DNA from: a virus | Reading direction: 5' to 3' (one strand) | Length of the DNA: 37,189 nt | IMG/VR virus record: IMGVR_UViG_3300009161_000012 | Coordinates: 1-37,189 of that record | Shown: one piece after another, positions 1-37,189 of the stretch | Numbering within the stretch: the first letter of the stretch is position 1 | How the letters are laid out: each line of letters begins with the position of its first letter | Translations under genes and position numbers: made by a program | Notes under the pieces: model-generated | Database searches by the model: none | What the model saw: only the letters and a program-made list of their open reading frames with translations | Told to the model about the DNA's origin: nothing

Positions 1-123
1 CGTCAGCCCCATGCTTACGCATATCAATAGACTTACCCGGCCAACTGCAACGACGATTATCCCCACTGCTAATGCATTGGCTAAAATAGGTAGAAAGCTC
101 AGTGAGCGTCTTATCATACGCTC
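1..123. repeat. Terminal direct repeat, left copy
   Basis: These 123 bases are identical to the last 123 bases of the window (37067-37189). The portal reading frame continues without a break when the two copies are merged, so the ends are contiguous in the real molecule. An overlap this short is typical of a circular assembly of a circularly permuted or terminally redundant phage. A genuine short terminal repeat cannot be excluded from sequence alone. Confidence 0.95.
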
Positions 124-196
124 CGCGCAGCACAACAACGTCAGGACCGTCTTGGTCAACAAATGTGAGAGCGTGCTGAGACTTTGTTTCTTGCAT
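1..196 (-). CDS. Portal protein, N-terminal part (gene continues from the far end of the window)
   Basis: Read on the minus strand, an ATG at 194-196 opens a frame that runs off position 1 and continues, through the 123-bp terminal repeat, into the portal frame ending at 35172. The joined protein is about 696 residues. The first 58 of these precede the Met at 37088, which is the first start visible in the right-hand piece. The start lies 4 bp after the stop of the upstream gene (201-203), suggesting translational coupling. No Shine-Dalgarno motif precedes it. The N-terminus is polar, beginning MQETKSQHAL. See the 35172-37189 entry for function. Confidence 0.85.
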   Translation of the reverse strand, partial: MQETKSQHALTFVDQDGPDVVVLRGAYDKTLTELSTYFSQCISSGDNRRCSWPGKSIDMRKHGAD

Positions 197-200
197 AGTG

Positions 201-425
201 TTAGGTGTTATGATAGCACGCTTTTGCGTGAGACATGGCGTTCTTTATGATGTTGGTGACGTATTCTTTAGGACGGCCTATCTTATCCGCAAGCTCGTCA
301 GGAAAAACCTCTGCGGTGCTATTGTTCTTTGCCGTAACCGCATACTCATAGGCTATAAGCCTATCAGAATGACTCAACAACCACTTCTTGTCCGTTGTTG
401 GATCAATGTGGTTGTCCTTGAACAT
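201..425 (-). CDS. Small hypothetical protein between terminase and portal
   Basis: This is a 74-residue soluble, charged protein on the late strand. I place the start at the ATG at 423-425; a TTG at 483-485 would add 20 residues but would lengthen the overlap with the preceding gene from 23 to 83 bp. A segment near the C-terminus (FPDELADKIGRPKEYVTNII) resembles a short helix-turn-helix-like pair of helices, but I do not recognise a family. Its place between the terminase genes and the portal suggests a packaging or virion accessory role; that is inference from position only. Confidence 0.6.
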   Translation of the reverse strand: MFKDNHIDPTTDKKWLLSHSDRLIAYEYAVTAKNNSTAEVFPDELADKIGRPKEYVTNIIKNAMSHAKACYHNT

Positions 426-699
426 AGCGATAGGAGGTTCCTGTAATGTCGGTGATTGATTCAACTTGAATGTTTTTGCCGACAAGCTTATTGGTCATAC
501 GGCGCGGGATGGCAACATGGATGCATCCAAGGTCTTGCTCAATGGCAACGCAGTAAATCCACTGTGGATTGATTGCTTGCCTTAGCACCTTTGCCGCAAA
601 GACGTGCATACGCTTTGGTTCTTCTACGGCCTCCAACTCAACAGGTTGTGCCTCTTCAATGTCAACTGGAGCTTTGATTTTAAGTTTAGTTTTTTTCAT
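403..699 (-). CDS. Hypothetical protein coupled to the large terminase
   Basis: This 98-residue protein has its ATG overlapping the large terminase stop (TAATG at 697-701), a classic coupled arrangement. The first 30 residues are rich in Lys, Glu and Val and probably unstructured. The remainder (about 31-98) alternates hydrophobic and polar residues, as in a small beta-rich domain, with one internal Cys pair (C50, C59). No motif identifies it. The next gene overlaps its 3' end. It is transcribed with the packaging genes, so a head or packaging accessory role is possible but unproven. Confidence 0.65.
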   Translation of the reverse strand: MKKTKLKIKAPVDIEEAQPVELEAVEEPKRMHVFAAKVLRQAINPQWIYCVAIEQDLGCIHVAIPRRMTNKLVGKNIQVESITDITGTSYRYVQGQPH

Positions 700-2312
700 T
701 AGTAGCCGCCTTGTGATACAACCTTGGTTTTCATAGAATCTGGAGAAACATAATTAGCCCCGCTCACCGCCAAGTATCGTATCACATCTATTGGGTCTTT
801 CCAAGCTTCTTCTTGCCCGCCCTCTGCGGTGTATTCCTGCAATGCCGATATGATGTTTTGGCATCTATCCGAAATATAGAAATGCGGTCTATTGATTGAA
901 TCAATTGGCTTCTTCTTGTTGTAAGACATCTTGGTCTGCAACGCTTGAAGCCCATCCTCAATGTCAATGCCGGGAGCGGGAATGAACACAAGCCCAGCAT
1001 CCGATAGGTCTTCTATGATGGACGACGCGCCCTCTTGCGTCTGGTACTTGGCAGCACCTAGCCGTGGATCAATAAGCCGCTCAAAAATGGTGTCGTTGGT
1101 CTCGGACTCCATTCCGGTGATTAACTCAACATAGTCCTTGATGCCATAGCCTAGTCCCTTTGAAGCCTCTCCGCTTGACCACTTGCCGCCATGCCACTTA
1201 GCCCAATCACCTACGTTGCTGTCCGGCCACTCACGATAGACAAACCAAGTGTCGCTTTCGTCAATAGCCACCCAGCAAATGAACCAGTTTTTTCTGCCAG
1301 CAGGATCAAGAACCATATACTTGGTCTTGTTCTTCAGGTCAATCTTCTCATGGCGAATGACGTTCACCTCGCGGGAAAAATTGGGGAACTTTGTGGACAT
1401 TGACTTCGTTGCAATGCCATACGCACGGGTTAGAATCTCATTCTCCGGTCTACCAGCCAAGTCCTTTGAGATACGCTCATATCCTCCAAAGGGATTGTCT
1501 TTGCTGTGGAAGTAGATGATGCCAGCATCACGATTCTTAGACTTCTGCAAATATGGCACGGCACGTCCAGAAAGAAGCTCTGCCTCCTTAGAACGCAACG
1601 TCTCAGCCCCCTGCACATAGTCACGCACAACCTCCGTATAGCCATCAATCGGCGTGAACGTAACAACCAGCTTGCTATTGCGTGTAGCCAAGCGGAACCG
1701 TAGCGTAGCCAGAAGCTCAGGCCCAATCAAATACTCGTCGCACCACGCCCCAATGTTGAGCCATTTGGCATCGCGGCATCCCAACTCAGCACCTTCAAGG
1801 ATGGTATCGTTGTTTAAGAACTGGGCATAGGTCTTGAAGATGATTGAACTCTTGCTGTTAGGCAGGATGAGACTCGACTTGCTAAATCCGTTCTTCCGCG
1901 TGTAGGAGATGTTCTCTTCTGTGCCCAACACCTTCACCCTGTATTCCTCGGGCAAGGCATCATAGATTGCAGACTGCTGCTGGCGAATAGACACGTCAGC
2001 ATTCTGTGCAAAACACATGATGGTTGACTGGTGATTCTCAATGGCCGCTTTCACAATGGCATTGGCCGCAAAGCAAGTTTTTCCTGACCGATTTCCGCCA
2101 CTTACCAGAAGCTCAGAATGCTCTGCCATCAAATCCTCGGCATCCTTCCAATGCGGCAACTTCCAGCCATAGCGATAGTTATCTCGTTTGCTATTTGCAA
2201 TTGCCGAATGATAGAGGTCATGCAGCTTCAGCACATCCTCCGGGGACATGGAAGCCAGCTCCGCATCACTCGGCGGCTTCAACACTTCATGGTAGGACCA
2301 AAGCAAACTCAT
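699..2312 (-). CDS. terL: Terminase large subunit
   Basis: This 537-residue protein is the ATP-driven DNA packaging motor and headful nuclease that docks on the portal. Visible motifs are Walker A GGNRSGKT at residues 72-79, a Walker B-like hydrophobic strand ending WCDE at 190-193, and a coupling motif VVTFTPIDG at 216-224. The C-terminal RNase H-like nuclease has acidic candidates at D336 (MVLDPAG), D415 (LIDPRLG) and D506/D509 (KDPIDVIRYL). Length and domain order are normal for phage large terminases. Its start overlaps the small terminase stop by 4 bp (ATGA). The RNase H-type nuclease and absence of cos-related genes leave the packaging mode open. Confidence 0.95.
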   Translation of the reverse strand: MSLLWSYHEVLKPPSDAELASMSPEDVLKLHDLYHSAIANSKRDNYRYGWKLPHWKDAEDLMAEHSELLVSGGNRSGKTCFAANAIVKAAIENHQSTIMCFAQNADVSIRQQQSAIYDALPEEYRVKVLGTEENISYTRKNGFSKSSLILPNSKSSIIFKTYAQFLNNDTILEGAELGCRDAKWLNIGAWCDEYLIGPELLATLRFRLATRNSKLVVTFTPIDGYTEVVRDYVQGAETLRSKEAELLSGRAVPYLQKSKNRDAGIIYFHSKDNPFGGYERISKDLAGRPENEILTRAYGIATKSMSTKFPNFSREVNVIRHEKIDLKNKTKYMVLDPAGRKNWFICWVAIDESDTWFVYREWPDSNVGDWAKWHGGKWSSGEASKGLGYGIKDYVELITGMESETNDTIFERLIDPRLGAAKYQTQEGASSIIEDLSDAGLVFIPAPGIDIEDGLQALQTKMSYNKKKPIDSINRPHFYISDRCQNIISALQEYTAEGGQEEAWKDPIDVIRYLAVSGANYVSPDSMKTKVVSQGGY

Positions 2313-2830
2313 TCCTTTATTTCGGTTACTACCGCCTCAATAGACGACGCCTTCATGTTAGCCCTAGCCTGCTCAATAGCCTTCATGGCATCCTCCAAAC
2401 TCGGGGCACTCGTCTTATGCTCAACCACAACCCTGTTCTCTCCCATAGCCGATAGGAACTTATCATTAGCTATTCCCCAAGGAAGTGTAAGGTCTCGTAT
2501 GTTAGTCCTAGCCAATTGCTCTGGGTCTTCCGCTAGCATCCGCATCTTCTCCTTCTGCAAAAGCCGCAAGCCTTCTACAATGTCTAGGGCATCCTCTGCC
2601 AGCGAGGCCCTACGTTCATTCAAAGCCATCTTATGCCGCGCCTTCAGCCGCGCCACAGTTTCCCACTTCATTCCCAGCTTCTTATTAATGCTATTAAAAC
2701 TCTCCCCTTCGGCCAACATCTCTAGTGCCTTAATTGCCAACGCCGGATCACGCCTCTCAATGAAGTTACCAACATTGTTTGCATTTGCGGCTACTGACTT
2801 AGATAGATCACTAATCTTCCTCTTAGGCAT
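2309..2830 (-). CDS. terS: Terminase small subunit
   Basis: This 173-residue protein is the first gene of the late minus-strand block and overlaps terL by 4 bp. Small terminases recognise the packaging site and feed DNA to the large subunit. Residues about 26-70 fit a helix-turn-helix: the segment around SFNSINKKLGMKWETVARLK looks like the two helices. A long helical, charged stretch follows (about 71-115), as expected for the oligomerisation region. The identification rests on the fold pattern and on its position directly before terL; family assignment by search would settle it. No clear SD precedes the ATG. Confidence 0.8.
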   Translation of the reverse strand: MPKRKISDLSKSVAANANNVGNFIERRDPALAIKALEMLAEGESFNSINKKLGMKWETVARLKARHKMALNERRASLAEDALDIVEGLRLLQKEKMRMLAEDPEQLARTNIRDLTLPWGIANDKFLSAMGENRVVVEHKTSAPSLEDAMKAIEQARANMKASSIEAVVTEIKE

Positions 2831-2867
2831 ACCCCATCTATTTCATATTCCCCTAGATATGCAAGCA

Positions 2868-2889
2868 GTTTGTTAGTAATAAAACAAAC
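2868..2889. promoter_or_regulatory. Inverted repeat upstream of the late operon
   Basis: GTTTGTT (2868-2874) is exactly inverted as AACAAAC (2883-2889), with an 8-nt spacer. It lies about 40 bp upstream of the small terminase start. It could be an operator for late transcription or a short hairpin in the leader. It is short and in AT-rich sequence, so chance occurrence is possible. Confidence 0.3.
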
Positions 2890-3163
2890 CACCTATCTCT
2901 ATGAACATAACTACATTACAACTATCTCAAATTAATCCACAACCTTTACACCCTTTCTCCCGTCCTTTACAGCAACTTACGTCGCAACTGTGTTGACGCG
3001 ACCTTTGTTTAATCCTCTATCCGCGTAAACTAGACCTTACGCCAAGGACAGCGGCTATGGCGAGTAGGGCCAAACATCTGTGATTTTTTTAAAATGGCTT
3101 ATGGATCAATTTCAATCTGTCCGCCCACCCCCCCTAACGTACCCCCTCCCCCCTATATAGCTA

Positions 3164-3262
3164 TATAGTATACTAAATTAGTATAGTATATAGTTGTATA
3201 GTATACTAAATCAATATAGTATATAACTGTATAGTATAGTAAAGTAGTATAGTATATTGCTA
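3164..3262. repeat. Three 33-bp AT-rich tandem repeats (iteron-like)
   Basis: Units start at 3164, 3197 and 3230, each beginning TATAGTATA and built from interleaved TATAC/GTATA and TAGTAT/ATACTA inverted repeats. Copies 1 and 2 are close matches; copy 3 is more diverged. The 33-bp period is about three helical turns, so bound proteins would sit on one face of the DNA. The composition suits a DNA-unwinding element, an initiator-binding array or a multi-copy operator. Position in the divergent region supports a control role. Confidence 0.8.
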
Positions 3263-3478
3263 TACTTAGCTAGGGCGTGTGCGTGGTGTGTTAAGGGGAG
3301 ATAAGGGATTGCCAACGCCGACAGACCGTCCTGACATTAGTCTTTCTTCACTCCCGTTTGCCGCCTATTAGGACGTCTAATGCCTTAAAATAAAGCTTTA
3401 AACCTTTGGTCAAATCTGGTAAACGTGTGGGCAGGGAAGCGACAAACGTAACCCACAACGAAAGAGACAAAGAAACAA

Positions 3479-4351
3479 ATGAAAAGAAACGAATGTTTAG
3501 AAATTGTCAGAAACATAGAAAACCTTGAATCGATCAAGTTGAGTTTGAAAAGCGTTTCAAGGGGTTATCTATTAAGGGGTTCGTGGGCATATTACGCCGC
3601 AAAGCTTTTGGCATGGATTGAATCCGGCATGGATGGAAAACCTCCGTTTTCCGTCATAGTTGCCAACGGAAACAGGAAATTGCCTTTCTTTGCGTTTTCC
3701 TCTCTCGCGATTGCCGATTGTCCCGGCAAAGGCGAATGCGCCAAGTATTGTTATTCGCTAAAAGCGTGGCGATATCCGGCTGCTTTTTTTCGGCCACTTC
3801 AAAACAGTCTTTTGATGCGTCATAGGCCGCAAGCAATTGCTTGCGCATGGAATCTAATACCAGAGGGGAAAACGGTTCGCTTATTCGTGGATGGCGATTT
3901 TCCGAATGTTGAAACGCTTAGATTTTTTATGGAACTTTGCAAGAGCCGTCCCGACTTGTCCGTTTACGGCTATTCGAAATCGTGGGCAGAATTCGTCTCA
4001 CTTGATCAAGGTGGTTTCGTTTGGCCTTCAAACTACCTTGTAAACAAGTCTAACGGATCGCGTTGGGTGAACACCGGGATTGCAAATGCGTTTTCGGCTT
4101 TGCCAATTGTCAGAGGTGAATTTGATGCTGTCCCGGTGGATAAAAGCTTTATCAAGTCGAAGGCGTACCAGTCGAAAGAAAACGAAGGTTCCGGCGAATA
4201 TCGGAAAACGGTTCGCGAGAAATTGAAGGCAATTTACAATCGCGTCTTTGCTTGTCCCGGCAATTGCGGCAATTGTCTCCCGGGAGGACGGCATGCTTGC
4301 GGTTCAAAAGACTTTGCCGGAATTGCAATTGGCATTGGAATTCACGCCTGA
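3479..4351 (+). CDS. gp88-like cysteine-rich phage/plasmid protein
   Basis: This 290-residue protein is the first gene of the early block. It shows a pattern I associate with the phage gene product 88 family: CPGKGECAKYCYSLKA at 81-96 (Cys81, 87, 91), then Arg/Asn-rich residues, a VDGD turn at 137-140 followed by a helical segment and YGYSKS at 163-168, and a C-terminal cysteine cluster (C259, C263, C266, C274) ending in IGIHA. The Cys arrangement implies a metal or Fe-S site; the biochemical role of the family is not established to my knowledge. The start follows an A-rich leader without an SD. Its place beside the repeat array hints at an early function. Confidence 0.7.
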   Translation: MKRNECLEIVRNIENLESIKLSLKSVSRGYLLRGSWAYYAAKLLAWIESGMDGKPPFSVIVANGNRKLPFFAFSSLAIADCPGKGECAKYCYSLKAWRYPAAFFRPLQNSLLMRHRPQAIACAWNLIPEGKTVRLFVDGDFPNVETLRFFMELCKSRPDLSVYGYSKSWAEFVSLDQGGFVWPSNYLVNKSNGSRWVNTGIANAFSALPIVRGEFDAVPVDKSFIKSKAYQSKENEGSGEYRKTVREKLKAIYNRVFACPGNCGNCLPGGRHACGSKDFAGIAIGIGIHA

Positions 4352-4361
4352 TTCTAAACAT

Positions 4362-4454
4362 ATGAAAAAATCGGATTTTATCACCACGCTCGCCTTTCTT
4401 TGCGTTGGCCTTTTAGGCCTATTGTTCGCTGTTTTTTCGGCTTTAGCTAGCTAG
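4362..4454 (+). CDS. Single-membrane-span micropeptide
   Basis: This 30-residue peptide begins MKKSDFITT and continues as one hydrophobic helix (about residues 9-29, rich in Leu, Phe, Ala and Val). It starts 10 bp after the gp88-like gene stop and ends just before a strong terminator, so it would be the last gene of that transcript. The N-terminal Lys pair favours an N-in membrane orientation. Function unknown; small phage membrane peptides may affect the host envelope or another membrane protein. The context supports translation, but the short length limits certainty. Confidence 0.5.
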   Translation: MKKSDFITTLAFLCVGLLGLLFAVFSALAS

Positions 4455-4472
4455 TCAAATCCCGGACAATTC

Positions 4473-4503
4473 AAGGCCACGCCTTCAATGGCGTGGCCTT
4501 TTT
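4473..4503 (+). terminator. Rho-independent terminator after the gp88-like operon
   Basis: An 11-bp perfect stem, AAGGCCACGCC (4473-4483) with GGCGTGGCCTT (4490-4500), has a 6-nt loop and is followed by a T run to 4503. It lies 19 bp after the stop of the membrane micropeptide. The flanking A run also allows some function on the minus strand. Confidence 0.8.
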
Positions 4504-4668
4504 CGTGGCCTTCGTTGGCCCTTCGTTGGCCTTTGCTTGGCCCGTCCTTCGCCCGTCCTTGGCCTTTCCTTGGCCCTTCGTGGCCCGTCCTTGGCCCTAG
4601 GCACCTTGCGCCATCCCTTGCGCCATCCCTTGCGCCATCTTTGGCCGCTACCTTGGCCGCCAATGGCG
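4504..4668. repeat. GGCC-rich low-complexity repeat block
   Basis: This stretch is built from short imperfect repeats of TTGGCC/CCTTCG-type words, with GGCC occurring roughly every 10-20 bp, and ends with three exact 12-bp tandem units CCTTGCGCCATC (4604-4639). Long frames are open on both strands, but they translate to low-complexity Gly/Arg/Lys or Trp/Pro/Leu repeats and have no coupled start, so I do not call genes. It directly follows a terminator and precedes the CTTAAG array, so it is more likely a structural or regulatory DNA element. Confidence 0.7.
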
Positions 4669-4676
4669 GAAACCCT

Positions 4677-4799
4677 CTTAAGGGGCTAATCCCGACAAAG
4701 CCCCTTAAGAGGCTAATCCAATACAATCGCCTTAAGAGAGGAATCCGCCTTAAGGGATGAATCCCCTTAAGAGATGAATTCCCTTAAGAGCGCAATCCC
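4677..4799. repeat. Six-copy CTTAAG iterated array upstream of the DUF932 operon
   Basis: CTTAAG occurs at 4677, 4704, 4731, 4749, 4766 and 4783, giving spacings of 27, 27, 18, 17 and 17 bp. Each palindrome is followed by a related tail of roughly RRGVNBAATCC, so the unit is a directional direct repeat of about 17-19 bp. A further copy, matching the last unit at 17 of 19 positions, lies at 6083-6101 after the DUF932 gene. The array sits just upstream of a promoter-like sequence. This is what a cooperative operator or initiator-binding array would look like. Confidence 0.75.
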
Positions 4800-4805
4800 A
4801 GCACT

Positions 4806-4834
4806 TTGTAAACCATTTCATTTATTTATTAAAT
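4806..4834 (+). promoter_or_regulatory. Possible sigma70-type promoter
   Basis: TTGTAA (4806-4811) and TTAAAT (4829-4834) are separated by 17 bp, each matching the canonical hexamer at four of six positions. They lie directly downstream of the CTTAAG array and about 80 bp upstream of the next gene start. The region is AT-rich, so this is only a candidate. Confidence 0.35.
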
Positions 4835-4915
4835 AAAGCTTGGCTTTTAATCTGGATGGCTTATGGTTTTGGCAATCCCAACAAGGGAGCACAGAAACAG
4901 ACAGGAAATCAAAAC

Positions 4916-5098
4916 ATGGAAATCTACATCGAATTCTTCAAGGACGCGGCTTATGAGGAGCCATTCTTCATCTCTGGCCGCAAATTTGTCTACTGCTGGG
5001 GAAAACGGGCAGACGGACGCATCGACAATGCGGTCTATTCCTTCGCGGGAGATGTGACCTTTTCTTATGAGTACTTTCAGAGTCTTTTGGGTAAATAA
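4916..5098 (+). CDS. Small hypothetical protein preceding the DUF932 gene
   Basis: This 60-residue protein starts MEIYIEFFKD. I choose the ATG at 4916 because an AGGAA motif lies about 10 nt upstream; an in-frame ATG at 4856 would add 20 polar residues and has no ribosome site. The protein is mixed alpha/beta with aromatic residues throughout (FISGRKFVYCWGK, VTFSYEYFQS), consistent with a compact small domain. No family is recognised. It lies 35 bp upstream of the DUF932 gene and is probably cotranscribed with it from a promoter near 4806-4834. Confidence 0.65.
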   Translation: MEIYIEFFKDAAYEEPFFISGRKFVYCWGKRADGRIDNAVYSFAGDVTFSYEYFQSLLGK

Positions 5099-5133
5099 CA
5101 AAGTTAGATAAAACAATAAAACAAAGTAATAAT

Positions 5134-6081
5134 ATGAGTCACGAAATCGAAATCAACGACACGGTTATCTACGGCAGCAACACACCCGCTTGGCACGGCC
5201 TCGGGACGGTGTTTGCTGGCCTTTTAAGCCCTTTGCGCGTCTTTGCTGAGGGAGTCGGTCACAGAGACATCCTTGAGGTTCCCGTGCACCTTAACGGGCT
5301 TGTCTTGCCAAACCAAAAGGGCTTGGTGGGGATCACGTCTAAGGGCGTGCAGGTGCCGCTTTCAGTGGTGGGCGAAGGTTATGGCGTGCTTAAAAGTGAA
5401 TCCATGTATCGCATCCTTGAGGGCGTCTACGCCGGGCAAGCGGTGGTAGATGCAGCCGGAACCCTTCGCAACGGTGCTCGCGAGTGGTGCCTAGTCAAAC
5501 GATCTGCATGGTCGGTCAAAAAAGACGACGTTGTTTTGACGTATGACCTCTGGCTTAATCGCCACGATGGAAGCGGGTGTTTTGAGCTTCACCGCACCAA
5601 CATTCGGGTGGTCTGCGCGAACACTTGGAAGATGGCCGTCTCTGGTGGCAATCGCGTGTTTGGGGTGCGTCACACGAAAAACGTGGAGCAGGGCGTGCAA
5701 TCGGCGTTGCAAGTGCTCGGATATGTCGAAGCGCAAGAGCAGACGCAGCGTGCAGCCGCGCAGCGTATGGCGACGGCTTTTATGAGCCGTGCAGAGGCCG
5801 CGACGGCGTTTAACGTGCTTCTTGGCATCCGGGAGGGCGTGGAGTCTTCCACCCGTGCAGAGAATCAGTCGGCGGAACTTAATCGCCTATTCCTCACTGG
5901 CGCGGGCAATCAAGGGCTGACGCGCTGGGACGCTTTTAACGCCGTCACCGAGTACGTTGATCACGGGCGTTCAACTCGCGTTGCGGATGGTCGCAGCGGG
6001 GCGGAAGTGCGGTTTGAGAGCGTGCTTATGGGTTCTGGCGATGCCATGAAGGCCAAGGCGTTTGACCTCCTGAGCGTGTAA
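5134..6081 (+). CDS. DUF932 family phage/plasmid-like protein
   Basis: This 315-residue protein matches the DUF932 (phage/plasmid-like TIGR03299) pattern: an N-terminal segment with PAWHGLGT (residues 18-25), a central VGEGYGVLK (78-86), then LTYDLWLNRHDGSG and TNIRVVCANTW around 133-165, and a helical C-terminal half. Length is normal for the family, whose molecular function is unknown; members sit in phage and plasmid early regions. Codon use is GC-richer than the flanking small genes. A strong terminator follows at 6098, so the gene ends its transcript. CTTAAG repeats flank the operon on both sides. Confidence 0.85.
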   Translation: MSHEIEINDTVIYGSNTPAWHGLGTVFAGLLSPLRVFAEGVGHRDILEVPVHLNGLVLPNQKGLVGITSKGVQVPLSVVGEGYGVLKSESMYRILEGVYAGQAVVDAAGTLRNGAREWCLVKRSAWSVKKDDVVLTYDLWLNRHDGSGCFELHRTNIRVVCANTWKMAVSGGNRVFGVRHTKNVEQGVQSALQVLGYVEAQEQTQRAAAQRMATAFMSRAEAATAFNVLLGIREGVESSTRAENQSAELNRLFLTGAGNQGLTRWDAFNAVTEYVDHGRSTRVADGRSGAEVRFESVLMGSGDAMKAKAFDLLSV

Positions 6082-6097
6082 ACCCTTAAGAGCGTAG

Positions 6098-6127
6098 TCC
6101 CTCTCCGTAAATGGAGGGGGATTTTTT
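6098..6127 (+). terminator. Rho-independent terminator after the DUF932 gene
   Basis: A 9-bp stem, TCCCTCTCC (6098-6106) with GGAGGGGGA (6113-6121), contains one G-T pair, has a 6-nt loop and is followed by TTTTTT. It begins 16 bp after the DUF932 stop. Confidence 0.85.
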
Positions 6128-6148
6128 GTGTCCAAAGGAGCGAAGCGA

Positions 6149-6367
6149 CTATTCATTCCAAATTACGATGGTCGTGGGGTTGATGCGGGTAACAGAGAAT
6201 GGCCTGACGGGAATTTCGGGCATAATTGCCGTTGGAAACACCCTGATGACCTGAGTTTTCACTGGAGATGGCCGTTCCTCCTCAATTACGTTGCCAAACA
6301 GGTCTAGGGATGGCCCTTTGCGGGCTGTTCCTTGCGTTTTTCGGGCACTCTGATTGGGTTTGGCCAT
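6149..6367 (-). CDS. Small hypothetical protein on the opposite strand
   Basis: This 72-residue frame is the only candidate minus-strand gene inside the early plus-strand block. I start it at the ATG at 6365-6367; a TTG 12 bp upstream is possible. The N-terminus is basic and polar, followed by SLDLFGNVIEEE (about 24-35), a motif often seen in small phage proteins, and a Pro/Val/Ile-rich C-terminal half. No SD is visible. It is bracketed by two terminators and by direct repeats (6070, 6596), which suggests a separately transcribed inserted cassette. It could still be a chance frame. Confidence 0.45.
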   Translation of the reverse strand: MAKPNQSARKTQGTARKGPSLDLFGNVIEEERPSPVKTQVIRVFPTAIMPEIPVRPFSVTRINPTTIVIWNE

Positions 6368-6516
6368 AGGGAGCCGCAAAGGAGCGGAATGCGGCTTAAT
6401 CCGTCAATGGGGAATTTCCCCGCTTGCATAACTGAGCGTGTTATTATTCTTTCCTGTTAGTTGCGGGTAGAGCCGCCACAAAAGTTCAATTTGGGCTGGA
6501 AATTTCTGGCCGAAAA

Positions 6517-6562
6517 GAAGACCGGACGTGCTGCTCTACCAGCCTCCGGTCTTCTGCTTTTT
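6517..6562 (+). terminator. Terminator-like hairpin
   Basis: GAAGACCGGA (6517-6526) is perfectly inverted as TCCGGTCTTC (6545-6554). The 18-nt interior can itself form a small GCTG/CAGC hairpin. Five T residues follow at 6558-6562. No known plus-strand gene ends just upstream, so it may end a noncoding transcript or form part of a larger RNA. Confidence 0.6.
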
Positions 6563-6597
6563 CTTAGTTCTCGCGAAGACTGGAGTTCATAGGAACT

Positions 6598-6836
6598 GAG
6601 CGTGTAACCCACAGCATCCGCATATGGCGGTCTGATATTGGGTGAAGGTGCGGTCCCCGAGGCTAACAGGCGAGAGCCTGAATCGTAGGGGTATCAAAGT
6701 GACGCGAAAGCGTGATTCACCGACAGGCTACGAGAAACAGCCAAGGGTAGGAGGCACAAGCCGCAACCCGAGGTCGGAAAAGCGAACGCGAAAACTGCTT
6801 TATGCGCTGCTTAACAATCCCTGATGGCAGGGATTT
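6598..6836 (+). ncRNA. Candidate structured noncoding RNA, unidentified
   Basis: Successive complementary pairs suggest an ordered fold. ACCCA/TGGGT (6607-6611/6639-6643) encloses CCGC/GCGG (6618-6621/6627-6630). CCCC/GGGG (6655-6658/6688-6691) encloses CAGGC-GAGA-GCCTG (6667-6680). ACGC-GAAA-GCGT lies at 6702-6713, inside GTGA/TCAC. GGCT/AGCC pairs 6726-6729/6739-6742. GGGT/ACCC (6745-6748/6766-6769) encloses GGC/GCC. The last hairpin is AATCCCTG-ATGG-CAGGGATT (6816-6835). Two loops are GNRA tetraloops. Short stretches (GAAACAGCC, GGAAAAGCGAA) resemble group II intron domain I, but there is no intron ORF and no domain V that I can see. Strand is inferred from neighbouring genes. Confidence 0.5.
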
Positions 6837-6966
6837 CTGCGTCCACTCGCCTACTTTATGCGACTACTCAACGCATCCATCCGCAATGGATCGAAAAATC
6901 CCTTAATCACGAAGTGAAAACCACTAAAAACTAAGGCCAATGAGAGAAAACTGATTGCCGCAAATA

Positions 6967-6993
6967 GCCTTAAGGGAGGGATTTACTTAAGGC
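6967..6993. promoter_or_regulatory. Perfect inverted repeat containing two CTTAAG sites
   Basis: GCCTTAAG (6967-6974) and CTTAAGGC (6986-6993) form a perfect 8-bp inverted repeat with an 11-nt spacer, 78 bp upstream of the gene at 7071. The CTTAAG core is the same as in the array at 4677-4799. It may be an operator for the downstream small-gene operon or a leader hairpin. Confidence 0.5.
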
Positions 6994-7070
6994 CGCAAAA
7001 AAAGTTGAAGAAAAGATTTGATGCACGCCAAGAAATCTGAATGATGGCGGCAGATAGGTAGAACAACAAC

Positions 7071-7346
7071 ATGAAAAATATGAATACAAAATTAGAAGAC
7101 ATCAACATCGTTCCCGATTTCGGGAAGATTAATCCCCTCACGGAGAACGAAGCTAAATGTCACCTTTATGGAATGGCGGCAATTGCGGCGAGTTTGGCGT
7201 TTGAGCTATACATAAAACAAAAGTATTACCAAAAGCCAGAAGGAATCCACGAATCGGGTTACACCGAAAACCTATTGAAAAGGTTTGCGGATGCCGCGAA
7301 AGAAGTAGGCCGTCTCTGTGTAGCTAATGAGGGCGAAGTCAAATGA
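7071..7346 (+). CDS. Hypothetical small protein, first gene of the accessory operon
   Basis: This 91-residue protein begins MKNMNTKLED after an AACAACAAC leader with no SD. It has a predicted helical middle (about 29-50, Ala/Leu-rich, MAAIAASLAFELYIKQKYY) and a second charged helix (about 67-88). It is not hydrophobic enough for a confident membrane span. The stop overlaps the next start (ATGA at 7343-7346), placing it in a tightly coupled operon of small genes. Function unknown. Confidence 0.7.
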   Translation: MKNMNTKLEDINIVPDFGKINPLTENEAKCHLYGMAAIAASLAFELYIKQKYYQKPEGIHESGYTENLLKRFADAAKEVGRLCVANEGEVK

Positions 7347-7558
7347 AGGCTACATTAGAATTTAACTTGCCAGAAGACGACGCGGAGCACGTTCGTTCCG
7401 TCAACGCCAGCGCGGCGTGGTCTGCCCTTTACGATATTGAAAGCAGAATCAGGGGCATAATCAAATATGGCCTTAATGAAGAAAGCTCCTACGAACAGGA
7501 GTTGGCAGAAATTCGCAGAGAGATTAACGAAATAACCGCTCTCATTGGGAGCAAATAA
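7343..7558 (+). CDS. Conserved small phage protein
   Basis: This 71-residue acidic protein begins MKATLEFNLPEDDAEH, an N-terminus I recognise from many uncharacterised phage proteins: a beta strand, then an acidic turn, then a helix with Trp (AWSALYDIESRIRGIIKYG), then a charged C-terminal helix. No biochemical role is established. It is coupled to the preceding gene by ATGA and followed by a gene starting 1 bp after its stop. Its position fits an early accessory or replication-support role; that is inference. Confidence 0.75.
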   Translation: MKATLEFNLPEDDAEHVRSVNASAAWSALYDIESRIRGIIKYGLNEESSYEQELAEIRREINEITALIGSK

Positions 7559-7559
7559 A

Positions 7560-8069
7560 ATGAAACAGAATACAAAACCAACTGGATTAGAAGCATATTG
7601 GCGCAGAGAAGCTGAACGGTATAAGAACCTGTTTAATTACGAGTTTGAATCAAACGGGTCCTCACGCATAAAATTCACTGCTGGCATGAAAGAGGAGAAG
7701 AGGCTCTATCGAAAGTGCGGGAAAAAGTTCCTGCCCGTCAATGATCCATATGCATATGAAGGTTTAAAGAATGGATTCTGGTTGATACAAATCTCGGACG
7801 GATGCACGTCTATCCGCCAGCAAATCTATCCTGATAAGGCTCACATCGCTTCCGCTGCTCGACTAATGGAAGAAAAGCTTGTTGAAATTATCCGCAAGTC
7901 CGGTGAAGCTCGACCCGCCAAAACTCCCTTAACCCCTGAACAGAAAAAAGATTGGGATAAGTTTATTAAGAAGCATGGAGATTCTTTTAATACTCTACAC
8001 TACCCTTCGATTCAGGAAAATGCAGAGAAAATCATTGAGGCATTGCTTGGCAAGGAGGACGCAAAATGA
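7560..8069 (+). CDS. Hypothetical protein
   Basis: This 169-residue protein starts MKQNTKPTGL at an ATG 1 bp after the previous stop, with a GGAG motif about 9 nt upstream; this is preferred to an in-frame TTG at 7545. It is basic and rich in aromatic residues (for example YAYEGLKNGFWLIQISDG), with a helical segment around 98-115 and a charged C-terminus. It contains two Cys (about C53 and C81) but no clear motif. ATGA overlap links it to the next gene. Codon use is AT-leaning, in contrast with the GC-rich gene that follows. Confidence 0.7.
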   Translation: MKQNTKPTGLEAYWRREAERYKNLFNYEFESNGSSRIKFTAGMKEEKRLYRKCGKKFLPVNDPYAYEGLKNGFWLIQISDGCTSIRQQIYPDKAHIASAARLMEEKLVEIIRKSGEARPAKTPLTPEQKKDWDKFIKKHGDSFNTLHYPSIQENAEKIIEALLGKEDAK

Positions 8070-8878
8070 ACACACCCACACCCCGCACAATCCCCGAAAC
8101 CTACAACATCACCTTTCACTGTGGACAGGCAAGCCAAGAAATCATGCGGCTCGACGAAGACGGCATGACCTACAAGGGCCAGCGCATCGAAGACGGAGGG
8201 GAAGCGCACCGAGCCTTCTTGGAGGTAATGAGTGCGATGCAACCCACACCCCGCACCGACACCGAAATCACGTTCACCGGAGCCTACACCTGCACGCACC
8301 ATAACGACCAGCAGCGGGCTGACTGCCCGGTCTGCGTGGTCGCTAAACTCCGCGCCGAGGTGGAGCGGTTGAAAAAACAAATCAAAGACGACAATCGCAG
8401 TTACGGCTGCGAACTCCGCGACCCGTACGGCACGATTTGGGAGCAGGCGACCACGGACCACGCCCGCGCCGAACGCGCCGAGGCCGCTGAAACCGTCGCG
8501 CTTGCTCATTGGAACAAGGAACTAGAACGAGCCATGAAAGCCGAGGCCGAGCGCGACCATCTGCACGCCCAGTTGCGCGCCCTCACCCTAATCTGCGGCA
8601 CGAACGACGCCAATAAATTCGAAACTTGGATTGACCGCGCCAACGCCCGCGCCGAACGCGCCGAGGCTGAGGTGGAGCGACTCAAGGCAGACGGAGCCGC
8701 AAGTGCGTTCATCGACATGAGTTGCCGTGCGTCCCACGCCGAAGCCGAACTTGCCAAGGAGCGGGCGCGGCTAAACTGGCTTGAAACGCCATCGGGCATG
8801 GATTGGCAGTGGGAACCGGAGAGGCTGACGGTGAGTCGCGCAAGCATTGACGCGGCGATGACGGAGGACGCGAAATGA
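8066..8878 (+). CDS. Coiled-coil protein with a Cys/His motif, mosaic
   Basis: This 270-residue protein has three parts. Residues 1-58 form an N-terminal domain starting MNTPTPRT. A Cys/His segment lies at about 60-91 (CTHHNDQQRADCPVC, candidate zinc ligands). A long Ala/Glu/Arg coiled coil follows (about 93-250). Within the coil two identical 24-bp DNA stretches (8461-8484, 8644-8667) encode RAERAE repeats. The GC content is clearly higher than in the preceding gene. The Cys/His part is duplicated in the gene at 9093. The internal MQPTPRT (from 8238) looks like a second leader, suggesting fusion of two small genes. Function unknown. Confidence 0.7.
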   Translation: MNTPTPRTIPETYNITFHCGQASQEIMRLDEDGMTYKGQRIEDGGEAHRAFLEVMSAMQPTPRTDTEITFTGAYTCTHHNDQQRADCPVCVVAKLRAEVERLKKQIKDDNRSYGCELRDPYGTIWEQATTDHARAERAEAAETVALAHWNKELERAMKAEAERDHLHAQLRALTLICGTNDANKFETWIDRANARAERAEAEVERLKADGAASAFIDMSCRASHAEAELAKERARLNWLETPSGMDWQWEPERLTVSRASIDAAMTEDAK

Positions 8879-9200
8879 GTGCCGTCTTTTGGATGGGCTT
8901 CTCTGCTGGGCTCGCGTTCTTGGTCGTGGTTCTTAGCGCCTTTGTGGCTCTCTCAAAGCGCATGAGCGCCGAGAACCGCAAGGCGCACGAGTCTACGACG
9001 GGACTGCTTGAAGATGCGAATTATAACCGCGACCGCATCGCCAATCAGCTTTCCCGCATTGCAAACGAGCTTGAGCAGCAAGGAGCCCGCAAATGAGCGC
9101 ACCCACACCCACACCCACACCTCGCACCGAAATCACGTTCACCGGAACCTACACCTGCACGCACCACAACGACCAGCAGCGGGCTGCGTGCCCAGTGTGC
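8243..9200. repeat. Duplicated segment encoding the PTPRT/zinc-like module
   Basis: Bases 8243-8335 (inside the coiled-coil gene) and 9113-9200 (most of the 49-codon gene at 9093) are near-identical apart from a 6-base difference and scattered substitutions. Both encode PTPRT, then EITFTG, then CTHHNDQQRA and CPVC. A third, partial copy of the CACCCA-rich leader lies at about 9505-9538. The copies are direct and about 870 bp apart. Confidence 0.8.
8875..9096 (+). CDS. Membrane-anchored small protein with coiled-coil tail
   Basis: This 73-residue protein has an N-terminal hydrophobic helix (about residues 5-27, FWMGFSAGLAFLVVVLSAFV), then KR as a positive-inside signal, then a helical polar tail with heptad-like spacing (about 30-70). 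The predicted topology is one span with a cytoplasmic C-terminal tail. It is coupled on both sides by ATGA overlaps. It could be a small membrane accessory or a spanin-like protein, but it lacks a lipobox and lies far from the holin-like genes. Confidence 0.65.
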   Translation: MSAVFWMGFSAGLAFLVVVLSAFVALSKRMSAENRKAHESTTGLLEDANYNRDRIANQLSRIANELEQQGARK

Positions 9201-9242
9201 CTCATCACCGCCCTCACCGCCGCGCGTTTCACAACTGGTTAA
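9093..9242 (+). CDS. Short Cys/His-motif protein, partial paralogue of the 8066 gene
   Basis: This 49-residue frame starts MSAPTPTPTPRT at an ATGA overlap with the previous gene and carries CTHHNDQQRA and CPVC, almost the same as residues 60-91 of the 8066 protein. It then ends after a short unrelated tail. The two Cys-containing motifs could bind one zinc ion. It may be a functional mini-protein or a truncated duplicate whose coiled-coil part has been lost. The repeated CACCCA units at its start are prone to slippage. Confidence 0.55.
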   Translation: MSAPTPTPTPRTEITFTGTYTCTHHNDQQRAACPVCLITALTAARFTTG

Positions 9243-9255
9243 CAAAAGAATAAAT

Positions 9256-10008
9256 ATGTTCCAATACACACAAAAATGGGAAGACCAACTGGTTTACCCC
9301 GCCGATACAATGTACGAGATTGATCAAGTAAAATTGGTCAAATGGCTAAAGCATCTACGCGATCTAAATCATCTGTTAATGAATGATTTGATGCGTCATG
9401 GCCGTGAAAGAGAAAATGCCAGAGGAGCATTTAATGCATATGATTGCTTGCTTGGAGACATCAGGCGTGGAACAATCTTTATGAAAGAAGGACGCGCAAT
9501 GAGCACACCCACACCCACACCAACACCTCGCACCGACTACGCTTGGGCGCAAACCTTCGACGCAAATACATTTCTTTCAGGCAGAGGTAACGCTGCCAAC
9601 CAAATGCGCGACGAGTGCGCGACGCTTGAACGCGAACTCACCGCCCTCACCGCCGAGCGCGACCGTAATGTGAGCCATAGACTAGAGCGCGAAAAGGCCG
9701 AGGCAGAGCGGACCGATGCGATTTATCAGCGGGTGTGCGAGGTCGAGCGCGAACTTCGCGCCGAGAACGCCACCCTCCGCGCCGCACAAAAAGCCTGTGA
9801 GGCGTGCGACGAGCCAACGGCATTTGAGGTGCGGCAGCTCCGCGCCGAACTCGCCACCGAGCGCGAGAAGGTGCGCGTGCTGCGGGAGGCGTTGGAGAAT
9901 TTGAGAGACGAGCAGAACGGTGCTCCGCTTTACACGCGAGAAGAAGAGTGGAAGCAGGCGATGGATAAAGCAGACGCAGCTCTCGCCGCAACGGAGGGCG
10001 CGAAATGA
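9256..10008 (+). CDS. Probable fusion: small N-terminal protein joined to a PTPRT coiled-coil protein
   Basis: The 250-residue frame begins MFQYTQKWED. Residues 1-81 look like an independent, AT-leaning, soluble small protein. Met82 then begins MSTPTPTPTPRT, the leader seen at the start of neighbouring genes, followed by a GC-rich coiled coil with repeated RAE/ERE patterns to residue 250. At neighbouring junctions the upstream gene ends by ATGA overlap; here the same ATGAG is read in frame, so the upstream stop is missed by one base. A GAAGGA motif lies upstream of the internal ATG at 9499, so a separate 169-residue product is possible. Confidence 0.65.
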   Translation: MFQYTQKWEDQLVYPADTMYEIDQVKLVKWLKHLRDLNHLLMNDLMRHGRERENARGAFNAYDCLLGDIRRGTIFMKEGRAMSTPTPTPTPRTDYAWAQTFDANTFLSGRGNAANQMRDECATLERELTALTAERDRNVSHRLEREKAEAERTDAIYQRVCEVERELRAENATLRAAQKACEACDEPTAFEVRQLRAELATEREKVRVLREALENLRDEQNGAPLYTREEEWKQAMDKADAALAATEGAK

Positions 10009-10205
10009 GCACGGAAGAAACCACGCCCACCTGTCAGCCAGACGTAGCGCACGCACGGGCCGAGAAGCTTTCTGGCGCAAGCAACGCGCAACTGTCGCTA
10101 ATTTGCGGCGAACTCACCGCCAGAGAACTCAGGACAATCCGAGCCGTTCTCGGATTTATTTTGAGAAACACCGAGAAAAACATTGAAGAAGTAAAACAAA
10201 ACTGA
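10005..10205 (+). CDS. Hypothetical small protein
   Basis: This 66-residue protein starts at an ATGA overlap with the preceding coiled-coil gene (MSTEETTPTCQPD). It is soluble, with predicted helices at about 22-37 and 40-60 (LTARELRTIRAVLGFILRN), a pattern compatible with a small DNA- or protein-binding helical bundle. No family is recognised. Its first half keeps the high-GC codon use of the island; the end is AT-leaning, so the composition boundary falls inside this gene. Confidence 0.6.
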   Translation: MSTEETTPTCQPDVAHARAEKLSGASNAQLSLICGELTARELRTIRAVLGFILRNTEKNIEEVKQN

Positions 10206-10346
10206 ATGATGAACACGATGAAAACAGATATTAAAGAAGCGTTGGATTGCATCAAAGAATTACTTGCTCGCTTTCCAGCCCCGACTTGCTCGGAGCAGGA
10301 ATTAGCAGTCGAAACCGCTAAGGAGATTCTATTGAAACATGATTGA
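10206..10346 (+). CDS. Small helical hypothetical protein
   Basis: This 46-residue frame begins at the ATG directly after the previous stop (no gap; the second codon is also ATG, and a third Met is at codon 5). It translates to a helical, acidic protein (DIKEALDCIKELLARF, then ELAVETAKEILLK). It fills what would otherwise be a 130-bp gap in a fully packed operon and overlaps the next gene by 8 bp, which supports translation. Function unknown. Confidence 0.5.
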   Translation: MMNTMKTDIKEALDCIKELLARFPAPTCSEQELAVETAKEILLKHD

Positions 10347-10623
10347 TATAACTGCCACAATGGAGTCGGTGAGGTTTATGTTCAACAAACATCTCAAGAA
10401 GATTGACCTATCGGTTCAAACTAAAATAAAGCCGGAAAAAGATTACGCATATAAACCAAGGGTGAGTGACGAGGTAGTGATTAAGGTTCGTAGCGAACTT
10501 CAGCGCGGAAAGACACTCATTCAAGCCGCCAAGGATCATGGTATATCCACGACCACGGCACACAAAATTAAGCACTATCACGGTTGCTTTGGAAGAGGGA
10601 TTTTAGCCAGACAAACAACATGA
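10339..10623 (+). CDS. Helix-turn-helix protein
   Basis: This 94-residue basic protein has a C-terminal helix-turn-helix like that of Hin-type resolvases. Residues about 41-82 read VSDEVVIKVRSEL, then GKTLIQAAKDHGIS, then TTTAHKIKHY, matching a recognition-helix arrangement. No catalytic resolvase domain is present, so it is more likely a transcription regulator or DNA-binding accessory. It lies immediately upstream of the ERF gene and is coupled to it by ATGA, so it may regulate or take part in the recombination module. Family certainty is moderate. Confidence 0.65.
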   Translation: MIDITATMESVRFMFNKHLKKIDLSVQTKIKPEKDYAYKPRVSDEVVIKVRSELQRGKTLIQAAKDHGISTTTAHKIKHYHGCFGRGILARQTT

Positions 10624-11162
10624 AAACATCAGAAACATTAACAAAACTCGCACCAGCTTTGCTGGCAGCTCAAAAAACAGTGGGAAACGCTAAGAAACAA
10701 GCGACCAATCCTCACTTCAAAAGCAAGTATGCCAATCTTGAATCGGTTATTGAAGCCGTGAAGGAAGCGTTGAATGAAAACGGCATCGTCATCATCCAAA
10801 CCGTGGGTGAAGTGGGTGCCGGAACGATCTGCGTAAGCACTCGCCTCCTGCACGAAAGCGGAGAGTTTATTGAGGATATGGCATCTGCGCCACTCACCAA
10901 GCAGGACGCACAGGGCGTAGGCTCTGCCGTCACCTATCTACGCCGCTATTCACTCGCAGCCATCTGCTCCATCACGCAGGAGGACGACGACGGCGAATCC
11001 GCAAAAGACCCGGCAATCACAAAGGCACAACTTGTTGCCATTCAAACCAACGCAGAGAAAAACAAGGACATGATCGAAAAAGCCTTGAGCTACTTCAAGG
11101 CTTCTGATCTAACTAAGCTCAGTCAGAGTCAAGCGAACATCATCATCAACAAACTAACATGA
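10620..11162 (+). CDS. erf: ERF-family single-strand annealing protein
   Basis: This 180-residue protein carries the ERF family hallmarks: NPHFKSKYANLESV at 30-43, LNENGIVIIQ at 51-60, and LTKQDAQGVGSAVTYLRRYSL across 92-112, followed by an acidic DDDG segment. ERF proteins anneal single strands and circularise or recombine phage DNA. The start is the ATG at 10620 overlapping the previous stop (ATGA); an upstream TTG in the same frame is not needed. The next genes encode an SSB-like protein and a RecB-type nuclease, the usual partners of an annealase. Confidence 0.92.
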   Translation: MKTSETLTKLAPALLAAQKTVGNAKKQATNPHFKSKYANLESVIEAVKEALNENGIVIIQTVGEVGAGTICVSTRLLHESGEFIEDMASAPLTKQDAQGVGSAVTYLRRYSLAAICSITQEDDDGESAKDPAITKAQLVAIQTNAEKNKDMIEKALSYFKASDLTKLSQSQANIIINKLT

Positions 11163-11431
11163 TTACAGTAAAAATCGACGTAACGAAAATTGACAAGGCA
11201 TTGCTCTACAAGGGGGCCAAAGGCACCTACCTTGACGTAGTGCTCTTTGAGACGCCAGAGGATAAGTACGGGAACGACTACCGAGTAGTCCAAGGCGTAA
11301 CCAAGGAAGCCCGTGCAGCGGGAACCAAGGGCGCAATCCTTGGCAACGGCAAGGTGATTGGCGGCAACAGTAAGCCAGCCTTCAACAAAGCGGAGCCGAA
11401 GCCAGTGACCAGCGAAGACGTTCCCTTCTGA
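11159..11431 (+). CDS. SSB-like small single-strand DNA-binding protein
   Basis: This 90-residue protein is coupled to erf by an ATGA overlap. The N-terminal 60 residues are beta-rich (MITVKIDVTKID, TYLDVVLFETPED, YRVVQGV), consistent with a minimal OB-like fold. A glycine-rich linker (about 60-75) follows, and then an acidic tail ending SEDVPF. That terminal motif resembles the DDDIPF tip with which bacterial SSB recruits partners. The protein is shorter than classical SSB, so the call rests on tail, context and fold pattern. It would protect ssDNA during annealing and replication. Confidence 0.65.
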   Translation: MITVKIDVTKIDKALLYKGAKGTYLDVVLFETPEDKYGNDYRVVQGVTKEARAAGTKGAILGNGKVIGGNSKPAFNKAEPKPVTSEDVPF

Positions 11432-11443
11432 TCGCATAGAATA

Positions 11444-11475
11444 AATAATGGGTGGAAATACATCCACCCATTATT
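11444..11475. terminator. Strong 13-bp hairpin after the recombination genes
   Basis: AATAATGGGTGGA (11444-11456) is perfectly inverted as TCCACCCATTATT (11463-11475), with a 6-nt loop, 12 bp after the SSB-like gene. There is no long T run after it, so it may be a weak or bidirectional terminator, an RNA-stabilising hairpin or a protein-binding palindrome. Confidence 0.6.
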
Positions 11476-11493
11476 TCAATAAATACATAGAAA

Positions 11494-11583
11494 ATGAAAC
11501 AACTAAATGAACTCACAGTCGCAATCTTCATCTTCGTCTGCACAGTCTTCATCGCGGCGTTCCTTATTCTCTCGTCTCGCTGA
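11494..11583 (+). CDS. Single-span membrane micropeptide
   Basis: This 29-residue peptide starts MKQLNELTV and is followed by one hydrophobic helix (about 8-27, Ile/Phe/Val/Leu-rich) ending SSR. It begins 18 bp after the hairpin, and its stop is followed after 1 bp by the next ATG. The overlapping alternative frame from 11507 would give a Ser/Gln low-complexity N-terminus, which looks like the out-of-frame shadow of this membrane helix. Function unknown. Confidence 0.5.
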   Translation: MKQLNELTVAIFIFVCTVFIAAFLILSSR

Positions 11584-11584
11584 G

Positions 11585-11752
11585 ATGACAGAAGAACGCA
11601 ATAGAGCGGATTGCCTTATATCTGAGCTTAGGTTCTTGGCATCAATGATTCGCCATGATGGCGTGTTGCACAACAACGTCGAAATCATCACGGAAAAAGC
11701 AGACGCACACATTAAGCGTCGTTGGAGCCTTATGGCTAACGAAAAATCATGA
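11585..11752 (+). CDS. Small hypothetical helical protein
   Basis: This 55-residue protein begins MTEERNRADC, 1 bp after the membrane micropeptide stop. I prefer this ATG to one at 11507, which would add a Ser/Gln-rich stretch overlapping the micropeptide. It is highly charged and mostly helical (LISELRFLASMIRHDG, ITEKADAHIKRRW). The stop overlaps the following start by ATGA. It resembles many small unannotated phage early proteins; no function can be assigned. Confidence 0.5.
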   Translation: MTEERNRADCLISELRFLASMIRHDGVLHNNVEIITEKADAHIKRRWSLMANEKS

Positions 11753-11991
11753 ACGGCAAAGGAGACAGTCCACGCAATTTAGGCCCGAAATATCGGGAAA
11801 ACTACGATAGTATATTCAGAAAAACAAAAACACACAATGAGTCACTGGTACACGAAAAACGGACAAGCAATGCACAGAGTTCCCGGCAAGACAGTTGCCG
11901 AGCGGGACACGACGGTAGCGGACGCACGGATCATGGGTTTGCTCCCATCGGTCAGTGGGATTACGAAGATGATGGCGAATCCCGGTCTTGA
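11749..11991 (+). CDS. MNGKGD-type small phage protein with an extended, overlapping C-terminus
   Basis: The N-terminus, MNGKGDSPRN, then YRENYDSIF, is a motif I know from short (about 30-40 residue) conserved phage proteins of unknown function. Here the frame runs 80 residues, and its last 50 or so overlap the nuclease gene in another frame. The nuclease ATG sits in an ATGA context whose TGA is one base out of frame with this gene, next to an A-rich run. A single-base change may therefore have removed the normal stop. The functional part is probably residues 1-30. Confidence 0.55.
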   Translation: MNGKGDSPRNLGPKYRENYDSIFRKTKTHNESLVHEKRTSNAQSSRQDSCRAGHDGSGRTDHGFAPIGQWDYEDDGESRS

Positions 11992-12664
11992 TCGCTGGAA
12001 GCAAGACATAACAATTGAATCGGCACTTAAATATGCTTTTCCATTTGCTTATGGGGATATGGATGCTGATAAGCTTTACGCTGAAATCCGAGCAGAATCC
12101 AATAAGGTAGCAGGAGCGGCAGCAGACCTCGGGGTGAAGATTCATGCGGCGATTGAGTCCGCATTAGGATGCCAACAATGGGAAAACGAAACGGTTGAGT
12201 TGGCTGACGGCAATAAAGTAGAGCTTAAGGAACTCGTTGATCCAGCATTGGCGAAACTAGAAGAACTCGGAATTAACATTGTTGAAACCGAAAAGGTAGT
12301 CACTTGCTCATCTCATGGCTACGCTGGACAGATGGATGTTTCCTACGTTAAGGGCGATGTAGCTGGCGTTCTAGACTTCAAGTCCACCAAAACCAAGCCC
12401 ACCAAGAAGATTGAGGTAAGGCAGGGACAGTGTATGCAGATTGCAGCCTATCACTACGCTTGCTGGGGCATCAAGGATAAGCCGCACTTCCAGCCGAATC
12501 ACGAAGGAATCAACCTCTACATCTCCACCACCGAGATTGGCCGTGTTGACGTTGTTAAGTATGATTCCGCCGAGCTTGCAAAGCAATGGGAGGGCTTTCT
12601 TGCCTGCCTGACGCTATGGCGATTGCAGAATAACTACGATCCTCGCACGAAGGAGGTCGTATGA
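11837..12664 (+). CDS. PD-(D/E)XK (RecB/Cas4-type) exonuclease
   Basis: This 275-residue protein shows the ordered motifs of RecB-like phage nucleases: LGVKIHAAIE with H103, GYAGQMDVSYV with D167, VLDFKSTK giving the D180-x-K182 core, and a QIAAYHY helix motif (Q201, Y205). These coordinate Mg2+ and cut or resect DNA ends. It lies after the ERF and SSB-like genes and is coupled to the helicase gene by ATGA, so it likely makes the single strands that ERF anneals. Size is usual for phage exonucleases of this group. The four-Cys iron-sulfur cluster of Cas4 is not evident. Confidence 0.85.
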   Translation: MSHWYTKNGQAMHRVPGKTVAERDTTVADARIMGLLPSVSGITKMMANPGLDRWKQDITIESALKYAFPFAYGDMDADKLYAEIRAESNKVAGAAADLGVKIHAAIESALGCQQWENETVELADGNKVELKELVDPALAKLEELGINIVETEKVVTCSSHGYAGQMDVSYVKGDVAGVLDFKSTKTKPTKKIEVRQGQCMQIAAYHYACWGIKDKPHFQPNHEGINLYISTTEIGRVDVVKYDSAELAKQWEGFLACLTLWRLQNNYDPRTKEVV

Positions 12665-14001
12665 TTGAACGCGATTTGCCACACTCAGATGAAGCCGAGC
12701 GCAACGTCATTAGCTGTGTCTTGCTAGACGGAGCGGCAGCACTTGTCACCGCACTTGACTCAAAGATTACAGAAGCGTGCTTTTACGAACCAAAGAACGC
12801 CAAGCTTTGGCGTGCAATCATTTGGAACCACAATCACGGCAGACCAATAGAAACAGCAATTGTAATAGATGAACTCCGCAAAATCGACAAACTTGACTCA
12901 ATCGGTGTTGACCACATCGTCAGTGTTTCCGGTAGTATCCCCACTACGGCTGGTTTTTCCCACTGGCTTGAGCAAGTGCGGGAAACCTACGTGTTGCGGG
13001 AACTCATCAAATGCGCCAACGAAGTGCGGGAATGCGCTTACGGCTACAAGGGCAACGTGGAAGACTTCGTGGCAGCAACTTCCCGTATCCTATCCATCCG
13101 TCATGCGAGCCAGAAACAAGAAACGCTATCGTCGGCTGCTACTGATGTTTTTGACCTTTGCCAGCGTATTCTTGCGGGAGAAGACACAGAAGTGGATCGC
13201 GGCTTGCCTTGGCCTTGGCCGGACTGGAATAAACGCTTTGGCCCAGCGCAACCGGGGGAACTAATCGTCCTTGCGGCCCGTCCCGGCAGAGGCAAATCTA
13301 GCGCAGGAAGGCAGATTGCATGGCATTGGAGCCAGAAAGCAGGGGATGTGCTGCTATTCTCAAGGGAAATGCCAGTCTGTGGCCTTCCCCAGCTCTTTGC
13401 CCAGAGCCTTAGCGGTAGTAGTTGGCGTGAGTTTCGTCGCAACGAGCTAATTTCGGCAGACTCCGCTACGTTCATTGAGTCCGTCAAGGAAGTGCAGGCA
13501 AATAAGAGGATTCACATTTATGATAGAGACAGGACGTTGGCGCAGCTTACGGCTCGCATTAAGGCATTCCATCAGATTAAGCCAATTAAGGGCATTGTCA
13601 TCGACTACTTGCAACGCTACGACCCACAGCAGGACAGAGGGGAAACCCGAGACGTGGCGATTGGGCGTATGACTATGGCCATTAAGGATGCAGCAATTGA
13701 GTGCGGCATCCCCATTGTCCTACTTGCCCAGATTAGTCGCAGTGTGGAACGGGAAAATCGTGAGCCTATGCTGTCCGACTTGCGCGAGTCAGGAAACATC
13801 GAGCAAGACGCAGACCGCGTTATTTTCCTTGACGCACCTACAAATACGCCCGATGGTAGTACCCAAGACCTAAACGACGGAGCAGTTAGGCGTATCTTTG
13901 TAAATGCAATCCAAGCCAAGGGGCGAGGAGAGGGACAGGATAGAGTCGGGATGATGTTCAATCGTCCCATCACATCGTTTGAGTCAATCGTTCATTCATA
14001 A
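12661..14001 (+). CDS. dnaB: Replicative DNA helicase, DnaB-type
   Basis: This 446-residue hexameric 5'-3' helicase has a DnaB-like N-terminal domain (about 1-150) and a RecA-type motor. Walker A is ARPGRGKSS at 206-214 (H1), followed by FSREMP at 233-238 (H1a), IVIDYLQ at 312-318 (Walker B, H2), LLAQISR at 354-360 (H3) and DLRESGNIEQDAD at 373-385 (H4). This order and spacing are diagnostic. The gene is coupled to the nuclease by ATGA. With no phage polymerase or primase seen, the helicase probably loads host replication enzymes. A highly structured noncoding region follows it. Confidence 0.95.
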   Translation: MIERDLPHSDEAERNVISCVLLDGAAALVTALDSKITEACFYEPKNAKLWRAIIWNHNHGRPIETAIVIDELRKIDKLDSIGVDHIVSVSGSIPTTAGFSHWLEQVRETYVLRELIKCANEVRECAYGYKGNVEDFVAATSRILSIRHASQKQETLSSAATDVFDLCQRILAGEDTEVDRGLPWPWPDWNKRFGPAQPGELIVLAARPGRGKSSAGRQIAWHWSQKAGDVLLFSREMPVCGLPQLFAQSLSGSSWREFRRNELISADSATFIESVKEVQANKRIHIYDRDRTLAQLTARIKAFHQIKPIKGIVIDYLQRYDPQQDRGETRDVAIGRMTMAIKDAAIECGIPIVLLAQISRSVERENREPMLSDLRESGNIEQDADRVIFLDAPTNTPDGSTQDLNDGAVRRIFVNAIQAKGRGEGQDRVGMMFNRPITSFESIVHS

Positions 14002-14359
14002 TTTAGGGCGCCATCCATCAAGGATGGAAAGCGGTCATGCAACAGTTGATAAACTGGAGCGCAGACTAAGCCACCCTATTCACTTCCCTCCTGTGCTGAA
14101 TGCGGGTTCACCCGAGTAAGCAGAAATGCTTCTAGGCGCAGGCGGGTTTAAGCGGGGGATCGTCCAATTGAGGATTTCGTGCATTCATACGAAGATGTAG
14201 GCAACCCCTACTCCCTCGCACCACTTTCATCATCCCGCAGGGACGTATCTAGCGATGGTCACGACCATCGTTGTGAGCGAGCAAACCCTGCCTTCTGCGA
14301 AAGAATTGTTTCGTGGGGTGATGCCTATTTTGTTACTAAACAACACCACATAAAATCAA
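14002..14359 (+). ncRNA. Candidate structured noncoding RNA, unidentified
   Basis: The 358 bp after the helicase hold no supported gene but many hairpins: CCATCC/GGATGG (14011-14027), CAGTT/AACTG (14043-14056), CGGG-TTCA-CCCG (14103-14114), AAGCA-GAAA-TGCTT (14118-14131), TTCGT/ACGAA (14176-14193), GTAGG/CCTAC (14197-14211), TCCC-GCA-GGGA (14233-14243), CGATGGT-CACG-ACCATCG (14253-14270) and CGAAA/TTTCG (14298-14313). CTCGC/GCGAG (14215-14219/14277-14281) encloses two of them, and AGGG/CCCT (about 14005/14073) may close the 5' part. This density argues for a folded RNA on the early transcript. I do not recognise it as tRNA, tmRNA or RNase P RNA. A 65-codon frame at 14179-14376 is probably spurious. 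Confidence 0.55.
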
Positions 14360-14530
14360 ATGAAACCAAATCGTAAACTTGAAGAGCTTGAAGAATCCTT
14401 GATGGAAGATTTCGTGCAGGACATTGGCGGAAGCCAAGACCCTGTTGACCAATTCAAAGCCATTGAACGCTACGCCAAATTCGTAGAGGCCCGATCTGTA
14501 CGGATTAAAGCCGAACGTGTGGAGGCTTAA
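14360..14530 (+). CDS. Small acidic hypothetical protein
   Basis: This 56-residue protein (MKPNRKLEELEESLMEDF onward) begins after an A-rich leader at the 3' edge of the structured noncoding region. It is almost entirely helical and charged, with QDPVDQFKAIERYAKFVEAR as a likely helix-turn-helix-like hairpin of helices without clear DNA-binding signature. Its stop lies 2 bp before the GTG of the next gene, supporting cotranslation. No family is recognised. Confidence 0.55.
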   Translation: MKPNRKLEELEESLMEDFVQDIGGSQDPVDQFKAIERYAKFVEARSVRIKAERVEA

Positions 14531-14532
14531 CC

Positions 14533-14787
14533 GTGGTAACCAACGCGGGTGGACTTAGATTCCACGTTGAATCCTCAAACAAGGAAGAGGGCGCGTTTTA
14601 TAATGTTGAGTTCAAGGACCAGAACGGGGAATGCAGTTGCAGAGACTTCGTTGTGCGCTGCAAACCCCTCTACCGTGAACGCAAGAGTGTTGTAGAATAT
14701 GGAAATCCTGAAAGAACACGATGCAAACATATAAACCAAGTGCTTCTTTTCGTTGCAAATAAAGCCATTATTGGATGTATTAAATGA
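14533..14787 (+). CDS. SWIM-type zinc-finger-like small protein
   Basis: This 84-residue protein uses a GTG start at 14533, 2 bp after the previous stop. A beta-rich first half is followed by CSCRDF (C34, C36), then C44, and RCKHINQV (C64, H66), matching the CxC...CxH pattern of SWIM zinc fingers with an insert between the pairs. SWIM domains bind DNA or protein. The protein is short and stands alone, as in several phage genomes. It overlaps the next start by ATGA. The zinc-site reading is from spacing only. Confidence 0.65.
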   Translation: MVTNAGGLRFHVESSNKEEGAFYNVEFKDQNGECSCRDFVVRCKPLYRERKSVVEYGNPERTRCKHINQVLLFVANKAIIGCIK

Positions 14788-14996
14788 CAAATAAACAAAC
14801 TATTGATGCAATTAAAGAAAGATGCGAGTGGGCTAGTAAAAACGGTTTTAAGCTGGCTCTATGGCCATTTGGAGATGGGTTCTGCTGGCAATGGAAGCAT
14901 TCCAATGGAATGTCTGGATGGTCTGGATCAACAAATGCTGCTACAAAAGAAGTGGCATTGTTCTTTGCAACATTAGGAATCCGTGATGGCATCTAA
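14784..14996 (+). CDS. Small hypothetical Trp-rich protein
   Basis: This 70-residue protein has a short N-terminal helix (QTIDAIKERCEWASKNGF) and then a beta-rich middle with four Trp residues (ALWPFGDGFCWQWKHSN), ending in a helix (KEVALFFATLGIRDG). It reads like a small compact domain in which the conserved aromatic residues form the core. It is linked by ATGA to the SWIM-like gene and overlaps the HNH gene start by 11 bp. No function assigned. Confidence 0.6.
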   Translation: MTNKQTIDAIKERCEWASKNGFKLALWPFGDGFCWQWKHSNGMSGWSGSTNAATKEVALFFATLGIRDGI

Positions 14997-15378
14997 TGCT
15001 CCAGCAAAGCTACATTGCGGGGGACGGTGGACTGCGGCAAGAAAGCGTGGTTTCATCGTCTCCGCATTGCGCCGCGCCAGTGGAAGATGGGCACCAAAGA
15101 ACGACGCAAAAGCCGCTGCGCGCATTGCTAGGAACACATACAGATGTGCCTCATGTGCCAAAACTTTCGGCAACACGGACATACACATTGACCACATCAT
15201 CCCTGTCGTTGATCCCACCAAGGGATTCACAACGTGGGACGACTTCATTACTCGTCTATTTGTGGAAATCAACGGTTTTCGAGCCATTTGCACGACTTGC
15301 CACTCCGAAATTACTGCCAAGCAAAGAAACGTCCGTAACGAAAGGTTAGCCAATGAAAAAGTTCGTCATAGTCAGTGA
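14986..15378 (+). CDS. HNH endonuclease-type protein
   Basis: This 130-residue protein (ATG at 14986, preferred to the GTG at 14983) has a basic N-terminal half and then CASC at 54-57, HIDHIIPV at 67-74, and CTTCHSE at 102-108. Two Cys pairs for structural zinc, together with D69-H70 and H106, fit the HNH beta-beta-alpha metal fold. Such single-domain HNH proteins in phages act as nicking or packaging nucleases or as homing endonucleases. It lies in the replication block, not beside the terminase. Its end overlaps the phosphoesterase gene by 26 bp. Confidence 0.8.
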   Translation: MASNAPAKLHCGGRWTAARKRGFIVSALRRASGRWAPKNDAKAAARIARNTYRCASCAKTFGNTDIHIDHIIPVVDPTKGFTTWDDFITRLFVEINGFRAICTTCHSEITAKQRNVRNERLANEKVRHSQ

Positions 15379-16084
15379 CATCCACGGCAACCTTAAAGAC
15401 AAAACAGCGTGCAACGCAGCCATTGCATTCACTAAGAAATTTAGGCCAGAAATCCGCATCATTGCTGGCGACCTCTGGGACTTCTCAGCCATACGCACAG
15501 GAGCAAGTGAAGACGAACGCGCAGTGTCCATGCAGGACGACTTTGAGGCCGGAAAGGACTTCGCCAACGACTTCTTTGGGCGCACCTCAGAGAATGTCCT
15601 TATGCTCGGAAATCACGACATCCGCGCATACGACCTACGAGACAGTAGGGATGCTGTTAAGGGCGATTTGGGCGAGCGCATGGTTGCAGACATCAAGGCA
15701 CTTGCCGCCAAACATAAAGCCAAGCTAATCGACTATGACGCCAGAGATGGCGTTTACCAGCTTGGCGAGCTTAACGTAGTGCATGGCTTCCACTCTGGGA
15801 TGTCAGCCTGTGCAGCCCACGCTCGTGTCTATGGCAACGTGGTCTTTGGACACATCCACTCCATCGAGAGCTTCCAGACGCCGGGAATCAAGCAGAAGGA
15901 GGCTCGTAGCATTGGTTGCCTATGCGACCTCAACCCGTCCTACGTCAACAGAAAGACCGGAAAGCTACGTTGGTCTCACGGATGGGCTTATGGCTGGCTC
16001 CACGAAGATGGCACATACGCCATATTTCAAACTAGGGGAGTTAATGGAAAGTTCTACGCACCAACAAATATAGCCGAATACTAA
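15353..16084 (+). CDS. Calcineurin-like metallophosphoesterase
   Basis: This 243-residue protein shows the five-block signature of the family: SDIHGN (D9, H11), AGDLWD (D40), LGNHD at 85-89, VHGFHSG with H144, and FGHIHS at 165-170 (H167, H169). These residues bind a dinuclear metal centre that hydrolyses phosphomono- or diesters. Phage members may act on nucleotides, 2',3'-ends or DNA; the substrate here is not evident. The start overlaps the HNH gene by 26 bp, and the next gene follows after 1 bp, so it is firmly in the early operon. Confidence 0.88.
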   Translation: MKKFVIVSDIHGNLKDKTACNAAIAFTKKFRPEIRIIAGDLWDFSAIRTGASEDERAVSMQDDFEAGKDFANDFFGRTSENVLMLGNHDIRAYDLRDSRDAVKGDLGERMVADIKALAAKHKAKLIDYDARDGVYQLGELNVVHGFHSGMSACAAHARVYGNVVFGHIHSIESFQTPGIKQKEARSIGCLCDLNPSYVNRKTGKLRWSHGWAYGWLHEDGTYAIFQTRGVNGKFYAPTNIAEY

Positions 16085-16085
16085 C

Positions 16086-16319
16086 ATGAATCCTTGGGCT
16101 GAAATGGATAGGATTATCAAACGAATCCCTGAGCCAACGGGATTTGGCTGGTTCACAAAGAGCGAGTTAATGTCTCACTATAAAATGTCAGATGGCGCAG
16201 CAACTCGTACTATTCGCAAAATGCTTAATGACAAATTGCTTGACGAATGGAGCGGCACACTTTCAGTTGGAAAATTCGGCAAAAAGTGGAAACTAAAATC
16301 AGAAAACAAGGGTAAGTGA
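16086..16319 (+). CDS. Winged-helix-like small protein
   Basis: This 77-residue basic protein contains WFTKSELMSHYKMSDGAATRTIRKMLNDKLLDEW (about 22-55, two helices and a turn) followed by a beta hairpin (LSVGKFGKKWKLK), the order expected for a winged helix-turn-helix DNA-binding domain. It is encoded 1 bp after the phosphoesterase gene. It may be a phage transcription regulator; no operator is identified. Confidence 0.6.
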   Translation: MNPWAEMDRIIKRIPEPTGFGWFTKSELMSHYKMSDGAATRTIRKMLNDKLLDEWSGTLSVGKFGKKWKLKSENKGK

Positions 16320-16320
16320 T

Positions 16321-16575
16321 ATGACATCACAAGAAAATGAGCTGTGGAGACTAAGCGGAGTCGTCAAGTTTGTGCATCAAATCATGCCAGACGGATCACT
16401 GAGAGAAACGGAAGTGAATAGGGCTAGGTTTACGGTTCTCTGCCTTGCTCCACGTCCAGACACGCAAGAGGTTGTCCATTGCTGCGAGTTTTACAGCAAT
16501 GCTCTTGACGGGGCTAGGTTCTTCGTAACCCGTCAATTTTCGGAACATTGGGACGCTCTAGTTGAGCGAGCCTAA
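16321..16575 (+). CDS. Hypothetical protein, last gene of the early block
   Basis: This 84-residue protein starts 1 bp after the previous stop (MTSQENELWRLSG). It is mixed beta/alpha with conserved-looking aromatics and two adjacent Cys residues (VVHCCEFY). No motif identifies it. It ends only 6 bp before the stop of the converging late block, and no hairpin terminator is visible between them, so early and late transcripts probably overlap here. Confidence 0.6.
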   Translation: MTSQENELWRLSGVVKFVHQIMPDGSLRETEVNRARFTVLCLAPRPDTQEVVHCCEFYSNALDGARFFVTRQFSEHWDALVERA

Positions 16576-16581
16576 ATTAAA

Positions 16582-19500
16582 CTAACGACTTCCTCGACTT
16601 TCTTCTTGTGAAAGCTTTGCCAAATCTTTCATCAACGTTCCATTGGAATAATAGAGATAGGCTCTTTGCATTGGCTCTTGTTTTAAAGCATTAACAATAT
16701 CGTTAGATGCTGCAATTTTTCTGGCAAAATTGTTGTCTGTAGCAACATAAACCAAGAAATCATAATAACCACCGCGTGCCGCACGAGCTACACGACGAGT
16801 CAATGCAGTTAAACCAAGCGGTCCAAGATTGCCGAGTGGAACACCGGATGCACCAATTATGTTTGCGGCAGTAGATAGTTTTTCAACATTAGCCTCTCCG
16901 ACATAACCACCCTTACGAAGACTATCTTCAACTTTAGCTACAGAACCAAGAAACTTCTTCATGTCGTCGGTCATTGCTGAACCAGCAACAGTACTCAACC
17001 ATTTGAACCGCTGAACATCACTTGGGGATTTTGGATTAAAAATGCGACCAAATGTAGCCAAATCAAAAGAACTAGACTCACCGGGAATATAACGTTCAGT
17101 ACGAACAGCGGATTTCATTTCATCTGACCAAATTTTTCTAGATACCATGTCCGCAAGATTTGAATCATTTTTTCTAAGATGATCCATTGCTTTAGATGCA
17201 ACCTCCTGCGGCATCTGTTGAAGCAAATGACTAATTGTTCCACGACCAGTAATACCAGCTTCTGCCGTCATAGTATACTTGCCAAGTCCAGAAAACGCAC
17301 CAATCAAGTCATCGCTGCTGTATTTATCAAACAATTTTACAGCATCAGCTTCATCTAATTTTGCTTTATCAGCAACAGAAACTGCTTCAGATAGTTTCTT
17401 TCGCGCACCAGCTTTATCATTAATCGCATCAAGAAGAGCCGCCTGTTTTACGCGAGAATCAAATATTGCACGAGGAATAGCATTTGGAACATCTGGATTG
17501 GTCAAAACAGAATCAATTACATCGCTGGTAATTTCAGAAGATTTATAGGGTTTAAAACCCTCTTTCATTTGTTTAATACGTCCAATATTTCCAAATCCAA
17601 GCGATTCAACAAATGGAATCATATCGGCAGTTCTTGCCGTATACAACAAATCATCAATGACCCCAACTGGATTTCCAATATTCTTGCGAAGGAAGTTATC
17701 ACGCATCGAAGCATGAACAGCACCTACGAGCGACTGTCCAACTTCTGGAGAATACTTTGATACACGCGAAACCATCGCATAAAGATTGTTAAGTGTATCT
17801 GTATCGCCATTGCGAAGTGATTCAGCAATTGAATCAAGTGACGATGCTTTTACACCAGAAATCCTAAACTGTGGACTAGATGGATCAACAAATATTGGGA
17901 TATTAAATAATTCACGTCCAATATTGCTGTCTCTAATGTGAGAAATATCTCTATAGAAATCCATTGCGGTACGCAGTGGAGCAGCAGCAGACTTAAGACT
18001 TGGTGTCTTTTCAAAGTGACTCATCAATTCATCGCCAATTGCGCGATAGACTTTGCTTGCCGCAGCCTCTGCGGCATCAAGTTGACCGGGGTTGATATTC
18101 CCAAAACGAGACGACATTTTGTATCTAAGCTCTTGATATTGCGACCAAGAAACGGAATCCTGAACATCGCCAAACATTGCAGAAATCTGTTTTTGAGCAG
18201 GAGTAAGCTCGGCAGACTCACCGCGAACCGCATCCATAATGGATTTGCCATAAGCAGTATCAATTGCCCCGATCTTACCTAGTTGTTTTTCGGCAACAGA
18301 AACAATCCTATCTCTTGGAATAACCGCCGTATCTGTAGATAGACCAGTTTTCTTGTATAAAATTCCTGTTATTTCACTAACATTTTTATTTAAACTATTA
18401 AGGAGATTGGTTACAATATTTGCGTGTTCAGTAGGGCCAACAGAATCACCCATTAACTTTGCAATCTTTCCATCAGCAGATGCACCAATAGATAGTTCCT
18501 CAAGCATTTTTGCGGCATGATCTGCCTCTGCTTTTTGAAGAACAATAGGATCAATAACGTCACTACCCTTTAGCTGATTTAGTGAATCCAGCGACTGTTT
18601 TGTTCGCGAACGTGCTTCCATTACAAGATTTTCCGCATCATCAACAAGTGGAACAATCTTTGCGAAACGATCACGCATTGATGCATTATCGGGAACATCA
18701 CCAAGCCTAGTCCAGAAAGACTTGAAAACAGAACTTGGTGCAGAATCAATGCGAGCGGCAAGTTCCGGGCGACTCTTTGCAACTTCTTTCTCAAGTCCGG
18801 CACGTTCTGGAATTAGCATTCCAAATGTAGGATTGACTCCAGCTTCTTCAAAATAACGACGCGATGCATCTATTTCTGAACGATTAGATGCTAGCTTTCC
18901 AAATGCAGAAGAAAGAGCATGAAGTCCAACACCAAATCCAAATCCAGTAAATCCTGATTTAAGAGCATTTGAAGCAATAACCGCACCCTCACTGCTTTCA
19001 ATAGATGCAAGACGATCATCAATTGATTTTTGCTCTTTTTCAGTTCTAAGGGAACGCTCAGTTAGTTGTCCAGAAACAGATGCTCCAGTAGATATTCCAC
19101 CAAGAGTTAAACCCGCTTTGGAAACTTCTTTAATTCCTCTTCCAAACGCAGGAATTGGAGCACCAGCAAGCACACTGCTCTCAACAATTTGACCAATGCC
19201 CCTGCTGGAAAATACTTCTTCTCCTTGAAGGAATCGACGACCAGCGGTTCCCAGAGCACCAGATGCCGCTCTTAACGCAATTGCAGCGGGAAGTCCCATT
19301 CCTCCAGTGGCTACGGTTACAGCAATTGGAACACCAACTTCAATAAGAGAACCAGAAACATCTCCAAAATCACGTTCTAGTGCCTGCAACGATGCTTCTG
19401 CAGTCTGTTGACGACGACCATATTGATCTTCAGTTAAACCAGTAGTTGTTGAAACATTGCCACTTTGTTGTTTATCATTTGAAATACTACTACTTCCAGT

Positions 19501-19662
19501 AATAAAACTAGTAAGTTGTTCTGGTGAAAATCCTTTACGACCAACATTAGCTGTTTGCTCAGAACGCGCCATATCCACATATTTAGAAATAACCTCATCT
19601 GGTGCCCCAGATTTGGAAAGCTTAGATACGTTGTCGCTAATTTCTTGGTCTGTGGGTGCCAT
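16582..19662 (-). CDS. Large internal virion (ejection) protein
   Basis: This 1026-residue protein is the last late gene. The first 85 residues are polar. Hydrophobic Gly/Ala-rich segments follow at about 105-150 (GSLIEVGVPIAVTVATGG, then LPAAIALRAASGALG) and about 235-250, and the remainder is long, helical and charged. Its size, position after the tailspike and membrane-active segments match podovirus ejection proteins that form a conduit across the host envelope. No lysozyme or transglycosylase motif is apparent. It overlaps the start/stop of the neighbouring 500-residue gene (position 19662). Assignment is by architecture, not by recognised domain. Confidence 0.65.
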   Translation of the reverse strand: MAPTDQEISDNVSKLSKSGAPDEVISKYVDMARSEQTANVGRKGFSPEQLTSFITGSSSISNDKQQSGNVSTTTGLTEDQYGRRQQTAEASLQALERDFGDVSGSLIEVGVPIAVTVATGGMGLPAAIALRAASGALGTAGRRFLQGEEVFSSRGIGQIVESSVLAGAPIPAFGRGIKEVSKAGLTLGGISTGASVSGQLTERSLRTEKEQKSIDDRLASIESSEGAVIASNALKSGFTGFGFGVGLHALSSAFGKLASNRSEIDASRRYFEEAGVNPTFGMLIPERAGLEKEVAKSRPELAARIDSAPSSVFKSFWTRLGDVPDNASMRDRFAKIVPLVDDAENLVMEARSRTKQSLDSLNQLKGSDVIDPIVLQKAEADHAAKMLEELSIGASADGKIAKLMGDSVGPTEHANIVTNLLNSLNKNVSEITGILYKKTGLSTDTAVIPRDRIVSVAEKQLGKIGAIDTAYGKSIMDAVRGESAELTPAQKQISAMFGDVQDSVSWSQYQELRYKMSSRFGNINPGQLDAAEAAASKVYRAIGDELMSHFEKTPSLKSAAAPLRTAMDFYRDISHIRDSNIGRELFNIPIFVDPSSPQFRISGVKASSLDSIAESLRNGDTDTLNNLYAMVSRVSKYSPEVGQSLVGAVHASMRDNFLRKNIGNPVGVIDDLLYTARTADMIPFVESLGFGNIGRIKQMKEGFKPYKSSEITSDVIDSVLTNPDVPNAIPRAIFDSRVKQAALLDAINDKAGARKKLSEAVSVADKAKLDEADAVKLFDKYSSDDLIGAFSGLGKYTMTAEAGITGRGTISHLLQQMPQEVASKAMDHLRKNDSNLADMVSRKIWSDEMKSAVRTERYIPGESSSFDLATFGRIFNPKSPSDVQRFKWLSTVAGSAMTDDMKKFLGSVAKVEDSLRKGGYVGEANVEKLSTAANIIGASGVPLGNLGPLGLTALTRRVARAARGGYYDFLVYVATDNNFARKIAASNDIVNALKQEPMQRAYLYYSNGTLMKDLAKLSQEESRGSR

Positions 19663-21164
19663 TATTTTTTATTTCCGTTATAATACATATTAAAAAAATC
19701 CGTAGAAGATGATGCTGGAATTTCTCCAGAAATCTGCTTTTTCTTTAAATTACTTTGCATTATTTGCTTTTCGTAATCATTATATTCAAGGCGACCAATA
19801 CCACCTTCTTTTGATGCAAGATTGTTATAAAGTGATAGAGTCTTTAATAGTCCATCACGAACATTCTCTTCTTTATCGGTTGCATAATAAGGAGCAGAAG
19901 AATTGATAACAGCGGAAAAATCTTTATCAGAGGTCGTTCCGAGTGGACCACCTCCGGTTGGTGATGAACGTTTAAGTTCCATCAAAGAATTAATTCCAAC
20001 TGCATTCCTAACTGAATCAACAAGCCTTACATATTGTTGTGTTCTTGTACCAGATAGTGGCCCAATCATTCCGGTCAATGCAAGGGTTCCCGTATTCGCT
20101 CCATGATTTAACAACCACAATGCACGAAGAACATTATCTCGGTCTGAGGATATATGATAATTATATGTCTCCGTTGATTCTTTTTCTTTCTTTACCTTAT
20201 CATCAAGTTTAATGTCTGCCGAACTACCGGGAATTGCTTTGGCTGTTGAAATTCCCGTTTTTGGATCGCGAACCAATGTATAATCAGACGAAAGACTTTT
20301 AAGTGCAGCACCCTGCGTTGGATTGGCAAACCATTTGCCAGTTTTCTTATCTTGCTCTGGAATCACTACATAACCAACTGGAAGAGTATTTTCTTTAATA
20401 GAGGAAGCCGCATCTTCTGGATTATCAAATCCAGCTTCACGGGTGCGTGTAAGTGCGCCTGCAAGTTGAGAAACTTTGCCAAGTCCATCGGTGCTAATAC
20501 CCCGTTGAGCAGCATTAATAAGTAAACTTTGTGGATCAACCTTTGGCCTATTTGGATTGCGCAGACCAGAAGGAATTCCTTCATCTGCTGTAAATTCCTT
20601 TATAAGAGCAGAAATGATTGTTTCATCTTTAATTTTTGCAGCAGTTTCGGCTTTGAGGGCATTAGATCGTTCAGTAATGTTTACAGTTTCTGCCCCCATT
20701 TTTGAAAGGCTACCCTGAGACTTCAAGAAATCAAGATAGATATTTGTGCCACCAATAACTTGCTCATTGGTATATTCTCCAGATGGAGCAGCTCCTTTGT
20801 TTTCCAAGAGCTTTTGACCATACTCAGCAGACTTACTCCGGTCAGTAGTGATCTTCTTATATTGGTCAAAATCAGTTTTAAGCTTGATAAATGCCGGTGC
20901 TCCACCAGCCGCTTTTAGTCCGAAACGAGCCGTCTTGTCATCAATATCTGGGTAAAGAGTTTTGATAAGCGCAACGCCTTCGTTCTGTGCCTTGCGTTCA
21001 TTAACGGCTTTACCGACTTTATTCATCACTTCCTCAAGCCCCTTGGCGATTGCTTGAGTTCCGGCTACTTGCATCTGAGCAGCTTGTCCAGACGCTTGCA
21101 AGAACGGCGTGTAATCAACAGCCGATAGTTCAGGTCTAATTTGACTGCCAGTTGCAATAGCCAT
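19662..21164 (-). CDS. Probable internal virion protein
   Basis: This 500-residue protein begins MAIATGSQIRPELSAVDYTP, a start found in podoviral ejection-type proteins, followed by an Ala/Gln-rich helical region (about 20-65) and a long soluble helical body. It lacks membrane spans. It lies between two other putative internal proteins and shares a boundary base with the downstream gene, so it is probably a stoichiometric partner in the ejected complex. No enzymatic motif is seen. Identification is from gene order and general composition. Confidence 0.6.
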   Translation of the reverse strand: MAIATGSQIRPELSAVDYTPFLQASGQAAQMQVAGTQAIAKGLEEVMNKVGKAVNERKAQNEGVALIKTLYPDIDDKTARFGLKAAGGAPAFIKLKTDFDQYKKITTDRSKSAEYGQKLLENKGAAPSGEYTNEQVIGGTNIYLDFLKSQGSLSKMGAETVNITERSNALKAETAAKIKDETIISALIKEFTADEGIPSGLRNPNRPKVDPQSLLINAAQRGISTDGLGKVSQLAGALTRTREAGFDNPEDAASSIKENTLPVGYVVIPEQDKKTGKWFANPTQGAALKSLSSDYTLVRDPKTGISTAKAIPGSSADIKLDDKVKKEKESTETYNYHISSDRDNVLRALWLLNHGANTGTLALTGMIGPLSGTRTQQYVRLVDSVRNAVGINSLMELKRSSPTGGGPLGTTSDKDFSAVINSSAPYYATDKEENVRDGLLKTLSLYNNLASKEGGIGRLEYNDYEKQIMQSNLKKKQISGEIPASSSTDFFNMYYNGNKK

Positions 21165-21175
21165 AGTAGTTTATA

Positions 21176-22075
21176 TTAACCTAAACCTTTTCCAAAGAAT
21201 CCACTGGTAAACCCGCCACCAGCAGCAGAACCAAGACCACCAAGCAAACCGCCAATCATTGCTCCTTGAGCCTGAGCATTAGCCCCGGCAACCTGTGCCT
21301 GAGAACCATAAATAGCCGTATTATAGCTTCCAAGATTCTTTTGATTCTGCATAGCCAAGTTCAATCCCGCGTTGTAGTCCACAGCACGCGGCCCAATGGC
21401 CTGAGAACCCAATTGCTGGGCCATACCCATCTGTTGAGCACCATAGCCTAGGGCACCAGATTGACGCCCAAGAATGGCTTGGAATGGGTCTGCACTAATA
21501 GACCGATTCATGCCAAAAGCCATCTGACCAGCCTGTGCAGCCTCCGCACGACGCCGAGCAAGGATGTCCTCACGCCCCAAAATCTCAGAAGCAATGGTAG
21601 ATTGATCGCCTACGCGACCACGCGCAAGCCCGCCCTCTCGTGCCGCCTGTTGCGCCCCACGCATTTGCTCAGGCGTAACTCGACCAGAAGCCGCATAGGC
21701 AGTTTCCGCCGCTTGTTGGCTCAACTCAGCCATGCGCGTAGAATAGGGGTCAGCAGCACGCATTGCAGCCGTTGCACGCCCGCCATACTTCTCCACGTCA
21801 CCAATGTCTGCCTGACGTTGAGCAGCAAGCGTCTCACGCTCCAATGCAGCAGATTGACGGGTGGTCGCCTCCTGCAAGCCTAGCAATCCGCCCTGATAGG
21901 TCTGCAGGTCAGCTAGATTGAGCGCAGCATATTGAGGCCGAAGCTGCTTCTCAACGTCCAGCATCTTCTGCTGCAACGCCGGATCAGACATCATATCAGC
22001 CGTCTTACGATATTCATCCGCCGCGCTAATCGGGGTCGGTGCGGGTGGTGGAGTTGGAGTTTTAACGGATGCCAT
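21176..22075 (-). CDS. Probable internal virion / core protein
   Basis: This 299-residue protein has a Pro-rich N-terminus (TPTPPPAPTP), a long Ala/Gln/Arg-rich helical middle (about 20-190), and a Gly-rich hydrophobic C-terminal tail (about 265-299, MIGGLLGGLGSAAGGGF). The last part could insert in membranes. The composition resembles the smallest of the three podovirus ejection proteins. Its start overlaps the 118-residue gene upstream by 14 bp. There are no Cys residues. Role inferred from architecture and order. Confidence 0.6.
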   Translation of the reverse strand: MASVKTPTPPPAPTPISAADEYRKTADMMSDPALQQKMLDVEKQLRPQYAALNLADLQTYQGGLLGLQEATTRQSAALERETLAAQRQADIGDVEKYGGRATAAMRAADPYSTRMAELSQQAAETAYAASGRVTPEQMRGAQQAAREGGLARGRVGDQSTIASEILGREDILARRRAEAAQAGQMAFGMNRSISADPFQAILGRQSGALGYGAQQMGMAQQLGSQAIGPRAVDYNAGLNLAMQNQKNLGSYNTAIYGSQAQVAGANAQAQGAMIGGLLGGLGSAAGGGFTSGFFGKGLG

Positions 22076-22418
22076 ATTCTTTGATGCTTAGTTTAGCACA
22101 GAGCAGACTCGTTGGATAGGCCCTAAACCTATCATTGCAGCCTTTATTACGCATCCATCCTAAGAATGGCAAGTAGTAGGGTGCTTTGCTGACAAACCAG
22201 CTTAAAGCGTCCTTACCAGCGGCGTAATGCACATACCAACAGTCGGGGTGTTCTGGATGCCAATCCGACTCCCCAACGTCCTTCCTCACTGGCTTTGCTA
22301 AAAGAAGCCTATCTGGAGTGCTGAAAACATACCCTTGGCATAGATAGAACCCCAAATCCTGCTCAAAATCCCATCCCTTAGATTGGTAATAGTCTTTAGC
22401 TTGCTTAATAGGGTTCAA
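22062..22418 (-). CDS. Conserved small virion-region protein
   Basis: This 118-residue protein is rich in Trp, Tyr and Cys, with WHPEHPDCWYVHYAAG (about 53-68) as its most distinctive segment and LPFLGWMRNKG following. I have a general recollection of similar proteins between tail and ejection genes, but no assigned function. It overlaps both neighbours by a few bases (ATGA with the upstream fibre-like gene). A role in virion maturation, acetyltransfer or host interaction cannot be told from the sequence. Confidence 0.6.
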   Translation of the reverse strand: MNPIKQAKDYYQSKGWDFEQDLGFYLCQGYVFSTPDRLLLAKPVRKDVGESDWHPEHPDCWYVHYAAGKDALSWFVSKAPYYLPFLGWMRNKGCNDRFRAYPTSLLCAKLSIKEYGIR

Positions 22419-22903
22419 ACTGGTGTCATCGTAACCTTAAACTCAGAGCCGTCAATAGTAACAAGAAGGTCTCCGCTATTAAACCCAAAGCTAATAGCGT
22501 TAGGAGAAACAGACCCAGTTTTTAATTCAACGGTACGACTAGATGCTGTGCCAGAACGTATGATTTGATTGGTAAACGTAGCGTTTCCAACAAACGTGGA
22601 CGTTCCGGTAGTGGATAAAGTGCCCGTTACGGCGAGATTGCTTGATGTGCTAATGGCTCCCGTAGCCGTTAGCGTTCCACCCACGGTCAAATTGCTAGAA
22701 CTATCCCAATTTGGATAGCCTGTCGATAGTTTAGTGGGTGTAATTCCTCCGTTTTTTACAATGATTGCTCCCGATGAAAGATCGGTTGTAACCCCGTCAA
22801 CGGCACCAGAGGTGAAGGTTGAGCTGTCAACAAGATTGCCCAGCTTGGTAGACGTAACTTGTTCAGCGGCGGTGAAGGTGTAACCTTTTAATAGGATTGG
22901 CAT
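22415..22903 (-). CDS. Short fibre-like protein
   Basis: This 162-residue protein is Thr/Ser/Gly-rich with many short beta repeats (LTVGGTLTATGAI, LAVTGTLSTTGTS), typical of trimeric fibre shafts. Its N-terminus (LLKGYTFTAAEQVTSTKL) resembles that of the tailspike encoded just upstream ([13 protein letters not shown]), suggesting that both attach to the same tail site. It could be a second, minor fibre or a head-decoration fibre. It lies 39 bp after the tailspike stop. Confidence 0.65.
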   Translation of the reverse strand: MPILLKGYTFTAAEQVTSTKLGNLVDSSTFTSGAVDGVTTDLSSGAIIVKNGGITPTKLSTGYPNWDSSSNLTVGGTLTATGAISTSSNLAVTGTLSTTGTSTFVGNATFTNQIIRSGTASSRTVELKTGSVSPNAISFGFNSGDLLVTIDGSEFKVTMTPV

Positions 22904-22942
22904 GGTTTATTGTATCACAGATTGCGAGGCATTTTGAGATAA

Positions 22943-25489
22943 TTAAGTTGTCTGAATGTCATTATCCGCCGTACGCCCACCGGATGAAATGTATGTAACG
23001 GTCATTGATGTATTGCTGCTTGGAGCTTTAACATTACCCTGTGCGCGAATCATAACAGCATTTGTATCTGCGTAGATGTCGGTCGTTGGCCCACGAAATG
23101 CATTCCCGTAGATTGAGACTGCAATGCAGCTTAAACTGCTTGGGCCGTTGGCGAGGTAGATGCCATAAGTCGTTGCGCCATAAATCATATTTCCTGTAAA
23201 GGCCGACTCAAAGCAACGCTCCAAATAGACAGTGTATGTGCCACCGTCGCAAATAAAGTAGCACCCAGAGACGAGAACATTTGCTGCGTTGGAGGCCCAC
23301 AACGCTGCACTGCCGCTGCCACGGGCGTCGATGTGCGTTGAATTCATGATGAGCTGAGTGCTACGCAGCCCACTTGCCGTGCCTGTGTTTGATCCGGGAC
23401 CTGTGGCCTGAAAGACCGTGCCCACCGAGTTATTTGCCGCACCAATTAACGTGAAATTTGTGGTTCCAGATGTCTCGATCTGATACCACGAACCAGTCAC
23501 AAAAGAACCAGCCGTCAAAATAGATGCATCATTAGATGCATAATATACCCCAAATTTAACTTGGATTATAAAGCAACCTGTCACAAAAAGACCTTCCTGA
23601 TAACTCGGACAGTAGATGCCATATTCCCATGCAAAGAATGAACAGTTTGTGATGGCTAGGTTTACCGTAAATCCAAAAAGTTCAATCCCTTTTCCGGTTC
23701 CATTACTGCCCGAGGTCGTTCCGCGAAATACGCAGTCACTAATAACACCATTGTTGGCGGCTGTCACCAGCAAGCACTTTGCCCATGAAGCAACGGTGCC
23801 ATAATCAAACACCACATTGTGCACATAAAGCTGCTTCTGCTCGTGGCTTGACGTGGTGGGCGATCCAATGGTCTCTATGGCCGTAGAGTTGGCTACACTG
23901 CAACTGATACGCAAATCCCGAAACTCATGATTTGCAAAGCTTGCGCTTGATGTAGCCTTCAAAAAGCCGTTAGCCCCTGCCGCAGAGATACGAGAAGATT
24001 GACCATCGCCAATAATAACCAATGGTCTAGAATTTGAGATAACCAATCTTGTATTTAATATATATATCCCGCTAGGAACATAAACAACAGCACCAAGAGT
24101 TGCAGCTTGTTGAGCAGTGATTGCGGCTAAAAATGCTGCATAATCATCAGTTGAATTGTTTCCGACTGCACCAAAATCCTTAACATTAAATACGTCTCCT
24201 TCACGCGCAGCAAAACTGCGAAGAGAAGACCCAGTGGCACTAGGCTTTGATGTTGCAGCACTAATGTCCCCAAGTGAAAGAGTGATTGCTGGGGTTGTGG
24301 TTGCATTGGCTACGGTTCCAGAAACACCGTTTGCGGTAGTAACCGAAACCGATGTAACAGTACCAGAACCACCAGTGGGTGTGGCCCAAGTTCCATCTCC
24401 ACGCCAAAATGTTGATGCACTAGCAGATGTTCCCGAGTTTAAGTTTGTTACAGGCAAATTGCCTGTAACCTGAGAAGCTAAACTAACCCCACTAAGTGTT
24501 CCTCCCAGCGTTAAGCTTCCAGTAGAAGTAACGGTTCCGGTAAGCGAAATTCCATTAACTGTTCCAGTGCCGGAAACACTCGTTACGGTTCCACCACCAG
24601 TAGGAGTAGTCCAAGTTCCATCTGCCCTAAGAAAATTGCTTGCTCCACCACCAGATGCTGGAGCAAGTCCTTTTAGCGTAGAACTAAAAGCATTAAGGAG
24701 TGCAGTAGCTTGAGTGGATGTTAAGTCCTCTGGAGAGCCAGTTCCTGCGGTTGTACGACCCTTAAATGTTGATGTCGCTACATCTGCTAGTTTTGCATTG
24801 CTTACAACACCAGATGCAATAGTTGTGGCGTTTCCAACGCTAGTAACATCTCCGGTTAAATTTGCATTAGTAGTTACAGTTGCCGCATTGCCCGTCGTTG
24901 AGCCAGATGAGCCGCTAACATTGCCAGTGAGATTTGCCGTAATTGTCCCGGCAGAGAAGTTTCCAGATGCATCGCGAGCGACAATCGCAGAGGCAGTATT
25001 TGCCGATGTTGCCGTGGTTGCACTATTGGAAACCTTTGAGGCTGTTGAAATCGTTGCAAGTTTAGTGTCCACAATGGCCGCACTTGCGTTAATATCGGCG
25101 TTTACTATAACTCCTGCTGCAATGGATGTTACAAACGATCCATTTCCACTACCCGTCACGTCGCCCGTTAGAGAGATTGTCTGATCGCCAGTATTGCTGC
25201 CGCTAAGTGATAAACCACTATCTTTAATTAGCTTTCCGGTTGTTCCGTTAAAGAATACAACTTTGTCATTAACGGAAGATGAAGGTCCAACTACATCTCC
25301 ACCACCGCCACTACCAGTAGAGTTAATGGTGATTCCATTAGACCCACGGCTAATAGTGACGTTGGTTCCAGCGACAAGATTAACCTTGGCATCATCAACC
25401 ATCTTGTTGAGACGCAAAGCCGTATCCTTCTCAGAGGCCCAATCTGCCTTAGAATCGCTAAACGTATAACCTTTAGTGATGTCTGACAT
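22943..25489 (-). CDS. Tailspike with pectate-lyase-type beta-helix
   Basis: This 848-residue protein has an N-terminal KGYTF attachment segment and a long fibre-like Gly/Thr/Ser-rich region (about 50-425) with repeats such as GTVTSVS and [11 protein letters not shown]. From about 433 it reads [14 protein letters not shown], the usual entry to a pectate-lyase-3/right-handed beta-helix domain, continuing to the end. Such spikes bind and cut host surface polysaccharide. Around residues 656-708 a Gly/Thr-rich module, also found in the tail connector protein, interrupts the helix. Its start overlaps the nozzle gene stop (TAATG). Confidence 0.85.
23365..23522 (-). other. Inserted GSF...GTGTA-type module in the tailspike
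   Basis: The encoded segment reads [16 protein letters not shown], then [15 protein letters not shown], then [13 protein letters not shown]. It aligns residue by residue with residues 66-115 of the protein at 31455-32234 (AGSFVIGYTYTILTIG, WTSIGASSATIGV, FVATGVGSGTGTA). The beta-helix pattern resumes after it, so it looks like a discrete insertion. Confidence 0.7.
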
Positions 25490-27663
25490 TATTCAGCAGA
25501 GATAGTCCCACCATTTTGCAACGCACTAGAAATCTTGATAGATCGAATTTTTGGTCTTCCAGATGTAGGTGTAATGGTTAATTGACCACCATATCCTCGT
25601 TTATTGCCTAGTCTTCCACGCAGAGACAAGTCTTCTCCAGATGCCAAACTACTACCATAAATGCTAGAAATATCACTTAAATCAACGATTGAATCTGGAT
25701 TTTCAATCTCTAGCGATAGAAGAGCATCAGACTGCACGTTCGTGGCACTTTCAACATGAAGTTCATAACTGTTGAATCTCTTCCTATCCATTGTTGAGTA
25801 GGTGTATTGGCGAGTAGTCAAAATTGAGTTTATGTTCTGATATGCGGGAGATGTACCAATCCCAAGACAAAGATAGTCTTGATAGTCATTTTGTCCATTA
25901 TTAACAACCTCGTCAATCATGTGAATGCCGCCATCCTTGCTAATAACGTGAAGTCGATTGGTTGAACCAGCTCCAGACCTAACAAACCCAATAATATTCC
26001 ACTTATCACTATTAATTGTGTCAATAGACTCCCATCCTTTATTAAGGAAATTATAGACTAAAATAGTATTATTCACCGTAGAACTATCTAATGGAACAGC
26101 TAGATAGTAACGATTATTGTGATAGATACCAACGCAATTGGCAGCATACAATTTATTTATCCGAGACATTATTGGATTAATAGCCTCTGACAATGGAACG
26201 GTTGCACCACGCAAATTGTAAAGTTGATCGAAATCTACGGCATAAACTCCATTGTCAGATAGGAAGAAAATCTGATTTCCAACCTGAACAATTGACTTGC
26301 GAGCAACAGCCCCAACTTCACGGGTGATTTCCTGTACAGAACTATTTCCCAAATCTGCACCAACGCCACGAATCAAATGAATGGAATTACGAGCAAAAAC
26401 AACTAGAGAGTCCTCTGCAAATGGCTGTAATCCAACAATATAATCTGCACCACCAGATGCAATTTTGAACTGATTTAGAATCTGGTCGTAGGTTTGACCG
26501 TCTAGGATATCTGAAGCAATAAGCTCATCCTTAACATTTCTAGACGTAATAATTGGACTTGAAGATGTTCCCGCCATTGTGTAATTAAATGGCATCCACA
26601 AGCGACGCTGGTGATGGATTGCCCAAGGCGGGGCTGGCATATGCGTAAATCCAAGACCAATTGACTGACGTTTACCAACAGAAATAGTCGCACCAGCAAT
26701 GTCTTTAGCATCTGCCTTAAATAGAAATGTGGTAGCCGTAACCTCGTAAACTCTATATTCTGTAAGTGGATTTAGATCGGTATCTCCACCATTGCTCAAC
26801 ATCACCAAGTCTCCGGACTCAATTAAATGTCCAGATTCCGTCACTGTAACAATGCCATTAGAAATAGCAGTGTTTCCTGCTGTGTCATAAACCAGCGGTT
26901 GAGTGTAAACACCACGATTAACAAGTTCAAATGAATTATTTATAGTAGCCGATGAAACTACCCATCCGCTCTCGTTGCTACCCGTATTAGTGTAATGAAT
27001 CTCAGTGTCAGTAACACTGCTAACTACAAACGTACCATTAGGATTAGTTCCCGTGTAACCAGTAATTCCAGAAACAACAATTGTGTCGCTTTTCTGGATG
27101 TTGTGATTGCTTGCAAGGGTGATGACAACTTCGTTCGACTGACGAACTATTGAAACAGTTGTCGGAATAAAACCGTGCCACACAAATGCAACTTGACCAT
27201 CACGGAATATGATTAGATTATCAAATGCTTGTAACACCGTGCAGCTAGAATCCACCGTATAGCCAGTGGGATAGCTGATAGTTGTGGCAACAAGCGTAGA
27301 AGTGTTTACAAATTTAGCAGAGCTATTGGTCGCCAAGACAACATACTCAGAAGATTGGCTGTTTGGATCAGAATATATTCCGGTTCCATAAATTGCATTA
27401 ACCGCACCATCATTCAAATTGAATGGAAGATTTATAGGAAGAACTGGTGCACCGGCTCCAGATGTAATCGTGGCAAAGACGTTGCGATAGCCCTTGCGTG
27501 TTTGCCAAGAGCCATCCAAGTCCATCCGACCATTTTGGCTTACGGCAACTTCACCCGCTTTAAGCTGGTCAGGACGAAGACGTTGATTGAGACTGGCAAA
27601 AGCCGTGTCTCCATCGTCAATTAGCTGACTATCAAGCCGACCGAATGAGGCATATCTTGGCAT
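25489..27663 (-). CDS. Tail tubular / nozzle (stabilisation) protein
   Basis: This 724-residue protein contains [20 protein letters not shown] at about 28-47, a segment characteristic of podovirus tail nozzle or stabilisation proteins, followed by a beta-propeller-like series of strands. Residues about 172-226 and 270-318 look like two copies of a common virion module (a hydrophobic strand, then [10 protein letters not shown] or [10 protein letters not shown], then a T/F-x-F/Y strand). It plugs the tail tube below the connector. It is followed immediately by the tailspike gene, which attaches around it. Confidence 0.8.
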
Positions 27664-27681
27664 CGCGTCATTCTACCACCC

Positions 27682-27825
27682 TTAGCGAACAGTTTTGCGT
27701 GCGTAATGAACACCTTTAATGGTGCCCTTGTTCTCTGCCGCGTAAAAGACTTGTTTGGCCTTCTTTGGGCCATACTCAGACTTCATGGCGGCAAAGATTG
27801 CCTTACCCTTTTTAGTGAGTGGCAT
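27682..27825 (-). CDS. MPLTKKGK-type conserved small phage protein
   Basis: This 47-residue basic protein begins MPLTKKGKAIFAAMKSEYG and contains KKAKQVFYAAENKGTIKGV. I recognise this pattern from very many tailed-phage genomes, where it is a short conserved protein of unknown function near structural genes. The ATG overlaps the stop of the preceding gene (TAATG at 27823-27827). The mass of Lys residues suggests nucleic-acid or virion binding. Confidence 0.75.
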   Translation of the reverse strand: MPLTKKGKAIFAAMKSEYGPKKAKQVFYAAENKGTIKGVHYARKTVR

Positions 27826-27971
27826 TACTTGCAGGACTTGCGGTTGGTGCAGCCATTTCCAGACATCTTACCGCCCTTGCCATATTCCATCTCACGCTCA
27901 CGCTTGCCTTCGTTGCGTTCGTGCTTCATCATTTGCTTCTTAGACTTGTACTTCTCGTTAGGTTTGCTCAT
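27825..27971 (-). CDS. Small, highly basic protein
   Basis: This 48-residue protein is extremely Lys/Arg/Glu-rich (KYKSKKQMMKHERNEGKRER), with two Cys near the C-terminus (NGCTNRKSCK). It sits 9 bp after the gene at 27981 and overlaps the MPLTKKGK gene. Its charge suggests nucleic-acid binding or a virion role. Too short for family assignment. Confidence 0.6.
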   Translation of the reverse strand: MSKPNEKYKSKKQMMKHERNEGKREREMEYGKGGKMSGNGCTNRKSCK

Positions 27972-27980
27972 GGCTTAATT

Positions 27981-28223
27981 TTAACATCCCCATGCGCGCC
28001 TGCTCCAATAGTTGGCGGATAGCTTATTGTCTGTGCCCTTGATACCACCAGACCTAGCGCAGTAGGACGCCTTATGAGCGGCAGAAGACTTTTTAATAGT
28101 CATATTGGCATCACCAAAACGAACTACTTTTGACTTACCATCCTGACAAGCGCGAACAACCGACTTCTTACCGCCATGAACATCTCGTCGGGGCTTATTA
28201 CACGGAAGATTACGAGGGTTCAT
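27981..28223 (-). CDS. MNPRNLPCNKPRR-type conserved small phage protein
   Basis: This 80-residue basic protein begins MNPRNLPCNKPRR and contains KSVVRACQDGKSKVVRFGDANM, then IKKSSAAHKASYCARSGG, then LSANYWSRRAWGC. This is a pattern I know from podovirus and other phage genomes as a conserved small structural-region protein of unknown function, with several Cys that may bind metal. I use the ATG at 28223; an in-frame upstream start would add 22 residues that overlap the previous gene. Well supported by composition and packing. Confidence 0.78.
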   Translation of the reverse strand: MNPRNLPCNKPRRDVHGGKKSVVRACQDGKSKVVRFGDANMTIKKSSAAHKASYCARSGGIKGTDNKLSANYWSRRAWGC

Positions 28224-28392
28224 TCTTATTGTTGCGATAGCGCGCAATGATTGAGTAGATACCAGCGGTAACGGCCAGCAGTGAGGCAATGATTCGCAAT
28301 GCCCAATCTAGCTGTTCCTGCCAAGCGGCAATGGAAGATGATGCGCTAACTACGGCAAGAATGTCGCTAAAAGAATTTCTGGAATAGTTCAT
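28210..28392 (-). CDS. Single-span membrane protein, possible lysis accessory
   Basis: This 60-residue protein has a polar N-terminus, a hydrophobic helix (about 30-52, ALRIIASLLAVTAGIYSII), and a basic C-terminus (ARYRNNKN), so the C-terminus is likely cytoplasmic. It overlaps the preceding 3TM-like gene by 4 bp and the following gene by 14 bp. Context next to a holin-like gene suggests a second holin, antiholin or spanin-related protein, but no diagnostic motif is present. Confidence 0.6.
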   Translation of the reverse strand: MNYSRNSFSDILAVVSASSSIAAWQEQLDWALRIIASLLAVTAGIYSIIARYRNNKNEPS

Positions 28393-28850
28393 TTTACATT
28401 CCTAATTGCCATTTTGTATTCCGTCCTCACTCCAAACCAATATCCCACGGAAATAGAGAACATCCCAAATGTAGACGTAATAATGAAGTTCATTAGTTCT
28501 GGCTGTTCATTGCGATAGCAAACTGATAGCACAGTGGAGCTAACCCAAAGAGCCAAGGTGAGGCCGGGACGAAACAACGAAATGATGTCCGTTACAATGC
28601 TAGAACTTGGACGAAGAGCAGCCTGAGCATCAATAGCCTTTCCAAATAGAACTCCATTCGTTTCTTCCGTTGTCTGGCGTAGATTGATGTCTGCTTTCTG
28701 TAGGTCAATTTGAGACACAACTTTAAGCTCCTCCATCTTCATCGCGTGATTATCCTTCGCCTCTTTCATGGAGAGCCATTTCTGGAAAATGGCCCCCCCA
28801 AGTCCTAAGACGCCACCTAACGGACCAGCCAGTAATGTTGAAAGGTCCAT
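28389..28850 (-). CDS. Holin-like membrane protein (3TM/GTA-type)
   Basis: This 153-residue protein has an N-terminal Gly/Leu hydrophobic segment (about 6-22), a polar helical middle (about 27-80, MKEAKDNHAMKMEELKVV), then LFRPGLTLALWVSSTVLSV (about 91-110) and FGMFSISVGYWFGVRTEYK (about 128-146). The FRP...(W)FG.R pattern near the C-terminus matches a group of phage 3TM holins. It would control membrane permeabilisation at lysis. Assignment is by topology and motif memory, not search. Confidence 0.65.
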   Translation of the reverse strand: MDLSTLLAGPLGGVLGLGGAIFQKWLSMKEAKDNHAMKMEELKVVSQIDLQKADINLRQTTEETNGVLFGKAIDAQAALRPSSSIVTDIISLFRPGLTLALWVSSTVLSVCYRNEQPELMNFIITSTFGMFSISVGYWFGVRTEYKMAIRNVK

Positions 28851-28945
28851 AAGTGATCGTATTTTATGCTTTATTGCCCGATTATGGGGTTAATGACTAT
28901 TTCGCTATCTATTAGGAGGCCCATTAAACACCCATTCCTTGCGTT

Positions 28946-29116
28946 TTAAGACACTTTATCCGCGAACTCGACCACTTTGTCGTCTTTTGGTTCTTTTGGC
29001 TGAATTTCGGCTAGAATCTGTTCCGCGCACTTCTTGAGCAAATCATGCTCGTCGGCGGTTAGGCCAGCACGACGGCTGGCGTTATAGAGGTTGTTTAGAG
29101 CTTGAATTGTAGGCAT
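28946..29116 (-). CDS. Small helical hypothetical protein
   Basis: This 56-residue protein (MPTIQALNNLYNASRRAGL onward) is predicted helical, with Ala/Leu/Glu heptads and a charged Lys/Glu/Asp tail (KEPKDDKVVEF). It resembles short conserved phage proteins near lysis genes, but I cannot assign a role. It starts 67 bp after the stop of the small membrane gene upstream. Frame quality and codon use are consistent with a real gene. Confidence 0.55.
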   Translation of the reverse strand: MPTIQALNNLYNASRRAGLTADEHDLLKKCAEQILAEIQPKEPKDDKVVEFADKVS

Positions 29117-29183
29117 CCGAGAAATGGTTAATCTGTAAATTAAGAAGTCAACTGTTAAGAATCCAAATTCAGACTAAATTAGT

Positions 29184-29330
29184 CTACTTTTTATTAAACA
29201 AATCAAATAGACTCTTGGCCTTCTCCTCTAAAACTGACACCCGTAAATCTAGTTTGCTTAGTACAATTATTAGCGTAATCATACCCAGAAAAATAGGCCA
29301 ACCTTTAACAAGGATTTCAATTGCATCCAT
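29184..29330 (-). CDS. Single-span membrane protein with short coiled-coil tail
   Basis: This 48-residue protein (MDAIEILVKGWPIFLGM onward) has one membrane helix (about 10-25) followed by a polar helix with heptad spacing (KLDLRVSVLEEKAKSLFDLF). This topology is common among small lysis-cluster proteins such as spanin-like or holin accessory proteins. It begins 1 bp after the stop of the tiny gene upstream. Likely real; function inferred only from topology and neighbours. Confidence 0.6.
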   Translation of the reverse strand: MDAIEILVKGWPIFLGMITLIIVLSKLDLRVSVLEEKAKSLFDLFNKK

Positions 29331-29331
29331 G

Positions 29332-29409
29332 TTAAAGGCTACCGGACGCAAGGGTTAGCACTAACCCAAGCGCAAGCACCCCAAGAAACAATGAGCGTTG
29401 TAGGCTCAC
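29332..29409 (-). CDS. Possible 25-residue membrane micropeptide
   Basis: A GTG at 29407-29409 opens a 25-codon frame (about 6-23 hydrophobic: LFLGVLALGLVLTLAS) ending 1 bp before the next ATG, and it begins 4 bp after the stop of the gene at 29414. The tight packing on both sides is the main support. There is no lipobox Cys. It may be a signal-peptide-like membrane peptide, or a chance frame. Confidence 0.35.
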   Translation of the reverse strand: MSLQRSLFLGVLALGLVLTLASGSL

Positions 29410-29413
29410 TAAA

Positions 29414-29671
29414 TTATTTCGTTACAAGAGCAAACCCCGCATTGACGGCGAGCACGCCGGCAAACGTCGCGTCATCAGTCCACGCGGCACATTGCTCTGC
29501 CGTCGCAGGCACAAGGCCCACAGGCATGATTTCCACGTCCTGAGCGTCGAGGAGGTGGCAGTCGGCTACGGCGGTTGGCGACGTGTAGTTGATATAGCGG
29601 ATTTCAAACTGAGTTCCGACTTTAGGGGCTTTTGGAGACCCAATTGTGTAAGGTGCGATTGGAATAGTCAT
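29414..29671 (-). CDS. Small virion-region hypothetical protein
   Basis: This 85-residue protein is beta-rich (FEIRYINYTSPTAVAD) with a Thr/Ala-rich C-terminal part, and has two Cys. It follows the fibre gene at 29684 by 12 bp and may be a fibre accessory or chaperone-like small protein. No motif identifies it. Moderate support from packing and codon use. Confidence 0.6.
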   Translation of the reverse strand: MTIPIAPYTIGSPKAPKVGTQFEIRYINYTSPTAVADCHLLDAQDVEIMPVGLVPATAEQCAAWTDDATFAGVLAVNAGFALVTK

Positions 29672-29683
29672 GGGTGTGTGAGA

Positions 29684-30790
29684 TTAAACGGAGGTGATGG
29701 TTTCGTAAGCGATAGCTCCACCGACGCGGAGCTTGTTGAGCGTGGTGTCGAAGTAGATCGCGCCTTTAACGTAGGCGGGAGCGGCTGCGGTAGTGGCTTG
29801 CTTTGGGAAAATAACGCCCGAGAAGGTTGCGGATGTGCTCGAAATCTCAAGTTGACCCGTTGGCGTGTAAGCGTTTCCGATTGTTTTGCCCGAGTCTACG
29901 CATATCTGAAAAACACCAACATCCGGTGCCATCCGCACAACCATTGGCGCGGCATATCTTGCTGTAAATGTGGCTCCACTAACGGATGCACCAGCGGTCA
30001 GACCCAGCCGATCAAGGCTGTTGTCGATCTGCAAGAGACTCATGCCATAGGTGCCGCTTGCATTTACCGAGTATCCCGCCCCAACTGCCGTCACCGCGCC
30101 CCCAAAATAGCTCGCCGCGCTACCGGTGTTGCCTGCCGAGATGCCGCCCGCGATAACTAGCGCACCTGCGCCGGAGGAGCCTGCGGTGGAGGAGTTAAAG
30201 GTAACGTCTCCGGTTGAGTGGGCGACCGAGAGTCCTTTGTTGGAGCTATTGAAAACTTGGGCCGCATAATTATTGCGCGATTGCATAAGTGGGCCGGTTG
30301 CGTTGACGGTTAAATAACCAAAGCACGACCCGTTCAGATATGGCGCAATAATTCCGCCATTCGCATCATTTACATCTATGCTGGTTTGGGTCCAACTAGT
30401 CGCTGATGCCGTTGCAAAACCAAATGCATTTTGCGCTCCGTTTCCAGTTTTTACCGAATTGAAAACGTCTCCCGAGACAATCTTGCCGCCGCCGATTGCC
30501 ACGTTGGTCGCAGTGGTGCCGTTGCCGACGGTGACTGCGCCGACCGTTGCAGACGATGCCGAGAGCGTGTCAGGGAAATTGACTTTGTTCGTGCCGACCA
30601 GACCCGAGGTGAGCGTCAAATTAGTCGCGGCGGGGGAGGTGAGGGAGGGCGTCGTTACGCTGGTGAGAAACGCTGGAGCAGCGGCATTCAGCTTGCGCGT
30701 GCCGTTCGTCGTTCCATCAATAGCAATGAAGTCATCACTTGCTGTTAGTGACGCTGCGGTTGGAAGGTCTTTGATTCGAATGTCGGCCAT
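29684..30790 (-). CDS. Tail fibre-like protein
   Basis: This 368-residue protein begins MADIRIKDLPTAASLTASDD, a start I know from phage tail fibre and receptor-binding proteins (a short attachment domain, residues 1-35). It is then Thr/Ser/Gly-rich with repeated short strands (for example LTLTSGLVGTNKVNF), consistent with a trimeric beta fibre. The C-terminal 60 residues (KGAIYFDTTLNKLRVGG) look like the conserved end of such fibres. It sits 1 bp after the stop of the 106-residue gene upstream. Likely host recognition. Confidence 0.75.
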   Translation of the reverse strand: MADIRIKDLPTAASLTASDDFIAIDGTTNGTRKLNAAAPAFLTSVTTPSLTSPAATNLTLTSGLVGTNKVNFPDTLSASSATVGAVTVGNGTTATNVAIGGGKIVSGDVFNSVKTGNGAQNAFGFATASATSWTQTSIDVNDANGGIIAPYLNGSCFGYLTVNATGPLMQSRNNYAAQVFNSSNKGLSVAHSTGDVTFNSSTAGSSGAGALVIAGGISAGNTGSAASYFGGAVTAVGAGYSVNASGTYGMSLLQIDNSLDRLGLTAGASVSGATFTARYAAPMVVRMAPDVGVFQICVDSGKTIGNAYTPTGQLEISSTSATFSGVIFPKQATTAAAPAYVKGAIYFDTTLNKLRVGGAIAYETITSV

Positions 30791-30791
30791 A

Positions 30792-31112
30792 TTATGTAAC
30801 TGCGATTAAAGGATTAGAGGAACTGTCAACCATTCTATCAGAAGAAGAGGTGATTAATGAATATAACACATCAGGCGGGTTAATGGTTGTTGGTCCCGCT
30901 AAAACCGTAAATGCAATTAAGGGGTTGGAGGAATTGTCAGTAAATCCGTCGCCCGAAGAAGTAATCAATGAATAAAACTCGCCCGGTGATATTGCATCTG
31001 AAGGGGTCATCAAAACATCCGACCAAAACTCACGATCGGCAAACGATGGACGCAATCCAGAGAAATACGACTGACGCTTTGAATTTATCGAACTTTCAAA
31101 CGGACTAGACAT
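30792..31112 (-). CDS. Hypothetical virion-region protein with an internal duplication
   Basis: This 106-residue protein contains two similar halves: EFYSLITSSGDGFTDNSSNP then LIAFTV, and VLYSLITSSSDRMVDSSSNP then LIAVT, about 30 residues apart. The pattern reads as a duplicated beta hairpin. It is coupled to the upstream gene (shared base at 31112) and lies between the decoration-like and fibre-like genes, suggesting a minor structural or adaptor role. No family is recognised. Confidence 0.6.
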   Translation of the reverse strand: MSSPFESSINSKRQSYFSGLRPSFADREFWSDVLMTPSDAISPGEFYSLITSSGDGFTDNSSNPLIAFTVLAGPTTINPPDVLYSLITSSSDRMVDSSSNPLIAVT

Positions 31113-31438
31113 TAGAGGAAATTAAGTTCCTGAATCTCTACAATAAGATTGGTGCTGTCATCTCGGATTGCCTTTGCCGCACTAGCCATATTGCGTGTTA
31201 GATAGGCAGTGCTTCCGTCTGAATAAATAAAGCCCTTCGTGGTTGTTGGCGTAGAACCATCAAAAGTAACGCGAGCATTCGCTCCCGTAAATTGAATGAG
31301 AACGTGCGTCGTATCTGCATTCAACGTCAGCGTTCCAAGAAGAGCAACAGCAGTAAGACCTACGGTTACCTGTGTATGAGGCGCACCATATTGAGGAATC
31401 GCCTGAGATGGGGTGTTTACAATTTTAGCGTTTGCCAT
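31112..31438 (-). CDS. Head or tail accessory (decoration-like) protein
   Basis: This 108-residue protein is beta-rich, with VLIQFTGANARVTFDGSTPT (about 46-65) and YLTRNMASAAKAIRDDSTN, then LIVEIQELNFL at the C-terminus. I recognise this pattern from small structural proteins of uncharacterised phages, possibly head decoration or fibre-adaptor. It starts 16 bp after the connector gene stop. The function is inferred from context. Confidence 0.65.
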   Translation of the reverse strand: MANAKIVNTPSQAIPQYGAPHTQVTVGLTAVALLGTLTLNADTTHVLIQFTGANARVTFDGSTPTTTKGFIYSDGSTAYLTRNMASAAKAIRDDSTNLIVEIQELNFL

Positions 31439-31454
31439 AAAAACATTCTAACAG

Positions 31455-32234
31455 TTAGTTGCGCCGATAGGCTCGGCTTCCATGAGTTGAGATACGATGG
31501 GCCAAAACGCCGACTGATCGCGTTACATCAACTTTCATTAGTTGATCTTTAAGAATACTCTCTGCGACTTTCTCCTCAACCAATGCCTTCTCATTCTGAG
31601 CATCCAGCCGAAGGAAATCTACAAAAACAGCGTGACCAAGATAGTTGTACCATTCCTCGGGAATGTTAGTAGAACTTGTCGTATATGGACCATCCCACTC
31701 TTTTTTATACGTCACAAAAACACTTCCAGTTGGCGACGTATCCCCCATGACGTGAGCACCCAAACTATCAACGTAATACTCAACTTCTACAGACGAGTAT
31801 TGAAAGAACGGCTGATAGATTTTGTGAATACGGAGGTAGGTATCAATGGTGGATGATCCAGCTTTCTCGTAGGGGATGATGTTGCTGTTAAGCGTTGCTG
31901 TTCCCGTTCCACTACCTACCCCCGTAGCCACAAATGTAACGCCAATAGTAGCAGAAGAAGCACCAATGCTAGTCCAATTGGTTCCACTGCCAATAGTCAA
32001 AATTGTGTAGGTGTAACCAATGACAAAACTACCAGCAGTAATAGTAGTTGCTGTGTACGTGCGCCGTTCACCAATAACCAACCAACGTGGCCAGAAGTCA
32101 GAAGCCTCATACGCAAGTTTTGATCGACGATTAACTAGCGTCGTAATAAGAGACTGCTCTTGAGCCGTAAAATCAGAGACACCAGCAAGAGCACGAACCT
32201 GATCGTAAATAGAGGTGTAAGTGACTTCTTGCAT
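31455..32234 (-). CDS. Tail connector / adaptor protein with an inserted Gly/Thr module
   Basis: This 259-residue protein has an N-terminal helical domain (about 1-55, YDQVRALAGVSDFT, LVNRRSKLAYEASDFWPRW) and a C-terminal helical region (about 205-245), resembling podovirus head-tail adaptor or tail tubular A proteins. Between them, residues about 66-115 form a Gly/Thr/Ser-rich segment nearly matching one inside the tailspike. That segment looks inserted. The stop of the upstream gene and this start share position 32234. The adaptor role is inferred from fold pattern and order after the capsid gene. Confidence 0.65.
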   Translation of the reverse strand: MQEVTYTSIYDQVRALAGVSDFTAQEQSLITTLVNRRSKLAYEASDFWPRWLVIGERRTYTATTITAGSFVIGYTYTILTIGSGTNWTSIGASSATIGVTFVATGVGSGTGTATLNSNIIPYEKAGSSTIDTYLRIHKIYQPFFQYSSVEVEYYVDSLGAHVMGDTSPTGSVFVTYKKEWDGPYTTSSTNIPEEWYNYLGHAVFVDFLRLDAQNEKALVEEKVAESILKDQLMKVDVTRSVGVLAHRISTHGSRAYRRN

Positions 32235-32545
32235 CAGAGTTTATTTGGAGTCAGATTCGGAAAACGCTTTTGATAGTCTTTGATGAAGCCCTTGTCGTGC
32301 ATGGCCTCATGCCCATACTTCTTCCGCATATTAAACCACTCCCATGCGGGCGTAACGGCAACGCAACGCATTCCCTTAACGCGAGCTTTCTGTGTGTCTT
32401 TGATTCGCTGTACTTCTTGAGCGCAAATCGTTTCACGCTCATTCTCCCAAGCTTCTTTCAGCGCAATGCCAGTGGTAATCTCGCGCATCAACGCACGATT
32501 GACTTCACCGTCTGAATATCTAGGGATTGACGTAATGATTTCCAT
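32234..32545 (-). CDS. Small protein after the capsid gene
   Basis: This 103-residue protein (MEIITSIPRYSDGEVNRAL onward) starts at the ATG at 32543-32545, immediately after a terminator hairpin and its T run. An upstream start at 32590 would lie inside the hairpin, so I do not use it. It is soluble and helical with many charges and conserved-looking aromatics (WEWFNMRKKYG). It shares one base with the connector gene. A head-completion role is possible; no family is recognised. Confidence 0.65.
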   Translation of the reverse strand: MEIITSIPRYSDGEVNRALMREITTGIALKEAWENERETICAQEVQRIKDTQKARVKGMRCVAVTPAWEWFNMRKKYGHEAMHDKGFIKDYQKRFPNLTPNKL

Positions 32546-32547
32546 AA

Positions 32548-32582
32548 AAAAGCCCGTGCAGTATTCTACCACACGGGCTTTT
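32548..32582 (-). terminator. Terminator after the capsid gene, abutting the next start
   Basis: On the minus strand, AAAAGCCCGTG (32582-32572) pairs with CACGGGCTTTT (32558-32548), giving an 11-bp stem with a 13-nt loop and a TTTTTT tail that runs into the next gene's start codon region. It lies 17 bp after the capsid stop. Such partial terminators set high capsid expression relative to downstream genes. Confidence 0.8.
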
Positions 32583-32598
32583 GATAGCAACTGTTTAA

Positions 32599-33573
32599 TT
32601 AGGTGACAGCGAGAATCTTGCCGTGGGCAAGAGGACTGAATACCTGAAGACCAGCAGCAGCGTCAACAAACCCGCGCTGACCGCCACCTTGATCGGGAAC
32701 GCGAGTCGAGCCAAGGCTCATCAACTCAGCAACGCCGAGATAGTCGGGGTTGATGATGTAGCCACGGGAAGCATCTGGCAAGCACGCTGGATTGCCATTG
32801 ATAACCGTGATGATACCAAAGTCGCTGTCATAGGTGTTCACCGAGAGGGTGATTTCCCTGTCAGTCGCCATTTGGTTTACATGATAGACGTTCTCGGCGC
32901 TGTTGCCGTCAGAACGAGCAAACCCGCTCACCGTGCGCCGAAGGGTCGTGCCAGCAACAAGCGAGAGTTTATCCACCGTACCCGTTTGGGTGAAGATAGA
33001 CGAAATCAATCCGTTGAACAGATTCTCCGTAAACGTGCCGCTAACGTGAATGGATGCCGTAGGAGTGCGGAATGCGCTTGGAACGTCAGAACCCGGAGTG
33101 TTAGAGGTCCAGAGACCCAAACCACGGCTGACATAACGGGCAGAACTACCGTCTTCAACCGAGCGGTCTTGATCGCCGCAAAGCACCTTTTCCATATCGC
33201 GCTTGATTTCGCGGACTCCTTTTGCTTCAGCCTCGGCAAGTTTAGCCGGACCAACCGACTCAACAGCCTGTTGAAGCTGGCTCACCATAAAGTCACGGCG
33301 AAACAGTTGGATGTAATTGCCGAGACGAGCGCGGCCAGTGAACTTGTCAGTGAAGGAGGAAATATCCGCGCCTTCCTGAATACCAGTAGCCGATGGCGTA
33401 GCGAGCGTGTCCACAGTCCACTCATTGAAGGTGGCAGTAGCCTTGCTTTTGTTAGCCAACGAGAGAACGGGAGTCTCCTCGGGAGCCAGAATAGTCAGAA
33501 CGTCCGTGAGGTCTTCGCGATTGGAGACCCCAGAGCCGGGATTAGTAACATTATAAGTATTAGAAAAAGCCAT
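32599..33573 (-). CDS. Major capsid protein (SU10/DUF5309-like HK97 fold)
   Basis: This 324-residue protein has the layout of phage HK97-fold capsid proteins of the SU10-like group: an N-terminal arm, then LAPEETPVLSLANKSKA (about 29-45), FNEWTVDTL (49-57), a long helix with RRDFMVSQLQQAVESVG (about 91-107) and KGVREIKRDMEKVLCGD (about 117-133), and a beta-rich second half. It has one of the usual lengths for this group. It is preceded by the scaffold gene and followed by a terminator, as expected for the most abundant virion protein. No SD is seen. Confidence 0.85.
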   Translation of the reverse strand: MAFSNTYNVTNPGSGVSNREDLTDVLTILAPEETPVLSLANKSKATATFNEWTVDTLATPSATGIQEGADISSFTDKFTGRARLGNYIQLFRRDFMVSQLQQAVESVGPAKLAEAEAKGVREIKRDMEKVLCGDQDRSVEDGSSARYVSRGLGLWTSNTPGSDVPSAFRTPTASIHVSGTFTENLFNGLISSIFTQTGTVDKLSLVAGTTLRRTVSGFARSDGNSAENVYHVNQMATDREITLSVNTYDSDFGIITVINGNPACLPDASRGYIINPDYLGVAELMSLGSTRVPDQGGGQRGFVDAAAGLQVFSPLAHGKILAVT

Positions 33574-33578
33574 GATAG

Positions 33579-34667
33579 TTAGATTTTAGAGTGTTGAAGA
33601 GCACGAATTGCTTTGAAGTCCTTATAGCTTCCGCTTTTACCGAAGCGGCTGGAGAGATCAGTTAAAGCCTTAGACTGACGGGTTTCAGGCTTATTGGAAT
33701 CTGCTGATTGGCTAACCACTGGAGATGGCGGGGAGATGCGTGACGATTGTTTTACGTCAACGGAGCGACGTGCATACAGGCTATTGGCTGCGTGGGCCAA
33801 CAAGTAGGGCAGTTGCGGCGCAAGTTCAGGAATTATCTTTTCGATGTCCTTCAATCGCCCGTCACTAATCATTGCCTCATACTGCTTTCGCACATCATTG
33901 TCTTCTCCCTGCAACCAAGGAAGCTCCGCTTTGGCCTGATTAACCAAGGCTTCTTTGAAGGACTTTCGTTCTTCTCCGACTTTAATCTGCTTGTCCTGAT
34001 CGGGCAAGTAGATTTCCTTAGCTTTTCGGGCTTTGCGTAGTGCGTCCTTGATTTCGCGCTTGCTGTAGTCCTTGCCGTTGACGTTTGTCAGAACATCTTC
34101 AGCCCCGAGGTCTTCGCCCTTTTCGAGCAATTCGTCGGCCCAGTCGATAACCTCAGTGACTTCTTGATACTTAGACTTTAGGTCAGTAGCATTGTCAATG
34201 TTGGCATAAGGATTGTCCTTAACCGTGGCTTCTAACTGGTTTGAACTACGTTTAGCGATGTCGGCCTTGAGAGCTTCCAACTGTTCCTCAGCAGCTTTTC
34301 GTTTTGCGGTTAGCTCACCGTAACGGGCAACAGCCTTGCTACCGAGTTTCTGGGAAAGCTCTCTAAGCTCTACCTCACTCATGGAATCCAAATCAACATC
34401 CTTAGAAAGAACTCTTTGTTCCTCTTTGACATTTGGTTCCGAAGAAATTGGAGCAGGCTCTTCTTGCCGCACCTCTTCCTTTGGAGCTTCCGTGTCATCG
34501 GGAACCACCTCTTTGGTCTCTTGCTGCTGCTGTTTGGGCGGATTTTGCGCCTTTTGAGCATCAGACATAGACCGATACCGCATAGCGACTAGCTCGCTAC
34601 TAGATATATTCTTAACCACAGGTTTTTGGTCGGCTCCTGCGTTAGCCGTTAGAACTTCGTTTGACAT
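33579..34667 (-). CDS. Scaffolding protein
   Basis: This 362-residue protein is highly charged, with a Gln/Glu/Pro-rich N-terminal region (about 35-90), a likely coiled coil (about 108-145, VARYGELTAKRKAAEEQLEAL), helical acidic and basic segments, and a basic C-terminus (about 320-362). Scaffold proteins have this low-complexity helical character and lie directly upstream of the capsid gene, as here (5 bp gap). It would guide prohead assembly and leave before packaging. The length is within the range for podovirus scaffolds. No protease motif is seen. Confidence 0.75.
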   Translation of the reverse strand: MSNEVLTANAGADQKPVVKNISSSELVAMRYRSMSDAQKAQNPPKQQQQETKEVVPDDTEAPKEEVRQEEPAPISSEPNVKEEQRVLSKDVDLDSMSEVELRELSQKLGSKAVARYGELTAKRKAAEEQLEALKADIAKRSSNQLEATVKDNPYANIDNATDLKSKYQEVTEVIDWADELLEKGEDLGAEDVLTNVNGKDYSKREIKDALRKARKAKEIYLPDQDKQIKVGEERKSFKEALVNQAKAELPWLQGEDNDVRKQYEAMISDGRLKDIEKIIPELAPQLPYLLAHAANSLYARRSVDVKQSSRISPPSPVVSQSADSNKPETRQSKALTDLSSRFGKSGSYKDFKAIRALQHSKI

Positions 34668-34722
34668 TATGATTGCCGTCTTTACGCCACGGGCATTGCG
34701 AGGTTGTCAGTATATCACAAGA

Positions 34723-34980
34723 CTATGCGGGCAATCCGTGAGACATACGAACTGCACGCTTCATTAACAAATTGTTGTAATTGCAAAGCCCTAGGATTTC
34801 GTCGTACACCTGAATCTTTCCGCTAATCTCACGAAGCCGTCCTTCCGGTGCTCGTTGCAGCTGGCTAATGGCACTTTCACGACCAGCGGAAATCCAGTCT
34901 AAGAAATCCAAGAATTGTTCGCGATCCGAGAGGAATGCCATCTGCTGCTCAAGTGGATGCTTCTTATTGAAAATATTCAT
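34723..34980 (-). CDS. Small protein between portal and scaffold
   Basis: This 85-residue helical protein (MNIFNKKHPLEQQMAFLSDR onward) has several charged helices (REQFLDFLDWISAGRESAISQL, LREISGKIQVYDEILGL). It is the first gene after the portal and a 191-bp gap. Its location suggests a head-assembly accessory, but I recognise no domain. Codon use and the clean frame support it. Confidence 0.65.
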   Translation of the reverse strand: MNIFNKKHPLEQQMAFLSDREQFLDFLDWISAGRESAISQLQRAPEGRLREISGKIQVYDEILGLCNYNNLLMKRAVRMSHGLPA

Positions 34981-35010
34981 GTTCTATCAGAAATAATAAT
35001 AAAAATTACC

Positions 35011-35032
35011 TGTCAACACTTTTTGCTTGACA
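35011..35032 (-). promoter_or_regulatory. Inverted repeat in the gap after the portal gene
   Basis: TGTCAA (35011-35016) is inverted as TTGACA (35027-35032), with a 10-nt spacer. It lies in the 191-bp gap between the portal and the next gene. The minus-strand reading of 35011-35016 is a perfect TTGACA -35-like hexamer, but no properly spaced -10 box follows. It may be an operator or part of a promoter for the head genes. Nothing else is identified in 34981-35171. Confidence 0.3.
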
Positions 35033-35171
35033 ACAACCCGCAGCTCCCCCTCAAACTCCCCCTTTCTTTGGCGGTTCTTTTGATTTTGCGTAGCAACTAC
35101 TCCCGCTTTAAATTAGGATCGAATAAGATTTATAAACGAAGTGTAACCACTGGAAACTTAGGCCACTGAGC

Positions 35172-37189
35172 CTACTGAACATTCTGAGTGTTCATTTGCC
35201 CCATTTGCGCTGGAGCTGTTCCAATGCGACCAATCTGAGCATTCTGCATCTGAGTGAGTGCAAATTGGTACTGCTGAGCATATTTCTCTAGGCGACCACG
35301 GAATGTCTCATCTTGTTGCAACCGTTGAGCAACATCGGGCTGTGCAACATATTGCTGAATCACTTGCAAGGCAACCTGAGCACCATTAGGACGTGCAGGC
35401 ATCTCAATGCCAGCGAAAATCTTAGCCAAATCGTCAGTGACCATTTTAACAACTTGTTGCGATGCTTGCTCTGCTGGCTGCAAAACGGCGTCAGCCATGA
35501 TTGGGTCAATAGACGCAGCCATGTGCTCAAGCAAACTGTCGGTGTTAATACGGCCATTCTTGTCCAATTGAAGCAACTGAACAAATTGAGCTAGTCGCGC
35601 CTCATGCGTGTCTGGATCATTGTTCAAGACATCAAAGCTAATCTTGATATCAAAGTCCTCATCTGGATTACCCTTATCAAATTGCATTGGATCAGCAACT
35701 CCCGTTACGCGGAAGAACACTTGATCGGGGCCAAATCGCTGATAGCACTTGAACGCCATCTTGATGACATCCTGAGTGTGCGATAGAAACTTGTTTACAA
35801 AATACTGCTGGCGAATCGAAGACAGGGGGTCGGCAACGTCAAGTCCGACAATCTTATCCGCCGCACTAATCATTGTGCGCTCCATCTCAATTGAGCCGGG
35901 ATTGTAGGGTGGCGTAGGGCCAAAGCTAATCTCGCCCGCACGACGAATCGGGATGTATCTGCCGGGGCCATAGTCCGTGGGCGCATTGCCGGGAGGATGG
36001 AGAATTGGCGGCAGAGTCGCCAAACTGTTGCGATCCGTCCGGCTGTCACGCTCTGCCTTCACTTGATCCTGCGGCCCGCGAAGAAGGTCGGAGAACGTCT
36101 CAACGTCATACATCCGCTTGGAGCTGTTGCTAAGGCGTGTGACAACGAAGGGATAGTCGTTGTACCCGTTCAGAAGCTCAAACTTAGCATAGCCCTTTAC
36201 GTCACTGGCACCAGAGAACTTGGGGTGAAAAACCGTGCAGTAGATTCCCTCGGAGCCGTCCTCATCATCAATGAGACGCTGGAACGAGTAGACAACCTCA
36301 ATGAGTTCACTGGCGTTGTATTGCTGCCGAGTGCGATTACTGGTACTGCCGCGACTTCCGTACACGCCATCCAGATTGTAGGTGTTTACGCCCCGATATT
36401 TGGAGCAGATGTATTCCGCCCAAGACTCGTCCCATCCGCTTGAGGTGACGCGGGACAACACTTCCTGAACCGATAGAAATGTGCGATAGAAAACATACGG
36501 GGCGCGCTGTGGGTCAATGCAATAGGACGGGAAGAACACGTCTCCGTCAGGAGCACAGCTTTGCAAGAACGGACGATCAACCGACATACGCGTTACGGGA
36601 ATCTCACTGACGCCATTATTGCGAAGCTCTTTCAACGCCTTCTTTGCGCGTTTGTCTACTAGATTGGGGTAGACCGACTTGAACATCTCGATGATTTCAT
36701 CGTCATTCTTGCCGTCGATAATGAGCCTAGCCAAATCCGGCGAGTTGGTTGCAATTTGATTCAGATCAATCTTCTGAAGATACTTCTTCTCTGTGCGCTC
36801 CCAGCCGATGTAGGTAATCATCAGCCCACGCTCTAGGAAGTAGTTTGCCCCAAGCTCCATCTCCTCTTTGAAGCGAGGAATGTAAGAGGCCACCATCCAC
36901 TTCAAGAATGCGCTAACTACCCGTGCCCTACCGGCGTCAGAATGCTCAATAGGATAGGCACGGATGTTTGCACGCGAAAGCGATGCCGTAAACAAAGATA
37001 CATAGCTATTAATCCGCTCATCAATAATGCGTGCCTCAGTGTCAGACGCACCCTCCCAAGGGAAGGCGTCAGCCCCATGCTTACGCATATCAATAGACTT
37101 ACCCGGCCAACTGCAACGACGATTATCCCCACTGCTAATGCATTGGCTAAAATAGGTAGAAAGCTCAGTGAGCGTCTTATCATACGCTC
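35172..37189 (-). CDS. Portal protein, main part (5' end completes at positions 1-196)
   Basis: The portal is the dodecameric ring at one capsid vertex through which DNA is packaged and ejected. The full protein is about 696 residues once the piece at 1-196 is joined. Visible features include a helical first half with a helical stem pattern (MELGANYFLERGLMITYIGW), a mid region with FGPTPPYNPGSIEMERTM leading to ADKIVGLDVADP, then QYFVNKFLSHTQDVIKM, and a C-terminal Gln-rich low-complexity tail (AQIGRIGTAPAQMGQMNTQ). The length suits podovirus-type portals. It follows the terminase genes in the circular order and precedes the scaffold. Confidence 0.85.
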   Translation of the reverse strand, partial: AYDKTLTELSTYFSQCISSGDNRRCSWPGKSIDMRKHGADAFPWEGASDTEARIIDERINSYVSLFTASLSRANIRAYPIEHSDAGRARVVSAFLKWMVASYIPRFKEEMELGANYFLERGLMITYIGWERTEKKYLQKIDLNQIATNSPDLARLIIDGKNDDEIIEMFKSVYPNLVDKRAKKALKELRNNGVSEIPVTRMSVDRPFLQSCAPDGDVFFPSYCIDPQRAPYVFYRTFLSVQEVLSRVTSSGWDESWAEYICSKYRGVNTYNLDGVYGSRGSTSNRTRQQYNASELIEVVYSFQRLIDDEDGSEGIYCTVFHPKFSGASDVKGYAKFELLNGYNDYPFVVTRLSNSSKRMYDVETFSDLLRGPQDQVKAERDSRTDRNSLATLPPILHPPGNAPTDYGPGRYIPIRRAGEISFGPTPPYNPGSIEMERTMISAADKIVGLDVADPLSSIRQQYFVNKFLSHTQDVIKMAFKCYQRFGPDQVFFRVTGVADPMQFDKGNPDEDFDIKISFDVLNNDPDTHEARLAQFVQLLQLDKNGRINTDSLLEHMAASIDPIMADAVLQPAEQASQQVVKMVTDDLAKIFAGIEMPARPNGAQVALQVIQQYVAQPDVAQRLQQDETFRGRLEKYAQQYQFALTQMQNAQIGRIGTAPAQMGQMNTQNVQ
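37067..37189. repeat. Terminal direct repeat, right copy
   Basis: Identical to positions 1-123. It encodes codons of the portal protein upstream of the Met at 37088; the frame runs on into the left end. Confidence 0.95.

What the first reader, a model, noticed from the sequence alone, without database searches (positions are those of the whole stretch)
4504..4799. Two-part repetitive control element: GGCC block plus CTTAAG array
Between a strong terminator and the DUF932 operon lie a GGCC-rich low-complexity block with three 12-bp tandem units, then six CTTAAG palindromes spaced 27, 27, 18, 17 and 17 bp with conserved tails. The near-helical spacing and common orientation suggest cooperative protein binding. 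I know of no standard phage element with this composition.
Basis: partly seen in the sequence, partly recalled or inferred. Interest (0 to 1): 0.6.

Follow-up and report, generated by a model that had tools for sequence, protein, structure and literature searches.

The report
Phage binding-site array, early region
A family of uncultured tailed phages carries, at one fixed place near its early genes, a row of repeated 16-letter DNA words in one orientation that looks like the landing strip of an unknown DNA-binding protein; the words are strongly conserved across relatives, but what they switch or start is not yet known.

Summary
Relatives change its meaning. The CTTAAG palindrome is not the conserved feature: most relatives have CTTAAA. 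The conserved unit is asymmetric, CTTAA(A/G)(G/A)NNNNAATCC. It recurs 2-6 times at 17-19 or 27 bp, in one orientation, at one locus per genome. A survey seeded on the small terminase, not on the array, found it in 32 of 35 contigs with enough sequence. It is essentially absent from 84,980 prokaryote genomes.

Extra copies lie inside a downstream gene and encode LKxxS; there leucine is TTA in 79 of 81 cases, against about 5% genome-wide. This shows constraint on the nucleotides themselves. Neighbouring sites are not helically phased. The GGCC block is a lineage-specific tandem expansion carrying a word (CAAGSAAAGGC) found upstream of the array in many relatives.

Best reading: a multi-site binding array for one sequence-specific protein, probably operators of the early region. 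An iteron-like replication origin is the main rival. Neither family's defining features are all met. The terminase and RNA readings are disfavoured.

Side finding: a probable new structured RNA at 6485-6960.

The parts
4475..4503 (+). Intrinsic terminator after the gp88-like gene (3479-4351), upstream border of the element
   Evidence: Direct reading: GGCCACGCC TTCAAT GGCGTGGCC TTTTT; gp88-like PF17338
4504..4672 (.). GGCC block: 11-bp tandem array 4509-4598 and 12-bp x3 array 4604-4639; copy number differs in relative L063 (12-mer 5 copies)
4529..4539 (-). Conserved word CAAGCAAAGGC inside the GGCC block; counterparts about 140-220 bp upstream of the array in many relatives, on the other strand
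4562..4572 (-). Conserved word CAAGGAAAGGC (second copy)
4659..4676 (+). Degenerate leading unit (window AATGGCGGAAACCCT; relatives TTANGTGGAAAACCGC), fits the 18-bp register of the array
   Evidence: 30 distinct arrays; AAAA at -8 to -5 nearly invariant
4677..4692 (+). Unit 1 CTTAAGGGGCTAATCC
4704..4719 (+). Unit 2 CTTAAGAGGCTAATCC
4731..4746 (+). Unit 3 CTTAAGAGAGGAATCC
4749..4764 (+). Unit 4 CTTAAGGGATGAATCC
4766..4781 (+). Unit 5 CTTAAGAGATGAATTC
4783..4798 (+). Unit 6 CTTAAGAGCGCAATCC
4840..4867 (+). Putative weak sigma-70-like promoter TTGGCT-16-TATGGT (TTGACT-16-TAAGGT in relatives), followed by a small leader hairpin CCC-AACAA-GGG at 4877-4887
   Evidence: Conserved in alignment; below the threshold of the consensus scan; inferred
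5134..6081 (+). DUF932 gene downstream of the array
   Evidence: PF06067 E 1.7e-39
6085..6100 (+). Outlying unit CTTAAGAGCGTAGTCC just after the DUF932 stop codon
6969..6991 (+). Outlying pair of CTTAAG, 17 bp apart, before ORF 7071; CTTAAG pair kept in L005 and L006
   Evidence: first one scores weakly, second has no AATCC half
10339..10623 (+). 94-aa helix-turn-helix protein, candidate DNA-binding partner (untested)
   Evidence: HTH_23 weak E 0.094; three-helix HTH, block pLDDT 82-88; Foldseek resolvase/IstA-type HTH, no significant hit

Best explanation
It is a phage-specific, directional tandem array of an asymmetric 16-bp DNA-binding site. Shown: two conserved blocks, CTTAAR and AATCC, with centres about 10 bp (one helical turn) apart, separated by a freely varying spacer; fixed genome position; one orientation; constraint at nucleotide level. 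Inferred: one sequence-specific protein reads both blocks in two successive major grooves on one face, and several copies load side by side. Inferred: the bound array works as an operator/roadblock-type control site of the early accessory-gene segment, with outlying sites at gene boundaries further down. The binding protein is not identified. The regulatory role is the weak step: geometry relative to promoters and start codons is not constant among relatives.
For: (1) Pattern scans: 28 then 40 viral contigs carry two adjacent units, against one isolated match in 84,980 genomes. (2) Terminase-seeded survey: 32 of 35 contigs with at least 3.2 kb on the early side have it. (3) One strand only: typically 7-9 forward against 0 reverse sites, reversed-pattern control 0-2; nearly all strong sites in one 1-2.3 kb zone of 24-39 kb records. 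(4) Discrete spacing 17, 18, 19, 27, 29. (5) Between window and L063, core 2/66 versus spacer 6/30 substitutions, Fisher P 0.011. (6) Units inside the lysozyme-like gene: Leu TTA 79/81, elsewhere in that gene 20/375, genomes 4-9%. (7) Units of a genome share the state of position 6: all G in window, L063 and G003; A in nearly all others, as expected if a trans-acting partner shifted. (8) Outlying sites at the DUF932 3' boundary, at the convergent lysozyme/minus-ORF boundary and before ORF 7071. (9) Orientation parallel to early transcription.
Against: No integrase or repressor was recognised among the proteins scanned, and no binder is proven. Array and promoter are uncoupled: L005, L006 and L036 keep the promoter and leader without an adjacent array, and in the lysozyme group the array abuts the start codon with no promoter seen in between. 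Three relatives lack a proper array, so it is not essential to the group. Shared position-6 state could also come from concerted evolution of tandem copies. Sequences are related, so counts are not independent.
Confidence: 0.42

Rival explanations
1. Iteron-type replication origin: an initiator binds the direct repeats and opens adjacent A+T-rich DNA; outlying copies act like plasmid control iterons.
For: Direct repeats in one orientation at a single locus, extra copies 0.2-2 kb away, position kept while the downstream gene changes. In the DUF932-type phages the 60 bp after the array are 65-72% A+T against 45-52% over the whole record. A structured RNA follows in the window and close relatives; RNA-based phage origins are known (PMC7157519).
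Against: Plasmid iterons are generally in helical phase (PMC5043065); these sites are offset by about 0.66 turn. The lysozyme-type phages have no A+T-rich stretch near the array (most A+T-rich 50 bp within 300 bp is 54-64%). No Rep-like initiator recognised in the window. GC-skew minimum lies in the terS-adjacent divergent region, not at the array, though gene orientation confounds it.
Confidence: 0.27
2. Packaging site: the small terminase binds the repeats (cosB/pac-like).
For: Array lies 1.7-3.4 kb from terS and occurs with this terS family in 32 of 35 contigs; L006, with a 49% TerS, lacks it.
Against: The TerS recognition helix (WETISRLKARH) is the same in array-lacking L142/L143 and array-bearing L139(L052)/L066 phages. 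Contig ends pile up within 500 bp upstream of terS (29 of 80; 5 of 80 on the other side), so a physical end, if any, is there and not at the array.
Confidence: 0.07
3. RNA-level element: the units work in a transcript as protein-binding or structural motifs.
For: In lysozyme-type phages the array sits just before the start codon and copies lie in coding sequence. The window array folds well as RNA (z -5.6).
Against: The strong fold depends on the CTTAAG palindromes and is weak in CTTAAA relatives (z -1.7 to -2.5). The 13-bp hairpin of units 1-2 is broken, not compensated, in L063 (alignment). In the window a terminator precedes and the putative promoter follows the array, so it may not be transcribed.
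Confidence: 0.1
4. Neutral or selfish tandem repeat that spreads by slippage, without function.
For: The neighbouring GGCC block does behave so: indels and 3 versus 5 copies in a close relative.
Against: Core conserved, spacer variable; TTA codon bias at dispersed units; same position across divergent phages; no spread elsewhere in the genome.
Confidence: 0.05

Closest known systems
Operators/stoperators of cluster A mycobacteriophages (L5, TipsytheTRex repressor; PMC9283540)
   Same: Asymmetric sites, orientation tied to transcription direction, several per genome, at promoters and gene boundaries; a monomeric two-domain reader can recognise such a site
   Different: Different sequence, 16 bp rather than 13, clustered as a tandem array in one 1-2.3 kb zone instead of spread over the genome, no recognised immunity repressor or integrase
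Iteron origins of plasmids and phage P1 / lambda ori (PMC5043065)
   Same: Array of direct repeats with outlying copies, A+T-rich DNA next to it in one phage subgroup
   Different: Not in helical phase, no Rep-like initiator found, no A+T-rich region in the other subgroup
cosB R sites / pac sites of terminases (from memory)
   Same: Repeated asymmetric sites on the terS side of the genome
   Different: 1.7-3.4 kb from terS across another gene and terminator; TerS recognition helix does not follow presence or absence of the array

Membership tests
Stoperator/operator system (cluster A mycobacteriophage type) | Asymmetric recognition site | tested here: met
   Unit CTTAARRNNNNAATCC is not palindromic in relatives
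Stoperator/operator system (cluster A mycobacteriophage type) | Site orientation follows transcription | tested here: met
   Clustered sites all on the early-transcribed strand
Stoperator/operator system (cluster A mycobacteriophage type) | More than twenty sites distributed throughout the genome | tested here: not met
   About 3-9 strong sites, confined to one 1-2.3 kb zone
Stoperator/operator system (cluster A mycobacteriophage type) | Phage-encoded repressor that binds the sites | not testable with these tools
   No repressor recognised; HTH protein 10339-10623 is only a candidate
Iteron replication origin | Array of direct repeats | tested here: met
Iteron replication origin | Repeats in phase with the helix | tested here: not met
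   Mean offset 0.66 turn at 10.5 bp
Iteron replication origin | Adjacent A+T-rich opening region | tested here: inconclusive
   Present in DUF932-type phages, absent in lysozyme-type phages
Iteron replication origin | Linked Rep/O-type initiator gene | tested here: inconclusive
   None recognised in the window; a DnaB helicase and a small HTH protein are present
Iteron replication origin | Replication starts there | not testable with these tools
   No read data
Terminase recognition site (cosB/pac) | Recognised by the phage's TerS | tested here: inconclusive
   Indirect only: recognition helix unchanged where the array is missing; binding itself not testable
Terminase recognition site (cosB/pac) | Next to the DNA ends | tested here: not met
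   Contig ends cluster next to terS, not at the array; contig ends are only a proxy
Rfam RNA families | Match to a described RNA family | tested here: not met
   No match at E<=1 in the window

The most novel reading that the evidence does not exclude
The array, the dispersed coding-embedded sites and the following structured RNA form one new kind of phage control or replication-start locus, in which a small HTH protein loads on out-of-phase sites and works together with the RNA.
Probability: 0.1. Interest if true: 0.72.

Novelty: new variant of a known kind. Interest (0 to 1): 0.45.

Why it matters
It gives a sequence-defined, positionally fixed cis element for a phage group known almost only from metagenomes. 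Sites embedded in coding sequence with a forced rare codon are a clean case of a DNA (or RNA) signal overriding codon choice. If the binding protein is found, it would show how these phages control early genes or start replication, and would make the motif a marker for finding the group's regulators and hosts.

Tried and rejected
CTTAAG palindrome as the unit: rejected, relatives have CTTAAA. Helical phasing: rejected. Host-chromosome element: rejected, one isolated Paenibacillus match in 84,980 genomes, judged a chance match from its lack of further units. GGCC as an avoided or decoy restriction word: rejected, 107 GGCC in the genome against 120 expected. RNA structure of the array: not supported. 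Small terminase as binder: weakened. The two HTH proteins near dnaB (o94 family, and a second family in lysozyme-type phages) as one homologous binder: profile comparison gave only 2% probability, both models show three-helix HTH regions, the second at low confidence, undecided. The nearest annotated phage by terminase, C75C1 (44% TerL), lacks the motif and has other repeats. Literature on CTTAAG phage repeats: nothing relevant. The host remains unknown.

Full report
WHAT IS THERE. The window is one whole IMG/VR virus record of 37,189 bases. The described features are all present: terminator at about 4475-4503, GGCC block with an 11-bp tandem array 4509-4598 and three exact 12-bp units 4604-4639, and six CTTAAG at 4677, 4704, 4731, 4749, 4766 and 4783. 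In 300 simulated genomes the largest cluster of CTTAAG in 112 bp was three, once.

THE UNIT. Relatives show that the unit is CTTAA(A/G)(G/A)NNNNAATCC, asymmetric, and that the sixth base is A in most phages. The two blocks are centred about one helical turn apart. Between the window and its closest array-bearing relative (L063) the blocks changed at 2 of 66 positions and the variable middle at 6 of 30 (Fisher P 0.011). Neighbouring units lie 17, 18, 19, 27 or 29 bp apart. That is a constant rotational offset of about two thirds of a turn and not helical phase. The base stretch just before the first unit, TTANGTGGAAAACCGC in relatives, looks like a degenerate further unit in the same register.

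HOW WIDESPREAD. A pattern of two adjacent units hits 28 (strict) or 40 (looser) viral contigs and one isolated place in 84,980 bacterial and archaeal genomes. To avoid circularity I searched by the small terminase instead. Of 35 contigs that reach at least 3.2 kb into the early side, 32 have the array and three (L137, L140, L142) do not, although L140 keeps a single unit. Three phages (L099, L102, L109) carry a third version of the unit in which the second half is often GACCC, and their copies are more scattered. L006, whose terminase is only about 49% identical, and the rearranged contig L005 lack the main array but keep the CTTAAG pair before ORF 7071.

WHERE IT SITS. The phages share late genes on one strand beginning with terS and terL, a divergent region, one or a few accessory genes (gp88-like, amidoligase-like), then the array, then early genes. 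The gene after the array differs: an 80-aa ORF in the window, DUF932, a PAPS-reductase-like gene or a small transglycosylase-like (lysozyme-like) gene. The lysozyme-like name rests on a weak match (PHROG E 0.13) and on reading the sequence. So the position is conserved rather than the downstream gene. The clustered sites lie on the early strand within one zone of 1-2.3 kb. Outlying sites lie after the DUF932 stop codon, inside the lysozyme-like gene, and before ORF 7071.

NUCLEOTIDE-LEVEL CONSTRAINT. Inside the lysozyme-like gene the units encode LKxxS. At those positions leucine is TTA in 79 of 81 cases. Elsewhere in the same genes it is TTA in 20 of 375, and in whole genomes 4-9%. The sequences are related, so this is not 81 independent events. 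It does show that the DNA or RNA word is kept and not just the peptide.

THE GGCC BLOCK. It is mostly unstable tandem repeat: L063 has five instead of three 12-mers and indels in the 11-mers. GGCC is not avoided elsewhere (107 seen, 120 expected). One word may matter: CAAGSAAAGGC occurs in the window only twice, both in this block (0.09 expected), and about once, 140-220 bp upstream of the array on the other strand, in many relatives.

MECHANISM. Best reading (0.42): a binding array for one sequence-specific protein, used as a control site of the early segment. The binding-site nature is well supported. The regulatory role is inference. In the DUF932-type phages a weak promoter-like sequence follows 29-57 bp after the start of the last unit (read by eye), but promoter and array also occur without each other. 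An iteron-like origin is the main rival (0.27): it fits the single locus, outlying copies and the A+T-rich flank in one subgroup, but fails on helical phase, and the other subgroup lacks the A+T-rich flank (criteria from PMC5043065). The terminase reading is weakened because the TerS recognition helix is the same with and without the array, and contig ends gather next to terS (29 of 80 within 500 bp, 5 of 80 on the other side). The RNA reading is weakened because the good fold in the window comes from the palindromes and is weak in relatives.

CANDIDATE PARTNER. The 94-aa protein at 10339-10623 has a three-helix HTH (block pLDDT 82-88) resembling resolvase/IstA-type HTH domains at insignificant E-values; a relative (L061) matches HTH and regulator PHROGs at 7e-6 to 1e-4. 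The lysozyme-type phages have a different small HTH-like protein at the corresponding place before dnaB. No link to the array was demonstrated.

COMPARISON. It works most like the asymmetric oriented operators/stoperators of cluster A mycobacteriophages (PMC9283540) or like iterons. It is not a member of either as tested: sites are not spread through the genome, and they are not in helical phase. Hence 'new variant of a known kind'.

LIMITS. All relatives are metagenomic contigs, the host is unknown, no expression or binding data exist, and counts come from related sequences.

Noticed in passing
window 6485-6960 (+): Long conserved non-coding stretch between DUF932 and ORF 7071. Four-sequence alignment (89% mean column identity) gives 144 predicted pairs, 14 with changes on both sides that keep the pair; no Rfam match at E<=1 and no tRNA/tmRNA. 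Probably one or two new structured RNAs.
   Followed up: partly
window 6149-6379 (-): Small minus-strand ORF convergent with DUF932, ending PFSVTRINPTTIVIWNE; similar C-terminal motif (PFxxxRxSPTE) read by eye in minus-strand ORFs at the same place in L034, L052, L061 and L140.
   Followed up: partly
window 2830-3479: Divergent region between terS and the gp88-like gene with a 33-bp tandem of TATAG-type palindromes (3154-3261); in relatives contig ends pile up within 500 bp upstream of terS, and the GC-skew minimum lies here. Possible DNA end or assembly break.
   Followed up: partly
L034 (G004), divergent region and upstream of the array: Many copies of a dyad ATTAG-N4/5-CTAAT in the intergenic regions; other relatives have TACGTA, CCTAGG or TATAGCTATA words in the same places. 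Each lineage seems to have its own palindromic word.
   Followed up: no
L005:3250-3302: A 10-bp tandem repeat CGCTTCGTTA x5.3 upstream of DUF932 where the window has the CTTAAG array.
   Followed up: no
G003 contig ends: The same tail gene cluster appears at both contig ends, so this relative is probably a complete circularly permuted 37.9-kb genome.
   Followed up: no
window 9033-9654: Several short tandem repeats (CACCCA, CACACC, CTCACCGCC) inside early ORFs.
   Followed up: no

Follow-up and report, generated by a model that had tools for sequence, protein, structure and literature searches.

A candidate modular structured RNA with kissing hairpins in front of the early genes of related uncultured phages

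The genome and the conserved noncoding locus

The window, by which we mean the whole stretch of DNA analysed, is a virus record 37189 bases long, with a perfect direct repeat of 123 bases at its two ends (1-123 and 37067-37189). Because the ends are identical over this length, the record very likely represents the full map of a circular genome of ~37066 bp. In addition to terminase and major head protein genes it encodes a DnaB-like helicase, an Erf-like protein and an exonuclease, and no tRNA gene was found in it. A simple gene picker left a gap of 703 bases (6368-7070) without an ORF, and within that gap lies a conserved noncoding locus of ~610 nt (about 6454-7066), flanked by a DUF932 gene on one side and the first small early genes on the other. 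Two more long ORF-free stretches were left by the same gene picker at 14002-14783 and 28851-29413. The features discussed below are the following:

699-2312, minus strand: terminase gene
5134-6081: DUF932 gene, the upstream neighbour of the noncoding locus
6439-6447, plus strand: extended -10 promoter-like element TG-T-TATTAT (TGTTATTAT), read from the sequence
6463-6476, plus strand: hairpin 1, GCGG-(GUAGAG)-CCGC, with loop 6467-6472 as kissing partner 1
6516-6555, plus strand: hairpin 2, whose 11-bp stem includes an inner GCTG/CAGC stem, with CUCUAC (6534-6539) as its apical loop
6562-6866, plus strand: central module (class 1), with a closing helix (6647-6654/6836-6844), hairpins and a three-way element (6720-6777)
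6867-7066, plus strand: 3' tail module, conserved and reaching up to the first early gene
7071-7346, plus strand: first early gene 3' of the RNA (91 aa), separated from it by a short gap
32599-33573, minus strand: major head protein gene

A search with the DUF932 protein returned 23 viral loci, of which three close ones (L002, L003 and L005) keep the noncoding locus; a fourth relative (L027) was found through a DNA pattern. The locus is therefore common to five phages, the window and four relatives, and the region 6424-7070 is kept entirely or almost so in all four. (A predicted structure of the DUF932 protein itself, with a mean pLDDT of 57.8, was set aside.) In local alignments the central module is 97.7% identical to the window in L003, 92.8% in L002, 89.5% in L005 and 94.7% in L027, while identity at fourfold-degenerate sites of the DUF932 gene is 55.9% for L003, 59.6% for L002 and 46.2% for L005. 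By this measure the constraint on the RNA locus is much stronger than that on synonymous sites of the neighbouring gene, and constraint of this degree on noncoding DNA argues strongly for function. The 3' tail is 83-94.5% identical (local alignments) in five relatives, including one, L140, whose centre differs.

The sequence-only reading that preceded this work had singled out positions 6598-6836 as a second structured RNA candidate. That stretch is the middle of the locus, which begins ~145 bases upstream and ends ~230 bases downstream of it, and it is better viewed as a module within one longer RNA.

Several repeated elements were noted in the same genome. The tail segment 6888-6944 has a diverged second copy at 35116-35170 (plus strand), which adjoins the end of a late gene on the opposite strand (35172) and is antisense to the late operon; a similarly antisense copy is present in L043/L141, L077/L138 and L139. 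This second copy could pair with late mRNA or represent a shared protein site. AT-rich and 11-bp tandem-like repeats occur at 3154-3264 and 4500-4596, and CTTAAGRGATGAATCC-type repeats, at 4729-4788 and 6967-6991, resemble CTTAAAGGNCGAATCC repeats located 5' of the RNA in L006 and L007. The CTTAAGRGATGAATCC and CTTAAAGGNCGAATCC repeats are perhaps iterons or operator sites.

The kissing hairpins and the central fold

In the minimum-energy fold of the window sequence, the hexaloops of the two 5' hairpins (GUAGAG and CUCUAC) are perfectly complementary, and the 5' module as a whole folds with a z score of -4.64 (0 of 200 shuffles were as stable). Hairpin 2 is followed in the window by GCTTTTTCTT and can be described as terminator-like, because a T-rich stretch lies 3' of it in most of the RNAs examined; it is absent from the sites returned by a terminator scan that accepts loops of 3-8 only.

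All 32 RNAs examined have loops that complement each other over 6-8 nt (21 distinct loop pairs, 16 words). This set was picked from loci where the RNA had been recognised beforehand, with hairpin patterns written after inspection, and it leaves out L098, which has no recognisable kissing pair. When RNAs with different words were compared, a cross match of at least 6 nt was found in 5 of 398 combinations, and none of 2000 partner permutations reached the observed 21/21 loop-pair matches. A MAFFT alignment of the 5' module puts the loops out of register, and the counts were made from the hairpin patterns. A kissing finder with fixed general criteria, run over both strands of the collected loci (2.63 Mb), gave 17 distinct hits at the RNA and five elsewhere, and resampled sequence gave six hits in 1.13 Mb. 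The two hairpins are 22-48 nt apart among the RNAs. Across these comparisons their loops are fully complementary and change together.

Folding of the 6598-6836 region as a single sequence is only mildly unusual (z -1.66, with 12 of 200 shuffles folding at least as well). Since the window sequence's own folding energy is unremarkable, the case for the centre rests on comparison. RNAalifold, applied to the five class 1 sequences, gave 81 pairs in 13 helices; eight of these pairs were changed on both sides and still paired. Overall, 98.5% of cells are paired (95.9 +/- 0.5 in shuffles), 13 cells show double changes (4.6 in shuffles) and the covariation score is 0.109 (0.054 in shuffles); for each of these three measures 0 of 500 shuffles were as high. 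Pairing falls to 29-44% when the partners are slid by 1-3 columns. A further measure, of 'further pair types', showed no excess over shuffles (498 of 500 were as high), and four pairs depart from the model by unpaired cells. Within the limits of five related sequences, these results identify the class 1 centre as a folded RNA, and they bear out the structured RNA of the sequence-only reading, with compensatory changes in its stems among related phages. As judged from such changes, the shape of the RNA is what evolution has preserved. Searched against 36 sources, a covariance model built on the class 1 core found only its five members, plus one 10-bit match attributable to chance.

The individual elements named earlier for this region fared unevenly. 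The stems CAGGC-GAGA-GCCTG (6667-6680) and ACGC-GAAA-GCGT (6702-6713) are present, as are the longer pairings GGGT/ACCC (6745-6748/6766-6769), ACCCA/TGGGT (6607-6611/6639-6643) and CCCC/GGGG (6655-6658/6688-6691). Of the two proposed GNRA hairpins, the GAAA loop is kept in 5/5 phages; the GAGA loop is not, being replaced in 3/5 (CAGGC-AAAGA-GCCTG). The hairpin at 6816-6835 is likewise invariant in 5/5, but its T tail varies (TTTCTG in 2/5, TTACTG in 3/5), and it is therefore not a conserved terminator.

Two coding interpretations of the region were also discarded. The open frame at 6642-6824 is broken by a 1-nt insertion in 3/5 phages and matches no Pfam or PHROG family; it is not the conserved protein that would have spoken against the sequence-only reading. 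A tag-like reading ending in ALCAA near 6790-6815 suggested a tmRNA; ARAGORN finds none in the window, and L005 has an extra base there. On this evidence the RNA encodes no conserved protein.

Module classes among relatives and the setting of the RNA

A terminase search returned 358 viral relatives, of which 80 were used. Several of them carry, at the same genomic place, a 5' module of the same kind joined to a different centre (class 2), and further class 2 contigs were collected by a pattern search. In an alignment of 19 class 2 sequences, both sides have changed in 24 of the 61 pairs, with 117 doubly changed cells and 96.2% of cells paired; on each of the five measures, 0 of 500 shuffles were as high. 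The class 1 and class 2 centres look alike in layout, each with a closing helix, hairpins and a branched element; the class 1 covariance model misses class 2, a result that lends no support to common descent of the two. In class 3 (L084, L092, L095, L096, L099 and L100) the 5' module stands alone, with a gene directly behind it.

L140 is a mosaic. Relative to the window its 5' module is 94% identical over 107 nt, with the same loop word, and its tail is 83% identical over 200 nt, while its centre gave no match to the window at E 1e-3. At the level of these alignments, the middle module is exchangeable between phages, with the 5' module and 3' tail staying in place. L140 also has a 27-nt motif (92.6%) in common with the locus of L107, L108, L115 and L116. 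These four phages and L111 carry a further conserved noncoding locus, termed class 4, which has a terminator-like hairpin and in which no kissing pair was recognised; its centre shows little covariation (three covarying pairs, with a positive covariation term), too weak to make the class 4 fold more than a candidate.

A DNA-pattern scan gave 14 stretches, four of which were the known RNA; the other ten, without similarity and mostly in coding-looking DNA, were taken as chance. The bacterial genome collection yielded no terminase relative and no class 2 RNA pattern, and blastn against annotated phages and plasmids gave no match. Phage C75C1, the only annotated phage covered full-length in the terminase search (44%), gave only a chance-like hit with the kissing finder.

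In classes 1-3 the RNA sits in front of the early genes, in the same place and orientation, and no conserved terminator separates it from the first early gene; the simplest view is therefore that it forms the early transcript's leader. The extended -10 element just upstream is a putative promoter, from which we infer that transcription would be expected to start near 6454. The element is kept at this place in L005 and L140, as TGTTATCAT and TGCTATCAT, and a simple sigma-70 scan found no promoter site at the locus. The gene that follows the RNA differs between groups, with several unrelated ones represented, in a comparison where the five class 1 loci, L007 and L121 had no anchor and where L106 and L123 yielded no ORF row. 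Because of these differences, the RNA is unlikely to be a regulator of one particular gene.

Identity and possible roles of the RNA

At gathering score, no Rfam family (and thus no riboswitch) matches the window, and ten relatives gave one tRNA only. With E values up to 10, all matches were far below their gathering scores, and the weak snoRNA and sRNA scores appear to be chance; the scan with group II intron, riboswitch and sRNA models that had been proposed earlier thus turned up nothing relevant at the locus. A covariance model of GOLLD (RF02032) put 0/8 records above a cut-off of 150 bits, with a 9.7-bit fragment in the L006 record. That of ROOL (RF03087) also matched 0/8 records, a result that is weak alone because control genomes gave no signal either; ROOL is likewise absent from the Rfam scans of the window and ten relatives. 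Full-text literature searches of partial coverage returned no description of this locus. The earlier heading of 'riboregulator or new phage RNA' is still the right one.

GOLLD and ROOL are large folded phage RNAs of unknown function, and phi29 pRNA has complementary hairpin loops that vary together. To our knowledge, a modular build of this kind has not been described for large structured phage RNAs, nor do we know of an ornate RNA following HK022 put. We consider the present RNA to be a large structured phage RNA in which the modular build is what is new. It is similar to GOLLD and ROOL in being a large, elaborately folded phage noncoding RNA with kissing loops, which the cages formed by those RNAs employ (PMC12286853); it differs in its shared 5' kissing module, exchangeable centre, location at the head of an early operon and the absence of a tRNA gene in the window. 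HK022 put consists of two hairpins directly 3' of a phage early promoter, within roughly the opening 100 nt of the early RNA (PMC9378689), and its RNA causes polymerase to read past terminators. The hairpin pair described here would occupy an equivalent position behind its putative early promoter; put, in contrast, is ~70 nt, and PMC9378689 makes no mention of kissing loops. From phi29 pRNA (RNA dimers are the subject of PMC7357161) the present RNA differs in having no known packaging link and a pair that can close intramolecularly, and in being larger and modular. IsrK of Gifsy-1, a prophage RNA that is reported to have two isoforms (PMC4825925), was compared with it by layout only.

The explanation we favor, at a probability of roughly 0.4, is that a modular structured noncoding RNA of ~0.6 kb heads the phage early transcript, with the kissing pair acting in cis and the centre as cargo. 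Transcription from the extended -10 promoter would yield the RNA as the early operon's leader, the kissing pair would close on the nascent RNA beside the terminator-like hairpin, and the closed pair would then act in cis on early transcription or RNA stability. The middle module would be a separate RNA 'cargo' working through its own fold. That class 3 has the kissing pair alone is consistent with an independent function of the pair. A swapped centre of 300-380 nt is not explained by a simple antitermination leader, and this counts against our explanation.

A rather doubtful alternative is that the RNA is released from the transcript and acts as a stand-alone ornate RNA in the style of GOLLD and ROOL, self-oligomerising via its kissing loops, such that loop variation would let each phage's RNA recognise only its own kind. 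Its large size, elaborate covarying fold, phage location and lack of a known protein partner would suit such a role, as would the rarity of cross-pairing between different loop words (5/398) and the use of kissing loops by the GOLLD and ROOL cages (PMC12286853). Hexaloops that are complementary throughout can pair either inside one molecule or across two; with hairpins only 22-48 nt apart, however, intramolecular pairing is possible, class 3 has the pair without the ornate part, and neither GOLLD nor ROOL was matched in sequence or structure. We consider it unlikely that the RNA acts early in trans (as a decoy, antisense or immunity RNA) against the host or competing phages and has diversified in an arms race. 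The first-transcribed position, the clean module exchange in L140, the 16 loop words, the varying downstream first gene and the diverged tail copy antisense to the late operon (35116-35170) all point in that direction, but no target has been identified, the loops are already perfectly partnered in cis, and the centre is conserved rather than diverse within class 1.

The location of the RNA directly upstream of a gene would also suit a riboswitch or translational leader specific to the first early gene. We regard this as very improbable, given that the first genes come from several unrelated groups, that the class 2 RNA precedes unrelated genes and that no Rfam riboswitch was found at the locus. 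Least credible is the ORF-less group II intron, or degenerate remnant of one, raised by the sequence-only reading from its GNRA loops and two short motifs. The domain V and D1D4 models gave no match here while their controls were positive, the genome has no reverse transcriptase (RVT_1), no gene is interrupted, and other folds occupy the same place in relatives; we have rejected this identity.

The locus adds a modular case, found among many related uncultured phages, to the large structured phage RNAs. Its natural loop variants and natural module swap make the roles of the kissing loops and of the central fold separable in tests, and its ready-made compensatory variants can be used for structure work. 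A broader proposal, which we advance as an improbable one, is that these phages possess a new modular RNA system in which a hypervariable, self-complementary pair of loops labels the leader RNA of each phage as belonging to it, and a conserved frame of 5' module and tail carries exchangeable folded cargo that is the first to be delivered during infection. If this is true, the cargo RNA would serve early transcription control, host takeover or the exclusion of competing phages.
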